A stretch of DNA of 64,000 nt, taken from NCBI RefSeq assembly GCF_019649055.1, contig NW_026570224.1, forward strand, positions 744,001 through 808,000, in the 5' to 3' direction. Positions 1 to 64,000 of this stretch are shown here, in pieces. Position 1 is the stretch's first letter. Each line of letters starts with the position of its first letter. The translations under genes were made by a program, and so were the position numbers. Origin of the DNA: Paramacrobiotus metropolitanus (taxonomy: Eukaryota > Tardigrada > Eutardigrada > Parachela > Macrobiotidae). The notes below the pieces were generated by a model. The model was not told the DNA's origin, ran no database searches, and worked only from the letters and a program-made list of their open reading frames with translations.

Positions 1-897
1 TCCAGGGCATGAGAAGCACCGCTGGTCAAAATGACATCCTACAAAGAGAACAGTTAAAATCGCTGAAATGGCGTTCTGTACAGCATTTGTTAATTAGCGC
101 TGCGAGTATACAAAATGTGTAATACCTTGGCAGTCAAAGGTGATTCCGGCCGGGCGGTATATTTTGCAACAGCCTCTCTCGCCGACAAAATTCCTAAATA
201 TGAAAACTTTTGATCAGAGACATCACTAATCAACACTGATACACTTTATTTTTCGCAGAGATAGTACTGAACTGAGCTTGCTATTTCCAGAGAAAGTTTT
301 TAAAAGTTCATTCCATGTATTAGTGCATTCCTAGCATGTATTGTACACATTACTAAGTATGCTGACCTGTAGAAGGTGCGTAACCGTCAAACTTCTGCTC
401 TCTTGCAGCTTTGACGACAGCTTCTACCGCTTCCACTGGAGGACTGAAGTTCCCATAGGTAGTAGGATCCCCTGGTTTTTATGATTTTGTAAATTATAAA
501 CAATAAAATCATGCTAAATAATTTATTCGTAGAGATAAACTGGAAATGCTGTATCCTCGGAAATAGACGGAATGGCTATCCCAAATCGTAACTGGTTTCA
601 TATAACCTTTTAAGGGTGTACCTATTGATAAGGCAATCATTGGTTTTTCGGGATTAGGCGTTAGCTTCAAGCCGTCCACAATCTGCCGAATGGGGTTTAA
701 GGTATTTTTTGCCATATAGGAACTCTTAACGTTCCATGCGGTGCGCCCAGCCGTCGGGACGGCGCAGCACATATCGCTATCGTCATCTCGCGGTGAGCAT
801 GACTCGGCTGTACTCGGCACACCGTAATCGGAATCAACATCGTCAGTTGGCACGGAATTTCGTCTTCGTAAGCCAAACTCGTTCAGTTCCGGGCTTC
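1..897 (-). CDS. TAT: tyrosine aminotransferase, N-terminal part (gene continues past left edge)
   Basis: PLP-dependent enzyme that transaminates tyrosine with 2-oxoglutarate in the first step of tyrosine breakdown. Four exons are visible at 622-897, 367-471, 126-193 and <1-38, all with GT-AG borders and matching phase. They read [16 protein letters not shown], then [13 protein letters not shown], then [17 protein letters not shown], then [13 protein letters not shown]. This matches the vertebrate TAT order ([57 protein letters not shown]). The PLP lysine and the C-terminal half lie outside the window. The start is uncertain. The first ATG in the exon is at 772, just before the conserved WNVKSS, but the frame stays open to an acceptor-like TTTTAG at 898-903, so an upstream exon may exist. 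Identity is sure; the 5' end is not. Confidence 0.9.
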
Positions 898-910
898 CTA
901 AAACGTGACC

Positions 911-1372
911 TTATGATAAGTTCAGCAGTCTTCGCAGTACCGTATTAACTCCTACAATTCCAGCAGACAAAGCTGGAGAATCGTGAAGGCTACCGCCACT
1001 GAGCAATACTAAATTAACATTCAGATACTAAAATTAGTTAATAACAGGATGCCTATAATAAAGAGGGTTCACAAAAAATGACTATAATTATAATAAACTA
1101 GGGTAGAAAGGGATGCCCATATTAGCGTCCTAAAAACCAGAAAAGGATGCCTATAACGGTGTGTTTTCTGCATAGCATCGACTTAGGGTACCTGCATTCA
1201 GTGGGAAAGGCTCAGAATTTGTTTCCGGGAGACTTGTCGCCCTGCTCGTCAGACACTTAGTCGTATGCATGCTATGGCCATTCTCCATGGTACCATTGCA
1301 TAACATCACATTTGCCCGCATCCGGTCAAAATATTCCGTCTGATGCTGGCGAACACCGAAAGTTACGTTTTC
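911..1372 (-). CDS. two putative exons directly upstream of TAT, unknown protein
   Basis: Exon 1192-1372 has an acceptor CGCCAG and a donor GCAG|GTACCC. It joins in phase to exon 911-1008, which follows TTTAG and ends in TAA only about 14 bp before the TAT exon acceptor. The joined reading includes FGVRQHQTEYFDRM, then VLLSGGSLHDSPALSAGIVG and TVLRRLLNLS-stop. I recognise no family. It could be the 3' end of a separate gene packed against TAT. Alternatively, an internal donor (GGCG|GTAGCC) would splice in phase into the TAT exon, making this a TAT N-terminal extension. No start codon was identified. Coding potential is inferred from the open frame and splice signals only. Confidence 0.3.
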
Positions 1373-1399
1373 CTGGCGCTCCATATTACCACGCGCTAT

Positions 1400-4243
1400 A
1401 ACGCTTCAATGGAGCTGGGTTGACCAGACTGAAAATATTGATTATCATAAGGTCAATTACTACAACTACGAAAATTTTTATCTTTAAGTAGCAAACCTGT
1501 AAGTCACAGCGCTGTAAACTATTTTGTTTACCATTTTGGGGGACAGCACGCCATGTACTGCTTAAAATAGTGTTACAAACTGATATCAAATTGAAACCGT
1601 TAAGATTTTTAAGCGTTGTTTATCGTATGAGAACGAAGGCAGTTGCTTAACGTGGAAACAATCAAAATTTTAATCTTACATAAAAAAGGAATTTCCAAAC
1701 GTCTAGCCAAAAAAATTGTATAACAGTTGACCCAGCTGAACGTATAGATTGATTTGGTGTAGATCAAAATTATAACATCCAAAACTATGTCACGTAAGGA
1801 CATCCAAATAAAACCAGCCAGTGACCTTTGGCACCATCATAGTTATTTCAACTCAAATTTCGGTAAATTTAGAGGTGTCTGCTGGTATAATATTTCTGCT
1901 ATACCGTATACGCAACAATGTGCATATGAAATCTAATTTAGTTACGCCAAATAAATAACCAAAGCAGCAACGAAATTATTATTGCCAGATCAAAGATGGC
2001 TCGAAAACCCTACTAATTTCAAGAATACCTGGCCTGCAAAAAATAGCTGTTTCCAGCATAACATTATTTACAACCCAAATACAACCTTTTGAAATAAAAA
2101 AACTTACAGGGATGAATCCAAAGTAGCGGCAATTCGATTTAATCGAGTGACTTACAACAAGTAAGTGTTAGGCTGACTGCGTTACAAAATAATAATAATA
2201 ATAAAAATAGCGATATGGTGCAAGGCAGACAGAATCTTCAGCGATAAACCGTTGAGACATAACTCGCGCACTACCGTCCATCGTACGTAACGCCAGATAC
2301 TCCAACAACTTAATTGCACATATAATTAAATAAAAAGACAACGCATGATTGTGAGGAAACTAATAAAAAATACAATTTGAATTAGTGGACAATTACAGTA
2401 AAAGCGTTTAGAGTCGTTTGTAGCAGTAGTGTGTATTTTCAAAAATGATAACTCAAATGACAAGTCCAAAATGAAGTCTGGTTTATATTTACCCTACGTA
2501 TATAATAATGTATGCACAATAAAGTTAGTGGTAATTAATCATACTATGCCGAACGGTTAATTCGAGTCGCTGATATTATCTAACAAATCGGACATCCCAG
2601 ATGGACAAAGTTGGGCGGCGTTTCGTAGGTCCCGAAACATAAACCAGGGGGTGTGAGCGAAAACATCACCTGCGCAAATCTGGCCATTTCCGGTAGCACT
2701 TTCTGTTTGGACTTACAGTTTCGTTTTATGGAATTATTTGCGTGCTCGCTAAGCACGCTTATGCAGTTTGTTATTTGCAATAGTGCACAGAATTGTTTTC
2801 CACGAATTTTATCACACGAAATCAAATGACAAACTGATGTGGTTGATAACATCACCAAATCAGCAAACTAACGTCGATATCTATCGCGCACATAACGGAT
2901 TATCGGTACAATTAGAGCGGAAAATCTGTGCTAGAAAGTAACAAGAAAATGTATGGTGATCCTTGGAAAGATGATAAAATATGTTAGTTGCAAACCGATG
3001 CATTGAATTCGAATAATTTTTAAGGAATCCAGTGACTGCACACACTCACAAAAAGTGCTCGTATATTAGTATTCTGGCATCAGTTATTTGATTTTCAATC
3101 GGGCGCCTTTTACGATACTTGGTACAAAGTATTTTTGCAAATAATTCCCATAAACATAAACAAGAAGTTAAAGTTTTTTCATAAGCATAATCACGTACAA
3201 TTTTCTAGGTTTCCAAAATTGTTTACTGTTTCTATGTACCAATAACTTATCGGCATGAATAAATAACTTGCACGCAAACCTATCCAATTATACATTAGAA
3301 ACACGGTATTATTCTTTCTTCTGACAATAAATTATTTCAAAATCTGCTGGTTGTATTTCTAATCTCTACAGATACCACGAAAACCTACAGTAATTAAATG
3401 TATGAAACAATAAAACCTGCACTACCAAATTTCTAAATGCTATAATTTTTTAGATGGTTTTACACATATTTTAAGCCATAAAACTTTTGAAGTCTACCTG
3501 TCTAAATAGGTTACCAACTTACTGCTCCTGCGGATTGTGTTAATCGTAAACAGCAATTACAATTTACAACTGATGCCGGCACGATTATAGCGGCATGATG
3601 ATTTTTTGAAGGCGGCAAGATACTAAACAGTACCCTGTGGGCGGTATGTAGTACACCGCAGGTTTATTAATAATAATAAAATTAATATAGTATTATAATT
3701 TATAGACATGTTTTCTTACGAATACTATGTATGTAAGAAATAGTAGTGGAAATTAAATTAATTGGTGCTAAATATTATGTTATAAATATATAAATATGTT
3801 ATTTAACTATTTATGAGACTTACGCAAATATGTTATTTGACTTACGCAGGAGCAAGCAGGAACACGTAAGTAATAATAAAAGACTTGGCTCTATCAGTCA
3901 CTCTCTGTGACTCTCACAATGATTTTATTCAGTTTTATATCAAACGCAATTTCTGTTGATACATAATACCGCAACACTGTATCGGCTAGAATAGGCAGAA
4001 CGATAAGCGGATGACACCTGTTGCACTTGCCTGGAGTAAAACTCACTGTAAAAGGTACTTACCTTTGACAAGATTGAGTGCGGCACTACTGCGCAATCTG
4101 CAAATGTTCACGGGCCAGTCACCTGCAGCAAACGGTACCGACACGACGAAGCTGCAACACTCTTGTTTTGTTGTCATATTTCACAAAGCGTGCGCATCTG
4201 TTCCTAAATTAGCTATTAATTAGTGGACAACGCCTTCGTCAGG
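1400..4243. other. intergenic spacer, no gene recognised
   Basis: AT-rich DNA with only short open frames and no family resemblance. It holds a short AAT microsatellite near 2190-2206 and a second AT-rich stretch at 3668-3710. Near 3793-3850 the phrase ATGTTATTT...ACTTACGCA occurs twice in direct orientation. A 10-bp inverted pair (TGCTCCTGCG) lies at about 3522 and 3847. The 3' end of this stretch is presumably the promoter of the ACSF2 gene at 4244. Confidence 0.5.
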
Positions 4244-7200
4244 ATGCCAATATTACGATTGCAAGCGCTGTACTCGTTGAATTTTCCAAAAATATCCCGA
4301 CTACTCACTCATCCTGCACGATGCAACTATCCTGCGCAGAGGTACCCAAACATTTGCACCTGACATCTTTCCTAACATGCCTAACGAAGTTGTCACGGCC
4401 TGATTAGAGCACTGCACATTGTCATACCTGGGAACGGTCCTTCGTGGCCGGAAACCCATCTGACGGAAAGCTACATTCACAATCCGTCACAAATCCCCTT
4501 CCTGTCGACCACTTTGGGTCGTCTCATTGAATACCAGGCGCGGACCATTGGAGATCGCGTGGGCTTCGTCGTGGCGTTTCAGAACATCCGCAAGACGTAT
4601 GCGCAGTTCAGCCAGGACGCCAGCGATCTGGCCAACGGACTGGTTAGTTTGGGACTGCAGCCTGGAGATAGGATCGGTAAGAATGGACGGACTAGAATGG
4701 ATTTGTCCGTTTTAGTCGGTTTTGCAATGCATCTCCTATGCGTTGGAAAATTTCTAAAGCAATCAGTCGCAAATTCGTAGTTTTATGAAATTCGTTCGCG
4801 CACTAACGACTGGTAGCTGTAGCACGGTATTCTACTACTATTTTTGTAACGGAAATATTTGAACTTGACAAGTACAGCTGCTAATATTTGCATACTGACA
4901 ACACGGGAAAAGATACGTACAGAAAACTACACAGTGATGTACATCACCTCTAAATTTTATCTCTACTCTAGTGTGAAAGAAAATGATACAGCGAAACTTG
5001 ACTGCAGTGTAAATTTGTAAATATAGGCTGGTTGCAATGACCGTCCATTCTGGACACCACTTTATTTAAAATACGAGTACCTATATAAATTTTCCTTGGC
5101 CAGTTTCTTGAGCACGTGTCTAATTTTTCGTTGTTGCGTTAGGCATTTGGGGTACAAATTCCTATGAATGGATGGTAATATTTTTTGCCGCATCAAAAGC
5201 AGGACTGATTCTGGTGAATGTTAATCCGGCATACAAAGTCCCGGAACTGGAATACTGCTTAAACAAAGTACAGATGAAAGCCATCATTGCAGCCGAGGGT
5301 GTCGGACCGTTGAATTACTACGACTACTTCCAAAAATTGCATCCAGAAATTCATAACAGCGCTCCGGGAAACCTGCAGTCAACGAGGTCACATATAAAGC
5401 GCTTTTAAAACGGTTCATATATTGCACTAATGGTAAAAGGAGTGTATTGTGGCGTTGCTTTTTACAGACTTCCACATCTGAAGCATATAATCATGCTTAC
5501 TAAAACGCCGGAAAAATTTCCGGGAACTTATTCGTACGATGCCGTTGTGAGCATGAAACGCCAGGATAACGTTCGCGAAGTGGAAAAGCGAACAAAACTA
5601 CTCCAGTCAGATGACGCATTTAACATCCAGTTTACCTCGGGAACAACGGGAACGCCAAAAGGCGCGTCGTTGTCGTCTTTTGGCATCATTAACGCCGCGT
5701 ATTTCTGTGGTCATCGATTAGGTGCTATGACTAAAGTATGCGCTTAGTTTGGTTTACAGCTATAATTTTGCTTAATTTATTTCGTGTTTAAACTAGCTTT
5801 TATAGCGGGAATGCGTAGTAAAACTATATGTATGACCTTTCAGACCAAAGCAATGGTCGTTCCTTTGCCGCTTTTCCATATCTTTGGATGTGTGGGAAAC
5901 CTGCTGATATCGTGTATTTTTGGAATGAAATGCGTACTCCCGTCGCCGCGGTTTGAACCGGAAGCTGTTTTCAAAGCCATACAAGACGAAGAATGCCAAA
6001 GCATTTCTGGTTAGCGAGTCTACACTTTACAGCATTGCTGCTTGGTGTGAAAAAATCAGTGCTGCCGACAGTTTTTGGTTTTATATTTCTTCTGTTGCAA
6101 GATTTGTGCGTATACTTTTGGCATTTTTCAGCCGTTCCGACCATGTTCCGAGATTTGGTCAATCATCCAAATTTGGCAAATTACAATTTATCTTCCCTGA
6201 ATGTTGCGTTGATGGGTGGCGCTCCATGTCCACCGGAACTGTTGAAGGCCCTGAACGAGAAACTCGGGATAAAGCAAGTGGCAGTAAGTTAGCACTCGTA
6301 TTCCATTTCTCACGTATATCACAACAAATTTTACAACGCAGGTAAAAAGCAGTAGACCAAAAAAGCAATAATAGCATAGCTGTTTAGGCCGGATATGGAG
6401 CAACCGAGCAGAGTGTGGCGACGTTTTTCGGAATTCTTGGCGATCCTGCTGAAATTTCTACGACAACAACCGGATATCCTCTGTCTCATGTTGAAGTGCG
6501 TAATTGACCTTCAGAAATATATCTCTAATTTGAAATAAATTCAAGCTGTTAGTTTCATAAACTGGGCTGATCTGTGAGAAGTTTTGCAGCATTTGATATG
6601 CAGGCAAAAGTGATAGATGTGGACGGCAGAATAGTGCCAATCGGGGAAAAAGGTGAATTATGCACACGCAGCTTTGGAACGATGCTTGGCTATTGGGATG
6701 AAGAAGATAAGACAAGGGAGATTATTGGGCCTGATCGGTGGATGAAAACAGGGTATGCGGCAAGATTTTCCGGTCTGCTACAGAACTGTCATCTGCGCCC
6801 TTTATCTCTCAGAATTGCTGTAGTAGAAATTTTGCAATTTCTCAGTGATTCGGCGAAAACATTTGCAATCGTTTTCACAGCGACCTGGCTAAGTTAACGG
6901 AAAAAGGATACCTGAAAATTGTCGGGCGCGCAAAAGATATGGTAGTTCGGGGTGGTGAGAACGTCTATCCGGTGGAAATTGAAAATGTCCTGTTAGAGCA
7001 TGAACACGTACTGGATGTGCACATTCACGGTGTGCCGGATGACCGACTGGGAGAAGAGATTTGTGCATGGATTCGCCTACACGATCATGCGGAAATGATC
7101 AAAGCGCGTGATGAACTGGAAACTGCTTTGACAGAATTTGTGCGCAAAAAGGTCCGACAAATATCTAAAATTAATTACAAGGAATTTTTAGTTTTGTGTT

Positions 7201-7445
7201 TAGTGCTTTATTGTGTTTATTGGATCAAGAGCAGATACCGGATAGTGTGTAGCAAGACTACCGTTATTTTTATTCATTTCTGCTTTTAGTTGGCAAAATA
7301 CAAATCACCCCGATATTACATCTTTTATGAATCGCCATTGGATATTCCCATGACTCCGTCTGGAAAGGTGAAAAAATTCGAATTGACGGACATGGCAAAA
7401 ACACGTTTAGGACTGGGAGGAAAGACTACTTTCCAGAGCAGCTGA
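4244..7445 (+). CDS. ACSF2: medium-chain acyl-CoA synthetase family member 2, mitochondrial
   Basis: ATP-dependent ligase of the AMP-forming (ANL) superfamily, activating medium-chain fatty acids to acyl-CoA, probably in the mitochondrial matrix. Ten exons join in phase: 4244-4341, 4408-4676, 5143-5386, 5468-5735, 5844-6009, 6132-6283, 6388-6495, 6604-6752, 6881-7151 and 7290-7445, giving 626 residues (human ACSF2 has 615). The start MPILRLQALYSLNFPKISRL is basic, hydroxylated and free of acidic residues, as in a mitochondrial presequence. Visible motifs are SYIHNPSQIPFL, the P-loop-like FTSGTTGTPKGA, YGATEQS, the hinge region KIVGRAKDMVVRGGENVYP, and the C-terminal catalytic lysine motif TPSGKVKKF. 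The ATG at 4244 was chosen because it opens the presequence exon and splices in frame over a 66-bp intron. Confidence 0.93.
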
Positions 7446-8539
7446 TTTCTGATAAAATTAAATTATGATGCATTTCTGGCTGAAGTTGTCAGTTTTCATA
7501 TTTTTAAGATTTGTTTTGTACATCGTAGTCTATGGCTTATTATGCTTACAGATGTATGGGTTTGCATCACACGGTTGGTGTAATTTATAAAGAATTTTAG
7601 ATTTCAGCATGCTGTTATTAATGTTATCCTTTTCGCAGTTTTTATTAATGTTTTAACGCACAACGCGCTTTTAACTTAGGCCTCTTGGAAATTGCCAAAT
7701 TGAAAATTTATGGAATATCGTAAAGATCGCAATGTTTTAATGAAGTGATGAATCGGTTTTCATTTAAAAAAATGGTGCCGCAGTGGTGCGTGCGCTATTG
7801 TCAAGTTTTTTTAGAGCTTAATGCTATCGGCAGCGGAAAACTGTAAAAGACAAAAAAGGGCGAAAATGCTACTAAATGTTATCGTTATGGTTGATGATTT
7901 TGATGCCGTTCGACTGGGTTAATTTGATGCGTGCTTGGAGTATTATGGCAACCGCCAATTTTTCGGACTTTTAACAAAATTAATGTTCCAGAAAAATGTG
8001 CAGTTGCCGTTGCCGTAAAAGGTATCGTACCGGTACTGTAAGTACAATATAAAACTAAAACTCTAATGCGCCCTTAAAATTTGTTTGCAGACTTGCAGAG
8101 TAGAAATAGCTTCAGAATAAAGTTTATACCGTACATTATTATTATTCTTTTCCGAGTTAAAATCGTCTACCTATCCCGGTTTAATAAAACTTGATTGATG
8201 CACACTGCATGGCTGCATGCTGATCATTACTCATTGGTGCGCTTTTCGCCAGTTTTCGGCATTGCAACTCGCACAGGAATGTGCTAACCGCGTAACGTGC
8301 ACATATGCCCGTTATTGATGACTTCACTTATTTTATTCGATAATCTATTTGAATTTTGTTATCTGCAGCTTGCAGGTGCAGTATGTACATATCAACTGTT
8401 TGATTTGTTGATTCTGCCCGTGAACGCAGTGCCACATTTCTACCAATATACTCGTTCTATGATTTGGAACTCTGATAAGAGGAGACAGCATCGATCCTAT
8501 CCTAGATCATCGTCTGTCGATTACGCATGGCTTGTGAAC
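7446..8539. other. ACSF2-XKR spacer
   Basis: AT-rich spacer between two genes on the same strand. AATAAA-type signals occur at about 8117 and 8183. From 8318 an open frame runs into the XK-related CDS, so part of 8318-8539 may be 5' coding sequence if the upstream ATG at 8318 or about 8459 is used. Confidence 0.5.
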
Positions 8540-11057
8540 ATGGAAGAAGATCTGGAACTGCGACAGCCGCTCAACGCAAGAACCGAGGCAGCGGCCCCAG
8601 ATCCTGCTCCGGAATCTCCCGCCGCCGTCTACCAAATGCTGGCCGTTCCTTGTTTGCATGCTCGCAGTAAGGGACGGTTTATGCGTGCCATAATACAATG
8701 GCTGGTTTGTTGGCCGGACTACTATTACTACTACAAAATGCCCACGATCTGTGCGTACTATGGCATCATTCTGGTCTTGTCCGATACGGGCACCGATGTC
8801 TGGGTTTCGTGGACGCATTTCAAAGAGGGCCATGTGGAATGGGCCGGATTAACAATGTCCTTCATCATTCTTGCCATTGTTTTTGCATTGGGCTATCATG
8901 TCTTGTACCGGAGAGCGCACAAGTGGTACGAAGTGCATCCTGTGGGCCCAGTATACTGGTAAGCACAAATCTGCAACGGTGGGATGGCGCATTTCGATTA
9001 CTTTTTGATTTTTAATTTGTCTACTTGATTATTTATTTTTTATTTATATTTCGTTACGTAATTTTTAATGATTCCCTAGTTTGAGAGTAGATTGAATTTT
9101 ATCAAATTTTTCGGTAATTTTTCGTTTGCGTTACAGGTCGTTACAGACTGCGGCTGCTCATAAAAAGCAGCTTCAGTATAAAGATCCAGTTACGCACGAG
9201 ACCGCTGTGCAGTTCATCCATTACACGCACGAATTAGCCAATTGCCAGAAGCGGACCAACTATGGCTGGGCGGACGAGACCTACCTGGAATCCTATCCCG
9301 AACTCATTCTGCAGGCTTATTTCGTTGCCCGTCTCCTGTCCACTTCCACGAAATCCAGTTTCGAGCACCCAGGGGCGGACGACGTCACATGGAATATGTG
9401 GTTTTCCATCTGTATGTCCATCGCGTCGCTCCTGAGTTACGAAGCGACGGTGGCCTATCGGCGACCGTACGTGCGTGTCCTCTTTGAGCCGTCCAATCTG
9501 GAGCTGATCGTGCGCATCATCCTCGACGTGATGTGTGCCGGACCCCGCTTGGCGTCGGTTGCGTGCTACTTCACAGTGGAACCGAAATACATCACGGTCC
9601 CCGCATTCTGGTGTCTGCATATCGCTGTAACGTACATCAGCTTCGTGCTAATGGCCCGCCGGAAGAAGGAGGTGGAGGTGCCGATCTTGCATTTGAAATC
9701 ACATGAGGAATTCCGCGGGTATCGTTCACATCGCTCGCCGACGATTAATCATTTGCGTGCGACACTGGTCAGTGTGCTGTTGCCGCCGACGGCCAGCTGG
9801 CACGAGCATGCACAGCGGCGGAAGCATGGCCAAAAGGAATCGGTGTGCGCGAGGATTCGTGGGGGACTGCGCATGCAGTTTATCCTGGTGAGCCTGTTCC
9901 AGTTTTTGGAGAGCGGCGTTCTGATTGGTATATGGTTGTATTGTCGTTTCGATGAGATCAAACTGTTTTATAAGATTGCCACACCGACCATGGTGCTGTC
10001 GTTGTTGCTAATACGTCCCATCGTTGACGTCTTGTGCCAGATGCTCCTGTTGTCGCCAGTATCGATAGACGAAGCGGAACATTGCGATCGGTTTAAAGGT
10101 ACGCGTTGAGCCCATTGTTGCTTCTTCAACGTAAGTTGTTCGGAATACAATAGAATTACATTCTCCTATTTGAAAATCAAAATTCTAAATTCCAGCTACT
10201 GCTTTTGTTTTCGCTGAATTAATGAAGCAGCTTTCATAGTTTTCTACAGGTGCTGTTTCAGTGTAAGTAGAAATCGGCTGCTTTTGTAGGGCTCGTTGCA
10301 AAAACAAGGCTGCTGCAAGTCGGAGCGGATATCTTGAATAATTATGAAGTCGATTTATTGCCGCCTCTTCGAAATTTGGAAATGTGGTTTCGTGTATATG
10401 GCCAGGATGACATCGACCACCTGTTGATCTTGCGAGAGTGCCAGATAGTCGCAGAGTTTTTTGCCCCTAATCAGGTGATTTCCCGGCAGATATCTAAAGC
10501 TTCCAATGCAAAACGAATGACTAGCCGCAGTCCAAAAGAAATTGCACCCAGCCAGCGTCCAGAAAATGAAGTACTGCTTAAAGCTGTTGGGTTCACAGAC
10601 TTTGCCATATTTCGTCGTGCAGAACTTGCCGCGAAGAAATGGATGGCTACTGATGCGGATCGTGGTGCAGCCCATGTGGAAATCTCAGAACTGCTGCAGG
10701 CATGTCAAGGTGAAGTTAAACTGGTAGCTATCGGCTTGAATTTATGTGGTAAAATTTATTTTCATATTGGTTATTTGAATCTGAAGCGGAAATATCAGAA
10801 TTTTCTTAGTTTTCTTTTGTCTGCAATATTAGTTATTTGCTTTGGAAATTCGGAAGATAAAATCGGTTAATCTTGCAGACCGCATCAGCTTGTGGAAAGA
10901 TGTGTTTCTGGTTTGTCTAAACCACGAGCCTTTGCCTAAATCATTCACTGATACAAGTCCGGAAACGGACGTCCAGGAGGGCAGCTTGATTTCTGATTAC
11001 AGGAAGCTGATCGATCTCAACAGCAACGCACTGAGAGAGCAGCAAAGTGCCGCTTGA
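8540..11057 (+). CDS. XK-related (XKR) multi-pass membrane protein
   Basis: Member of the XK/Kell-associated family, which includes the caspase-activated phospholipid scramblases Xkr4/8/9 and CED-8. Exons at 8540-8958, 9137-10098, 10290-10709 and 10879-11057 join in phase for 659 residues, close to Xkr4. The first membrane region holds the family phrase DTGTDVWVSWTHFKEGHVEW. The second exon holds WADETYLESYPELILQAYF, matching the ETxLESxPQLxLQ signature of XKR proteins. Several further hydrophobic segments follow (near LASVACYFTV, FWCLHIAVTYISFVLMA, QFILVSLFQFLESGVLIGIW and MVLSLLLIRPI). The tail is hydrophilic. In-frame ATGs also exist at 8318 and about 8459; 8540 (MEEDLELRQPL) fits the short acidic cytosolic N-terminus usual in the family. 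Scramblase activity is inferred from the family only. Confidence 0.85.
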
Positions 11058-12015
11058 TTCTGTCCAAATCGTCCTGGTTTTCTTTTGTTGAAGTTGATCT
11101 TTATTTTGTTTTTTTGACTGTGATATGTTGCCTTTTCCGGTTTTCTTTTGTTGCATCTGAAGATAAAACCATGTTAAAATTTCGGGCAGAATACGGTGGG
11201 AAATTAATTCGTTTTCATGGCCGCGAGTTGTTTTGTGTGTGAGCGTGAACGCATGTTATGTGATTTTTTGGTGTTTAGCTGTTTGCTTGTTTGTAAGTAC
11301 TATCGCCGGTGATTAAGAGTATGGGTGCTATTATGGTATTAAACATCATTAATTAAGGTAGATCTGACTGATTTTGTCGTGGGATTAAATGTGAAATCTA
11401 AGAAGTGGTTGCAATTAGCAAAACGTTTTTACAAAGGTTTGACTTAGCTCCGAAATGCGTGGGCTTATATGGCTCTCTGCTGGTCATATAAAATCTGGAA
11501 ACAGATTGCACAGGTCCAGCCAATTGCTTTGAACTAACTAATAGCCACAGCAATAAAATATCCGATAAAGAGACTCACTAAGCTGCACCCGTTTCAGACT
11601 GTTCGCTATATATACGCACAATGTATGTAAAAATATGAAGAGGATTGTGCAATGTCGTTGACACTTGAGAGACCGACATCCTGAAAATCTCGGTTATCAG
11701 CAGTTTTCGATCCAAGCACTGGCTGCATTTCAGTGTCCTTCAAAGAAACTGACCTTACACAGAATGCTTACAATATTGTTGACAAATAACATCGCCGTAT
11801 GTGGCGCTACTTGAACACCGTCCAGAAAATGTTGTACTTGAATTATTACAATATTCCTAAAACTGTCAGTTTCGCAAAATTCATCGTTAGCATCGTTGTT
11901 TCGGTATTTAAAGACAATACATCTGTCAGTTTATTCACAATCAACTTCCACTTTCTAAGTTTCTTCGCTTATTTAATCACAAGTCAATACATTCCAGCTG
12001 CAATAGTTATCCAAA
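11058..12015. other. spacer upstream of the Cys-repeat gene pair
   Basis: No gene seen. A TATA-like run (CTATATATACGC) at about 11607-11618 lies some 400 bp before the next start codon. It could belong to a promoter with a long leader, or be chance in AT-rich DNA. Confidence 0.45.
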
Positions 12016-13388
12016 ATGAAGGCGACAGTAGCTAACAGCGTTGTTGCATTGGTTTTGTATGCCATCCTCGGTAAGCAGTGACTATTGCGGTTTCCCACGT
12101 TTACCAACAGCAATGCAAAATTAAAGTGTTTTCATCTGTTTACACTTTTGTTACAGATTGTTTACAACTGGTGAGCGCCCAAACATATTATCTGTGCAAT
12201 GGAGTTTACTACACTTACGCCTATCCCGGCTGCACCTATTCCACAACATCGACCAGCACGGCAACCCAGTACCTGTGCAACGGAGTCCTGTACACCTATC
12301 CGTTCTCTGGCTGCACCTATCCTACAACAAGCACCACCTCCACAGTGCAGTTTGTCTGCAACGGAGTAACTTCAACAACTCCAAACACCCTGTGTAAGCA
12401 CCGCCGCCAGCTCACCATTATCATTGCTGTGACCTTAATAGTGTATTCGCGTATACGCAATAGGTACATATCCGAATGCGCCCGTCAACAATGTCTACAC
12501 CGGCGTCCTCACTAGCGGCACCACCGGTACAACCACCGCCTACGTCTGCAATAACATTATCACCACCACCCCGAGTGCCGCTTGCTACTTCCTGACACCG
12601 CCCGTCAACGGTCTCTCCACCGGTACACCGACGACGAACACCCCAGGTGCCACGTTCACCTGTAACGGTGCTACCACGACGACGCCCAACCCGGCTTGTA
12701 TCTACCAGACAACACCGACCGGTACGGTGTATAACGGCTTCCTAACGGCCGGTGTACAGTACCAATGCGGCGGCACAACATCAGCCACTTACAACCCAGC
12801 ATGTACCTACAACACTGCTCCGAATAACAACATTTTGGTCGGCACTCTCGGCAATAACCAACCGACATACACCTTTTTGTGCAACGGGCAGACGACCACT
12901 ACCTACAACTCCTTATGTACTTATCCCAATGCAGCCGTCAACAACCAGTTCACCGGGGTCACCGCTACCGGAACTACCACAAGCACCGTGCAGTTTTCGT
13001 GTAACGGAGCAATTTCGACACTGCCTAATCCGGCGTGTCAGTATTTGACAGCAGCGGTTAACAATGTATTCTATGGAACCACTACGACCACCACAAGCAC
13101 CACCGGAACACAGTATCTGTGCAACGGTGTCCTTTACAGCTATGCTTATTCGGGATGTAAGTGAATTAGTGAACAAAGTTCTTTTCAGTATGATAGTAGC
13201 CACAATTTATATTTTATTTACTTAAAAGTTATTGTTGTTAACTCTGGTAATAAGATATCTGCTTTTCTACTAATTTAGGCACCTATCCGACAACCACCAC
13301 CAGCACCACTGGAACGCAATATTTATGCAATGGCATCCTCTACAGCTATGCTTATCCTGGATGCACATACTCAGGATTGACAGGATAA
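12016..13388 (+). CDS. secreted Thr/Tyr-rich protein with ten C-x11-C-x-[YF] repeats
   Basis: Four exons (12016-12070, 12157-12393, 12464-13156, 13279-13388) join in phase for 364 residues. Exon 1 starts MKATVANSVVALVLYAILG, a signal peptide, so secretion is expected. The mature part has ten copies of a block of two cysteines separated by exactly 11 residues and followed by x-[YF]. Examples are CNGVYYTYAYPGCTY, CNGVTSTTPNTLCTY, CGGTTSATYNPACTY and CNGILYSYAYPGCTY. The outer blocks are aromatic (YYTYAYPG) and the inner ones Thr/Asn-rich. Linkers repeat a VNN-x(4)-G theme and are Thr-rich, so O-glycosylation is plausible. All three introns are phase 1, and two split the second cysteine codon (T|GY). 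It is head-to-tail with a paralogue at 13906. No known family is recognised; an extracellular matrix, cuticle or gland role is an inference. Confidence 0.85.
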
Positions 13389-13905
13389 AGCATTTCCTGA
13401 GGATTACCCAGACTCTCACAAGGAACCCTTTCAATTTCCTGCTCATAGTATTTAGTATTTTCCAGTCAACTAGCAATAACTTTGCTTGTGTACAAAATGT
13501 ATGTCTTACTGCATGCAACCGAAATCGCCACTGTGTAACATATATTGTAAAAATGTACAAATATACGTATCTGTGTGCTATACAGTAGACTGGAAACACC
13601 CCTTGCATGCCCTACATCTGCGATAATCAATTTTGCCAGTCTTCTGTTCAATATTTTTCGCTTACCTCGTGCATAATTTGCGAACTGGTCCGCTGCATCT
13701 CAATTTCGCCAATTAAGGAATATATAACTCCGAGATGATGCATAAAGATATTTCAGACGCTATAAAGTACTGCTGATTTCAATGTGTTTCGCCCAAGGTT
13801 CAATATAGCAGCAAAACAGACATATCAGAAACAGGGCATCCAGTCCAAAATTTTTTGTTATCATTCTAAATAACGGGAATTTGGCACCTTATACTTCTAT
13901 TAAGA
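13389..13905. other. spacer between the two Cys-repeat paralogues
   Basis: 517 bp without an open frame of interest. TATATAAC at 13721-13728, about 180 bp before the next ATG, is a candidate TATA element for the second paralogue. Confidence 0.45.
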
Positions 13906-15108
13906 ATGCATTTTGTGTCCGCCCTGTTAGTTGTGGCTGCTTTTGGTGAGTCTGCCTTACAGCATTTTTGCAAATATTTATGGTTAACTGCAAGGCATCG
14001 TAACTAGTTGCGCAGTCTGACCTTTCTCCGTACGTGACTATAAAAAAGCACTGCATAAATAATAATTACTCATAACTCATAAGTATTTTGTAGTTATTTA
14101 TCAAAATATATTATCTAACAAATCATTATTTATTGGCAGGGCATTTTTTTTGTATCGAAGCCCAACAATACCTCTGCAACGGAGTTTATTACACCTATCC
14201 TTTTGCCGGTTGCACATACAACACCTTTAATGCCGCTCAAACGCAGTATTTATGCAATGGTTTCTATTACACTTATCCATATCCGGGGTGTACTTACAAT
14301 AATCTCGCTAATGCGGCTGCTAACACGGGAGTAGTATCCAACAATAACAATTATCGTTGTAATGGAGTCGTTTATAACTTTGCTTTTGGAGGATGCACTT
14401 ATCCCGCTGCCCCGACTAATGGGATTTTCGAAGGAACGGTACTACCTCCCGCGACTACCGCTCCTCCGATTCAATATTCGTGTAACGGAGTGCTCTACAG
14501 TACGTATATACCAATTTTCTCGTAATTTTTATATTTGAAAACCACAAAAAAATTAAGCGGCATGATCGACCCACGGATCTGGAAAGTTGTGAAATTATAT
14601 TTACTTTTGCTATCAGTTTACTGAAGCCGTTTTTGTCAATACTCATACGTCGTTAACTACCCTGGCCAGTGGCCAGCAACATTTTTCTGCCGTGGGCTGT
14701 TTGCAACCTTTTCATAAATTTGAAAATTATAAAGTAAGGGTGTTGGAAAAATTTAGGATTAAATTATAAAACTGCGCTGCATTCGAAAGCCAAACCGATT
14801 ACTTCACATCCACCACTAATTAAGCATGGGAATCAGTACTACATTAATTATTGTGGTTTCGTTTGAATATTGCAGCTTTCGCTTTTTCTGGATGTACATA
14901 CTCAAATCCGGTAAACGGTATTGCCACCGGGACTCCTGTTGCAGCAGTCGCGAACACCGCCGCTGCCAGTTCCTACCTATGCAACGGTGTCTATTACACC
15001 TATCCCTATCCTGGATGCACTTACGGCAATAATTTCAATACTGGATCCAGATATCTATGCAATGGTGTTTATTATACTTATCCATATCCCGGTTGTACCT
15101 ACGGTTAG
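13906..15108 (+). CDS. secreted Tyr-rich protein with six C-x11-C-x-Y repeats (paralogue)
   Basis: Three exons (13906-13945, 14140-14499, 14876-15108) join in phase for 210 residues. Exon 1 encodes MHFVSALLVVAAFG, a signal peptide with the same phase-1 first intron as its neighbour. Six blocks keep two cysteines 11 residues apart: CNGVYYTYPFAGCTY, CNGFYYTYPYPGCTY, CNGVVYNFAFGGCTY, CNGVLYTFAFSGCTY (across intron 2), and CNGVYYTYPYPGCTY twice at the C-terminus. It is more uniformly aromatic than the 12016 gene and has shorter linkers (one reads PVNGIATGTP, as in the neighbour). The tandem position, same strand, shared motif and shared intron phase show local duplication. Function is unknown; an extracellular structural role is inferred. 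Confidence 0.87.
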
Positions 15109-15299
15109 GTGCTGTTTCAAGCACGCCTTGAAACGCAACTGGATGAATCACTTCAGTAATTTTTGTGTTTCCCATATAAAATGTCACATTTCTTTTAAAA
15201 TTACTACCCGCATACGAATCACGTGACAATCTAAACAAAGAGAACAAGCTTTTCATTCAGCAACAGACATTATAAACAGTAAAATGCGGCCAACCGGCT

Positions 15300-18200
15300 T
15301 CAGCCAACTTTGAAGAGCATCTGATTATTCGACGGTTTCTGCAGTTTTGGCACCTTCAACTCGGGAATCACATCACAAATCGCTTTGACACTGACAAACT
15401 CAGCCATATTATATGTGCCCTGCGTCATAAAACAGTAGACAAACGGCAACTCCTGCACGTCACCTGCCCGCATGGTCAGCATCTGCCGACGCACACCCAC
15501 AGGAAAACTGCGCACTGCCGTTCGGAACTCCACATTCACATGGAATGTCGCCGTCGCTATCACAGATGAACACACCAATCTCAGGCTCATCGGGACCACG
15601 TTCGTGTTCTTCCAACCGCCCTGGGGCATCTCTTTACACTCCACTCGCCAGTCAATTACATCCATATTCAGCGGCTCTTCTACGGCCACCAATTGTGAAG
15701 GCCCCGCCAGAAACTTATCGTGGCTAAATTTCGAAAGGATCTCTGCAATGTCGGGTGTGGTTTGCGTTGCAAGAGGCAGAGTTATGGAGCGGGTGCCATA
15801 AACACTGGTCGGCCGCCCGTCGGAGCTCAGGGTAATTTTCCACAGTAAGCGGAGGCCCAACTGTCTTTTGTCTGATCTGTTGACAATCTCCACAAAACGC
15901 CGGGCGGCTTTAACAAAACTGTGGTCAGCAGCATCCAGGTTGGCAGCTATGGTAAAACCACTTAGTGCTGCTGATGGCGCCTCCTGATGTTGTGTCGCGT
16001 ACAACGAGATAAAGCGCTCCTCGTTACGGTAAATCAAACCCTCATCCGAGAATGGAGAACTCAGATTGCGAACTTCCCACGACGGATCCGTACTTAATAT
16101 TTCCACCAAAGCAAACGGCAACGATTCCAACTGAACCTACAAAAAAATTCAGAATTATCTCAGCACTCAGCTGATTAATTATTTTAATATGAAAACTGAC
16201 AAGCATTGCAAATTTGGTATAACTCTCAACCGGTAACACAACAAACCGATGTACGGTATCAAAGGATTTATCAATACGCAATGATTTCAGGTGCGTAATT
16301 TGCGTTAAACATTAATCCCCCTGATCCGCTACGCATATAACGCACAATACCGCGGAACACTAATTATTCGAAACATGCTGCTATGAACAGCCATGTTCCA
16401 TGATTTTATTACCTCATTGACATGAGCGACCTGCAAGGTTGTTAACAAGTCTCGTCCCGCTGGTCCCACAGACTGCGACGATCCCCGTAGGGTCACCCCG
16501 GGAAAGACATCAAAGTCATGTTGCACCCGCCACACCCGATATTTATGCGTTTTATCCCTATCTTCCGACAACGGCACCGATTCATAATACAACAGGCTTT
16601 TCAGGGAGTACGAGCCTGGACAAGCCGGTGCCATAAACACTGCTGTTAGCACAACCTTCTTTCCGGGTTCTATTGTTCCATTGGGGATCTGCAGGGTGAT
16701 AACGCCTTGTTCATTCGGACATCCAAAAAATAACAGAACGTCTGGCAAGGAGGAAGCGATAGCTACGTGGTCCACGGCCCGACGGCCTTGGTTTTCAATT
16801 GTTAACCCCAATCGCACCACCTATGATACGCAGAAGCGGAAATAGTGCAAAATATGGTTTTCACAGAAAAACAATAAAACTGATGGTAAGTCTCATGGCC
16901 AAATTTAATCACTCAAACAACAAAGCAAAATGCAGAATCAGAAAATCAGTATTTCTAATGATAAGTGCTACACAAGTTACCTGCCCAGCCAGAACCCCTT
17001 TTGGAAAATTTTCCCACTTCGCAACAAGCTTTCCACGAGGAGGAATAATGATTAAATCCAATCGCCGATCCAGCGCGTAAACGACGCTCTTTTGCTCAGC
17101 ATTACTCTTATTCAACCGCCATCCGCGTAATGACAGTTTCTGTTCCCCGCGCACGTTAATAATTTCTTCTTCAGTTTCCGATTTAACAAATAACGTATAA
17201 CTAAGGCTTGTAATTTTGAAGGAACCCGGGTGGTCGACTTGTATGAGAAACGATACAGTGGAAGAGCTCAGTGGAGCTAGGCTTATTTCCGACGGTTGGG
17301 CCGTTACGTGGAGATCGCCATCATTTGGAGATCCTTCTCGATGCCGAAACTCAGAATTCAAAACAATATGACTAATAAAAATAGCTGTCCCTAGCGGATT
17401 TTTCAATGGAATCTCCACAGATATTATTTCTACACAAAACAAAGTATTTGTATCAGCCACATGCAACTCAGGTGGTAAGCTAATATTTTCCAGTCAGTTT
17501 CAAAATTTCCGCTTCTGCACAGATTTATCATGAAAATACAGTTTAAAATTCCGTAACTGACGAATATGCCATGAATAACGGCTTCAACACATAACTGCAT
17601 ACAATAAGCTGTACTAACCTCCGACAGAAGAAACTGGATGGTGGCGATTATCGGTCACACTGTTGAAAATGAACTGTTGATGTTTGAAGACGGGATGAAT
17701 GTTACCTTTAACAGCCACTGTCTTTTCTTCTAATGTGGACCACTGTTCATCGACCACTTCTACTGCACTGGCAGCAAAATCCGAAGCGGAACCAATCACA
17801 GTCCGAATGTCTTGGCAAGAAATCACAGGCAAGTTGACATCGGTTGTCGCATCACCATGAACGAACTTGTGACAAAAAATAAAATCCTTCAGAATACTAT
17901 ACTGCTGCGCTGCTGATTGCCGCGGTATTCCTGCAGAAAAACGTCGCTTAATAAAATTAATCTGAGAAGACTCAGACCACAAAAACCCAGAAAAGTGTAT
18001 CATGATAGCGGTACGAATCATAAAAAAAATGAAGTAATATTTAATAAAAACGACAGAAATATAACAAACTAGCCTTAAAATAAAATCCGAGAATACCTGT
18101 TAGAAGGGGTCGAAAATGCTGTAAAACATCCGAGTACAGCTTGAGCGCCATTGCATGTCGGATAATATGTATCCGTATGTGGTCTTCAGCTACCATCCAA

Positions 18201-20183
18201 CCGCGACCTTCTAACACTTTCAAAGCATTCGAATAAGTTAATATTCCAAGTCTTTTTTGGCCAGCTTTAAAGTAACGGAACCCGGCGAAAATCATCTGAA
18301 AAGTGAATTTCCTCGGACTAGGATTCAGTGGCAATCGCAAATAACAATGCCCGGCTTGTTCCAAAAACAATCCATACAACAGATCGAAATCATCCAGTGT
18401 TCGGCTTTTATAGAAATTGGCCGCATCAAGATATAAATGCAACGCCCTGCACACCTCCGAGGCTAACAGAACGGCTCTATAGCTATGATGCGCCATTTTA
18501 CTCATATCTGAGTACGACTTAACAGCCGCATCGAAATACTGCAGCGGAAAACCTTTGGCGTTTGAGTGGGAAAATCCTGCAGTGGGCGACAGAAATACCG
18601 ATAAGCCACACATTTCCGAAGCCGCAGCATAGTAATTCCACGCCTGATCGTTGCTGTAATCGCGCCGGGCGGACTGGTAAAACTGGAATGCCTGGTCGTA
18701 CATTTGAAACATGAACGACAAGTCTCCCGCTTTGCGATTCTGCAGTTCCACGGCTTCGCCTACATATACCACTTGACTGAGGTTACCGCCACTGCCAGCC
18801 TTCTGCATGCCTTTCGGAGGCCCTTTGGGCCCCAGAAGTTTGCTGCTGAAATTCACGAGAGTACGGTGAATGCCTTTCTTTGATATTATCTGTAAAATAA
18901 AACGCAGCATGCGTTAAAACTAACAGTAGCATCAAAAACTGTCACTATTACAGAAAAGTATCTGATAGCTCTATTTATACGCGGTGCCAACATGAATCAA
19001 ACTAAGTGAAATACATCCCGTGTCTGTAAAACATACGCACCAATTCATTCAACGATTTTATCTGCTTTTCTGCATAGGGAATCAAACACTTGTTGACTAA
19101 ATCAATAATAAATTCACGAATTCCCTCCGCGTCTTCCGAACTCAACAAGTTTCCAACTTCCGGTTGTGCAACATCCATTTTTCCTTGAAATGATGGCGAC
19201 AGCGGATGCGTGTCGACCACCGCACCATCCACTGAATCTTTCTTCTCTTCCGCCGATCCATTCAGCATCTCCGAGCTCTGCTTGACTTCCTCACGAGCAA
19301 GAACGCTCCATGCATTACCCGTAGACGGCTCATCATTGGACCGTCGACTGTTAATCCGCAGCAAACAACAATTCGATTCGCCGTACGTGGAAGCAAAATA
19401 ATGCAGTGCTGTATCGCCACGAGACTTAGATTCCTCATTAACGATGGAGGCGTCATCCAGCACAACAAAAAACTTCAAAGTGTTCGGCCCGAACCAGCGA
19501 GGATATTTCTGGTTAGCCTGCTGCTGCACTTGCTGTTCAAGAAGCAGCTTAGCGCGAGCAATCGGATCCGGAGCAGATGTGGAGACGACAAAAAGGCAAC
19601 CAAGGAAGTCTCGTATGCACTCATGATCGGACAGCGGAAAAAGGCGAATATAATCGTCTCGGAATGCTTCGTACCATGGAGCAACCGCTATAAAAATTTC
19701 AAATGCAAAACTATCAACAATGATTTTCCAAAACGGTCTTCAAGCAACAAACTAAAATTCACTCCAGCTAAAACAAACAAGCAAAAGATCTGCCAAAAAA
19801 TTGAGAAAATGCCACTCACCCGGAATCCGTAGGATAGTGTCCCTCACATGTACATCTATCTGTGAAACGTTCCGCTCGTCGAATGCCTCAACAGTCTTTG
19901 CCACACGGCTGTGAAAAATGTTCCTGGTAATATTCGGATTCGGTGGCACGGCCTGTTCGATGGTCGACAGATGCAAGAAGAAGTTCTTCAAATAGAATCT
20001 ATGGTTGGTCAAGTCCGAAGCGATGAGCTCCGCGTTCGGCCGACAGAATGGCTGCAATAGCTGGATAAAATTCAGATTATTCTTCTGACAGATGTCGTGT
20101 GCATCCTGACTCCACAGCACTGCCAATCTCGGCGGAAAACATTCCTGGATGAATTCTTTTGGTGATCGCTTACTCTGGGACAT
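15300..20183 (-). CDS. TRAPPC8: trafficking protein particle complex subunit 8
   Basis: Subunit of the TRAPPIII complex, which works with Rab1 in ER-Golgi traffic and autophagy. Seven exons join in phase: 19820-20183, 19041-19687, 18097-18889, 17619-17930, 16981-17429, 16413-16820 and 15300-16136, giving 1269 residues (human 1435). Landmarks match the human protein in order: PWYEAFRDDYIRLFPLSDHE, then KYPRWFGPNTLKFFVVLDD, CCLLRINSRRSN, LISRKG-like IISKKGIHRTL, the TPR-like helical part AGQKRLGILTYSNALKVLEG with WMVAEDHIRIH, then QSAAQQYSILKDFIF, ISVEIPLKNPLGTAI and the C-terminal beta-rich region ending in LLYYESV and beyond. The start ATG at 20183 opens MSQSKRSPKEFIQECFPPRL, equivalent to the human N-terminus. 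Loss of some 170 residues relative to human lies in loops and the C-terminus. Confidence 0.93.
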
Positions 20184-22337
20184 GATTCACGATTGGTGTT
20201 AAATTAAACTAGCTGGTTTATCGACGTGCTTCCCCAATCTGGGGCTTGCCCAGTTTGCACACATTTGCTAGAATATTCCACATAACGAGAATTTCATTTT
20301 TGCTGTCGAAAATGTCGTGAAGTTAATGGACACAATCCATTTCCCCTTTTCCGGAGATCGCAGTGGGATTGGACTAAGTGGACGAGGCCAGCGCAAAGTT
20401 TTTAAACAATTTGAAGAAATCCTTTCTTGAAGTCGAGCGAGCAGCCAGCTCAGCTAGGCACCATTCCACTAAATATCAAGTTATTCAAGTACTTATAACT
20501 TATAAGTACAGAACTTCCGAAAAACCGTCTGCTAATAAACGGAACACCGATAATATTCCGATTGTAAGTTGTAGAATTATTTCCTACTTGAATGGGAGAA
20601 CGACAATCCGTCAGGTAATTTACATCCAGAACATCCACCGCTCCACAGCTACTTCAGTACTCGTATGCGAAATGGAAATTGCGAAGCGTAATGGGACGGT
20701 GAATTCCATATGGAAGCGTATGGACCTTAATATGCATCGTCCACATTTTCCCATCCGGTGACGTGATACCATATCCCCAAAGCTGAGCCGCTCCATAGGC
20801 GGGTGCGATACGAGCACGAGCAATAAAAGCTGCAATATAATCCATTAATTCGTATGTGTGTTTCTAATGTTATCTTGAAAACTACAAACAATTAAGAGTT
20901 TGTTTCTTTAATGGGTTATTCAAATTAACATTGGTTAAACTTAAAATTACGCAGTTAAGCGTAATTAAATTAATTAAATTAAGCGTTTGGTTTTAAAACT
21001 TGTGAAGTGCATAATTGTCGAATGTAAGGCCTTCAACAATTTATACAGCCAAATTTAAAACGCTACGGCGGCTACGCTATTGCTATACATATTTTAAGAA
21101 ATACGCAGCTTATTTTTGTGACGCATATCATGAGGGGCAGTGCTTGTTTTTACTAAAGCTAGCTTTAAATCTTTAGAATTTAGAAGCATCGCTGAGAATC
21201 GTTTATGACGTTTAGTTAGCTCGATTTACTTATTTCTGTACCTTTAAGTAGTGTAGTTTTTTTTGTTTGGCTTCCATGGCATCAAGACTATAACCATAAG
21301 GTTTACAACAGCCTGTTTTAACATTTCACTGTGAAAAAGGCCTATGCAAAAAAATGCCTACCAGGTTTTGCTTTACAGTTTTCTATCTTTTTAGCTCTAA
21401 TTAATTGATATTTTGCACAAATACTACTCTGCTGTATAAAACGAACTTGCAAAGACAGTCTTTTATTTGTGTAGGTTGTTTTCGAACAGCGCGAACAAAC
21501 ATCATTTTCACTCACAGTCACATAACCACTTTTCGCAGCGCGCTTTTGGCGTATGCCAGTCAAAAACTAATTATTAGCGTGGACATTTGCCGGAAAAGTA
21601 AATCAACTTTACGTAGTACAACGGGGTAAACATAATTGGACAGTGAACTTGACACGCATTTTTAAATGTATCCTTCAACCGGTATAGAGATTCACCGGCA
21701 TGAACCGAGTCAAGTGAACCGTTCCCATGTGGCTAAGCAGGACAGCCAGCCGGTTGACGCCCTTTGCTTGGTGTATACGCGTAGCGGTTGTATTCATCCC
21801 CGCGCTGACCAGCGTCACTGGCCACTGTAAATGTTTCCTTCTTCAGCGCCAACGTTCGTGCTTACCGGCAGTGAACAGATAAACACACTTAAACGGTCTG
21901 TGATGATGGTCTCCGATTTTAATCAACCGGTCCGTCATAAACGATAATATAAGTTTGACCATTACATCGGCCACGAAGGCAAAAAATTATCAAACGATTT
22001 TAGAAATGCCGCATATACAACAGCTAATACCAGCTGCAGCAACATAAGCTTATTATGTTTTCCAGTGGTTAACTTCTGTGTTGCCGTTGAAGTGATTACA
22101 CAGTTTATACTAGTGACTCTCTGCTGACACTAGGCAGGACTTCCGGTACTGTTGATGGGATACAGTTTATTTATATTCCACCATGTCACCTGAGGTTTGC
22201 TGCAACATACCATTGTTCTGCAATACTAAAATTCTTCATAAGTGATACATAATACATTATTTTTTGTTTTTCCTAATCAGTATAAATAGGTTTTTTCGTC
22301 GGATTGTATTATAATTGCAAGATTTGTTAGTACCAAA
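20184..22337. other. divergent intergenic region between TRAPPC8 and the Tyr/Pro-rich gene
   Basis: Promoter region for two divergent genes. No family is recognised in it. Two overlapping open stretches at 20378-20761 (+) and 20654-20845 (-) look slightly protein-like (for instance ITSPDGKMWTMHIKVHTLP on the minus strand), but they lack clear splice context and homology. AT-rich repeats of TTAAATTAA lie around 20950-20985. Confidence 0.4.
22281..22288 (+). promoter_or_regulatory. TATA box of the Tyr/Pro-rich secreted gene
   Basis: TATAAATA sits 57 bp before the ATG at 22338 and is the only such element nearby. The spacing allows a leader of roughly 25-30 nt. Strong TATA boxes are typical of highly expressed, tissue-specific structural genes; that reading is inference. 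Confidence 0.55.
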
Positions 22338-23798
22338 ATGACAACATCATTACAGAATTTACCCAGACTTTATCTTCTCATGGCTGGATTAATTCCTGTG
22401 GTATGGTTGCAAAAAGTATCTCCTGCTATAAATACAAAATCAACTACCATCATCCAGTCGCCAACGTTGAAAATTCAGCCCTTTTCCGCTGCTACATCTT
22501 ACGGTATGTGATTACAAATTTATAATAATATTTGATAATATACGTTTGACATATCATTTGTGAATGATCAGGTCTCATTGGCTCTCACAGTTTAATGGCC
22601 CGGTTTACATTGGTTAATTTGGTTATTATGATCTATGATTTTATTACTGAACCTACTAGATCCAAAAATCGCCGATCTGAAACTCTACGATTTTTCGTCG
22701 GAAGCCAACAGGCGGAAGCCACAGTTATACAATAAGCGTTATACTGAAATGGAAAAGCCGTACTATACAAAAACCTACGAAGGCAAAGGACCCGAAAAAG
22801 TCAGCTACGAGATAAAAGTGTATATTCCCAAGCATTTCGACCTGCCACCGGCATACCCGGCTACTGGCGCACCTGACGCCGGTCAGATCAACAAGTCAGC
22901 CTACGTCGCTCCATATGAGATCCCGGCTACGGAGCCGTATCCCGGCTATAACTACGAAGCCTACCCCATACCCTCACCTCCCAAATACGACTCCAAAATG
23001 CCCTATGGAAAACCATACTACCCGGACGAAAAGGCCATGTACGAGCCCAAACCGGCGTACTATCCGAATTACTACGAATCAAAACCGGTCGTGTATGAAA
23101 AGCCAATTTCCTACGATATTAAAGCTCCAGTGTATGAAAAGCCGATGGCATACAACTATGAGAAACCAGTGTATGAGAAGAAACCGGTAAAATACGTCCC
23201 GGAATACGAGATGAAATATAATGAAATCCCGTACCAAGAACCATACCCCAAAACGTATCCAGAACCAGTATACGAGCAAAAAACACCGCGCTACCCGGAA
23301 TATACACCATCTTATGAGCCGAAGTACGAAGTCAAACCGAAGTATGTGGAGCCGTACGCCCCAGCCTATGAACACAAACCGGTCAAATATGAGACCAACG
23401 CATACGAGCAGAAACCGCCAAAACCGGAAGTCACTTATTCTCCGGCAAACAGTTATGAACCGAAAGGTTACAAAGAACCCAGCTATATACCATACCAGAA
23501 ACCTGCGTATCCAGAAAAGGCAGGACATTACGACAAATCCAAGCCAATGCAGTATGATTTTGCGAAATCGCCACCGAGCTATGAGCAGTCTTATTATCCC
23601 GCAGCATCTCCGCCAATGTATTATCAGCCACCTTATCAACCTATGTATTATTACTATTATCCTCCAAAGCCTTACGAGATGCCCTCACCGCCGCCCTACT
23701 ACCCTCCAGCACCGTCCACATATCAGTATTACGCCACTTCCGTACCGCCGGCAACCACGCACTCGACGTATGGCTACGCCGCTTATTCCAATTACTAG
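22338..23798 (+). CDS. secreted Tyr/Pro/Lys-rich low-complexity repeat protein
   Basis: Two exons (22338-22503, 22660-23798) join in phase for 434 residues. The N-terminus carries a hydrophobic stretch LYLLMAGLIPVVWL, consistent with a signal peptide. From about residue 100 the protein is built of irregular repeats such as YEPKPAYYPNYYESKP, VYEKPISYD, VYEKPMAYNYEKP and YEQKPPKPE, dominated by Tyr, Pro, Lys and Glu. There are no cysteines in the repeat zone. The C-terminus becomes Pro/Tyr with little charge (MYYQPPYQPMYYYYYPPKPY). Such composition is seen in cuticular, eggshell and adhesive proteins that are cross-linked through tyrosine; the role here is inferred from composition. No homologue is recognised. 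A TATA box lies just upstream. Confidence 0.85.
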
Positions 23799-24203
23799 AG
23801 TAGCATGTCGTTAATTAAGGTTGTATGAACCAGTTGTGACTTTCCGAAATTCAAGCGAACGTTTGTGTCCGAATGGGTAACCTTTCCAGCATGGTAAATG
23901 CTAGGTAGTAGGTATATTTCTTTTTGATTGTAAGTGAAATACCTAATTAGGTGCAATTATCTGATGTTCAGTGTACAGCGGCTTTTTTACTTGCTATTAA
24001 AATTATAAGTAAGCGTTTTCAGTGAAGCTCCAAAAGACAAGCACAAATAGTCTTCTTCTTTATCGTACTGTTACAAAAATGTCCAGAACATAGTTATTCT
24101 TCAGCTCGCTTTAACCAAACTAACGCCACAACTAGAGAGAATAAAAAAGATGGAAACACAGAAGAACCATGCAGATCAGAAATCAGCCAGCCGACAAAGC
24201 TTT
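23799..24203. other. convergent 3' spacer
   Basis: 405 bp between the ends of the Tyr/Pro-rich gene (+) and DJ-1 (-). No gene seen; it must hold both 3' UTRs. Confidence 0.5.
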
Positions 24204-26519
24204 TCAGATTTTTAATGCCAGATCTTCCTGAAGTTTCGGGATGTTTTCCGGCCCAATTAGCTTCTCCACAATAGCCAAACCGAAATCAAAAGCGGTTCCC
24301 GGCCCCTGAAACCATAAAATTACGCGTTGTTTGATGTTAAAACATCGGAAATTGAAATATTTTGTAGTTACCTGGCTGGTGATGAGATGACCATCAATAC
24401 ACACTCGAGCGGTGCAGACTTTATGCTGTCCTGAAAATGTTATAAAACATGATTTTAGGCAATGCTTCACGCCAATATCAAATATGACCAGAGTCTAGAA
24501 GTAGATCACAAGTGCTTCACCACTCATCAGGGATCGGTTACCAGCTCCCATTCCAGAAAAATTTCACTTTTGTAACAAGATACAATAACACTACAGTAAA
24601 GTTAACCTTAAAAAACTGCTTTCATCGTCCATATTCAAATAGGATCATGGGCGCCACCAAACAGAATTTCATTGGCAAAACAGTAATTACGTATTGCATA
24701 TATCGTAATATATACTTTGACTGTTGGCATAGTTTCGTTCAAAGGACAAAGGTCACTTTTCTTTTCTTCATATGAAAAATGAAATTTTCCGGAGTGGAAG
24801 CCGGTCAGTCCCAGTGAAGGAGAAAACAACACACACACACAGTCTACGCGCCTTCGGCAAAAACTGCAGAAAATCTGCCGACTGCCGGGTCACCTAACGA
24901 CGAGCCTGGAGCCGGTGACAGGCCCTGACAGTGGTACTGGTCAGTGGCTACGATAACGGCGTACATGTACACCAAAAAAATTATTCACAACTAAGATAAC
25001 AGATACAAATCTAAAGCCTAATACAAAAGCGAACAGAAGAACATCACCGCTTTACCCAGGAAAACTATTACCAAAGACATCACATATCTTAATTTAAGTT
25101 AGAAGTTTATAACTGTAAGTGTAGTCTGTACTGTACCTCCAGCTTTCAACTCGTCCCACTTCGATTTATGAGCAGTTATGCATTTCCCCACGCCAATAGA
25201 GTGAGATCGCAGCGCCATCGGACCACCACAGATAGCAGCAATCCATCCATTATTCATCTCCTGGCTGAAAAATCAGCCATAGGAAAATTATCGCAAAGCG
25301 TGATTTTACGCACAAGATAACCATAACTTCTAACACTACCAACAACAAAAAGATTGCTTACCGTTTCAGCAAATTTCCTACAGCAACAGATTCGGTCAGG
25401 TTTTTCGTTCCTTGCGGGCCACCTGCAAACAAAAGCGCAGTTTATTTATCACAGGTGCACAACGAGCCAAATACAATAAAACCAAAATTACAGGAAGTGC
25501 ACAAGTACGACAGTGGATGCGGAATTAAAACACCGATCGATCAGTGCTACTGATTTCTTGAACGAGCAGTTATTTTCCAGAGTTGTCAAAAAAAAAACTA
25601 AAAATGTTATATAGCATCTCGCATACAAAATGCAGATATAAAAAAAATGACTAACCGATCGGATAATAAAGTAAAGACGGACTGCAACACTCAGGGCGTG
25701 TGGACTTCTAAATTCTAAATTCACCCTGCTACACTGTGCTTCTGGTTATGAGTCTGCAATCGCACTTGCCTGGCAGGACAACGACATCATAGGGCTTCGT
25801 TTCAGCAAGGTCCATGGCTTTGTCCAGACTCATTTCCGGCTTGATCTGCACTCCGCGGCTGCATTTCACCGCACTTTCCCCACTGAATCCAGCAATGGTA
25901 ACTTTAAACTGCAACGCCCGCAGTTTCTTATTACTATGCCATATTTCGAAGCATCATTCGCATACGGAATACTTACGCCTCCACGGGACAGAACGTCGGC
26001 AGTGATCTAAAACGCAAACACTGGAATAATCAATACTCATTAACGAACAACTACGTACGTAATAAATACGCGAATACGGAATACTCAATATATCACTTTC
26101 GGTAAGGGAAAACAATTGACTTACAACAACTTCCGACTCTTCAGCGCCATCTAAAAAATATTAATCAGTCAAAGCGAGATGGAACCTGAAATTACCCGAA
26201 GACTACTACCCGTTGACAACCGGCAAACTTTCGACTAATTAAGCCTCAAGTTTAGGCTAAACAGTTTAAGCCAGGTACGCCTGCAAACCGGACATGGAAG
26301 AAAAATACCAACGTGTACAAAATATACAGCGCATTAAAAGTTCACCAAGAAAATCAATCGCGAAAGAACACAAAAGTTTTGAATGTGACCGGTTCCGAAT
26401 ATGTAATCCGTAACTCGTGGTTTCATATTCCGCAACTTACCGGACAGAATAATCAGCGCCGTTTTGGCTGGGGTGTTGGTGCCCAAAGCATCGGAAACTG
26501 CATCGATAACCTTGTCCAT
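24204..26519 (-). CDS. PARK7: DJ-1 / Parkinson disease protein 7 homologue
   Basis: Redox-sensing DJ-1/PfpI-family protein, cytosolic and mitochondrial, linked to oxidative stress defence and deglycase/glyoxalase activity. Eight exons join in phase: 26441-26519, 26125-26150, 25977-26006, 25770-25908, 25362-25422, 25137-25264, 24372-24430 and 24204-24305, giving 207 residues (human 189). The catalytic features are present: Glu in GAEESEVV (about residue 31), the nucleophile Cys124 in AAICGGP, and His144 in CITAHKSKWDEL. The peripheral Cys in VKCSRG also matches human Cys53. PYDVVVLPGG and RGPGTSFEFALAIVE-like GPGTAFDFGLAIVEKL confirm the family. Exons 2 and 3 are only 26 and 30 nt. The intron after exon 4 starts with GC (CCAG|GCAAGT). 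An N-terminal extension of about 18 residues precedes the usual start. Confidence 0.93.
25423..25769 (-). other. GC-AG intron in DJ-1
   Basis: The exon ends CTGCCAG and the intron begins GCAAGT; it ends TTTGCAG. The join restores VVVLP-GGPQGTKNLTES in frame, as expected for DJ-1. AG|GCAAGT is the consensus of the minor GC-AG class, so this looks like a real non-canonical donor and not a sequencing error. Confidence 0.8.
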
Positions 26520-28053
26520 ATTGTAGACTGATTAATGACGGAGCGGACCAACAACAAATTTCTAAAAGCGATTCCGTATTGTTTGCAAAAAATCAGCAGA
26601 TAAAGTCATAAAGAAGCTCGATTTCGCAGCACCGTTTAAAACTGCGCGAAGTTGCAAGCCAGCGTGAAGTATGTACTTACAAATCCAGAAACAACGACAA
26701 GCAGGGAATGCCACTCACGGATGGAAATTTCCAAAGATGATAAAGGCAGTTGATGTCGCCGATGATTTCAAACTGTCCAATTGTCAACCACTCTAGCAGT
26801 CAGTTTCATTGATTTTCGGCCGAACCGACCCGGTCTGATGGTGAGATGACGGACGGTTTAATTTAAACTCTAACTGAAAGCGCGTTTAATACAGCGGTTA
26901 AAAGCCAGTTATGCCACACAGCATCCATCCCGGCACCGGAACCATCTTCGGGTTATTTAGATCAAAATTTTGTTCTCGGAAATCCGACCGCCTGTTTCCG
27001 CTGTTTGTGGGCTATGTTATAAGCACTGTACTTCTTCTCAGATTTGTTCGTTCTGCGATACTTCTTAAGTAAAGAACATTTTAAAGTAAAAAAAGGCTGA
27101 CTTGTTAGGATAATGGGAAACAGATTGCAACTTTTAACACAATCACAGTGCTTTGTGGAAACTAACCTCAAATACTTTATTTGTGTATACGGTTTTAAGA
27201 TTTTCACCCTATGGCTGATGCATGCAGCATTTGTGTGAAACCATCTCTAATGCCGGATTTTTTGACCTTTTGCTGAAAACTTGAAGTATCGTACTGTAAC
27301 TGTAAGAATGCGTACTCGTAGCAATATTGGCAGTGAGCCTGTAAGTATCGTTTTACGATATCTTGTTACGAAAGTCTGAAGGCCAAAAAGAAGCACCATC
27401 GCAGACGACACCGCAACAATTTTACTTCGGCATCGAAGTGCTGACACTGAGAATATATAAATGTATATGATCAATATTTTGCATAACAAAAACGTATCAG
27501 AAATCAACCAAACCACGAGCGCAATAGATCAGAATTTACAAGTTAAAAGGCTAAATCAATCGAATAGTGCATACTGCATATAATCGAAATGTACAACATA
27601 CCTACCCAGAGATAACTTCTACCATGACAATGAAAATACAGTCGAATGGATTAAATTAATACAAAAAGGAGAAGTACTTCCGGGCCACACTCCATACAAC
27701 AGTTAACACAGCAGCAGGCGAAGAATTAGAAGAGCGGGAATAAACACAATCAAGAAATGCACCCTGCCGCGTCATTCAAGGATCACTGCATAATCCAAAC
27801 CACAACTCCATGCAAAGCGGAACAAAATTAACGAGATGGATACAACAATGACAGGAATCACCGACATATGGGCCTGAATGGTAGGATTTCCGGAACTAAT
27901 AAATTTAAAAATGGATGGACGCAATGAGCTTTCAATGCTCCAATTAAAAAACTTCTAAAATACGGGTTAATTATCCATCATCAGGCTTCCAATTTTGCGA
28001 GGTAACCAAAGAGGAATACAGAATGACGGCGAATGAAAGCCATGCCAAACGCA
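26520..28053. other. spacer between DJ-1 start and TOP1 end
   Basis: About 1.5 kb of AT-rich DNA with no recognised gene. It should hold the DJ-1 promoter and the TOP1 3' UTR; both genes are on the minus strand. Confidence 0.5.
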
Positions 28054-31000
28054 TTAAAACACAAAGTCTGGACCAGCCATATCAATAGCCCATCGGAATT
28101 TATCACGCTGCGTTTTGTTATAAACTTTTTCTATGGGAACATCATTACTTTTGCACCTGCAGAAAAAAACCACCAGTCAATTCCTGATGCATAGTGTCTA
28201 GTTTTTCAGCTTTCCTACCCACCATGCAACCGTAATTCGGGGATCCAGATAGTTCAACTTGGACGTTCCCAGAGCAATGGTCTTATTCTCCTCCTTATCC
28301 GTGGCAGCAATCTCAAGCTTATGCAGTGCCTCCTTGGCCCGCTCATACTTCTGTTCTGCTTTATCCATTTTTGACTTATTTGTGGCGCTTTTGCTCTTTT
28401 TATAATCGTCCTTGGCTTCCTTATGACCCTTCTTGGCTTCTTTAACTTTATCCTTCGCCGCGGATATTTTTGCTTGAACGTTCTCCATCTGCTTGCTGAA
28501 TGTTTTCGGTACACTCCTTTGATGGTTACAGAGAACGGCCACGGCGCGATTAGCGCGGTTGTACGACAACATCTTACCAGCCAATAAATCCTTGTCTACA
28601 AAACAAAAACCACTGTCAAGGGCACAAGGTTACTTGATACTGCCAAATTGCCAATCAAGGGAAATCGTTCACCGTAATTAAATCGAATCGTTCCCTGATG
28701 CCAGTTAATAACGGCAGTACTAAAATCAACTCAAAACAACAACAACAACAGCACAAACAAGTCACCTTTTGTGAGTTTCTCCAGCTGTTCCTGGAGTGTT
28801 ATACTAGCATTGTACGTACGAAACACCTTGGCTGTCAGACCTTCCATCAGTTCACTCAGATGCTTATTGAGAGTCGTAGTCTAAAATAAAGCCAGTTATG
28901 AATTACTCGTGCATGTTACAGAATTCTGTAAAATTAATGGTGCAACTAATGGTTAAGTAATGGTCACGTACATTTAACCGGTCAAAAATATCGTCACCAG
29001 GATCCTTGTTTGCCATAAACAGTTTGAGGTTTTTGAAAACGCGCTTCTCCACTTCCACACGATTTTGGTATCGGATGCTGTCCTTACCAAGAAAATCGAA
29101 ATCAACCATATATTTCTTCCCATCAATTTCGTCGTGCAATTTGATGTGTTCAACACGCAGGGAACAGCAACCCACGGTATCGGCAGTTTCACCTTCTTCT
29201 TTTTCATTACCAGCTCGAAGCGCTAGCTGTAATTCAGTAAGTCATGAAAACTAAGTCTAGCAGTACTTCACATAATCCTTTTGGTTCGAAGTAGCAAAAC
29301 TTGGCGCACACAATCAGGTATACAAAATTCATCAACCGTGCTTCAGGGTTCAACATGCAAAGCATCATTTAGCGCTTATCAAACGACCAACCATTTTACG
29401 GGAAAGATAACTCTACCGTGCCAGGTAGAAGCGTAGAGCTTTTTTATGTTATACACAGCGGTATATTTATTTCAAGGCTTACCTTATCGATGAAGTAAAG
29501 CGCGACAGCGCGCTGTCGCGCTTGCATCTGCTTAGACTTCCAGTCAGACCGGTAAGTCGCACGGATGTCATCTACTTTAGACTTGAGCTTCCGAGCCGTT
29601 TCGTACTTCTTCCAATCTTTTTCGCCTTTTAACTTACTACTGGGATTTAACATGATATATTTGTTGGTTCCAAGGATATTTTCGTTCCAGCATGCCAACC
29701 ATGTTACCTATCAATACACTCCAGATTAGAACTAGCCAGTTCAGTTTGAGGAAAATCAGTGATGCTTTGGCCTTTGAGTCAATACACGAAACATCCAAAC
29801 ATAAAAATCACAGTTGTTGCGTTCGGTCTATCGCAGATTTAATGACGCATCAAAATAAACTTACAAAACGGTGTATCATTTGGGTAAAAAACATCGGCGC
29901 AATAATTATGCTACCATTAAAGTAAACCTTCCATTAGTCCAACGATACTCAGTTAGTTATAATGTCGAGATAAAATTGTGAAAATGTTTTGCTCACCCTG
30001 TTATCATGGCGCACTTCTTTCCATTTTGTGCCCGGTGGAGGCTTCGGTGCAGTAGCATCCGAACTGCAGTTAATGATGACATCCTGAGGCCTAACGCGTC
30101 GTTTCAGCATACCCATTTTTGGGTGTTCCCCGCGACCACGGAAAAGCCCGGGAGGTTCAATTTTAAAGTTACCGATCTTTTCTTTATGCCCATCCATCAA
30201 ACAAAATCCATATTCTTCCAACTGAGCTTGGTTTTCTTCCTTTAATTTCTGGCAATAGCAAAAATAATCCATTAAGATACAGGCCATGATCTTTGTAGAA
30301 AAATTTAACTACCTGCTTTTCTTCCTTTGTCCTTTGTTTTCGCAGTTCGGTTTGTTCTTTGAAATAAGTGGCCATCTGAGTGAAATCACATTTCCGAAGA
30401 TCTTCTATCTTCTTCTTCTCTTCTGCAGTCATAACCTGAAGGCAAAACGTGAACTAACAATCTGAATTTGCTGCGTCGTCCAACTTATCTTATATGAATA
30501 TCGCCAAAATAAATGACCAAATACGATATTTGAGATTAGTATCTAATACTGTATGTACAGCACATACTTTTCTCCAGTCCTTAAAAAAATTCTTGTTGAA
30601 AACTTCTTTCGTGGTGTAATCGTGGTCCAACATCTTCGCGTAGAAAGTCGCCACTTCTTCTGCTTCATTCGATAACTGCATCACCTTCCCTAAAATCAAA
30701 TTATCCTCATCATTACCGCATCATCTTCCCTAAAATCAACACTAAAGTTTTTTTGCATGAATTTCTGCTGGAGATTAAATCAAAACATATCCTTTCATTA
30801 CACAAAAATATCGGTAAAAAAATCCTTCTTCAATGCCCATTTTTTTAGCAACTTCCAGAGACTGAGAGACGCAACTCATTACTAACTTACTCCGCCATAT
30901 CTAACAATTAAAATGTTAAAATTAATATTAAACAACAAGCACGCATTAAAAAGTGAAACAGCATCTATGACCATTTAAATTTACCATAAAACTCAGTCTC

Positions 31001-31802
31001 TTACACACTAAAGAAAAATACGTATTTGTACTTTATAAGCCGAGAGCAGCCAATAATTCTCTATGTCAGCACCGTCAAGGTAGGATTTTTCAAACATACG
31101 TCTATGCAAAATAAAATGAGACAACTTTAACCATGCTCTTCTAGACTGATGTCACTCACCATCATAAAGAAATTTCACGTGTGACGGAACTGGCTCATAT
31201 GGAGGCGCAAACACAGGTCCTTTATGCTGAAGTGTTTTCCATTTTATTTCATCGTCACCGCGTTTCTCTTCCCACCATTTCCACACTTCAGGCTCTTCTT
31301 CTTGTTTCTTCTTACGCGGCGAACCAGCCGTGCTGGATCCAGGTGAACTCTTGACTGGTTTTTTGTCATTTTTTGAGCTGGATTTAGCTTTGTCTTTTGA
31401 TTTGTCCTTGGACTTTTCTTTAGTCGAACTGTCTTTCGACTGTGTTTTCTTCTTTTTTGGCGCAACCTCATAATCACTGTCACCTTCGTCGTCCGAATAG
31501 TTCTTCTTTTTTTTCTTCGCACTAGATCCATTCGTTCGGTCTTTGGACGTCGAAGCTTCGGGCTCGGATTTGACCTTCTTCAACGCGTGATCACCGTTCT
31601 GCGCTTGCCGCTTCTTGCTGGATGAACCACCGTCGTTCTGCAACATGAGCAGTGCTTCCGCTGCTTCTCCTAATTCGCGCTTAACAGCTGCGGGTGACTG
31701 GTGTTCGGCTGGCCGTGAATCCGTAGTACCATTGGGAATACTGCCGTCAGCTGAGTGTATTTCTTTCTTTACTTCTGTTTTTACTTTGGCGGTAGGACTC
31801 AT
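28054..31802 (-). CDS. TOP1: DNA topoisomerase I (type IB)
   Basis: Nuclear type IB topoisomerase that relaxes supercoils through a 3'-phosphotyrosine intermediate. Nine exons join in phase: 31160-31802, 30568-30689, 30313-30435, 29997-30248, 29483-29707, 28972-29226, 28766-28880, 28223-28595 and 28054-28156, giving 736 residues (human 765). The N-terminal ~200 residues are charged and Lys/Ser-rich with NLS-like KKKKK runs. The core begins at [60 protein letters not shown] and [13 protein letters not shown] mark the catalytic core. A Lys-rich linker ([17 protein letters not shown]) follows. The active-site tyrosine is in [10 protein letters not shown] (about Tyr694). The last exon, [20 protein letters not shown], closes the conserved C-terminus. 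Confidence 0.96.
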
Positions 31803-33531
31803 GATTGTATATCTGCCCAAAAGATTCCATATCAGAAAAAAACACAACAATGGCAAATGGTCACACTAAAAGCCTCCCTGTTCGACATCGCTGAAACATA
31901 CAGACGACGAACAGAGCATATGAGCAGACGGTATACTACGAAATGGACTTAACCTCTGGCACGCACGCTGAGTTGAACATATCACGTCAACAGTACAGTA
32001 CTGAAATCGGTAAAGTCTGCTAGCGCGAACTTAGAAAATTTCACCGTAAAATTGTTGAGAAAGCAAAGCCTGTAGGTGGCATTCGGTGCAAGAAAAATCG
32101 CGATCATAAGTGACAGAGTCGACATTGGCGCCACCTGTAACCTCCATAACTCACCAGTACAACAGGAATTTGGACTCTGTCTGGATAATCCGAGGTAGGA
32201 AAAAATCTAAGTCCACGATTACAGTGCCCAACTGAAACTCTAGAACCTACAAATTACAAGACATCTTAAAACTTTCATTTCAGATTTAATTATGATATAA
32301 TAGTAGAAAAAACCAATATGTATTCCTCGGCAACAAGTTTATTTAAAGGCCACGGCTTCGCTAACTTCAAAAATTCAACCAAATACGTGCTACTTACTGC
32401 ATCTCTAACACATATTTACAAACACCATAAGTAGACGACGTGAAAACAATCCTCTTGAACATGGTATTCTGGAAACGCAATCCACTCCGAAACGTCAGAC
32501 TCACAATTTCTTACCTTTTGGATTATAGTGGAATAGGTTAGAAAACCAAGTTCAATGACGTGTAACAAAGATTGAATTTAACGAGCCTAAACGTTTGCAA
32601 AGTGAAAATGTGCTCAAGCTGCTGTGAAAGTTTGAGTGCGATCTGGTAACTTGTAAGCTGCAAAGCACGCCTGTCGTGCTTCGAAAATTACGCTAAGTCC
32701 AACCCGGCTTACGGCAACAGCATCCTACAGGGAACCGCTGACAACGACACAACAGGTGTGCACCGAAATGCGCCACAATGTGTACGTTTAAATACGTACC
32801 ACATTTGGTACATTACCTTTGGTACGTGGTTTAAATATTAATTTTTTGTTTGTGTCCCATAAACTGTGATTTTTTATTACAGTTTATTTTAAAATAATGC
32901 CGCAAGTTTAAACCACAAAGCTAATTATTGGCGTCAGAGAAGTGAATTTATTATTATTCCACAAGTCGTTAATTTTACTGTATTATTTATATATATCTAT
33001 TAGTTATCGAACTGAAAGGAGCCGGCATATGTTATACGAGTACATAATTATACAACACTACAGCTCAAACTCAAAGTGGCTTTACATTAAAATTATTTTA
33101 AGGAAAATGATCTGTGTAATACTATAGAGAGTACAATTATTTTTCCAACAACTTACAAATTTCTGTTTCAAACGCGATACCCGCTGCCCTGCTACAGATT
33201 ATCAGTTCTACTTTCTCAAGTTAAATGGCAAGTTGGCAACTCGTTCAGAATTTAGTTAAGACTGTTAAGTGATCAGTTTATGGGGTAGTACAAATTTATA
33301 GTTCAGTAAGTACTGCAGAATTGCGCTCTGCTTAAGTAAGCACCTAACCGGTAAGCTTACAGCAGTAGGGAGCAACACTACAGTTCTATACACAATTAAT
33401 TTTACTCTTTCTTTCGTGTCTATTTATGAAACTGCGGCCAAAAGAAAATGGGTTATAAAATAAAGTTGAAAAATAAATATAATAAAAACAAAAGTCAGTC
33501 TGGTGCGAATAAGGAATCAGATTATCACACT
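31803..33531. other. spacer between TOP1 start and SYVN1 end
   Basis: 1.7 kb with no recognised gene, holding the TOP1 promoter and SYVN1 3' UTR. A cluster of GTAC-centred inverted repeats lies at about 32781-32832: GTACGT-TTAAAT-ACGTAC, then GTACCA-CATT-TGGTAC, then TGGTACGTGG. Function is unknown. Confidence 0.45.
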
Positions 33532-36500
33532 TTATGCAAAACGATTCAATCGACGTCTTCGAACTTCATCGGACTCATTCTGACTGGACGCATCTGTCCG
33601 AACGTTCCGGCTTGCAGATATATTCTGCGGGGCAGAATTACCGGAAGTTGGGGGTGCACTCTCCAACGGGACGTACGGCGCTGCATCCGAATTTTGTTGA
33701 GCATCCAGCTGGCTTGCATTTGCGCCGGATGGCTGTGGCGACAGACCCACACTCGGCGGTATCAGCGATATATACTGTGTAAACTGAATCACGGCAGCAT
33801 CCAGAAGTGCTTGAATGTTGCGCAAGTGGGTCACGCGCAATTCCAAAGCGCGACGCTGATCCCCTTCCAGACGCGTCAAGTCTTGGTCAGATAACGCTGC
33901 AAAATTTGGGACTGGCATGGGAGGAACAGGCAAAGGCATGTTAGGCCACATAGGAGGAAACATTGACGGAAATGGACCTCCTGGAAACTGTGGCGGCACC
34001 GGAGCTCCTGGAAAGTGCGGAAATGGGACTCCTGGGAACTGTGGAGGAAACGGCGCTGCCGGGCGGGGTGCCCCTGGTGGTGCTGGTCCGAGCGGTACCT
34101 GGAACATAGGCACTGCACCGGGCGCAGGTGGTGGGGGCAATTGAAAATTGAAAGGTAAACCTTCAAATCGAAACAACTGATTACATATAAATACCAGAAT
34201 AGTAGTTAAGATGATGGAACTATTTTAAAAGTACTGCCTTAAGTAAAGAAAGCGAAAATGCAAACCGACTCAGTCCAGTCAAGTAACAATTACTTATTAC
34301 GCGTGTTAACAATTACGGCAACTAAACAAGAGTCGGCAAAATTCCATTAGGCTGCTACGAGACAGACGAAAATGCCATTTCTCAAGAAGCTAATGAAGCA
34401 GTGGGTCATTTTTAAGCTTTTTACAAACTAGATAAAAAACGATCAATTTCCCAAGAAATATATTTCACCTCCAGGGGGAAACATGACCGGAGGTACACCA
34501 CCAGGAGGCGGTACAAGAGGAGCATTGTTTTGACCATTTGCAGGTGGAGCTGGTGGTGGCTGCGCTCCGGCTGCAGCCGGCTGAAAGGCGGTTACGCGCA
34601 CCGGTCGCAGGATGTCTAAGCGACACGTAGGGCAAGTTTGCTGACGCTGGAACCACGATCGCAGGCAATGCGTGTGGAAAATATGATTGCATGGCAGCCT
34701 TTTGCAGCCAGAAATCATCTCTTCTCGGCAAATGATGCAAGTGGTATCACCAGCACGAATCTCCTCCAAAGTAGCATCGGGATAAAGAGTATTCATCATA
34801 TGGATCGCCTTACGGGACATTATCACATCGTACAAAGCTTTTTTAAATGACCTGCAATAATATCAGACATACGGATGACGAAGAAAACGAAACAAAGGGC
34901 AAATCATCACATACTTTACAGCCATGTACATAGGACGTATAGCGAACAACGGGAAGTTATTCACGCGCATCATCAGAACAAGGAATGTCGCATACAGTAC
35001 CACTTTGAAAAAATCTAAAAAGATAAAGGTTAGTAACCAACGAACAATTTTTCTCATGTTATGGTGAAGCATTGTAGAGCTTACTAATCGACAACTCCGA
35101 ATACAGCAGCACAGCTGATTTCCTGTCCCACGGTGTCTGATCGTTTGCCAAATCAATGCAATGTAAAGCGTACTTGATGGTAATGAAGACAACCGAAGTG
35201 CACAAAACGGCGTACTAAAATCCCAAGATATGGTTAGACCACACCGGCACATCTCGTTACAAACTATTTTCAGAAAGTCCTTGAAATGTGCTTACCTCAA
35301 AACCAAACACTAGTTGTACCGAAACCCCTTTTGTTACCAGACTGTGGTAGGCATAAGCCGTGAAGAACATATCCGATAATCCCAATGTGAAAATCAACCC
35401 TGAAACCACGATGAGGGAGGATGAAACCAAAATAATGTAGAGCAATTATTAAGACTGATTTTATTGACGGTATTATTGATTTTGAAAAGTGAAAACTCAC
35501 CTATAACGCGCAAATGGAAGACGCGTGAGATGACTGGTGTCCGCTCCATGAAATCCACACGGTCTTCCGCCAACCAGTGCAGGCATTTAAGGAATAACAA
35601 CAACGTAAATAAAGCCACAAAATGCGAGCTGAAATCATCCCGGAATACAGTGAAAGCTAAACAAGTTTCCGTCAGCGCAAACCAGCTTTTTTCAACGAGA
35701 TGCTGAAATGGTAAAGTTTAACTTTAGAATCAAGCGGATAACTGACTATAAAAAGCTAAATCAATGAAAAATTAAATCTGTAAAAACATTAAGAAACCGC
35801 AAACACGGTAACAAAACTCACACTTAGCGATCATCGAAAAACTGTCAAACTACAGTTTTTAAATACAAGTAACTTACTGTAAGTTATTCAAAAACTGTAG
35901 TGTAAGTTACTTACACGCACCGATTTTGCGAACGAAAGAAAGAAATTACGACGACAGACAGCAATTCAGAAATGACTAAAACAGCGAACACCGTTGGAGG
36001 AGCCTGCCGCCAAGCAGAAAGTAGACTGTAAACTGCACAAAACATGCCACAATAGTGACAATACTCAACAGACAACAATGTAACTTACCTCGACTTCTGC
36101 AGGTCGCAGCTGACCAAAAAATATCCAGCGAGTTATTTTCCAAGCCAGAAACATCATCGTGAGGCCTTGAAAATACACGGCCTACCAACGGAAATCACAC
36201 TTTTAGTTTCACATGCACCACAATATAGCCTAAATCAAAATGTACAACAATGTAAGCAGTAGACTGGGTAGAGTAATGCAGTTACAGTTCGAGTACTAAT
36301 CGTAAGCACTTCGTTGCTTTTAGTCTTTTATGTACATGAAAATTAAACGGACGGCCCGTGAGAATGACAAAAATACACCCTTCCTGGCTTCAGCAAACTT
36401 TCTACAACGGCACAAGCACTGTGATTTTCGAAAAAAGCTGCCTTAACTGCATTTGATGGAAGTTTAGCGCAATTGGAATACCAAACCAGCGAACTTACCG

Positions 36501-36651
36501 CCATTGATGCATTTGACTTGCTAATGTACACAACTGCGGGGTAGAACTGTTTCCTCTGCATAAAGGCATTTGCGATAACACCTGATGTTGCGGCCACGCT
36601 AGCCAGAAAAATGAGCAAATACGAATGATTTCTGGTCCACGCTGCGATCAT
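33532..36651 (-). CDS. SYVN1: E3 ubiquitin ligase HRD1 / synoviolin
   Basis: ER-membrane RING-H2 ubiquitin ligase at the centre of ER-associated degradation. Eight exons join in phase: 36499-36651, 36089-36181, 35501-35702, 35296-35399, 35085-35214, 34915-35014, 34469-34851 and 33532-34160, giving 597 residues (human 617). The N-terminal membrane domain has HRD1 landmarks: RKQFYPAVVYISKSNASMAV, IFFGQLRPAEVEHL, HWLAEDRVDFMERTP, GVSVQLVFGFEYA and NNFPLFAIRPMYMAVK. The RING-H2 finger reads CIICREEM...CNHIFHTHCLRSWF...CPTC with all eight metal ligands. A Pro-rich linker (FPGVPFPHFPGAPVPPQFPG) leads to a conserved C-terminal segment, LRNIQALLDAAVIQFTQY, and ends in EVRRRRLNRFA. The window lacks its partner SEL1L. 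Confidence 0.95.
35850..35900. repeat. hairpin-forming inverted repeat in SYVN1 intron 2
   Basis: CTACAGTTTTT at 35850-35860 is the exact reverse complement of AAAAACTGTAG at 35890-35900. The inner parts, AAGTAACTTAC and GTAAGTTATT, also pair with one bulge. The whole 51 nt could fold into one stem. It lies inside an intron and may be a transposon remnant. Confidence 0.6.
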
Positions 36652-38001
36652 CCTGGTTGCAGGTTGCTTAAATCAAATTCAATGACAGATTTCTCCTAGA
36701 TATGGGTCGGTCAGTTTTTGGGCATTGCACGCTCGCAGACTCAAAACAAATAAAGTTCCAGGGAACTTCGACGCGAACAAAAACAATCCCGAGAAAGCGA
36801 TAATAATCTAAGATTTCTTTTCGACTTCCGTTCCATAACATCAGTTTCTTATCCGTCCTGGAAGCTGAAACAAAACGATCTTAATTATCAAACACACAAA
36901 AAGGAATGAGGGTCGTAAGCGGCTAAAGTAAATAACTGGCAAATAATAATTCGGCCAAAATCTGAAATCAACTCACGCCAAGTTCAAACTTGTTATGGAG
37001 TACCAGTAGGGATCATCGATTCATCATATGGTTTATTACGAAGCGCAAGCTAAATCAAATCGTTTTTCGGGGGCGCAAGATAAACCAAAGCGCAATCAGA
37101 GACAAACTAAACACTGAAAGGGGCACAGTTGATCAAAAGTTATCACGTCGAGTCTTCGACACTTCTACATAAGTCCTCAAAAGCAGATAAAGCAAAACTG
37201 GCCAAAAACTAAAAATCATAACAAATTTTGTTGGCACGCCAACAGAATAGTCCCAAACCCGTCAACAGCCACCGTAACATCAAACCGCAAGCTGCCAACT
37301 TGCAAAGCTCGCCATATGGCAGACGCCACGTCAGTTGGGCCAACTTTTGTTGATGTCGAAGAAGTTCCGAATTTCGAATCTTCGAAGGAATAAGTTTCCT
37401 TTATTTATTTGCTGGGTTTATAATTTGCTTGTTGAAAAAATATTTATCACAAAATTTTGACACTATAATAACTACATAAGTACTAGTAGTGTAACTACTG
37501 TTTATTGGTTATTAAAATTAAATTGGCCGGCATAATGATCACTGGCTTCAATAATTATGCTATGGCAGGCAGGTTCAAAGGGAGCGGTGCGGTCACATGT
37601 ACCATAACCATGGACTATAGACTTCCGCAAGCGGGTGCGTTTCAGAAGGGGAAATCTTCCAACGTAACATCCTACTGTGGCAGGGCAGCTCGGAATGTGC
37701 ACTCGCTGAGTCGCCAGTGGAATGTGAATGCCACTCATATTTTTATTAGTGCGGATTTATATAAATTTACTTTTTACAGATAAAATTAAAATTTAAAAGT
37801 TTCGGATGCGCTAGCGCCGATTGTGTAACAGTTTTGTTCGAGACTTCAAGCTACTGATTTGTTGAAAACATAACGGATTTTGTTAACATTGATACGAGAA
37901 ATTAGATTTGGAGTGACTTGTGCGGTATCTGCAAACGCTGTGGTGCCACTGTACAAGGGTTCCCGGCATACCTTCGTCGTACTTTTTGAGTTATTTTGAA
38001 A
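36652..38001. other. divergent promoter region of SYVN1 and DDX24
   Basis: About 1.35 kb between two genes read away from each other. No convincing gene inside; open stretches such as 37505-37783 (+) lack homology and a good start context. Confidence 0.5.
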
Positions 38002-40783
38002 ATGTCGAAGAGAAAATCTGGAAAAGTCAGTTTTGATGGGCTATGGACACCGGTAGCGGTGGATGAGCAGTTCATCCTGGAGAATGGGACAAGCATACGT
38101 CTTTCCGAATTGGTGGATTTTGAAGAGATGACCGATTATCACATCGAAGGCAAACCGACCAAAACATCAGCTAAGAAGAAAGACACCAAAGATACTAAGA
38201 AAAACGAAAAACGGAAGCGTGAAAAGAGCAAAGAATCTGCGAGGAAAAAAATAAAGGCTTTAGACGGAGCGGAAGAAAAAACGGATGATCAGAATCTTCA
38301 GAGTGAAGTGAAAGAGATAACCAATGAAGCACTCACTGACAGTATATCACCGGTGAAAACTGGTGTTGAAAAAAAGGCGAAAATATCCTCCAACCCGGAA
38401 GGGGTTAAGTCGAAAGAGAAACTTTCAAGGAAGAAAATCAAAACATCGCAAAAGCAGAGTGTGAGTATTGAAGAAGTTGAAGTTAAAACTACCGGGAAAA
38501 ATAAGAAGAAGAAGAAAGCCAAGAAAGTTTCGGAATCCGTTCAGCAAGCTACGGACGATGAGATCGCGGTTCCAATAGATTCGGCGATGAGTATGTCCGA
38601 ATGGGAACAGCTGCACGTACAGTCCAATATTTTGAAAGCTCTTTCGGAGCTGAATTTCACCAGTCCGACACCCATTCAGAAACAATGTTTGCCGCCAGCC
38701 ATTGTCAGTAGGAAAGACGTCGTTGGTGCTGCAGAAACCGGAAGCGGGAAAACGCTAGCATTCGGGATTCCATTGGTGCAGAATATTTTGGAGGATAAAA
38801 ACAATGAAGAACAAAAGACCGGAATTAAAAAGATATTACGGGGCATTGTGATCACGCCGACGCGGGAATTAGCCGTGCAGATTCGCAAACATCTCCAGTC
38901 TATCACGAAGTATGCAAATGTTTCCATCTGTTTGGTTGTGGGAGGCATGTTCAAGGTAAGTCTCTGCAACAGTCCTTCAGATTTTATGAGTTTATTTTTT
39001 TTTTGCAGAAGGTTCCATTCTTGTCGCCACTAAAATATTTCTTGTAATTTTATTTTTTAAAATTCAGTATTTGGGAATTTCGTATTGATTCTGTTTTTTA
39101 TTAGCAATGAGTTAATGCATTTTCTTAGCTATAAATTATTAATTTTCCAGGAGAAACAAGAGCGCTTATTAAATCGCCAACCGGATATTCTTATTGCCAC
39201 TCCTGGTCGCTTGCACGACCTTATCAAGAGCGGAACTCCGTATCTGCAGAATCTGGCAACAGTGCGATATCTGGTGATTGACGAGGCAGATCGAATGGTG
39301 GAGCAGGGTCATTTTCATGAACTGACCAGCATCATGGAGAGGTTGAATGAAGATGCCAGGTTGGCATCCAAAAGACAGAATTTCGTGTTTTCTGCCACAT
39401 TGTGCCTGAATGCCGCAGCAGTGGTCGAGCGGCATAGGAAAGTCAGAGAGGGCAAGGATGAGGAAATTAATAAGTTAACCCATCTCACTAAATTCATTGG
39501 CCTGAAAAGTAATGCTGCCGTGGTAAACTTGAGCAGACCCAAGGGAATTGCGGACAGTTTAGTCGAAAAACGGCTTCCTTGTCCCAGCGATAAGGAAAAG
39601 GATTATTATTTTTATTACCTGTTGATGACGGAAGCTATGGGCAGAACTTTGGTGTTCTGCAATAGTTTGGATTGTGTTCGAAGACTTTACGGTGTTTTTT
39701 CGTATCTTTTATCGGGTGAGTGGATTAATCTTTATTTCATTCTCATATTTTATTTTACAAATTATCCATTATTGGACCTCTGACTGTGTCCGTTTGGGTT
39801 TTGCCGGTGTTATGGCAGCGACGATTTCTTAAAGTTACAGTACAACCAGTGATATTGGTTTATTTGTAGAAACTAATTGCTTTTTGTGTTCCTTTATAGA
39901 GACTAATCGCTCACCTCTTGTTCTTCATGCCGGTATGCATCAGAAACAACGTTTGAAGAATCTTGAACGATTTCATGCGAATCCACGAGGCGTACTCTTG
40001 GCTTCGGATGTGGCATCCCGAGGATTAGATATTCCCGACGTCCAGTATGTTATTCACTACCAAGTGCCGCAGAATCCCGATCTGTATGTACATCGTAGCG
40101 GTCGGACAGCACGATCGTTCAAAGTTGGAAACAGTGTGCTGCTGTTGGATCCGTCAGATGTTAAATCTTATAACGATATTCTGAGAAACCTTAAACGAGA
40201 GGAAGACTTTTCACGTATTGATGTGGATATGAAAATTCTGCATTTTGCCAAACAGCGCGTTGATTTAGCACGGAAGATAGATGCAGGTTTGTTAGTCTCA
40301 TAATGTGCCACTTCACGTTTGCCGCGAAATGTTTCTTTCTACTAACAGGATTAATGTTTAAAGGTGTGCTAACTCAGACAACCTGGCATCTGTTCCTTTA
40401 AAATACACTAAGTTGTCAGTAGCATAATTGCTTTTGTTCTGTAATACAAATTTCCAAATTTTATAGTTGAACATGGGCTGCGGAAACATTCATCTAAAGA
40501 TGAATGGTTTATCAAAGCTGCAGAGGATGCGGGATTGGAGCTGGATGATAGTGATGTTAGGAAGTTGGATATCCAGACTCACTCTTCGCGAAAGGGTCAG
40601 TCAAGGGAAGCAAAATCTTTGAAGGATCAGTTGAAAAGGATGCTTGCTCAACCTATCAAGATTAACATGCCTGGATTTTCGTTGAAATATCCCACTGTAA
40701 ATTTTGCCTACAAACAGTTGGGTTTGGATAACTCGCCGAGCGTTCAGACGAAGGGAAAACCTGTTGCTGATCAAAGGGTTTAG
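38002..40783 (+). CDS. DDX24: DEAD-box RNA helicase DDX24 / Mak5-like
   Basis: Nucleolar ATP-dependent RNA helicase, implicated in 60S ribosome biogenesis (yeast Mak5). Four exons join in phase: 38002-38955, 39151-39715, 39900-40286 and 40467-40783, giving 740 residues. The N-terminal ~190 residues are Lys-rich and start with the Mak5-type segment DGLWTPVAVDE and FEEMTDYHIEG. Helicase motifs follow in order: Q motif FTSPTPIQKQ, Walker A AAETGSGKT (about residue 245), PTRELAVQ, TPGR, DEADRM (family-specific form of DEAD), SAT, then HAGMHQKQRLKNLERF, ASDVASRGLDIP, and HRSGRTAR. The phrase VVDEADRMVEKGHF of human DDX24 is matched by VIDEADRMVEQGHF, which separates it from other DEAD-box families. 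The ATG at 38002 is the first in frame. Confidence 0.94.
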
Positions 40784-41135
40784 CTAAGTACTTACTTCGT
40801 GCGTACATACTATTGACTGATTCCCACCAGATGTGAGACACTGTAATGACTTTACGTTACTAAATTTGTTTGTTATTCGTCGAAATTTGTTGGTTTTGCT
40901 GACATCAACATCCCGGGTTGCCCTTTTGCTCTACAGACTTGACAGAAATGCCGTGTCGAAATCGGTGCCTGAAATATTATAATCATCTTTATTAGAAATT
41001 TCAGAAAGACATCGATCATTAAAGGCAGACTGCCGTTATCGAAACTACTCCATTTAATACAATATCACAAGTTGCGTAGCATATCAGGAATGAACTAACA
41101 ATAAGCGCAGCATGGATGGTTAAAAATACTTTTTC
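40784..41135. other. convergent 3' spacer DDX24 / MCTP
   Basis: 352 bp between the ends of two convergent genes. No feature seen. Confidence 0.5.
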
Positions 41136-44100
41136 TCATCGAACTCCTTGTCCACGAGTGAGTGTCCCGTTAGTGGACACAATACCTACAGCAGCTTGAT
41201 TTGGAACGTCTCTTGGACGAAGTTCTTTGTAAGTTTTAATTTCTTCATTCGTGAATACGCGGGACAATAAATCCAGTATCTCGTTATTGCCCAAAGCGTT
41301 GGGGTTCCGTATCTTTTTTGTGAATTTGTTGACTCCCCAAATCAGCAGCAGTAAACGGATTGGAATGAAATACAGTACCACGGTGGCCGCAGTGAGCAGA
41401 ATTATAGTGAAATATGATATCCACGGCACCGTAAAGTCAAATGTGTTGGATATTCTCTCAGCCAAATCACCCACGAATCCCATAAGATTTTGTACGACTT
41501 TAAGCTGCTCTTGTGCCACGCGCATGCGGCTCATTAAGGTCACACTGGATGTTTTGCTGCTGCCAGAAAGGGATCGAACGGTATCGTCTTCCTCATCGTC
41601 CGAATCAACTTTTTGGTCTAAGTAGTCGGCTAGCTCATCATCGCGCGGATCGCGGGTGTATGTCGAAGATAAAAAGTTTAATTTAAGGAAGTATAATAAA
41701 AATATCCCCACCAATCCCGCAGGTACCATCCACATTTCGAAAAAATACACAGTCAGAAGATAACAGATAAAAACAGTCATGGAACGAACTCGTGATTCCC
41801 AGTTAAAACAGCTTTGTAAAAAGTGGCCAAATTCTAGAGCCGGTAACATAATGCATTTCAAGCGCGTAATATTCCGAACGAAAACCTAGGATCAAAAATG
41901 TGCATATTTAACCAAATGTTAACATGTTAACATGTTATTTTAACATGTTAACTATTTATGTTAACTATTTTTTTTAATATTTAACCAAATGTTAACTATT
42001 TACTTATTTACGTAATGGAAAGGTTCGCATTATGCTCGTACAGAATATGGATTTCCAATGCCGATAACTTAAGCCACAATATTAAATTAACTGTCATATA
42101 TATTACATTACCGCCACCGGCACGACAGGCAGTGTCGTCTTATAGTGTCACAATATCCTGTAGATAATTGAAAGCAGTTTCTCTTTATATTTTTTACCTG
42201 TGTTTTAAATTTCCCCTCATGTTTATCAAAGTAAACTTCCTTGGGATGAAGAGTGCGAAAAGCGGCTCGAAAGGGATTATAGATCATCTCCATTTCCAGC
42301 AGAATCGATCCTTTGGCCCGACCTCGCAGCTTTTGATCCTTCAGGGCATACCAACGCCGTTCATTATTTTGTACTCGTAGCAATGGTATTGCGATACGAC
42401 CCAGAAAATCAGATTTTTTGTCTTGGTCCATGTCCATGACTGTGATGTCCAGTACTGCATGGATATCATTCACCGGAAAGGTGAACACGCGGTTCCATTC
42501 CGGGTCGAGTGTCTTGGGCTCGACTTGGGTCTGCAGACGGGCATTAACTAGTTGCAATATGCAGTATGGGTCAGATTTTCCATTTAAATCGGCAGCTCGC
42601 AATGAACATCCTGCAAAGCATAACTGCAAAGCTTAACTAAAAATTGCAGAATAATTTGTGGCCATGGGCAGTAAATGAGGTATCACTGTAACCACCATAA
42701 GACACTTGTTTTATGGATCATGTTACCTTTTTACCACGCTATTTATTTTCCCACATGCTAGTTATTTCCCATGCTAGCAGTAGTCGACTACCTCCATAAA
42801 CCAGTATTAACTGGATAGCGTAGAAATAGTATCTGCTTGTATTCGCAGTAGTATAGTCATTCTGTTAAAAAGAGATGTAGATCATGCATATAAAATGTTA
42901 TCTACGTGTTCGATTCGATTAACAAAAAATGCATATAAAATACTGGAAGCTAAAAGGTGCGCTGTGTGTACGTAAAGCGCCAGGTTCAAGGAGCGCATAT
43001 ATTGATTTCCTAATTAGAAGCTTGTACATTGTTATAAATTCTGGAATGGTATCGAATTTCTTGAAATATGTATGGAAGCTATGTATGCACTCTGTACATT
43101 GGCACGAGATTAGGTTTGCACATCTTTATGGGTTTGCCAGTAGCCATATTTTGACAGTATGTCCTTTTGTGCCATCCTAATTGTTTTAAAGCTGCCTATG
43201 TCTGACAGAGCAGCTAATTTTAGGTCCCTAAGATCTACCATCCCGGTCAACAATAGACGGCAAAATAATTATTGTAAAGTACGTAAATTAGTCTGAACCT
43301 GAACAGGGCTACAAATGATTAATAATAATAAGTCTATGCTGCAACGGTTAATGGTAAAATATTCTAATGGGTTAATTATCATGTACGTACGCTATCGATC
43401 CTGCTTCGTGCAGTCGATCAGGTTTACTGGTGTATGTTAGATCTATGGCAGCAAGCCACAACAAAAGACAAGTAACTGTTTGCCAAAGTAACTCACTGCT
43501 TAACTGTTGACCTTTGAAACTTGTCGCCGGTTTGCCAATTCATGCATAGTATACTATATATACCCGAGCAGATTGTTCAAACTATCTTGCAGCCGCGGTA
43601 CACTTACAGACGTGCATGTGTAGGTAAACATTCTTTTCTAACATTTACCAATGCAGATAAACTGGCTATATATTTCAAGTGTTTTTAGAACTAATGTAGC
43701 AGCACGCACAGCATTACGCAAATTATATTAATGTCATAGTAAGTACACATTTACCTCTGAAAACTTTAACAGTGAGCATGCCAACATCCCCAATATCGGT
43801 CAGGGAATTTTTCCAGCTGTACCTTTCCAGCATGGCTGTCCGCTGCATGCCAGTGCCATTGACACCCTCCTCGCGGGGTGAATCCGTCTCATCGCCCATC
43901 TTGTCGGCCGTCATCTTCCCTCCACTGATCAGCAGCGACAGATGCAGTGATCCACACACTTCCCCCATCTCGTTCCGCACCTCCACCCACATATCTTTCA
44001 TTTTCTCCGCCTCAATCGCCGCCAGATCAATGACGCTCTTCCCGATATAATCATTGCGCATGCCCCGATCCCAATCCCACACCGTGATCTCCACGGTGCG

Positions 44101-44376
44101 GTCATCGGGGTCACAGATGAACAGGTCAAACTGCTCCATCCATTGCGGATTGAGGGTTTTATACGCCACACGGGTTTTATATTTGGCGCTGCCCAGACGG
44201 AATTTGCAGAAGGGATCACTGAGACCGTTGCGGTCCATGGCCGGTAGATCGCGGCCTTCGAAGAGGAAGATGGTCACGCTGTTGATCCATGGTTGCAGAC
44301 CGTATTTTGACTGGCCACGGACGATGGCAGGGGGCGCTTTTTTCTTGGAGGCATCCCCGTTTATTGTTACTTCGGG
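41136..44376 (-). CDS. multiple C2 and transmembrane domain protein (MCTP), C2B-C2C-TM part
   Basis: ER/vesicle membrane protein with Ca2+-binding C2 domains, known from MCTP1/2 to act in synaptic homeostasis. Three certain exons join in phase: 43755-44376, 42198-42610 and 41136-41885. The first holds a C2 domain opening VTIFLFEGRDLPAMDRNG, with GLSDPFCKFRLG, YKTRVAYKTLNPQW and VWDWDRGMRNDYIG; the Ca2+-binding aspartates are present. The second C2 domain opens GMLTVKVFRGCSLRAADLNG with KSDPYC and MDMDQDKKSDFLG. The last exon carries the C-terminal membrane module: LQSCFNWESRVRSM, two hydrophobic hairpins (FEMWMVPAGLVGIFLLYFL and IILLTAATVVLYFIPIRLLL) and IWGVNKFTKKIRNP, all diagnostic of MCTP. 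The usual first C2 domain (C2A) was not found upstream, so the 5' end is incomplete. Confidence 0.88.
41907..42000. repeat. ATGTTAAC tandem/interspersed repeat in MCTP intron
   Basis: The half-palindromic unit ATGTTAAC recurs several times, at first directly in tandem and later spaced by CTATTT runs. It lies in the intron between 41886 and 42197. It looks like a simple-sequence expansion; no function is evident. Confidence 0.7.
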
Positions 44377-46862
44377 CTGCAGAAATAAATCGAGTGTGCG
44401 CAACATACCCACGAAAGTTATGCAAACAGTTTTTGGTATTCCTACTGATACTGGGTGTTGGCATAAGTACTTATTACGATACAATCGTACGCCGACGTGT
44501 GTTGGTGTGTGATGTTCGATGCAAGTTTCATGCAACCGTTTTATCAGAGTAAAATCGGCAATAATCAGCATATTTTCTGACACAATTATATCGGAACATT
44601 CAAACTGATGTTAAAACAATTACAATTGTCTGTGAGTTGAACGGAAAAAATATAAACTTATCACTTTGCGAATTGGTAATTGTGCTGCAATAAGAAAACA
44701 ACTAGTTGCATGTGCCTGTGTGCAGTTGTACTGGATAAAAGATTTCGATTGCGAATGATATTCAAAATTATAATATTATGATAAGTTTTACTTACATGGG
44801 CGGTATAGTACAGTACGGTATGGTGTAGTAAGTTTATTATATCGTTGTATCCATTATTCTTTGGCATGAGTGACGGGCGGGTTGGTGTGACGTAGGCCTT
44901 TGATATACGGTTATGGTTGTATCGTTATTCAAATTTAGCAGGAACTAAAAAAAATTTGTTCGAAAACTGCTATTTTAATTATATGATTTCCTTTCAAATT
45001 TTCACGTGTTCTCGCTCTTTAGCGCAATTATCTAGCAAAATCTTTTGCTCGTGCTCTAGTGTGTAAGTATTGTTTTAATACACATTCTGCATTATTATGC
45101 TTTGATAGATTTTATCGACAAATGAGCATCCACGTTTAGTTGCCATTTCCGTGAGAAGTCATTATAACTGTACAAGGCAATCAAATTACACAAATATATA
45201 TTAATTTTAACTTGCAACAACCGTATATACTTGTAGAGTACATGTGCGTGCCATTTTTGGTATAATGGGAGTGATTACCAAAGCTCGAGATTAATAAAAA
45301 AATTTTGTCGTCATTCCCTTCGGGCTTTCTTAATGCAGCTTTCTGTTCAGCAGATCAGATATTTTGGTCGGTTCTTTGAGTTAAGGCCTGCCAAAATTTT
45401 TTAAGCAAGAAAATCAGTAAAAACCTAATAAAATTTCTAAAAAACGGTAGAATCGAGAGTTTTGTAAGTAAAACTTAAGCTGTGACTATCAGAAATGTAC
45501 AGAACTGTACAGATAAATCGCATTGATATCCGTACCACGTACAATTTACATGCATACTATTTACTGTATTCGCTCGCACATCTTGAACCAGAGTGTGTAA
45601 TGAAAACACGCATTCAATATACACACTAACCGCAAAATGCACGACTACGAAATATTGCTCATTTGGTTTCAAGATGAACAGTTCTTGTGACTTATCCAAT
45701 AAATCAAGACTTTTCATTTAAATGACAGTTCACTCTGAAAAAAAGGTTCTGTAGCTGAAAGCTCGAATTGTCTGTGGTTCATCGCCATCAAGAATATTGA
45801 CGCTGAACGTACCCCTCCAGGCAAACCACAACAAATCAGTTTGTAACTCGTGCTTATACAAAGCTGTATGTTACTGTCTTTCGAGCATAAACATGGTTAA
45901 AAAATTCTTAGAGCTCTAACTTTTTTAATATTCAAGAAGTTCTCCACAGTGATGTTGCAAAGACATCAGAAATTTATCAAATCGCGAATCGCGCATTTGG
46001 CCCGGTTAGTGTGTATATTGAATGCTTTTCCCGTACACACACTCTGTGGTTCAAGATGTGCGAGCGAATACAGTATTTGACACGTAAGTCATACATGCAG
46101 GTTATACACCAATTAACTTATGCTGTTGGATGCTGGACAATCTTATCTTAAATCTTTTATTTTCCTAAAGATGATTTTCATACATATCTTTCACCGTGGG
46201 TTTGTAAAGCTTCTTACGAGTTATATTATATGCGCACTGATTCACGTAGACGCGAACAGTCAAATATGTACCGGTAAACTGCATTTATTCAATTTTATTG
46301 AAGAAGTGGTTTTCATTTATTTTGTTTGAAAACGCTTTAAAGAAATTAGCCAATAATCTGTCTATTACACAGGCCATAATATGAAATAATTAGAGAAGTC
46401 ATAGTCAGAAAAATATTCAACGTTAATTTTGGGTAGATAATTTACAGTTATTACCTAATTTTCTGTGCGATGGTTTGCGAACTTTTGATTCGGTTCTGCG
46501 TGATAATTATAAACTATAACTACGGTATATACACGTAATCGTATTAGGTGAAGTCGAATGCTTTTTAGCCCTCTGCATGTATATTACTCTTTAACTCTTG
46601 CTTTTGATCCACTGCTGGCGCTAACAAAAACGATGGTATTGGTTTGACAGCAACACAAAGATTTTTGCTGCTCTGATAAAGGACTCGATATTTCGTTTAC
46701 TAATTCCCGAACCAGCAACGCTATTGCTAACTGCACTTCATGCAATTCCAGTCAGATGTTTCTTGGTTAACCAGTTGTTATATCCTGATATCCTTCATAA
46801 TCTTTTCATACAAACTTCCGCTTCGATAATTTATTTATTACTCTTGAAAAACTTTTCTGTAC
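44377..46862. other. probable long MCTP intron, contains an inverted-repeat element
   Basis: 2.5 kb of AT-rich DNA without C2-like coding sequence. It separates the certain MCTP exons from a coding exon at 46863-47034 whose phase fits. The stretch includes the terminal-inverted-repeat element at 45562-46075. Confidence 0.45.
45562..46075. mobile_element. ~510-bp element with ~80-bp inverted terminal arms (MITE-like)
   Basis: The left arm at 45562-45640 starts TACTGTATTCGCTCGCACAT and runs to CACACTAACCGCAAAATGC. It is matched in inverted orientation at 45993-46075 with only a few mismatches and small indels. Shared stretches include TCGCTCGCACATCTTGAACC and GCATTCAATATACACACTAA. About 350 bp lie between the arms, with no transposase frame. 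Size and structure fit a non-autonomous DNA transposon or foldback element. No clear target-site duplication was found, so the class is open. Confidence 0.65.
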
Positions 46863-47034
46863 CTCTGTCAGCTGACTTTCCAAAAGTTCCACAACAGTTC
46901 TCTTAGACTCTTTCGCGGATTCGTCACTCTTCTTGGACAAAGCGCTCTTGATTGACTTCATCTGTAAATCTGCTCGAGCAAGCTTAATTTCCAGAGCAAA
47001 TTGTTCTTCAGTACATGAAGTATCTCTTAAACTC
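46863..47034 (-). CDS. coiled-coil exon, probably upstream exon of the MCTP gene
   Basis: A 172-nt open stretch bounded by TTCCTACAG| and GAG|GTACAG. It reads EEQFALEIKLARADLQMKS, then IKSALSKKSDESAKESKRTV and VELLESQLTE: charged, helical and coiled-coil-like. It ends in phase 0, which fits the phase-0 start of the MCTP exon at 44376 (PEVTINGDASKKK). It lies after the stop of the next gene upstream, so MCTP is the natural owner. It shows no C2 features. A separate gene remains possible. Confidence 0.5.
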
Positions 47035-48165
47035 CTGTAGGAAAAAGATATACCAAGTTAGTGCACCAAGTTGAGATGTGCCTTCAAGTCAACCAGTCAT
47101 TCAAGTTAAAAATTAACATGCACTAATTCGTATAAATCTGTTTAAGTATCTGTACAGTACCTACCCCCAAAAGCCGCATACATGTATTTAGAGGTCACAA
47201 AAACCACCATTGTTAGCGGCGCAGGATTTTCGAAGTGAGAATACTGCAGTCTGCACCAAATGATCCATTTAATGAAGATGTTCCCACAATGATCCTTGTA
47301 CATTCATGGTACTGCAGCTGATGGTAAGCGACAGCATGTAACGGTCTATCCGTGGACCATCAGGATTGCAACCGGAAGTTACAAAGATTAGGGTTTAGAC
47401 AAGGCGCCGGAACTGCACGAACTCAACTGACTTCCCAGCTTGGACTACTCCGATAAAAGATTGTTTGATTCGGTCACATTAAACATGCGTACTGCAAGAC
47501 GTTGTGTACTAGTCTAATTATTTACAAGTAAGATCATGAGAGCGGCCCTCGTGCACTTGAGCGCCAAGAACTTGCGAATCGTTACTTTGCCTGCAGCGAT
47601 TGTGCGGTAGGTGTGTATACGGAGCTTGGTGGGTATACGTGTCAATTCCATAAGAAAGCTATACATCCTTTTTAAGCCGTGCTACATTAATGAATGTAGA
47701 AACTATTCTGTTCTCAAAACCGGGGATTGCTGTACAATTAATTATCATGCCTGCATGATGCGTCGTAGATTAAATATAACACCAGTTTTTAATAATTAGT
47801 AGCATCATTGTTTTCTTGAAATTTTGTTAAACTGATATGACTTACACGGGATACACGATCAGAGGTGGCAGTGTTAACGTTGTCAAATATGATACGATAT
47901 GTCCATTTGTTATTTACTAACTTAGATTTCGGAAAGATACCGGCAAATCTTCCGCAAATTGAGGCAGAAAAGTTCCCAAAACGGCAGCAACCAGTAACAC
48001 ATGCTCGTATCGATTGTCACAAGACACAACCAAGCAATCATATATTAATTCTAGTTTTAATTTATTACTTAATTACTTGAATGAAATAAACTTCTAGCAG
48101 AGAAAAATTGGCATTCAACTGATTTAGCCAACTATAGTTGATATTTTCTAAACGTTATTAGCGAA
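47035..48165. other. spacer with no recognised gene
   Basis: 1.1 kb in which the missing 5' exon(s) of MCTP would be expected. I found no C2-like reading on the minus strand. A 24-codon plus-strand reading starting at the ATG at 47536 (MRAALVHLSAKNLRIVTLPA) ends at TAG and is not supported. Confidence 0.4.
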
Positions 48166-49886
48166 TCACCAGATAGTATAATTTTCTTGCTCATACGTTT
48201 TCCCGCGCTCGTTGTGCACCGCTTCTTGCAGCTGGTCACCAGACCCGCTGACCGATTCCGTCCCATAAAGATCCTGTTCATCCAAGGCCGGCTTTTTTCC
48301 TTGTCCGCTTCCCTCCATGCGCATCAGTTCTTTCAGATTAAGATAGTTAGCATTCTTGAAGAATTTTCTCTCTAACGTCCGCCGTACGTAGGTTTCATTC
48401 CGCAGCATAAAACCGATCTTCTGCAACTGCTGGAAGCGCTGGTCGTATATTTTGTCAATACTCCGCAGTTCCAGCTGGATCAGCCGCAGTTGTTGATTGT
48501 GTTGGAAAAGCTGCTGTTGGCTATGGGCGATTTGCTGCCGCAGCTGGTCCTCCTCAGCCAGCTCAGCCGGATCAGGTGGAGCCGGGTTCAGTAGCTGCTC
48601 AAGCAGCTGATCGTATTCATCACGTGTGATTTGTAGCGATCGACGCTCTTCCTGGAGTCTTGTATGCATTTCATCGAGAGTTTTCCGGTGTTCTCTCTTT
48701 GAAGCTAAATATTTTAATATTTGACTAGCATTTAGAGCAAATCGAAATAAGTGATTTTAATTATTTTTATTTATAATTATATAGTTATTAATTACCCGCT
48801 AATTCCGCCGTCAACTGATCCAAAAACAACTTCTTATCTACCAGAATTTTCTTATTTGCTTCGTTTAGTATCTCCAAAGCGGCACATTGCTCTCTCAGAG
48901 CATGGACCTCTACCAGATTAGCAACAATTTCATCTTCCGTTTTCTGTACCACGTTCTGGGATGGTAGAACGCTGTTTACTTCCGGAAACTCCATTTGTGC
49001 ATCGATTATGTTTGTGCGAGACTTCGCTTCTTCGGCTTGACCTTTAGGATTATTCAATTCGGCTAAGTGGTTCTTAAGAGCGATGGTCTACACTGCAAAA
49101 AATATGGTTAAGAATAAATACAAACATAAATGCCAAAAAATAGACCGTAATGGGCTAAGCAACGCAACAAACCTGTTTATTAATACGTTCAATTGTTTCC
49201 CGATGCAGTGCCATTTGTTTTCTGTGCTTCCTCACAATCGCCTGGGCATCGTCGTCTGCTAAGCAGGCGGTTTTTTGAAAATTATTAATCTGCATCTCGT
49301 CGTATTTTTTCCACCAACGCAACAAACTGGCGACTGCATCTTCATACTGTTCATCGAAAAACTTCTCCATTAGGTCCAGTTTCTTCAGGGACTTTTTTTG
49401 GGCATTTCGCACTCCTTCAGCCACTTGGCCATGGAGTTTTGTGAAAACTTCCCCGATTTGCCGATCAATTTCCACGGGTATCATATCGAACATGTGATTG
49501 TATTCCGTATCGGTAGCCTGGAGTTGATCACACACACGATGAATAAAATCATCCACATCATTCAAATCCAAAAGGTCACCAGGAGCCACTTGCACACCGT
49601 GATCGGTTAGAAGGCGATGTTTACGCAGTCCATCGGCGACGGAATGGTGCAGTGTCTCGGTGTCCTTACCCCGCGAGCGAAAGTTGTTAACCGCTTGCTG
49701 GATTTGTAACTCCGCTGATAAAACCGTTTGTAAGTTGTCCTCAGGAGAGCAATGTCCGCTAATCGATGTGTACAAAGATGGAACCACGGCGTACGAGAAG
49801 TCCAGCTGCTTGTCTTTTGTGGTTGATACAACATCGGTTTCGATTGCAAATGTAGGAGTCACTAATACCATACCTGGACCTGCCAT
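48166..49886 (-). CDS. coiled-coil protein of unknown family
   Basis: Three exons (49173-49886, 48796-49087, 48166-48704) join in phase for 514 residues. The N-terminal ~60 residues look non-helical (FAIETDVVSTTKDKQLDFSY). Then come long charged helices: HRVCDQLQATDTEYNHMFDM, KKLDLMEKFFDEQYEDAVAS with a WRWW-like LLRWWKKYDEM, ALHRETIERINKQ, VHALREQCAALEILNEANKK and LQEERRSLQITRDEYDQLLE. A Gln/Leu-rich segment (RQQIAHSQQQLFQHNQQLRL) and a basic FFKNANYLNLKELM stretch precede the acidic tail. The overall picture is a cytoskeletal, centrosomal or ciliary rod protein, but I cannot name a family. The ATG at 49886 (MAGPGMVLVTP) opens the exon and has in-frame sequence throughout. Confidence 0.8.
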
Positions 49887-50358
49887 TTATTTGACTTCAA
49901 AAGTTTCTTTTTCATAATAAAAAAAAGAGATGCAGCCGTTTTTGGATGATATTTATATATGCAATGAGACCAATATGTCCAAGAAAGTTTTTTCAAAACT
50001 CTAAGGTATAGGAATTTCGTTCGTCATGTGTGTAAAAAATTCATTGTTATGAGGCAAAGCGTCAAAAGTTACTATGGAATCGTAAGAGCTTGATTGATTT
50101 GCTACAACTGCACAAAACGATACTGTACACGCTGGAGGATATAGCTTTACTGAGTTACATTCATAAAAATAGCTAACAAAACTTTGCCGATCACATGAAT
50201 TGAGTAGTGAGTGGAAACAAGTACAAAATTACATCATTCTGTTAAATAAATTTTTTATCCACAAAAATTTTATAAACTGATCGAAAAGCATGCGCGGAAT
50301 CGGTTGCAGATTTAGCTGATCCAGGCGACTGAAGCCCTCATCTACAGAGTAGACTGTC
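49887..50358. other. spacer between two minus-strand genes
   Basis: 472 bp, no coding features. It holds the 3' UTR of the Tyr/Gly-rich gene and the promoter of the coiled-coil gene. Confidence 0.5.
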
Positions 50359-51428
50359 TTAGTAGCCGTACTGCAGGCTGTAGTAGTTGCTGGACGGCTT
50401 GCCATGTCCGAGATAAGCTCCGTACTCCAATGAAGGATAACTTCCGTAGCTTTTGGGGGGCAGACTGTAAGCAGCCGATGATCGGTACTGAGGCTTGTAG
50501 CTCGAGCCTTTATAGCCGGCATTGTAACCACCGCCATAGTTGTTGTTGTTGTAGTCTTGTTGGTAGTTATAGTAATTCAGAGGGAAGCCAGCCAGCGAAT
50601 TGTCATAGACCACATTTTGGCCGTAATAACGTCGCTCATCTAAAAGTAATTTACACAGAAATTACAACTTACACCGTACTGCTGTAGGTTTTGTCCAAAA
50701 TGCAACCGTTTCTTTTCTTAATAAAGAGTCTAAATACAAAATAAAAAATAAAAATGCATGGGACTTAAGATATGTAAGGTTGAGTTTAGATAACCGATAA
50801 TAGTATTGCAGTAAAACTCACATCCAAAAGGGAATCCAGCCAATCCAAAGTGAGGAGTATCTCCCCTACAAAATTTGGGACGGATAAAGCGGTACCTTGA
50901 TGTGACTAAAGATTAAAAATTTACCTGTCGAAGTAGCGGGGATCAATGTGGCCGTAGCTGTTACCGCCATATCCACCTGATCGGTATCGCCCATACAGGC
51001 TGGATTCCGCTGGAGCCGGCTCCGAAAGTCCTTCTTTTTGAGCTTGTTGTTGTTGCGCGAATACGGCGCCAAACAAAACAATGCACCAAACGATCTATAA
51101 AAGTTATGGTTAACCATTATGCAAATACAGCCATATTAAGAAAGTAAGTTATTTATGAAAATGCTAACTGCAAACAACTTTGTAAACAAATTTAGAGTTT
51201 GTATAATACTTGTGCACTTCTGAACAAAAGCTATTTTTTTAAGAAAAAGTAGCAATACCCTGCCGCTTAATAAAAACTCAGCAACACGCGTACGTAAGCA
51301 AGCCTTGCTCGAAAAGTAATGTAATCTTTCTTTAATTAACTATGACCTGGAATGAGAGTCAGTAATAATATATTATCAAAATGATGGCAGTATGGAATAG
51401 ATATACCGTGACTTACTGAGCGAATCAT
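50359..51428 (-). CDS. small secreted Tyr/Gly/Ser-rich protein
   Basis: Four exons (51417-51428, 50925-51094, 50822-50865, 50359-50639) join in phase for 168 residues. A 12-nt first coding exon (MIRS) joins IVWCIVLFGAVFAQ to form a signal peptide, with cleavage likely near FAQ. The mature protein begins with a Gln-rich stretch (QQQQAQKEGLSEPAPAES). It continues YGRYRSGGYGGNSYGHIDP, FGLAGFPFG, YNYQQDYNNNNYGGGYNAG, and ends YYSLQYGY. There are no cysteines after the signal peptide. This resembles Tyr/Gly-rich cuticle or silk-like proteins in composition; no homologue is recognised. A TATA box lies about 85 bp before the start, and this ATG is the first after it. Confidence 0.8.
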
Positions 51429-51513
51429 GGTGGATGCGAAAAATCCTTATTTGTTGAACTGTATGTATGCAAAATGGACGATGTCGCTATGAATATTGGT
51501 CAATCACGGTTGC

Positions 51514-51521
51514 TTTATATA
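51514..51521 (-). promoter_or_regulatory. TATA box of the Tyr/Gly-rich secreted gene
   Basis: TATATAAA on the minus strand, about 85 bp upstream of the ATG at 51428. The first ATG downstream of the expected start site is the one used in the model, which supports the 12-nt first coding exon. Confidence 0.55.
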
Positions 51522-54490
51522 CTCCTTGTACCTGTTATGTTTTAAACATACATATAACCGGCTGTTGTTAGTTTGGCTAAGATGTCTCATTTCTTTGATT
51601 TTTTGATGAGTCTTGTCGACAAGAGGACGGTGAGATGTGTACAAGAGAGAGTAACGTGCATTAACATTTAACCCATAAGTATGATTAGGTGGAGCCATAT
51701 GCGGGATGTTGCAGGTAATTTTTGAAGTAGCAATAAGTAAAGAGATATGTGTCCGTCAAGTCAACAGTTTTCTAACGTTTATTTAGAAGGATTCTCAAAT
51801 GCTTTACTGTTGAGATGATCCTTTTTGACCACCGGATCAGTCAGCTTATACACGTATACTTGATCTACAAGTTGGGAAGATGTTATGTCTTGACATAATC
51901 CACTACAATATTATACGTGTCGCCGGCAATAATAAACATACTACATCCTCTAAACTTTTTCTGACAGGCAATACCAGTATTTAAATGATTGATTTAACGC
52001 GTACTGCAAATATTTTTTACAATGCATTTATAATGATTGAATTTAATAAAACTGAAAATTTAGCTGCTGTAGTTTTCCGTGGCTTTTCCAGGATAGTTTC
52101 TGGTACTGTAGTTAAGTACTGTAAATCATTAATTTTTGTTAAGCAGCGTCGTTTGGGATTAAAAAGGGTTGCCAGTTTTGGGCAAGCAGGAATATGTATG
52201 ACTAAAAGAAATTTTCCTAAATTACCTCCATAAGCATGAGAGTTTCACAATTACAAATCTCCTAATTTGAAAGTACGTTCTAAACACAAACAGGCTTGGG
52301 TACGTGCTCAGCTCACGTGTATTTTAATTTATTCTGTGTAATCACTTAAAGACCTATAATCGCTTCTTAACAATCTTAACGGTTTCAAGAACAGACATCG
52401 AACGTGTAGCCAAATATAATTGAACGTTTACATCTCTGTAATCATTGCGGGTCACTGCAAAGAATCCGCGTTGTGCAATTTGCTCACATTTATATCGTTT
52501 GCATGTTTTTATGCAGAGAAAATAAAACAGAACAGTTTATCGGTTGTTTTAGGTGGCCGATAAGACGATATCGATTATGCACAGATTACAGGACTGAGTA
52601 CTTACAATCGATCTGGATAGAAAGCATCTTACAATGCTGTAGAGCAACATCGGTAATAATTCACAAGAGAATAGACAGATATACTACAATTGGTAACAAT
52701 ACTCATTGTAGTAGCTATTGTATACTCACTGCCATCCAAAGATGCTGTGGGTTTACAAGCACCGGTATGTATCTTTTCAGTTTATTGTAAAACACTGCTT
52801 CTTCTGCTACTTTTTAACAGATGGAACTTTACAGTAGCTATCATTTACAATCCTTTTGCAGTATGTGTGCAAATGTTTGTGTCAACCGGTAATTGTGGCG
52901 CGAGGACTGCGGATATAATTAATTTCCGTTTTCTGGGCGACCAGATTAGAGATGTACTGATAATCTTAATAAAATTACTCATGTGATAATCTTAAAAAAT
53001 TGATCACGGCGGGGTTGATGGAAACATTTCTTTCAATGGTACATTCCGGTAGCAATTATAGAGCGGTTTGCACAAATTCAGCCATTCGTACGTCAGAAAC
53101 GTATAGGTATCTGCATATTGTGATCGAATTTAAGTGCACGTAAGAAGTCTAAAATCGGCGTCACGTGTAATTAAATTGATCCTCGAAGCTAACAAAGTTA
53201 GCAGTGGACACAACGGTGCACTGTGAGTAGAGTCACACGTGCAGGTCACAATCGTTTTTCCTCGCACGATCGAAGTGGCAGCAGCAGGTTTTAATGAAAG
53301 GGGTCTAAGTTTGTATTAATGATCGGACATCGAAAAGTCCATTGTACTTAAATAATTAGCGGGCTCATTTAGTAGTCTTGTCTAAATCAACAGTCTTAAC
53401 CAGTTCGTTCAAGGTCGTTATCGGTGTGCTGCCAGGCAATCAGTAAAAAAATTAGGATCGCTCTTTACTCCTCCTTAACCAAGAGAATTACATCATAAAG
53501 GCGCATTAACCGCACTTCAATGGGGTTCACACGACGCTTTGTGCTGCCCACTTGCACGATAAGCGCTATCTACACTTCCGCCAACTGCTTAGGACTACTA
53601 CACTACTTCATGCCCTTTAATGCCTCTAGCAACCCCAGTATAGTTTTTTTTGTTCCCACATGGAATTGCTGTAATTCGGTAATGAAAGCTGGTATTTTCC
53701 TTCGCAGATTGATATCGATCCTGTGCGCACGTGGTCAAAACGAAATGTTTTCGTTAGCTTCTAGCTGGAGATAAATTAATCCCGTGTTTAGTTGAAAAAT
53801 TAATGAAATAATGTATACATAACCAGCTTAAAAAATACGGCACAAAATCATCGCATTTTATATGGTCTTTAAACTGACAAACAATGGATTGCAGTCGAGT
53901 TCATCTACGTATAACACGAGTACAAAAGCGCAACCGTCCTTGTGCTTCTTCCGCGAGCTTTTAGGCTTTTCTGCATTTGTTGCAGACTTAAACAATCCAT
54001 GACCACTCTATAATTATGGTTTTTTAGACATTATAATTATGCTCTATCCCGTCTTTATCTTAACAACAAGCTCTATACAATCCATAATCACTTAATCATT
54101 ATGGTTTTTAAAACATTCTTTAACGATATCAGTGACATTTAAACCCGCCATTTAAAGTGTGTTTTCCGGCAATTTTCATTTATGTAACTTCATCTTTGTT
54201 TCAATTCGGACTATCATTCAGCGCTGACCAAAATTCATAACCGTAAATTTACATCTAAAATGCAGCAGACAGGCTGTAAAGTAACTCATCCAGTGGTATA
54301 AAAAATATTTAAGGATATAACGCAGTATAAAAATTTGGCTTAGTGAAAGATTGGTGATACATAGTACAAAGATAAAGATATCCAAAAGAAGCAACTAAAA
54401 AACGAGTTAATTGATCACAAGGTTTGGGGGTTTGAGGAAGCAGCACAGAAAGCTGCTTCAGTGCAAAGACTGCTAACTGCATTGTCCAGC
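51522..54490. other. 3-kb spacer, one weak peptide-gene candidate
   Basis: Mostly AT-rich DNA without recognisable genes. It contains a possible small secreted-peptide gene on the plus strand (listed separately, about 52682-52892) and an imperfect direct repeat at about 53993-54033 and 54078-54114 (CAATCCAT...ATTATGGTTTTT). Confidence 0.45.
52682..52892 (+). CDS. possible small secreted peptide (partial, low confidence)
   Basis: Two stretches with good splice sites flank a 56-bp intron (52765-52820; CCG|GTATGT and TTTTTAACAG). The first reads ILQLVTILIVVAIVYSLPSK then DAVGLQAP, a typical signal-peptide core and cleavage zone. The second reads MELYSSYHLQSFCSMCANVC then VNR-stop, with three cysteines. 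No initiating ATG was found in frame, so a further 5' exon would be needed. It may equally be chance. Confidence 0.25.
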
Positions 54491-56290
54491 CTAATAAGCC
54501 GAGTAGGATTGGTAGCTGGATGGCTTATAATCATCATAACCATACGACGGCTTGGAGTATCCATACGATGGCTCTTGATAGCCATAAGATTTCTGTTCAT
54601 AACCATATGACTTCTGTTCGTAGCTGGGAGCGGAGTAGGATTTCTGTTCGTAACCGTAGCTGGGATAGGACTTTTGTTCATAACCATAGCTGGGATAGGA
54701 CTTCTGCTCGTAACCATAGTTCGGATAAGAGTATGATTTCTGCTCATACCCATAGCTGGGAGCCTGGTAGGATTTCTGTTCGTAACCGTAGCTAGGATAA
54801 GATGGCTTGTAGTCATAGCTGGAATATCCGTAGTTGTTGTCGTAAGACTTTCCGTCTGCAACACAGACATCGGTGACCTTTGCCACAGATATGACCCGCA
54901 GCGGATTCGGAAGTAATGCAAAGGTGGCAATACAAGTAGCAGGCTGAGAATAATAATTGTCTTACAGCTATCGTATGATGGTTTGTAGGAATCGTAAGAT
55001 GGCTTGTAGTCATAAGCCGGAGCCTTGTAATCGTAGGAAGGAGCCTTGTATTCGTAAGAAGGCGCTTTGTAGTCATAGGAAGGCTTCTGGTATCCATCTG
55101 TAAAAGAATGTTTATACGACTATATACAGAAGACCGTAAACAAGTTTTATACTAAATTTTAATTCAAATCAGTATGCTAGTTACTTACAGCTAGGATAAG
55201 ACGGCTTGTAGTTATCATACGATTGATAACCGTAGCTTTCGTAGGACGGCTTTTGATAACCATCTTTAAAATAAAAGGCAGATAGAATAGTGTTTTATGT
55301 GCGCACAATGTCGTGATCAGGTCACAGGTGTTCTTATCGGCAAACTTTGAAAATTGTCCAATATTAATTCTAATTCTGCAGTAATGTACTTACAGTTAGG
55401 TTGTTGGTATCCATAGCTGGGCTTGTTGTCATAAGAATCGTACGATCGGCCATCTGCAAAATATGCTGCTTATACATGCAGATCTGATGGCGGTTCATGG
55501 TGCAGTGTACAATGAATTCTTACATGGAGCAGGGGCATAACCATATTCTTGTTTGTATCCATAGTCCTGCTTGTAGCCATAGGCGGGAGCTTCGTAGCCA
55601 CCATATCCGTAGTTATCATAGCCATACTGAGAATCGTACGATGATCCAGGGTAGTGTGAAGGATAACCTCCATATCTACAACGAACAAGCAACAACCTTC
55701 ATTGTTTGCTCAATTGACCATCAAGCCATACGCGCGACGACGAAGCGGTCATCGCTTTCTAATAGGCTATTAAGTGACCTTTACTGATCAAACACACTAT
55801 CCAGTCAGCAGCTAAATAATCCAATAGATTCAAGCACCACATGGTTTAAGAGTTGTTTACCCGTAATAAGGTTTCTTTGGCTTTGGCTTATCATAGCTCT
55901 TTTGGTAACCGGAAGCTGCCGGCTGCATGTCTTCGGCCGGCATCCCGACCTCCTTTGAACCGGCTACCGTGGCATTCTTTGGTTGTTCCGGTTTCTGACA
56001 AGCGGCTAGTCCAAAAAGAAGCACAGCCAGGCATAATCCAACCTGGAATAATATCTAACTTAATACAAAGTAAAATTTATTCCTTTTTGGTTACGTATAA
56101 ATTCCTCTTCCACTGAAATAGCGATCGCGGCTCATAGATTGACTGTCGTATAGCTAAATTTATACAATCCCAATTCTATGGAAAAACAACGAGTCGCAAA
56201 TAATCCAGATTAGAGGAAGGTCACGGGATACTACATGGGGCAAGCTAAAAGGACAGGCTACGTGCACATCAACGCTACCTGTTGATGCAT
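54491..56290 (-). CDS. secreted Tyr-rich protein of duplicated phase-1 exons (YGYEQKSY repeats)
   Basis: Seven exons join in phase: 56279-56290 (MHQQ), 55861-56042, 55524-55675, 55394-55453, 55189-55263, 54966-55097 and 54491-54855, about 325 residues. Exon 2 continues VGLCLAVLLFGLAACQKPEQ, a signal peptide, then a short linker. The rest is Tyr-rich: YGGYPSHYPGSSYDSQYGY, YGYKQDYGYKQEYGYAPAP, DGYQKPSYDYKAPSYEYKAP, and a terminal block of YGYEQKSY units (about eight). From exon 4 on, each exon starts with AT-GG(A/C/T) after a phase-1 intron and each but the last ends in T, so they are interchangeable modules. No cysteines occur in the repeats. A tyrosine-crosslinked extracellular structural or adhesive role is inferred. 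The MHQQ exon is supported by being the first ATG after the TATA box. Confidence 0.82.
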
Positions 56291-56433
56291 GGTTGGCGGA
56301 AGTGGTCGACGTTAATCAGAAAAACGTATAGATCCCAACGCGATCAGCAGTGAAACGTGAGACTGTAGCGTGTGCACACACTGCGTTTGTCGACTGGACA
56401 CAACTGGATGATGTCGACGAATGATTAGTAAGG

Positions 56434-56441
56434 ATTTTATA
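56434..56441 (-). promoter_or_regulatory. TATA box of the YGYEQKSY-repeat gene
   Basis: TATAAAAT on the minus strand, about 145 bp before the proposed ATG at 56290. No ATG occurs on that strand between the expected start site and 56290. Confidence 0.5.
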
Positions 56442-57767
56442 CTCTCTGCTTGCCTGGCAGTTAGAAGTGCAAAGAAAAAGAAATTAAAGATTTCTTACCT
56501 CTGTTTTGAATGAGTAAACAAGCGGACGACTCACATCAATGACTCTGAGCCTACTTTAGGTACATGCAGACACTCGAGAGTGTACTCCGTCCGGCCGTGC
56601 GCTGCGCCTCATCATACAGCGGGCATAATTTCCGTTATGCCAACTACCGCCACTGTGACGGCTACGCGCGCCAGGTCCGCCCGCGCCTGGTTAGGGAACT
56701 GCTCTGCATAATATAACCAGCTTTATGATTACACTCTTCATCTATAATCGCATGCAGAAAACGACTAAATCAAACGAAAATCAAAGAGTTCAAGTAGACA
56801 AACGTGGGTTAATTATAGTTTGAGGCTCATCCTTACATCATTTTCTCTTGTCAGTTTAAACTAGACAGGGCAATTAAGAGACCAACGGTCAGGCTGGTCG
56901 CGTTTGAACTCCGCGCGCGTCGTCTGCCTATTAGTTATTTTAGTACGTAACACTATTTTCAATGATATAATTTTTTCTTTTTCAAATTCAAAGGCAAATA
57001 TTGAGCGCCGCTCTATTCGTGTACATAAACAATTTGGTCTTGTCTCCCGACATCCGTACGCTGGTGGGATGTCCGTCGTGATACAATATCATCCGGATAT
57101 CGTCATAGCGGTAGAGTTCTATTCAGAATTGATCGCCCATTTCGATACTGTTATGTCAGCTTAAGCGCGGTGATGGACGTAATGGTGGTGCGCGTATGTG
57201 AAACGCTACCGCGCATTACGGTATTTTCGCTGGATTTCGTAATATGGAAAAAACTGCCCTCGTCTTACGATCCAGATTAATCATTAACATCAGCGCTGTC
57301 CGATCATTCCATCTTTTTCTTAATTAGATCCGTTCATTAATTATAGGCTTATGCCATGGGTGGATTTTTTCTTACCTTCGTGTAGTGGACCTTGCTGATG
57401 TCAGTTCCGCATCAGCGAGCTGTCCAACTGCAGAACAATCTGAGTGTTTTCGATGGCTCGGGTGGGGCGGTACAGCTGACGTGCTTGATATGAATAAAAT
57501 ATTGTATACTGTTATTTAAAATTATAGTGTTATGATACTGTAACTGTGATGTTTTAAACTTTAAACTAACTGCTTCATCTGAAATATAGCTCATCCTAAC
57601 TTGTCAGTGCGGCGAAACAGATTTTTATGAATATCAGAAAGCGGCTTTTTTGCGAGAAAGCATACCCTGGAGAAATCTCTCTATAGGTCATCCGTATATA
57701 GATCTACATATACCGTGCCTAGCCTGATTGGGAGCTCATCGCACTACAGAGTACAGAGCGCAAAATG

Positions 57768-57816
57768 TTGAATTAGGCATCTAAAACACGGATTGGGTTT
57801 TAGATGCCTAATTCAA
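57768..57816. repeat. perfect 20-bp inverted repeat with 9-nt loop
   Basis: TTGAATTAGGCATCTAAAAC at 57768-57787 is the exact reverse complement of 57797-57816, with a 9-nt loop ACGGATTGG. The stem stops sharply at both ends. It could be a MITE remnant or a transcribed small-hairpin RNA; nothing in the flanks decides. Confidence 0.8.
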
Positions 57817-58999
57817 TACGAGTATAAATAATTATTATTATAGAATTCCTGTATAATTATCAATATACTTATATGTACAGACAGTAAAAATAGTCATAAA
57901 ATATTGCAGCGTTTCTACTTGCGAATGGAGAATATTATTTTGTTCTTATATAGATAGTTCGCATTCACTCCGAAAATAATGCAGAAATTCTATTCGGAAA
58001 AGTTTCTCTTTTGACAAATAATTTGTTCACGTAAATCTAATGGTAAGAGTAATTTCTGATGCATGTATGCACAGTACTTCTGTACAATATGTATACAAGT
58101 ATACTGTTGGTATTGTAACTTGGACTTTTGTAGCATACTTCCTATATTTTATCTACATGACTACATACAAATTAAAAAAAATAATGCAATCGGCAAAAAC
58201 GCAATATCCGGCGTTTGCGTAGCTCTGGATGTCGTGTGTCGGCAAAGGCCACACGGGACTAAATTTCAAAAATCTCTTAAATGGAAAATAATATTGAATC
58301 AGTTTTAATGCGCATCACAACTGCTGACAACCAACAGCAACAGACAAAAAGATCTTGTTTGGTTTTGACGGTACTATGGAATGGATACTCGTTCGATAAT
58401 AGAGAACACAGTACTCTATTTATCGTTAATGGATTTTTTTGCGCTAATCTGTGTGCTGTTCCACCCCCCTGGAGGGCTTATTCCGAAATTATTATTTCGC
58501 ACCACCATGCGAGCGCAGTTGCGTGGTGAAGTTTGTTTGGGTCATTCCATTTTCCACGCAGTGTTGTGGGAAACACAGTCTACAGTTGACTCTACACAAT
58601 TTATTAATCCACAACTACAGTCTTCGAATATTACTTGCAAATGGCAAATGATAAGGAATTGATTGTTGTAGATTACAGACTGTAGACTGTTTAGTTAAGT
58701 CCGAAATTTGTTTGTGCAAGTTACGGCGGGAGCGGGGAAATAGCAAATTGTTGGCTGTTTTGAGCTTGCTACAGCAGACGTGCTATTTCACGGTCGATCG
58801 GTCTCTGTTGACTCGTTGAGCATACTAAAACGAAATCTAGCACAGCTACAAGCCTGCACTACGTGACTACAGTACGTCACATCTTTATTCGTTATCCACG
58901 TTTAGATCTGTCAGGACCGATTGCTGTTGCTCTGCTCGTGCAATCTGATCCCAGACTCCGAGTATTACTCTCAGTTGGGTGTAAAAGTCTGTGTTTGGA

Positions 59000-59344
59000 A
59001 TGGCAGAAACCAAATCCCCCGTGGCAGGAACTGGCGCTACTGCTCCTGGCGTCTCTCCTCATTTTGGCACAAAACAAGACAATCCGGAAGGATTGGCCTT
59101 AGCCAAAGGTGAAGGTGGCTCAAATCCCGATCCCAATCCCACGGATGCTGATTTCCAGGAAACATTTGGGAAGAAGACTGGTGCAGACAATGCGCAGGCG
59201 TCCGGACGCGGAACGCCTGGCGTCGGGGACATTCCCGAACCGGAGGCAGCAGGTGATGCGGAAAAGCCAGCCCAGATAAGCTCTGGCAATAAGGAGGTAC
59301 CGTCTAAGGAGGCGAAACAGCTGAAAGCCGAGATGGAAGTGTAA
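59000..59344 (+). CDS. small disordered acidic protein, single exon
   Basis: 114 residues from the ATG at 59000 (MAETKSPVAGTGATAPGVSP). The protein is rich in Gly, Ala, Pro, Glu, Asp and Lys, with no cysteine, Trp or hydrophobic core, so it should be intrinsically disordered. The middle reads DADFQETFGKKTGADNAQAS and the tail KEAKQLKAEMEV could form a short helix. The coding stretch is much GC-richer than its flanks and has balanced codon use, which argues for a real gene. It lacks a signal peptide and introns. Small hydrophilic proteins of this kind are common among stress-tolerance proteins of desiccation-tolerant animals, but no named family (CAHS, SAHS, MAHS, LEA) matches. Confidence 0.65.
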   Translation: MAETKSPVAGTGATAPGVSPHFGTKQDNPEGLALAKGEGGSNPDPNPTDADFQETFGKKTGADNAQASGRGTPGVGDIPEPEAAGDAEKPAQISSGNKEVPSKEAKQLKAEMEV

Positions 59345-60375
59345 GGGTGTGGTGAGGATGCTGCCACGTGCTAGGATTTTCTTCCCAAGATTAAATTAAT
59401 CCACTGTGGTCTGTAGATACTGATATTCATCGGATTGATTGTATTATGAATTTTTTATTCTAACCAGAACTTTGCCACATTGGCACTTTCAGTGAAATTC
59501 GCGTTTGTACCTACCAGACTGTCATTATTATGATAATATATATATTATTGATACTGTATCACGAGTACCGGTGTTTGTATTGTCTTGTGCAATGCCTGTT
59601 CCTTATTTCTTTGACTAAAATTGATACAAGCACAAAACGAAAAACGTGTTCACATTAAATTTAAGGACAGACTGAAGTACGAGCACAGGTTGTTTAGTTT
59701 GTTATTGTATTATGGGATTGGTTAATGACTGTCGACTTGCACTATAAAACAACTGCACAGAAGTGAGCGCTGCCCATTACGGACTGCAATCGAAGAAGAC
59801 TAAATTTTAACTAAATTAAAGGCTTAAAATTATTAAGAAGACAAAATTTTTATAAAACTAAAGAATACCAAGACTGCCAAAATGTATGTGTTTTTGGGGC
59901 TTCGTATTCGACAGTCCTGTTTTAGACAACTCATCGAAATCCGTATTGCAGAATTTGTACAGAAGAATATTTATGTTGCGACCCATATAAACAATTCGCA
60001 TTAAAAATGTAGCAAAAACATCGAAAAATAGGAAGAAAAGCTAAAAACAGCACAACAGAAAAAGTAAACAAAAAGATATTTTCTATCGTTTCAGAGTTTA
60101 AAACATTTCAGCACCCGGAGTACAGCATATCATACCAAAAAATGTACGTGCAATCATGCATTCTCTTTTCAACTCGCAAATTAACTTGATATGAATAGTT
60201 GTTATCCTAACAACAAGACAATCGACGGAAACGAAAACAAACGTAGCAAATAACGCTATAACGACGGAAATAATGAGCTTTTCGAAAAGAGTGCCCCATG
60301 AATATCCGTAGCAGAGTGCGAAGGTGTAAATAAATATAAAAAGGAGGTGAACAGCTTATGCACATTCTCCGTCTG
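59345..60375. other. convergent 3' spacer
   Basis: About 1 kb, AT-rich, no gene seen. It holds the 3' UTRs of the disordered-protein gene (+) and the SPATS2-like gene (-). Confidence 0.5.
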
Positions 60376-62884
60376 CTACTGTCCCCGATTGCTACCTGCC
60401 CCACGGTTTCCACTTCCGCGGTGCGGTGGACGCCCACCGCGACCTATTGGACCCCGTCCGCCTCGGCGCGGACCACGATAACCCGGTCCCCCTCGGTTGG
60501 GTGGCCCCGCTTGGCGATAACCATTCCCAGCGAAACCATTACTCGGGCCATGTCCAAAACTGCTTCCATCCCCGACGAAACCAGCCGGTGGCTGGAAATC
60601 CGGTGCTGCGGTGTTCCAGTTATCTCCACCACCAAAGTGACCAGCATTACTGTTCGTCCACACTGCACCGCCGCTGAAAATATCCTGCTCCGAGTAGTCA
60701 GTGCTTTCAAATCCTCCATTCACCTTCGCACCCCCATTGCGAGTGTGATCCGCAGCTCCCAGCTGGAGTGAATTCTGCAGACTCTGCGTCAAGCTTGCCA
60801 GTTCCTCAGCGGTCAGGTTACCACCGGAAATCACCAGTGATTCCATGGGCGCAAAACTGCCACCGTCTTTTGGCATGATGGTGACTCGCTGGGCTTCGGG
60901 ACGCTTTTCCGGAATCGCTGAATAAGATTGGCTTTCGGGTCGCACCTGAGTATGCGTTGCCACGGGCGGAGTAGGGCGTTGGTTAACAGCTTCCGTGCGG
61001 GAGGTAGCAGGAGCACTTGTAACGTGTTTAGGTGCTGACTGAGAGGGTGGCGCAGTTTTGTGACTCTCGGTCGCCACATGACGCGGCACCGAAGTTGCTG
61101 GCTTATATGTATATGTCGGCATAAAGATTTCCACTGTAAAACCAACTCCATTATTCAACAGGAATCGCGTCCAAAGTTTAATAAATTAAAAAAATCGATA
61201 TTTTACTCATTCGTTGAGAGGCAGCAGTGAGAATGAGTATAAAAATAATAATCTTCAGTGTAAAAAATTATAATCTTCAGACTTCAGTGTTACTAACCAT
61301 CTCCGAACTTATTAACTTCTCTCTGTAAACTTTCCAAGGAGTAGGAAAATCGTGGAACGGTGGCTAGATGAACGTCATTTTTGTAATCCTTCGTAAATGA
61401 CTACAAAGGAAAATGAGAACTTATTCAAAGCTTAATTTGAAAAACCTAATAGACAATACTAACACCGCAATCTTGCTGCCAGTCAGCGTATTCTTTTGGG
61501 CTCAGGGCTGTCGCCTGAGTTACCCGATCAACCAGTTCGCCACTCTGGTTGTGTCGGTGATAAAGTATTTGACTAGCTTGATCTTCGCTGCGCTCCATAT
61601 TACGACGAAGCGTTTCATAGCGGTGCTCTACCAGCCGGCGGATCTGTTCAAACGCAAAATCCAGGTTTTTTATGTCGTCCATGTGCATCTCCGTTAACTG
61701 TGTCAAAAGACGACTAAAGGAGGAGGCATGAACATGGATGTCAGGTATCGGCACCTCTACAAAACAGCGGTTTGTCTATCATATGTACAGCCGCTAATAT
61801 TACATCGTAAATCGAGCCTCCTAAACAAGTATAGTATCATTAAAATCATTCGAAATAAGAAAGTATCGTACACAAACTGATTATCTCACCAAAATGTTAA
61901 ATGTCAAATCCGTAAATACAATCACAAACACATAGATAAAAATTAATACTGACTGAAATGGAAGAAGACTGCATAGACTGTACACATACATCACCGTTAC
62001 CTTTGGGAACGATCGCCTGTTTCGGAGGTGCAATCTCCTGAATCTCTTTCTTCGGTACGTTATCACGTTTGGGATGGGCTTGCACACTGGCTTTTGATGC
62101 CACGGACGGATTTTCTCCGTTTAGTTTCGCAGTGACGCTGCTCTTGCTTTTTCCCATTACGCCATCTTTATCTAACATATTAGAAGAGGTAAAGAAAATA
62201 TGCTGGAAAATAGCTCGATTTCAGCATTAATACGCCAACACGCGCATTTAGCATTTACCCTGGATGACTGCTGGTGGCCGGCTGCTGCTAGCTTCGCTAA
62301 GGTTGTCCTTCGTATCGCTCTCACTGACTTTCTTCTTCTTGCCCGCCTTGCCCTGTACAAGAAATCCAGAATTAAAGGAATTTCATTGACCATCGGCCCA
62401 TCTTGGAACTTGTGTCAACTGCATCACAAGAATTACTTTTACAATTTCGTACCTTTTTCGACGTAGTAGCCCAACCGCCAATCACATCTTCCGCATCTCC
62501 TGTTACGCAAAATTAACAGTCTTACCGCTTACGAATTAGCGAAACTAGCTTTAAAAACTATGACACTTCACTGACAAGTGAGAACATCCGACGCCGGACG
62601 TACATGAGACTACATCACTGATAATCGGCAAAACGAAATTTATAAATCATGCGCGAAAATAGTTCTTTCGTGGTTTCTACTTCGCAAATAGTTTACAACA
62701 TTAATCTGATACCTGTACGGAGTGCTTCGACGACCATATCAGTCTGGTCATTATAATTTTCCAATAGCTGCACTAATTCCTGGTTACTCTTGTTTTTTGC
62801 TTCCGGGCATACTTCCCGCAGAGCATTCAAACGTTTTTTCGTTGCAGCGGTTATTTTAGCTGCTCCACTTCCTCCTCCAGCCAT
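60376..62884 (-). CDS. SPATS2: SPATS2 / SPATS2L-like protein with UBA-like domain and RGG tail
   Basis: Cytoplasmic, RNA-associated family linked in vertebrates to stress granules and nucleoli (SPATS2L). Seven exons join in phase: 62713-62884, 62453-62499, 62259-62352, 62001-62171, 61464-61756, 61298-61400 and 60376-61133, giving 545 residues. The N-terminal UBA-like fold reads LREVCPEAKNKSNQELVQLL and DQTDMVVEALRTGDAEDVI, equivalent to VRSVVPNKSNNEIVLVLQQF in SPATS2L. A Lys-rich KKGKAGKKKKVSES stretch follows, as in the family. The central helical domain has SSFSRLLTQLTEMHMDDIKN and later VPRFSYSLESLQREV. The C-terminus is Gly-rich and ends in an RG/RGG tail (YRGPRRGGRGPIGRGGRPPH), a typical RNA-binding segment. 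An upstream 5' UTR exon is likely; the ATG at 62884 (MAGGGSGAAK) follows an acceptor at 62924. Confidence 0.85.
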
Positions 62885-64000
62885 TACTACTGTTCCTGTT
62901 CGGGTATCGTACTGAATATCTGAAAAAGGATAGTGTTTATCAGTTTGAGTTTCCAAAGCTGGCTCCGAATAACACATATGCTAATCAGCTAATGGTAAGC
63001 AGAGTGGTCTGCAACCAAGACTAAGAGCACAAGTAAAACGACTGTTTGTAACTACCACCGAACAAACACGCTATAATCTAGCAGCAGGCGAAGGTATCCT
63101 AAAAACAATTCTATTCCCAATACGAAAAAAACAGTTAACGAAATCGGGAACCGTCGACTAAGTAAGCTTGCAAATGAGACCATGCCACGTCGCGGTCTAC
63201 GTCGCTAATCGACTGGACCACTGTATGCCTGCTGTAAAACGTTCCAGCTGATCACATCGAGGTATTCCGGACATGCAAAAAACTCATCTGATATATAGGA
63301 CACTCACCGCTCATTTTCCACAATGAAAGACACAGAAAGATGATCCAAACTAAATACAGGAAGATAACTATCAAAAACACTCACATTCACAGCGCATACC
63401 GTCACGGTCTGGCTAATGCTGCAGTGCTAGGCTGGCAAGCAGACAGTCGATCGCGCTGCTTCATTCAAAACTTTTACAGTGAACGATCAATGGAGCGACT
63501 TACAGCACAGTTAAATGGTACCGCAGGCTAACCGAATAAGAAAGAAGCCGACTGCATCTGCGAGAGCGCAGGCATGTATGTATGTATGATTTTGGCCATG
63601 AAAATTAATGATGAATGGCCATCGTCACTAATACAATCAGCTTTTCCTTTTTTAAAAAATGTAGATTTAATTTAATGCAACAAAATTTAATAACAGGAGC
63701 AGGTTAAGGAGCTAAATTTCCGATAATTATTACAAACAAAAAGTGCCTATTAATTTTCGCAGTTTCAAATGAAAACATATGTGCCAAGTCAGCCACGGTC
63801 GGTTCATATTTGTTCCCACGGCTCTTGCTCACGGTATCAATACTGATATCGGCTCAGAAATGGTTCAGTTCATCATTCACTACTAATGTATTTACGAAAC
63901 TTTCTCGGCCTTGGATCTGTACGTAATCTGTTGAACGTTTTTCTCGGTGTGGAATTTGTGTAGCTTCAGCATCAACTGATTTTAATTTCGTTTCCGACTA
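62885..64000. other. region upstream of SPATS2-like gene, no gene recognised
   Basis: Promoter and 5' UTR of the minus-strand SPATS2-like gene, then AT-rich DNA to the right edge. The start of the exon at about 62923 follows CCTTTTTCAG. A short ATGT microsatellite is at about 63574-63588. An open stretch at 63340-63531 (+) has no recognisable features. Confidence 0.45.

What the first reader, a model, noticed from the sequence alone, without database searches (positions are those of the whole stretch)
12016..15108. Tandem pair of secreted proteins built on an invariant C-x11-C-x-[YF] module
Sixteen blocks across two adjacent genes all keep exactly 11 residues between two cysteines, then x and an aromatic residue (for example CNGVYYTYPYPGCTY). 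The residues between the cysteines vary from aromatic (YYTYPYP) to Thr/Asn/Pro-rich. Constant spacing with variable filling suggests that each block is a small disulfide-closed unit. Linkers repeat a VNN...G theme. I know no domain family with this pattern. It may be a lineage-specific extracellular family, perhaps cuticle, eggshell or gland secretion.
Basis: partly seen in the sequence, partly recalled or inferred. Interest (0 to 1): 0.75.

Follow-up and report, generated by a model that had tools for sequence, protein, structure and literature searches.

The report
Uncharged tardigrade proteins of cysteine loops
Two neighbouring genes, in what is very probably a water bear genome, encode secreted-type proteins made of repeated two-cysteine loops and almost no charged residues; they belong to a family of about nine genes that I found described nowhere and that most likely supplies building material for the animal's cuticle or eggshell.

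Summary
Two same-strand genes (12016-13388 and 13906-15108) carry 10 and 6 blocks. All 16 fit C-x11-C-x-[YF], and no other spacing of 5-19 followed by x-[YF] occurs in the mature proteins. Three blocks span introns, and GT-AG splicing restores the spacing exactly. The assembly resembles that of the tardigrade Paramacrobiotus metropolitanus TYO in size and longest contig. Seven more gene models, some partial, lie at five other loci. Across 42 blocks the motif extends to [YF]-x-C-[NG]-[GN]-x9-C-x-[YF].

Three features were missed. The mature gene-1 protein (338 residues) has no Asp, Glu, Lys, Arg or His. Loops fall into two discrete classes, aromatic and Thr/Asn/Pro-rich. Gene 1 is ordered YY-TTTTTT-YY. 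Two paralogue pairs show purifying selection (dN/dS 0.46 and 0.23), so the loops are not hypervariable.

Pfam, NCBIfam and PDB gave nothing beyond chance-level scores. The likeliest role is a disulfide-looped structural protein of cuticle or eggshell. Tissue, disulfides and cross-links are inferred; no expression data or other tardigrade genomes were available, and the structure models have low confidence.

The parts
12016..12070 (+). gene 1 exon 1, start codon and hydrophobic signal-peptide core
   Evidence: ATG, GT-AG phase-1 intron 12071-12156
12157..12393 (+). gene 1 exon 2: end of signal peptide, blocks 1-2 and most of block 3
12464..13156 (+). gene 1 exon 3: end of block 3, blocks 4-8 and most of block 9; no D/E/K/R
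13279..13388 (+). gene 1 exon 4: end of block 9, block 10, stop
13906..13945 (+). gene 2 exon 1: start and signal-peptide core
   Evidence: phase-1 intron 13946-14139
14140..14499 (+). gene 2 exon 2: blocks 1-3 and first half of block 4
14876..15108 (+). gene 2 exon 3: second half of block 4, blocks 5-6, stop
12195..12320 (+). gene 1 blocks 1-2 (aromatic class)
12357..13044 (+). gene 1 blocks 3-8 (Thr/Asn/Pro class), block-to-block pitch 35-40 residues; the span includes intron 12394-12463
13120..13370 (+). gene 1 blocks 9-10 (aromatic class); the span includes intron 13157-13278
14175..15102 (+). gene 2 blocks 1-6 (all aromatic class); the span includes intron 14500-14875

Best explanation
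The pair belongs to a family of about nine tardigrade genes encoding secreted structural proteins of an extracellular layer, most likely cuticle (perhaps the mouth-pharynx lining) or eggshell. Shown from sequence: signal-like first exon; repeats of [YF]-x-C-[NG]-[GN]-x9-C-x-[YF]; nearly no charged residues; purifying selection in two paralogue pairs; two loop classes, with aromatic blocks at both ends and Thr-rich blocks in the middle in gene 1 and in the C164 paralogue. Inferred: in the secretory pathway the two cysteines of each block pair up, closing a small hairpin with an aromatic residue on each side. The uncharged chain, held soluble until release, condenses outside the cell. The Tyr-rich end blocks associate or are oxidatively cross-linked, while the Thr-rich middle is a hydrated, possibly O-glycosylated spacer: a block copolymer. 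Lysine-based cross-linking cannot act on the mature gene-1 chain, which has no lysine.
For: Invariant spacing in 16 of 16 blocks; 20 and 12 cysteines in the mature proteins, every one in a block. Aromatic residue two before the first cysteine in 40 of 40 full-length family blocks. Mature gene 1: 0 charged residues in 338; gene 2: 3 in 189; the only 4 charge-free stretches of 60 or more residues in the window's six frames all lie in these genes, while 13 other ORFs that I picked from the window's list have 18-36% charged residues. dN/dS 0.46 (bootstrap 0.32-0.67) for C85a/C55 and 0.23 (0.14-0.38) for C164/C9 (exon 1 left out of the second pair); cysteine columns identical in 14 of 15 (the exception is an extra cysteine near the N-terminus of C55) and 12 of 12. 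Signal-like exon before a phase-1 intron in 8 of 9 models (for C164, C9 and C85b I chose one of two candidates). Precedents and partners from papers, passages only: the C. [quoted passage not shown] chorion-peroxidase-like proteins were detected in the tardigrade Milnesium (PMC3459984), so an enzyme type that could cross-link tyrosines exists in the phylum (that link is my inference).
Against: No expression, proteomic or localisation data for this family. No other tardigrade genome could be searched, so its age is unknown. The AlphaFold model of exon 3 alone is useless (mean pLDDT 38.7), and the single-unit model is weak (58.9). C85a and C55 have no aromatic-class blocks in the part modelled and carry extra tail cysteines, and gene 2 has no Thr-class block, so the 'aromatic ends, Thr-rich middle' order does not hold for all members. 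C9's first block reads C-x14-C. Signal peptides were judged by eye and hydropathy only.
Confidence: 0.5

Rival explanations
1. A gland secretion rather than a solid layer: a mucus-like or adhesive protein (egg glue, salivary or claw-gland product) whose Thr-rich stretches are O-glycosylated and whose cysteine loops and tyrosines give cohesion.
For: Signal-like exons; 31% Thr+Ser in gene 1 and 34% in the C164 paralogue; no N-glycosylation sequon in gene 1 or gene 2 (shuffle means 9.7 and 3.4).
Against: Gene 2 has only 14% Thr+Ser and is wholly aromatic-class; no tissue data either way. Much of the sequon depletion comes from asparagines fixed by the motifs (13 non-motif Asn in gene 1, about 4 sequons expected).
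Confidence: 0.25
2. A highly reduced chitin-binding domain derived from peritrophin-A (CBM14), binding chitin through its aromatic residues.
For: Resemblance (first recalled) of Y-x-C-N-G to the Y-x-x-C-x-x-G stretch of CBM14, and the weak profile alignment does fall there; the genome has at least 126 CBM14 matches.
Against: No Pfam match to CBM14 for either protein or any of 40 blocks; profile comparison with 6 CBM14 domains of this genome gives probability 1.2% and score 10.8, equalled by 1 of 10 column shuffles; two cysteines instead of six.
Confidence: 0.06
3. A defence or toxin-like family with constant cysteine framework and hypervariable loops.
For: Constant spacing with different fillings; neighbouring gene pairs at three contigs.
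Against: dN/dS below 1 in both paralogue pairs measured, with block cores no faster than linkers (0.37 vs 0.48; 0.22 vs 0.24); fillings are two classes, not a spectrum; almost no charge.
Confidence: 0.04
4. A soluble protectant, for example an ice-binding or desiccation-related secreted protein with Thr-rich flat faces.
For: Thr-rich disulfide repeats occur in some insect antifreeze proteins (recalled, not tested); P. metropolitanus is reported to be highly desiccation-tolerant (PMC11191345 discussion).
Against: 20 of 42 blocks are aromatic-class; no PDB sequence match for gene 1 or for the block profile beyond chance. Regular TxT spacing was not tested.
Confidence: 0.05
5. An artefact: chance ORFs or decayed gene copies.
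For: C9's first block needs another acceptor and then reads C-x14-C; C147b's first exon was not found.
Against: Purifying selection in two pairs, exact splicing across blocks, and blocks at six loci.
Confidence: 0.02

Closest known systems
Charge-depleted, cysteine-containing low-complexity proteins of the C. elegans pharyngeal cuticle (PMC9629831; passages read)
   Same: secreted; strong bias against charged residues; cysteine-rich proteins deposited in new cuticle, disulfides in the cuticle
   Different: the passages describe disordered low-complexity families; here there is a strict two-cysteine module at fixed spacing; no sequence relation was tested
Peritrophin-A chitin-binding domain, CBM14 (PF01607)
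   Same: short cysteine module with aromatic residues near a Cys and a Gly
   Different: six cysteines and 53 profile positions against two cysteines and a 17-residue core; no Pfam hit; profile comparison at chance level
R&R cuticle proteins (PF00379) and nematode cuticle collagens (PF01484)
   Same: proposed tissue only
   Different: neither gave a match in this genome (the tool's controls did not ring, so absence is not proved), and neither matched these proteins
Tyrosine-rich, disulfide or dityrosine cross-linked eggshell and silk-like block proteins (recalled, not searched)
   Same: repetitive, Tyr-rich, end and middle blocks
   Different: no sequence relation tested; the module here matched nothing in the libraries searched

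Membership tests
CBM14 / peritrophin-A | six cysteines in a conserved pattern | tested here: not met
   two cysteines per block at x11 in 16 of 16 window blocks
CBM14 / peritrophin-A | profile match | tested here: not met
   no Pfam hit up to E 10 for 40 of 40 blocks; hhalign probability 1.2%, score equalled by 1 of 10 column shuffles
R&R cuticle protein (PF00379) | profile match | tested here: not met
   Pfam listed only a sub-threshold Minor_capsid_1 score for gene 1 and nothing for gene 2
Nematode cuticle collagen (PF01484) | N-terminal domain profile | tested here: not met
   no such Pfam hit
Secreted charge-depleted structural matrix protein (a kind, not a homology family) | signal peptide | tested here: inconclusive
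   hydrophobic first exon in 8 of 9 models by inspection or hydropathy; no dedicated predictor
Secreted charge-depleted structural matrix protein (a kind, not a homology family) | near-absence of charged residues | tested here: met
   0 of 338 and 3 of 189 mature residues
Secreted charge-depleted structural matrix protein (a kind, not a homology family) | deposited in cuticle or eggshell | not testable with these tools
   no expression or localisation data
Secreted charge-depleted structural matrix protein (a kind, not a homology family) | intra-block disulfides and tyrosine cross-links | not testable with these tools
   inferred from spacing and composition

The most novel reading that the evidence does not exclude
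A new two-cysteine beta-hairpin module that tardigrades multiplied into charge-free block copolymers (aromatic, cross-linking ends; Thr-rich spacer middles) forming a major part of their cuticle or eggshell. Lacking lysine and arginine, the mature gene-1 type would give no tryptic peptides and so would be missed by trypsin-based proteomics.
Probability: 0.3. Interest if true: 0.72.

Novelty: new variant of a known kind. Interest (0 to 1): 0.5.

Why it matters
Little is in the papers that I could search on the structural proteins of tardigrade cuticle or eggshell: a Milnesium proteome study (passages, PMC3459984) mentions vitelline-membrane proteins and chorion-peroxidase-like enzymes, an Acutuncus study (passages, PMC10520964) an enriched Pfam entry 'Pupal cuticle protein C1', and a word search of the Hypsibius/Ramazzottius genome paper found no mention of cuticle or eggshell (PMC5531438). 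This family is a concrete, testable candidate set. Its composition also predicts a blind spot: the mature gene-1 protein has no trypsin site, and the Milnesium study digested with trypsin. The module would be a compact natural example of an uncharged, disulfide-looped block polymer.

Tried and rejected
Relation to CBM14: tested by Pfam and by hhalign with shuffle controls, rejected. PHROG 35500 (gene 2 E 4.1e-5, gene 1 E 0.039, no single stretch passing on its own, 38-position profile of unknown function) was read as a summed short repeat match without meaning. Pfam Minor_capsid_1 (gene 1, E 0.097, below cut-off) and NCBIfam TranRegCyprAlk (gene 1, E 0.75) were read as chance. PDB profile hits at E 1.4 and 1.8 (PP1 regulatory subunit 3B, Evasin P1243) cover 11-12 residues in their best stretch and were read as chance; gene 2 was not searched alone against PDB. 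C63 matches were rejected: they come from a tandem repeat open in several frames. C141, C1 and C87 matches (E 0.05-0.13, with stops) were not followed up. A lipocalin search meant to identify the organism gave three matches; the best is an ordinary fatty-acid-binding protein, which told nothing. Prokaryotic and viral collections, searched with gene 1 exon 3: 50 and 6 pattern matches, none a relative. No fold search was run, because both models are of low confidence. Paper searches listed nothing on this family among the rows shown (7 of 7 and 8 of 254).

Count notes: one search collected blocks with a pattern that already requires [NG][GN] after the first cysteine, 11-residue spacing and the final aromatic. 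The full list of cysteine spacings in the same call shows no other x11 pair in the models, save one in gene 1 that starts in the signal peptide, so none was lost by the pattern. C9's first block (C-x14-C-x-Y under the one in-frame acceptor that I found) is outside the 42, as are the tail cysteines of C85a, C55 and C147a. Position counts use 40 of 42 rows; two shorter C-terminal rows were dropped. C85a, C55, C85b and C147b are partial models. The CBM14 profile holds 6 of 10 fetched domains; 4 were dropped because the stretch that I cut did not read as a domain.

Full report
What is in the sequence. Gene 1 has exons 12016-12070, 12157-12393, 12464-13156 and 13279-13388 (364 residues); gene 2 has exons 13906-13945, 14140-14499 and 14876-15108 (210 residues). 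All five introns are GT-AG and phase 1. The proteins hold 10 and 6 blocks, 16 of 16 with the stated pattern, and apart from one cysteine in each signal-peptide region every cysteine lies in a block. No other spacing between 5 and 19 residues followed by x-[YF] occurs in the mature proteins; 5,000 shuffles per protein gave at most 3 matches against 10 and 6 observed. Three blocks are split by introns, and joining at the splice sites restores exactly 11 residues, which is good evidence for the models in the absence of transcripts.

Organism. The window is contig C4:744001-808000 of a 169.8-Mb assembly of 533 contigs; contig C1 has 4,484,719 bases and contig C533 10,170. The published assembly of the tardigrade Paramacrobiotus sp. 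TYO has 170,483,395 bases in 684 scaffolds, the longest 4,484,941 (PMC8277472, passages), and a later paper speaks of the P. metropolitanus TYO strain with a 170-Mbp genome (PMC11191345, passages and sections 15 and 20). The near-agreement (total 0.4% smaller, longest contig 222 bases shorter) makes this identification very likely if contigs under about 10 kb were left out, which I assume; it was not confirmed by a marker gene.

The family. Protein searches of the genome with four different queries and one chimeric query gave no further convincing locus after the second: C4 (the two window genes), C85 (two models), C55, C164, C9 and C147 (two models), nine models at six loci, four of them partial. 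Remaining matches were weak and were rejected or not followed up. The tool's counts are lower bounds. Models from these loci bring the total to 42 blocks. Eight of nine models have a hydrophobic first exon ending in phase 1 (for three of them one of two candidates was chosen); C147b's first exon was not found. Among 40 full-length blocks the residue two before the first cysteine is aromatic in 40, Asn follows the cysteine in 37, and Gly follows that in 37. The motif is therefore [YF]-x-C-[NG]-[GN]-x9-C-x-[YF], a nearly symmetric arrangement of aromatic residues about the cysteine pair.

Two classes of loop. Counting aromatic residues in the nine inner loop positions gives 22 blocks with 0-1, 20 with 3-5 and none with 2. 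Gene 1 is ordered YY-TTTTTT-YY, the C164 gene Y-TTT-YY, the C9 gene TTT-YY after an altered first block, gene 2 is all Y, and the modelled parts of C85a and C55 are all T. In gene 1 the T blocks are separated by long linkers and the Y pairs by short ones; four of its six long linkers carry VN[NG]; in gene 2 three of five linkers between Y blocks are long.

Composition. The mature gene 1 protein (338 residues, cut assumed after residue 26) has no Asp, Glu, Lys, Arg or His; gene 2 has 3 charged residues in 189; 13 other ORFs picked from the window's list have 18-36%. The part of the C164 gene read (213 residues) has no charged residue; the corresponding C9 part has 4, and the C85a and C55 models 4 and 6. 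N-glycosylation sequons number 0 in gene 1 against a shuffle mean of 9.7, but many asparagines sit in fixed motifs, so the depletion beyond motif constraint is modest (13 non-motif Asn, about 4 expected).

Selection. C85a against C55: 68% identity, dN/dS 0.46 (bootstrap 0.32-0.67). C164 against C9: 87% identity, dN/dS 0.23 (0.14-0.38). Block cores are not faster than linkers (0.37 vs 0.48; 0.22 vs 0.24). These genes are thus very likely functional, and the loops are not a hypervariable, toxin-like surface. Selection on the two window genes themselves was not measured. The exception in pattern is C9's first block, which reads C-x14-C-x-Y under the in-frame acceptor found.

Known families. Pfam, PHROGs and NCBIfam gave only sub-threshold or, I judge, meaningless scores for the two proteins; none of 40 blocks hits Pfam; PDB has no match for gene 1 and only two chance-level matches for the block profile. 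Prokaryotic and viral collections gave no relative of gene 1 exon 3. The genome has at least 126 CBM14 chitin-binding matches, so the same tool does find a short cysteine domain here; against six of those domains the block profile scores 10.8, equalled by one of ten column shuffles, whereas blocks of the window against blocks of the other loci reach 98.9% probability. R&R cuticle proteins and nematode cuticle collagens gave no match, but the controls of those searches did not ring.

Structure. Exon 3 alone gave a useless model (mean pLDDT 38.7). One unit with 13 rows taken from the window gave 58.9, with short strands C-Y-F, F-T-C, A-T-T and C-I-Y, the last three joined by N-G and by a stretch with P-N-P-A. 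This suggests a small beta-hairpin or meander, but the confidence is too low to claim the fold or the disulfide.

How it may work. Shown: secreted-type first exon, invariant cysteine pairs, near-absence of charge, two block classes, purifying selection in two paralogue pairs. Inferred: each pair forms a disulfide; the uncharged chains condense outside the cell; tyrosine-rich blocks provide cohesion or cross-links, while Thr-rich blocks serve as spacers; the site is cuticle or eggshell. A precedent for the material, not a relative, is the C. [quoted passage not shown] Chorion-peroxidase-like proteins were detected in Milnesium (PMC3459984, passages).

In print. Searches for tardigrade eggshell, chorion or cuticle proteins and for three peptides of the family listed no description of it. 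Of the papers listed by these and by one search I opened passages of PMC6925440, PMC9629831, PMC3459984, PMC5531438 and PMC10520964, besides the two on P. metropolitanus; PMC3459984 and PMC10520964 mention vitelline-membrane proteins, chorion-peroxidase-like proteins and one cuticle Pfam entry in tardigrades, nothing like this module. The other listings were judged by title and the start of the abstract. This covers one open-access library only.

Verdict. A real family of secreted-type repeat proteins that I found described nowhere, possibly tardigrade-restricted; the structural role is the best guess, at about one in two. It is a new family of a familiar kind (lineage-specific extracellular material), with an unusual, nearly charge-free composition.

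Noticed in passing
window 22632-23798 (+): Long Tyr/Pro/Lys-rich ORF with repeated YEP/YEK-type stretches and no Pfam match; possibly another extracellular structural protein.
   Followed up: partly
window 54491-54961 (-): Tyr-rich ORF with SYGYEQKSY-type repeats and no Pfam match.
   Followed up: partly
introns 12394-12463, 13157-13278, 14500-14875: The 3 of 5 introns of the two genes that follow the signal region all fall inside a block and are phase 1. By eye, introns of C164, C9, C147a, C147b and C85b also fall inside blocks, whereas the second intron of C85a and C55 lies in the tail cysteines. Symmetric phase-1 exons could explain how blocks multiplied.
   Followed up: partly
G000 C9, L018 about 2882-2962 on the reverse strand: First block of the C9 gene has lost the acceptor context seen in C164 and reads C-x14-C-x-Y under an alternative in-frame acceptor.
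   Followed up: partly
G000 genome-wide; nearest C4:735439-735585: At least 126 CBM14 chitin-binding matches, one 8.4 kb left of the window, but no match to R&R cuticle proteins.
   Followed up: no
L024 (C63), 772-4359: A 3.6-kb tandem repeat with several frames open for most of its length, one reading as APAPNTPAPGLA repeats.
   Followed up: no
L015 (C85), 1092-1903: An astacin-like metalloprotease reading frame (zinc-binding HExxHxxGFxHE stretch; motif recalled, not searched) about 1.1 kb upstream of the C85a gene.
   Followed up: no
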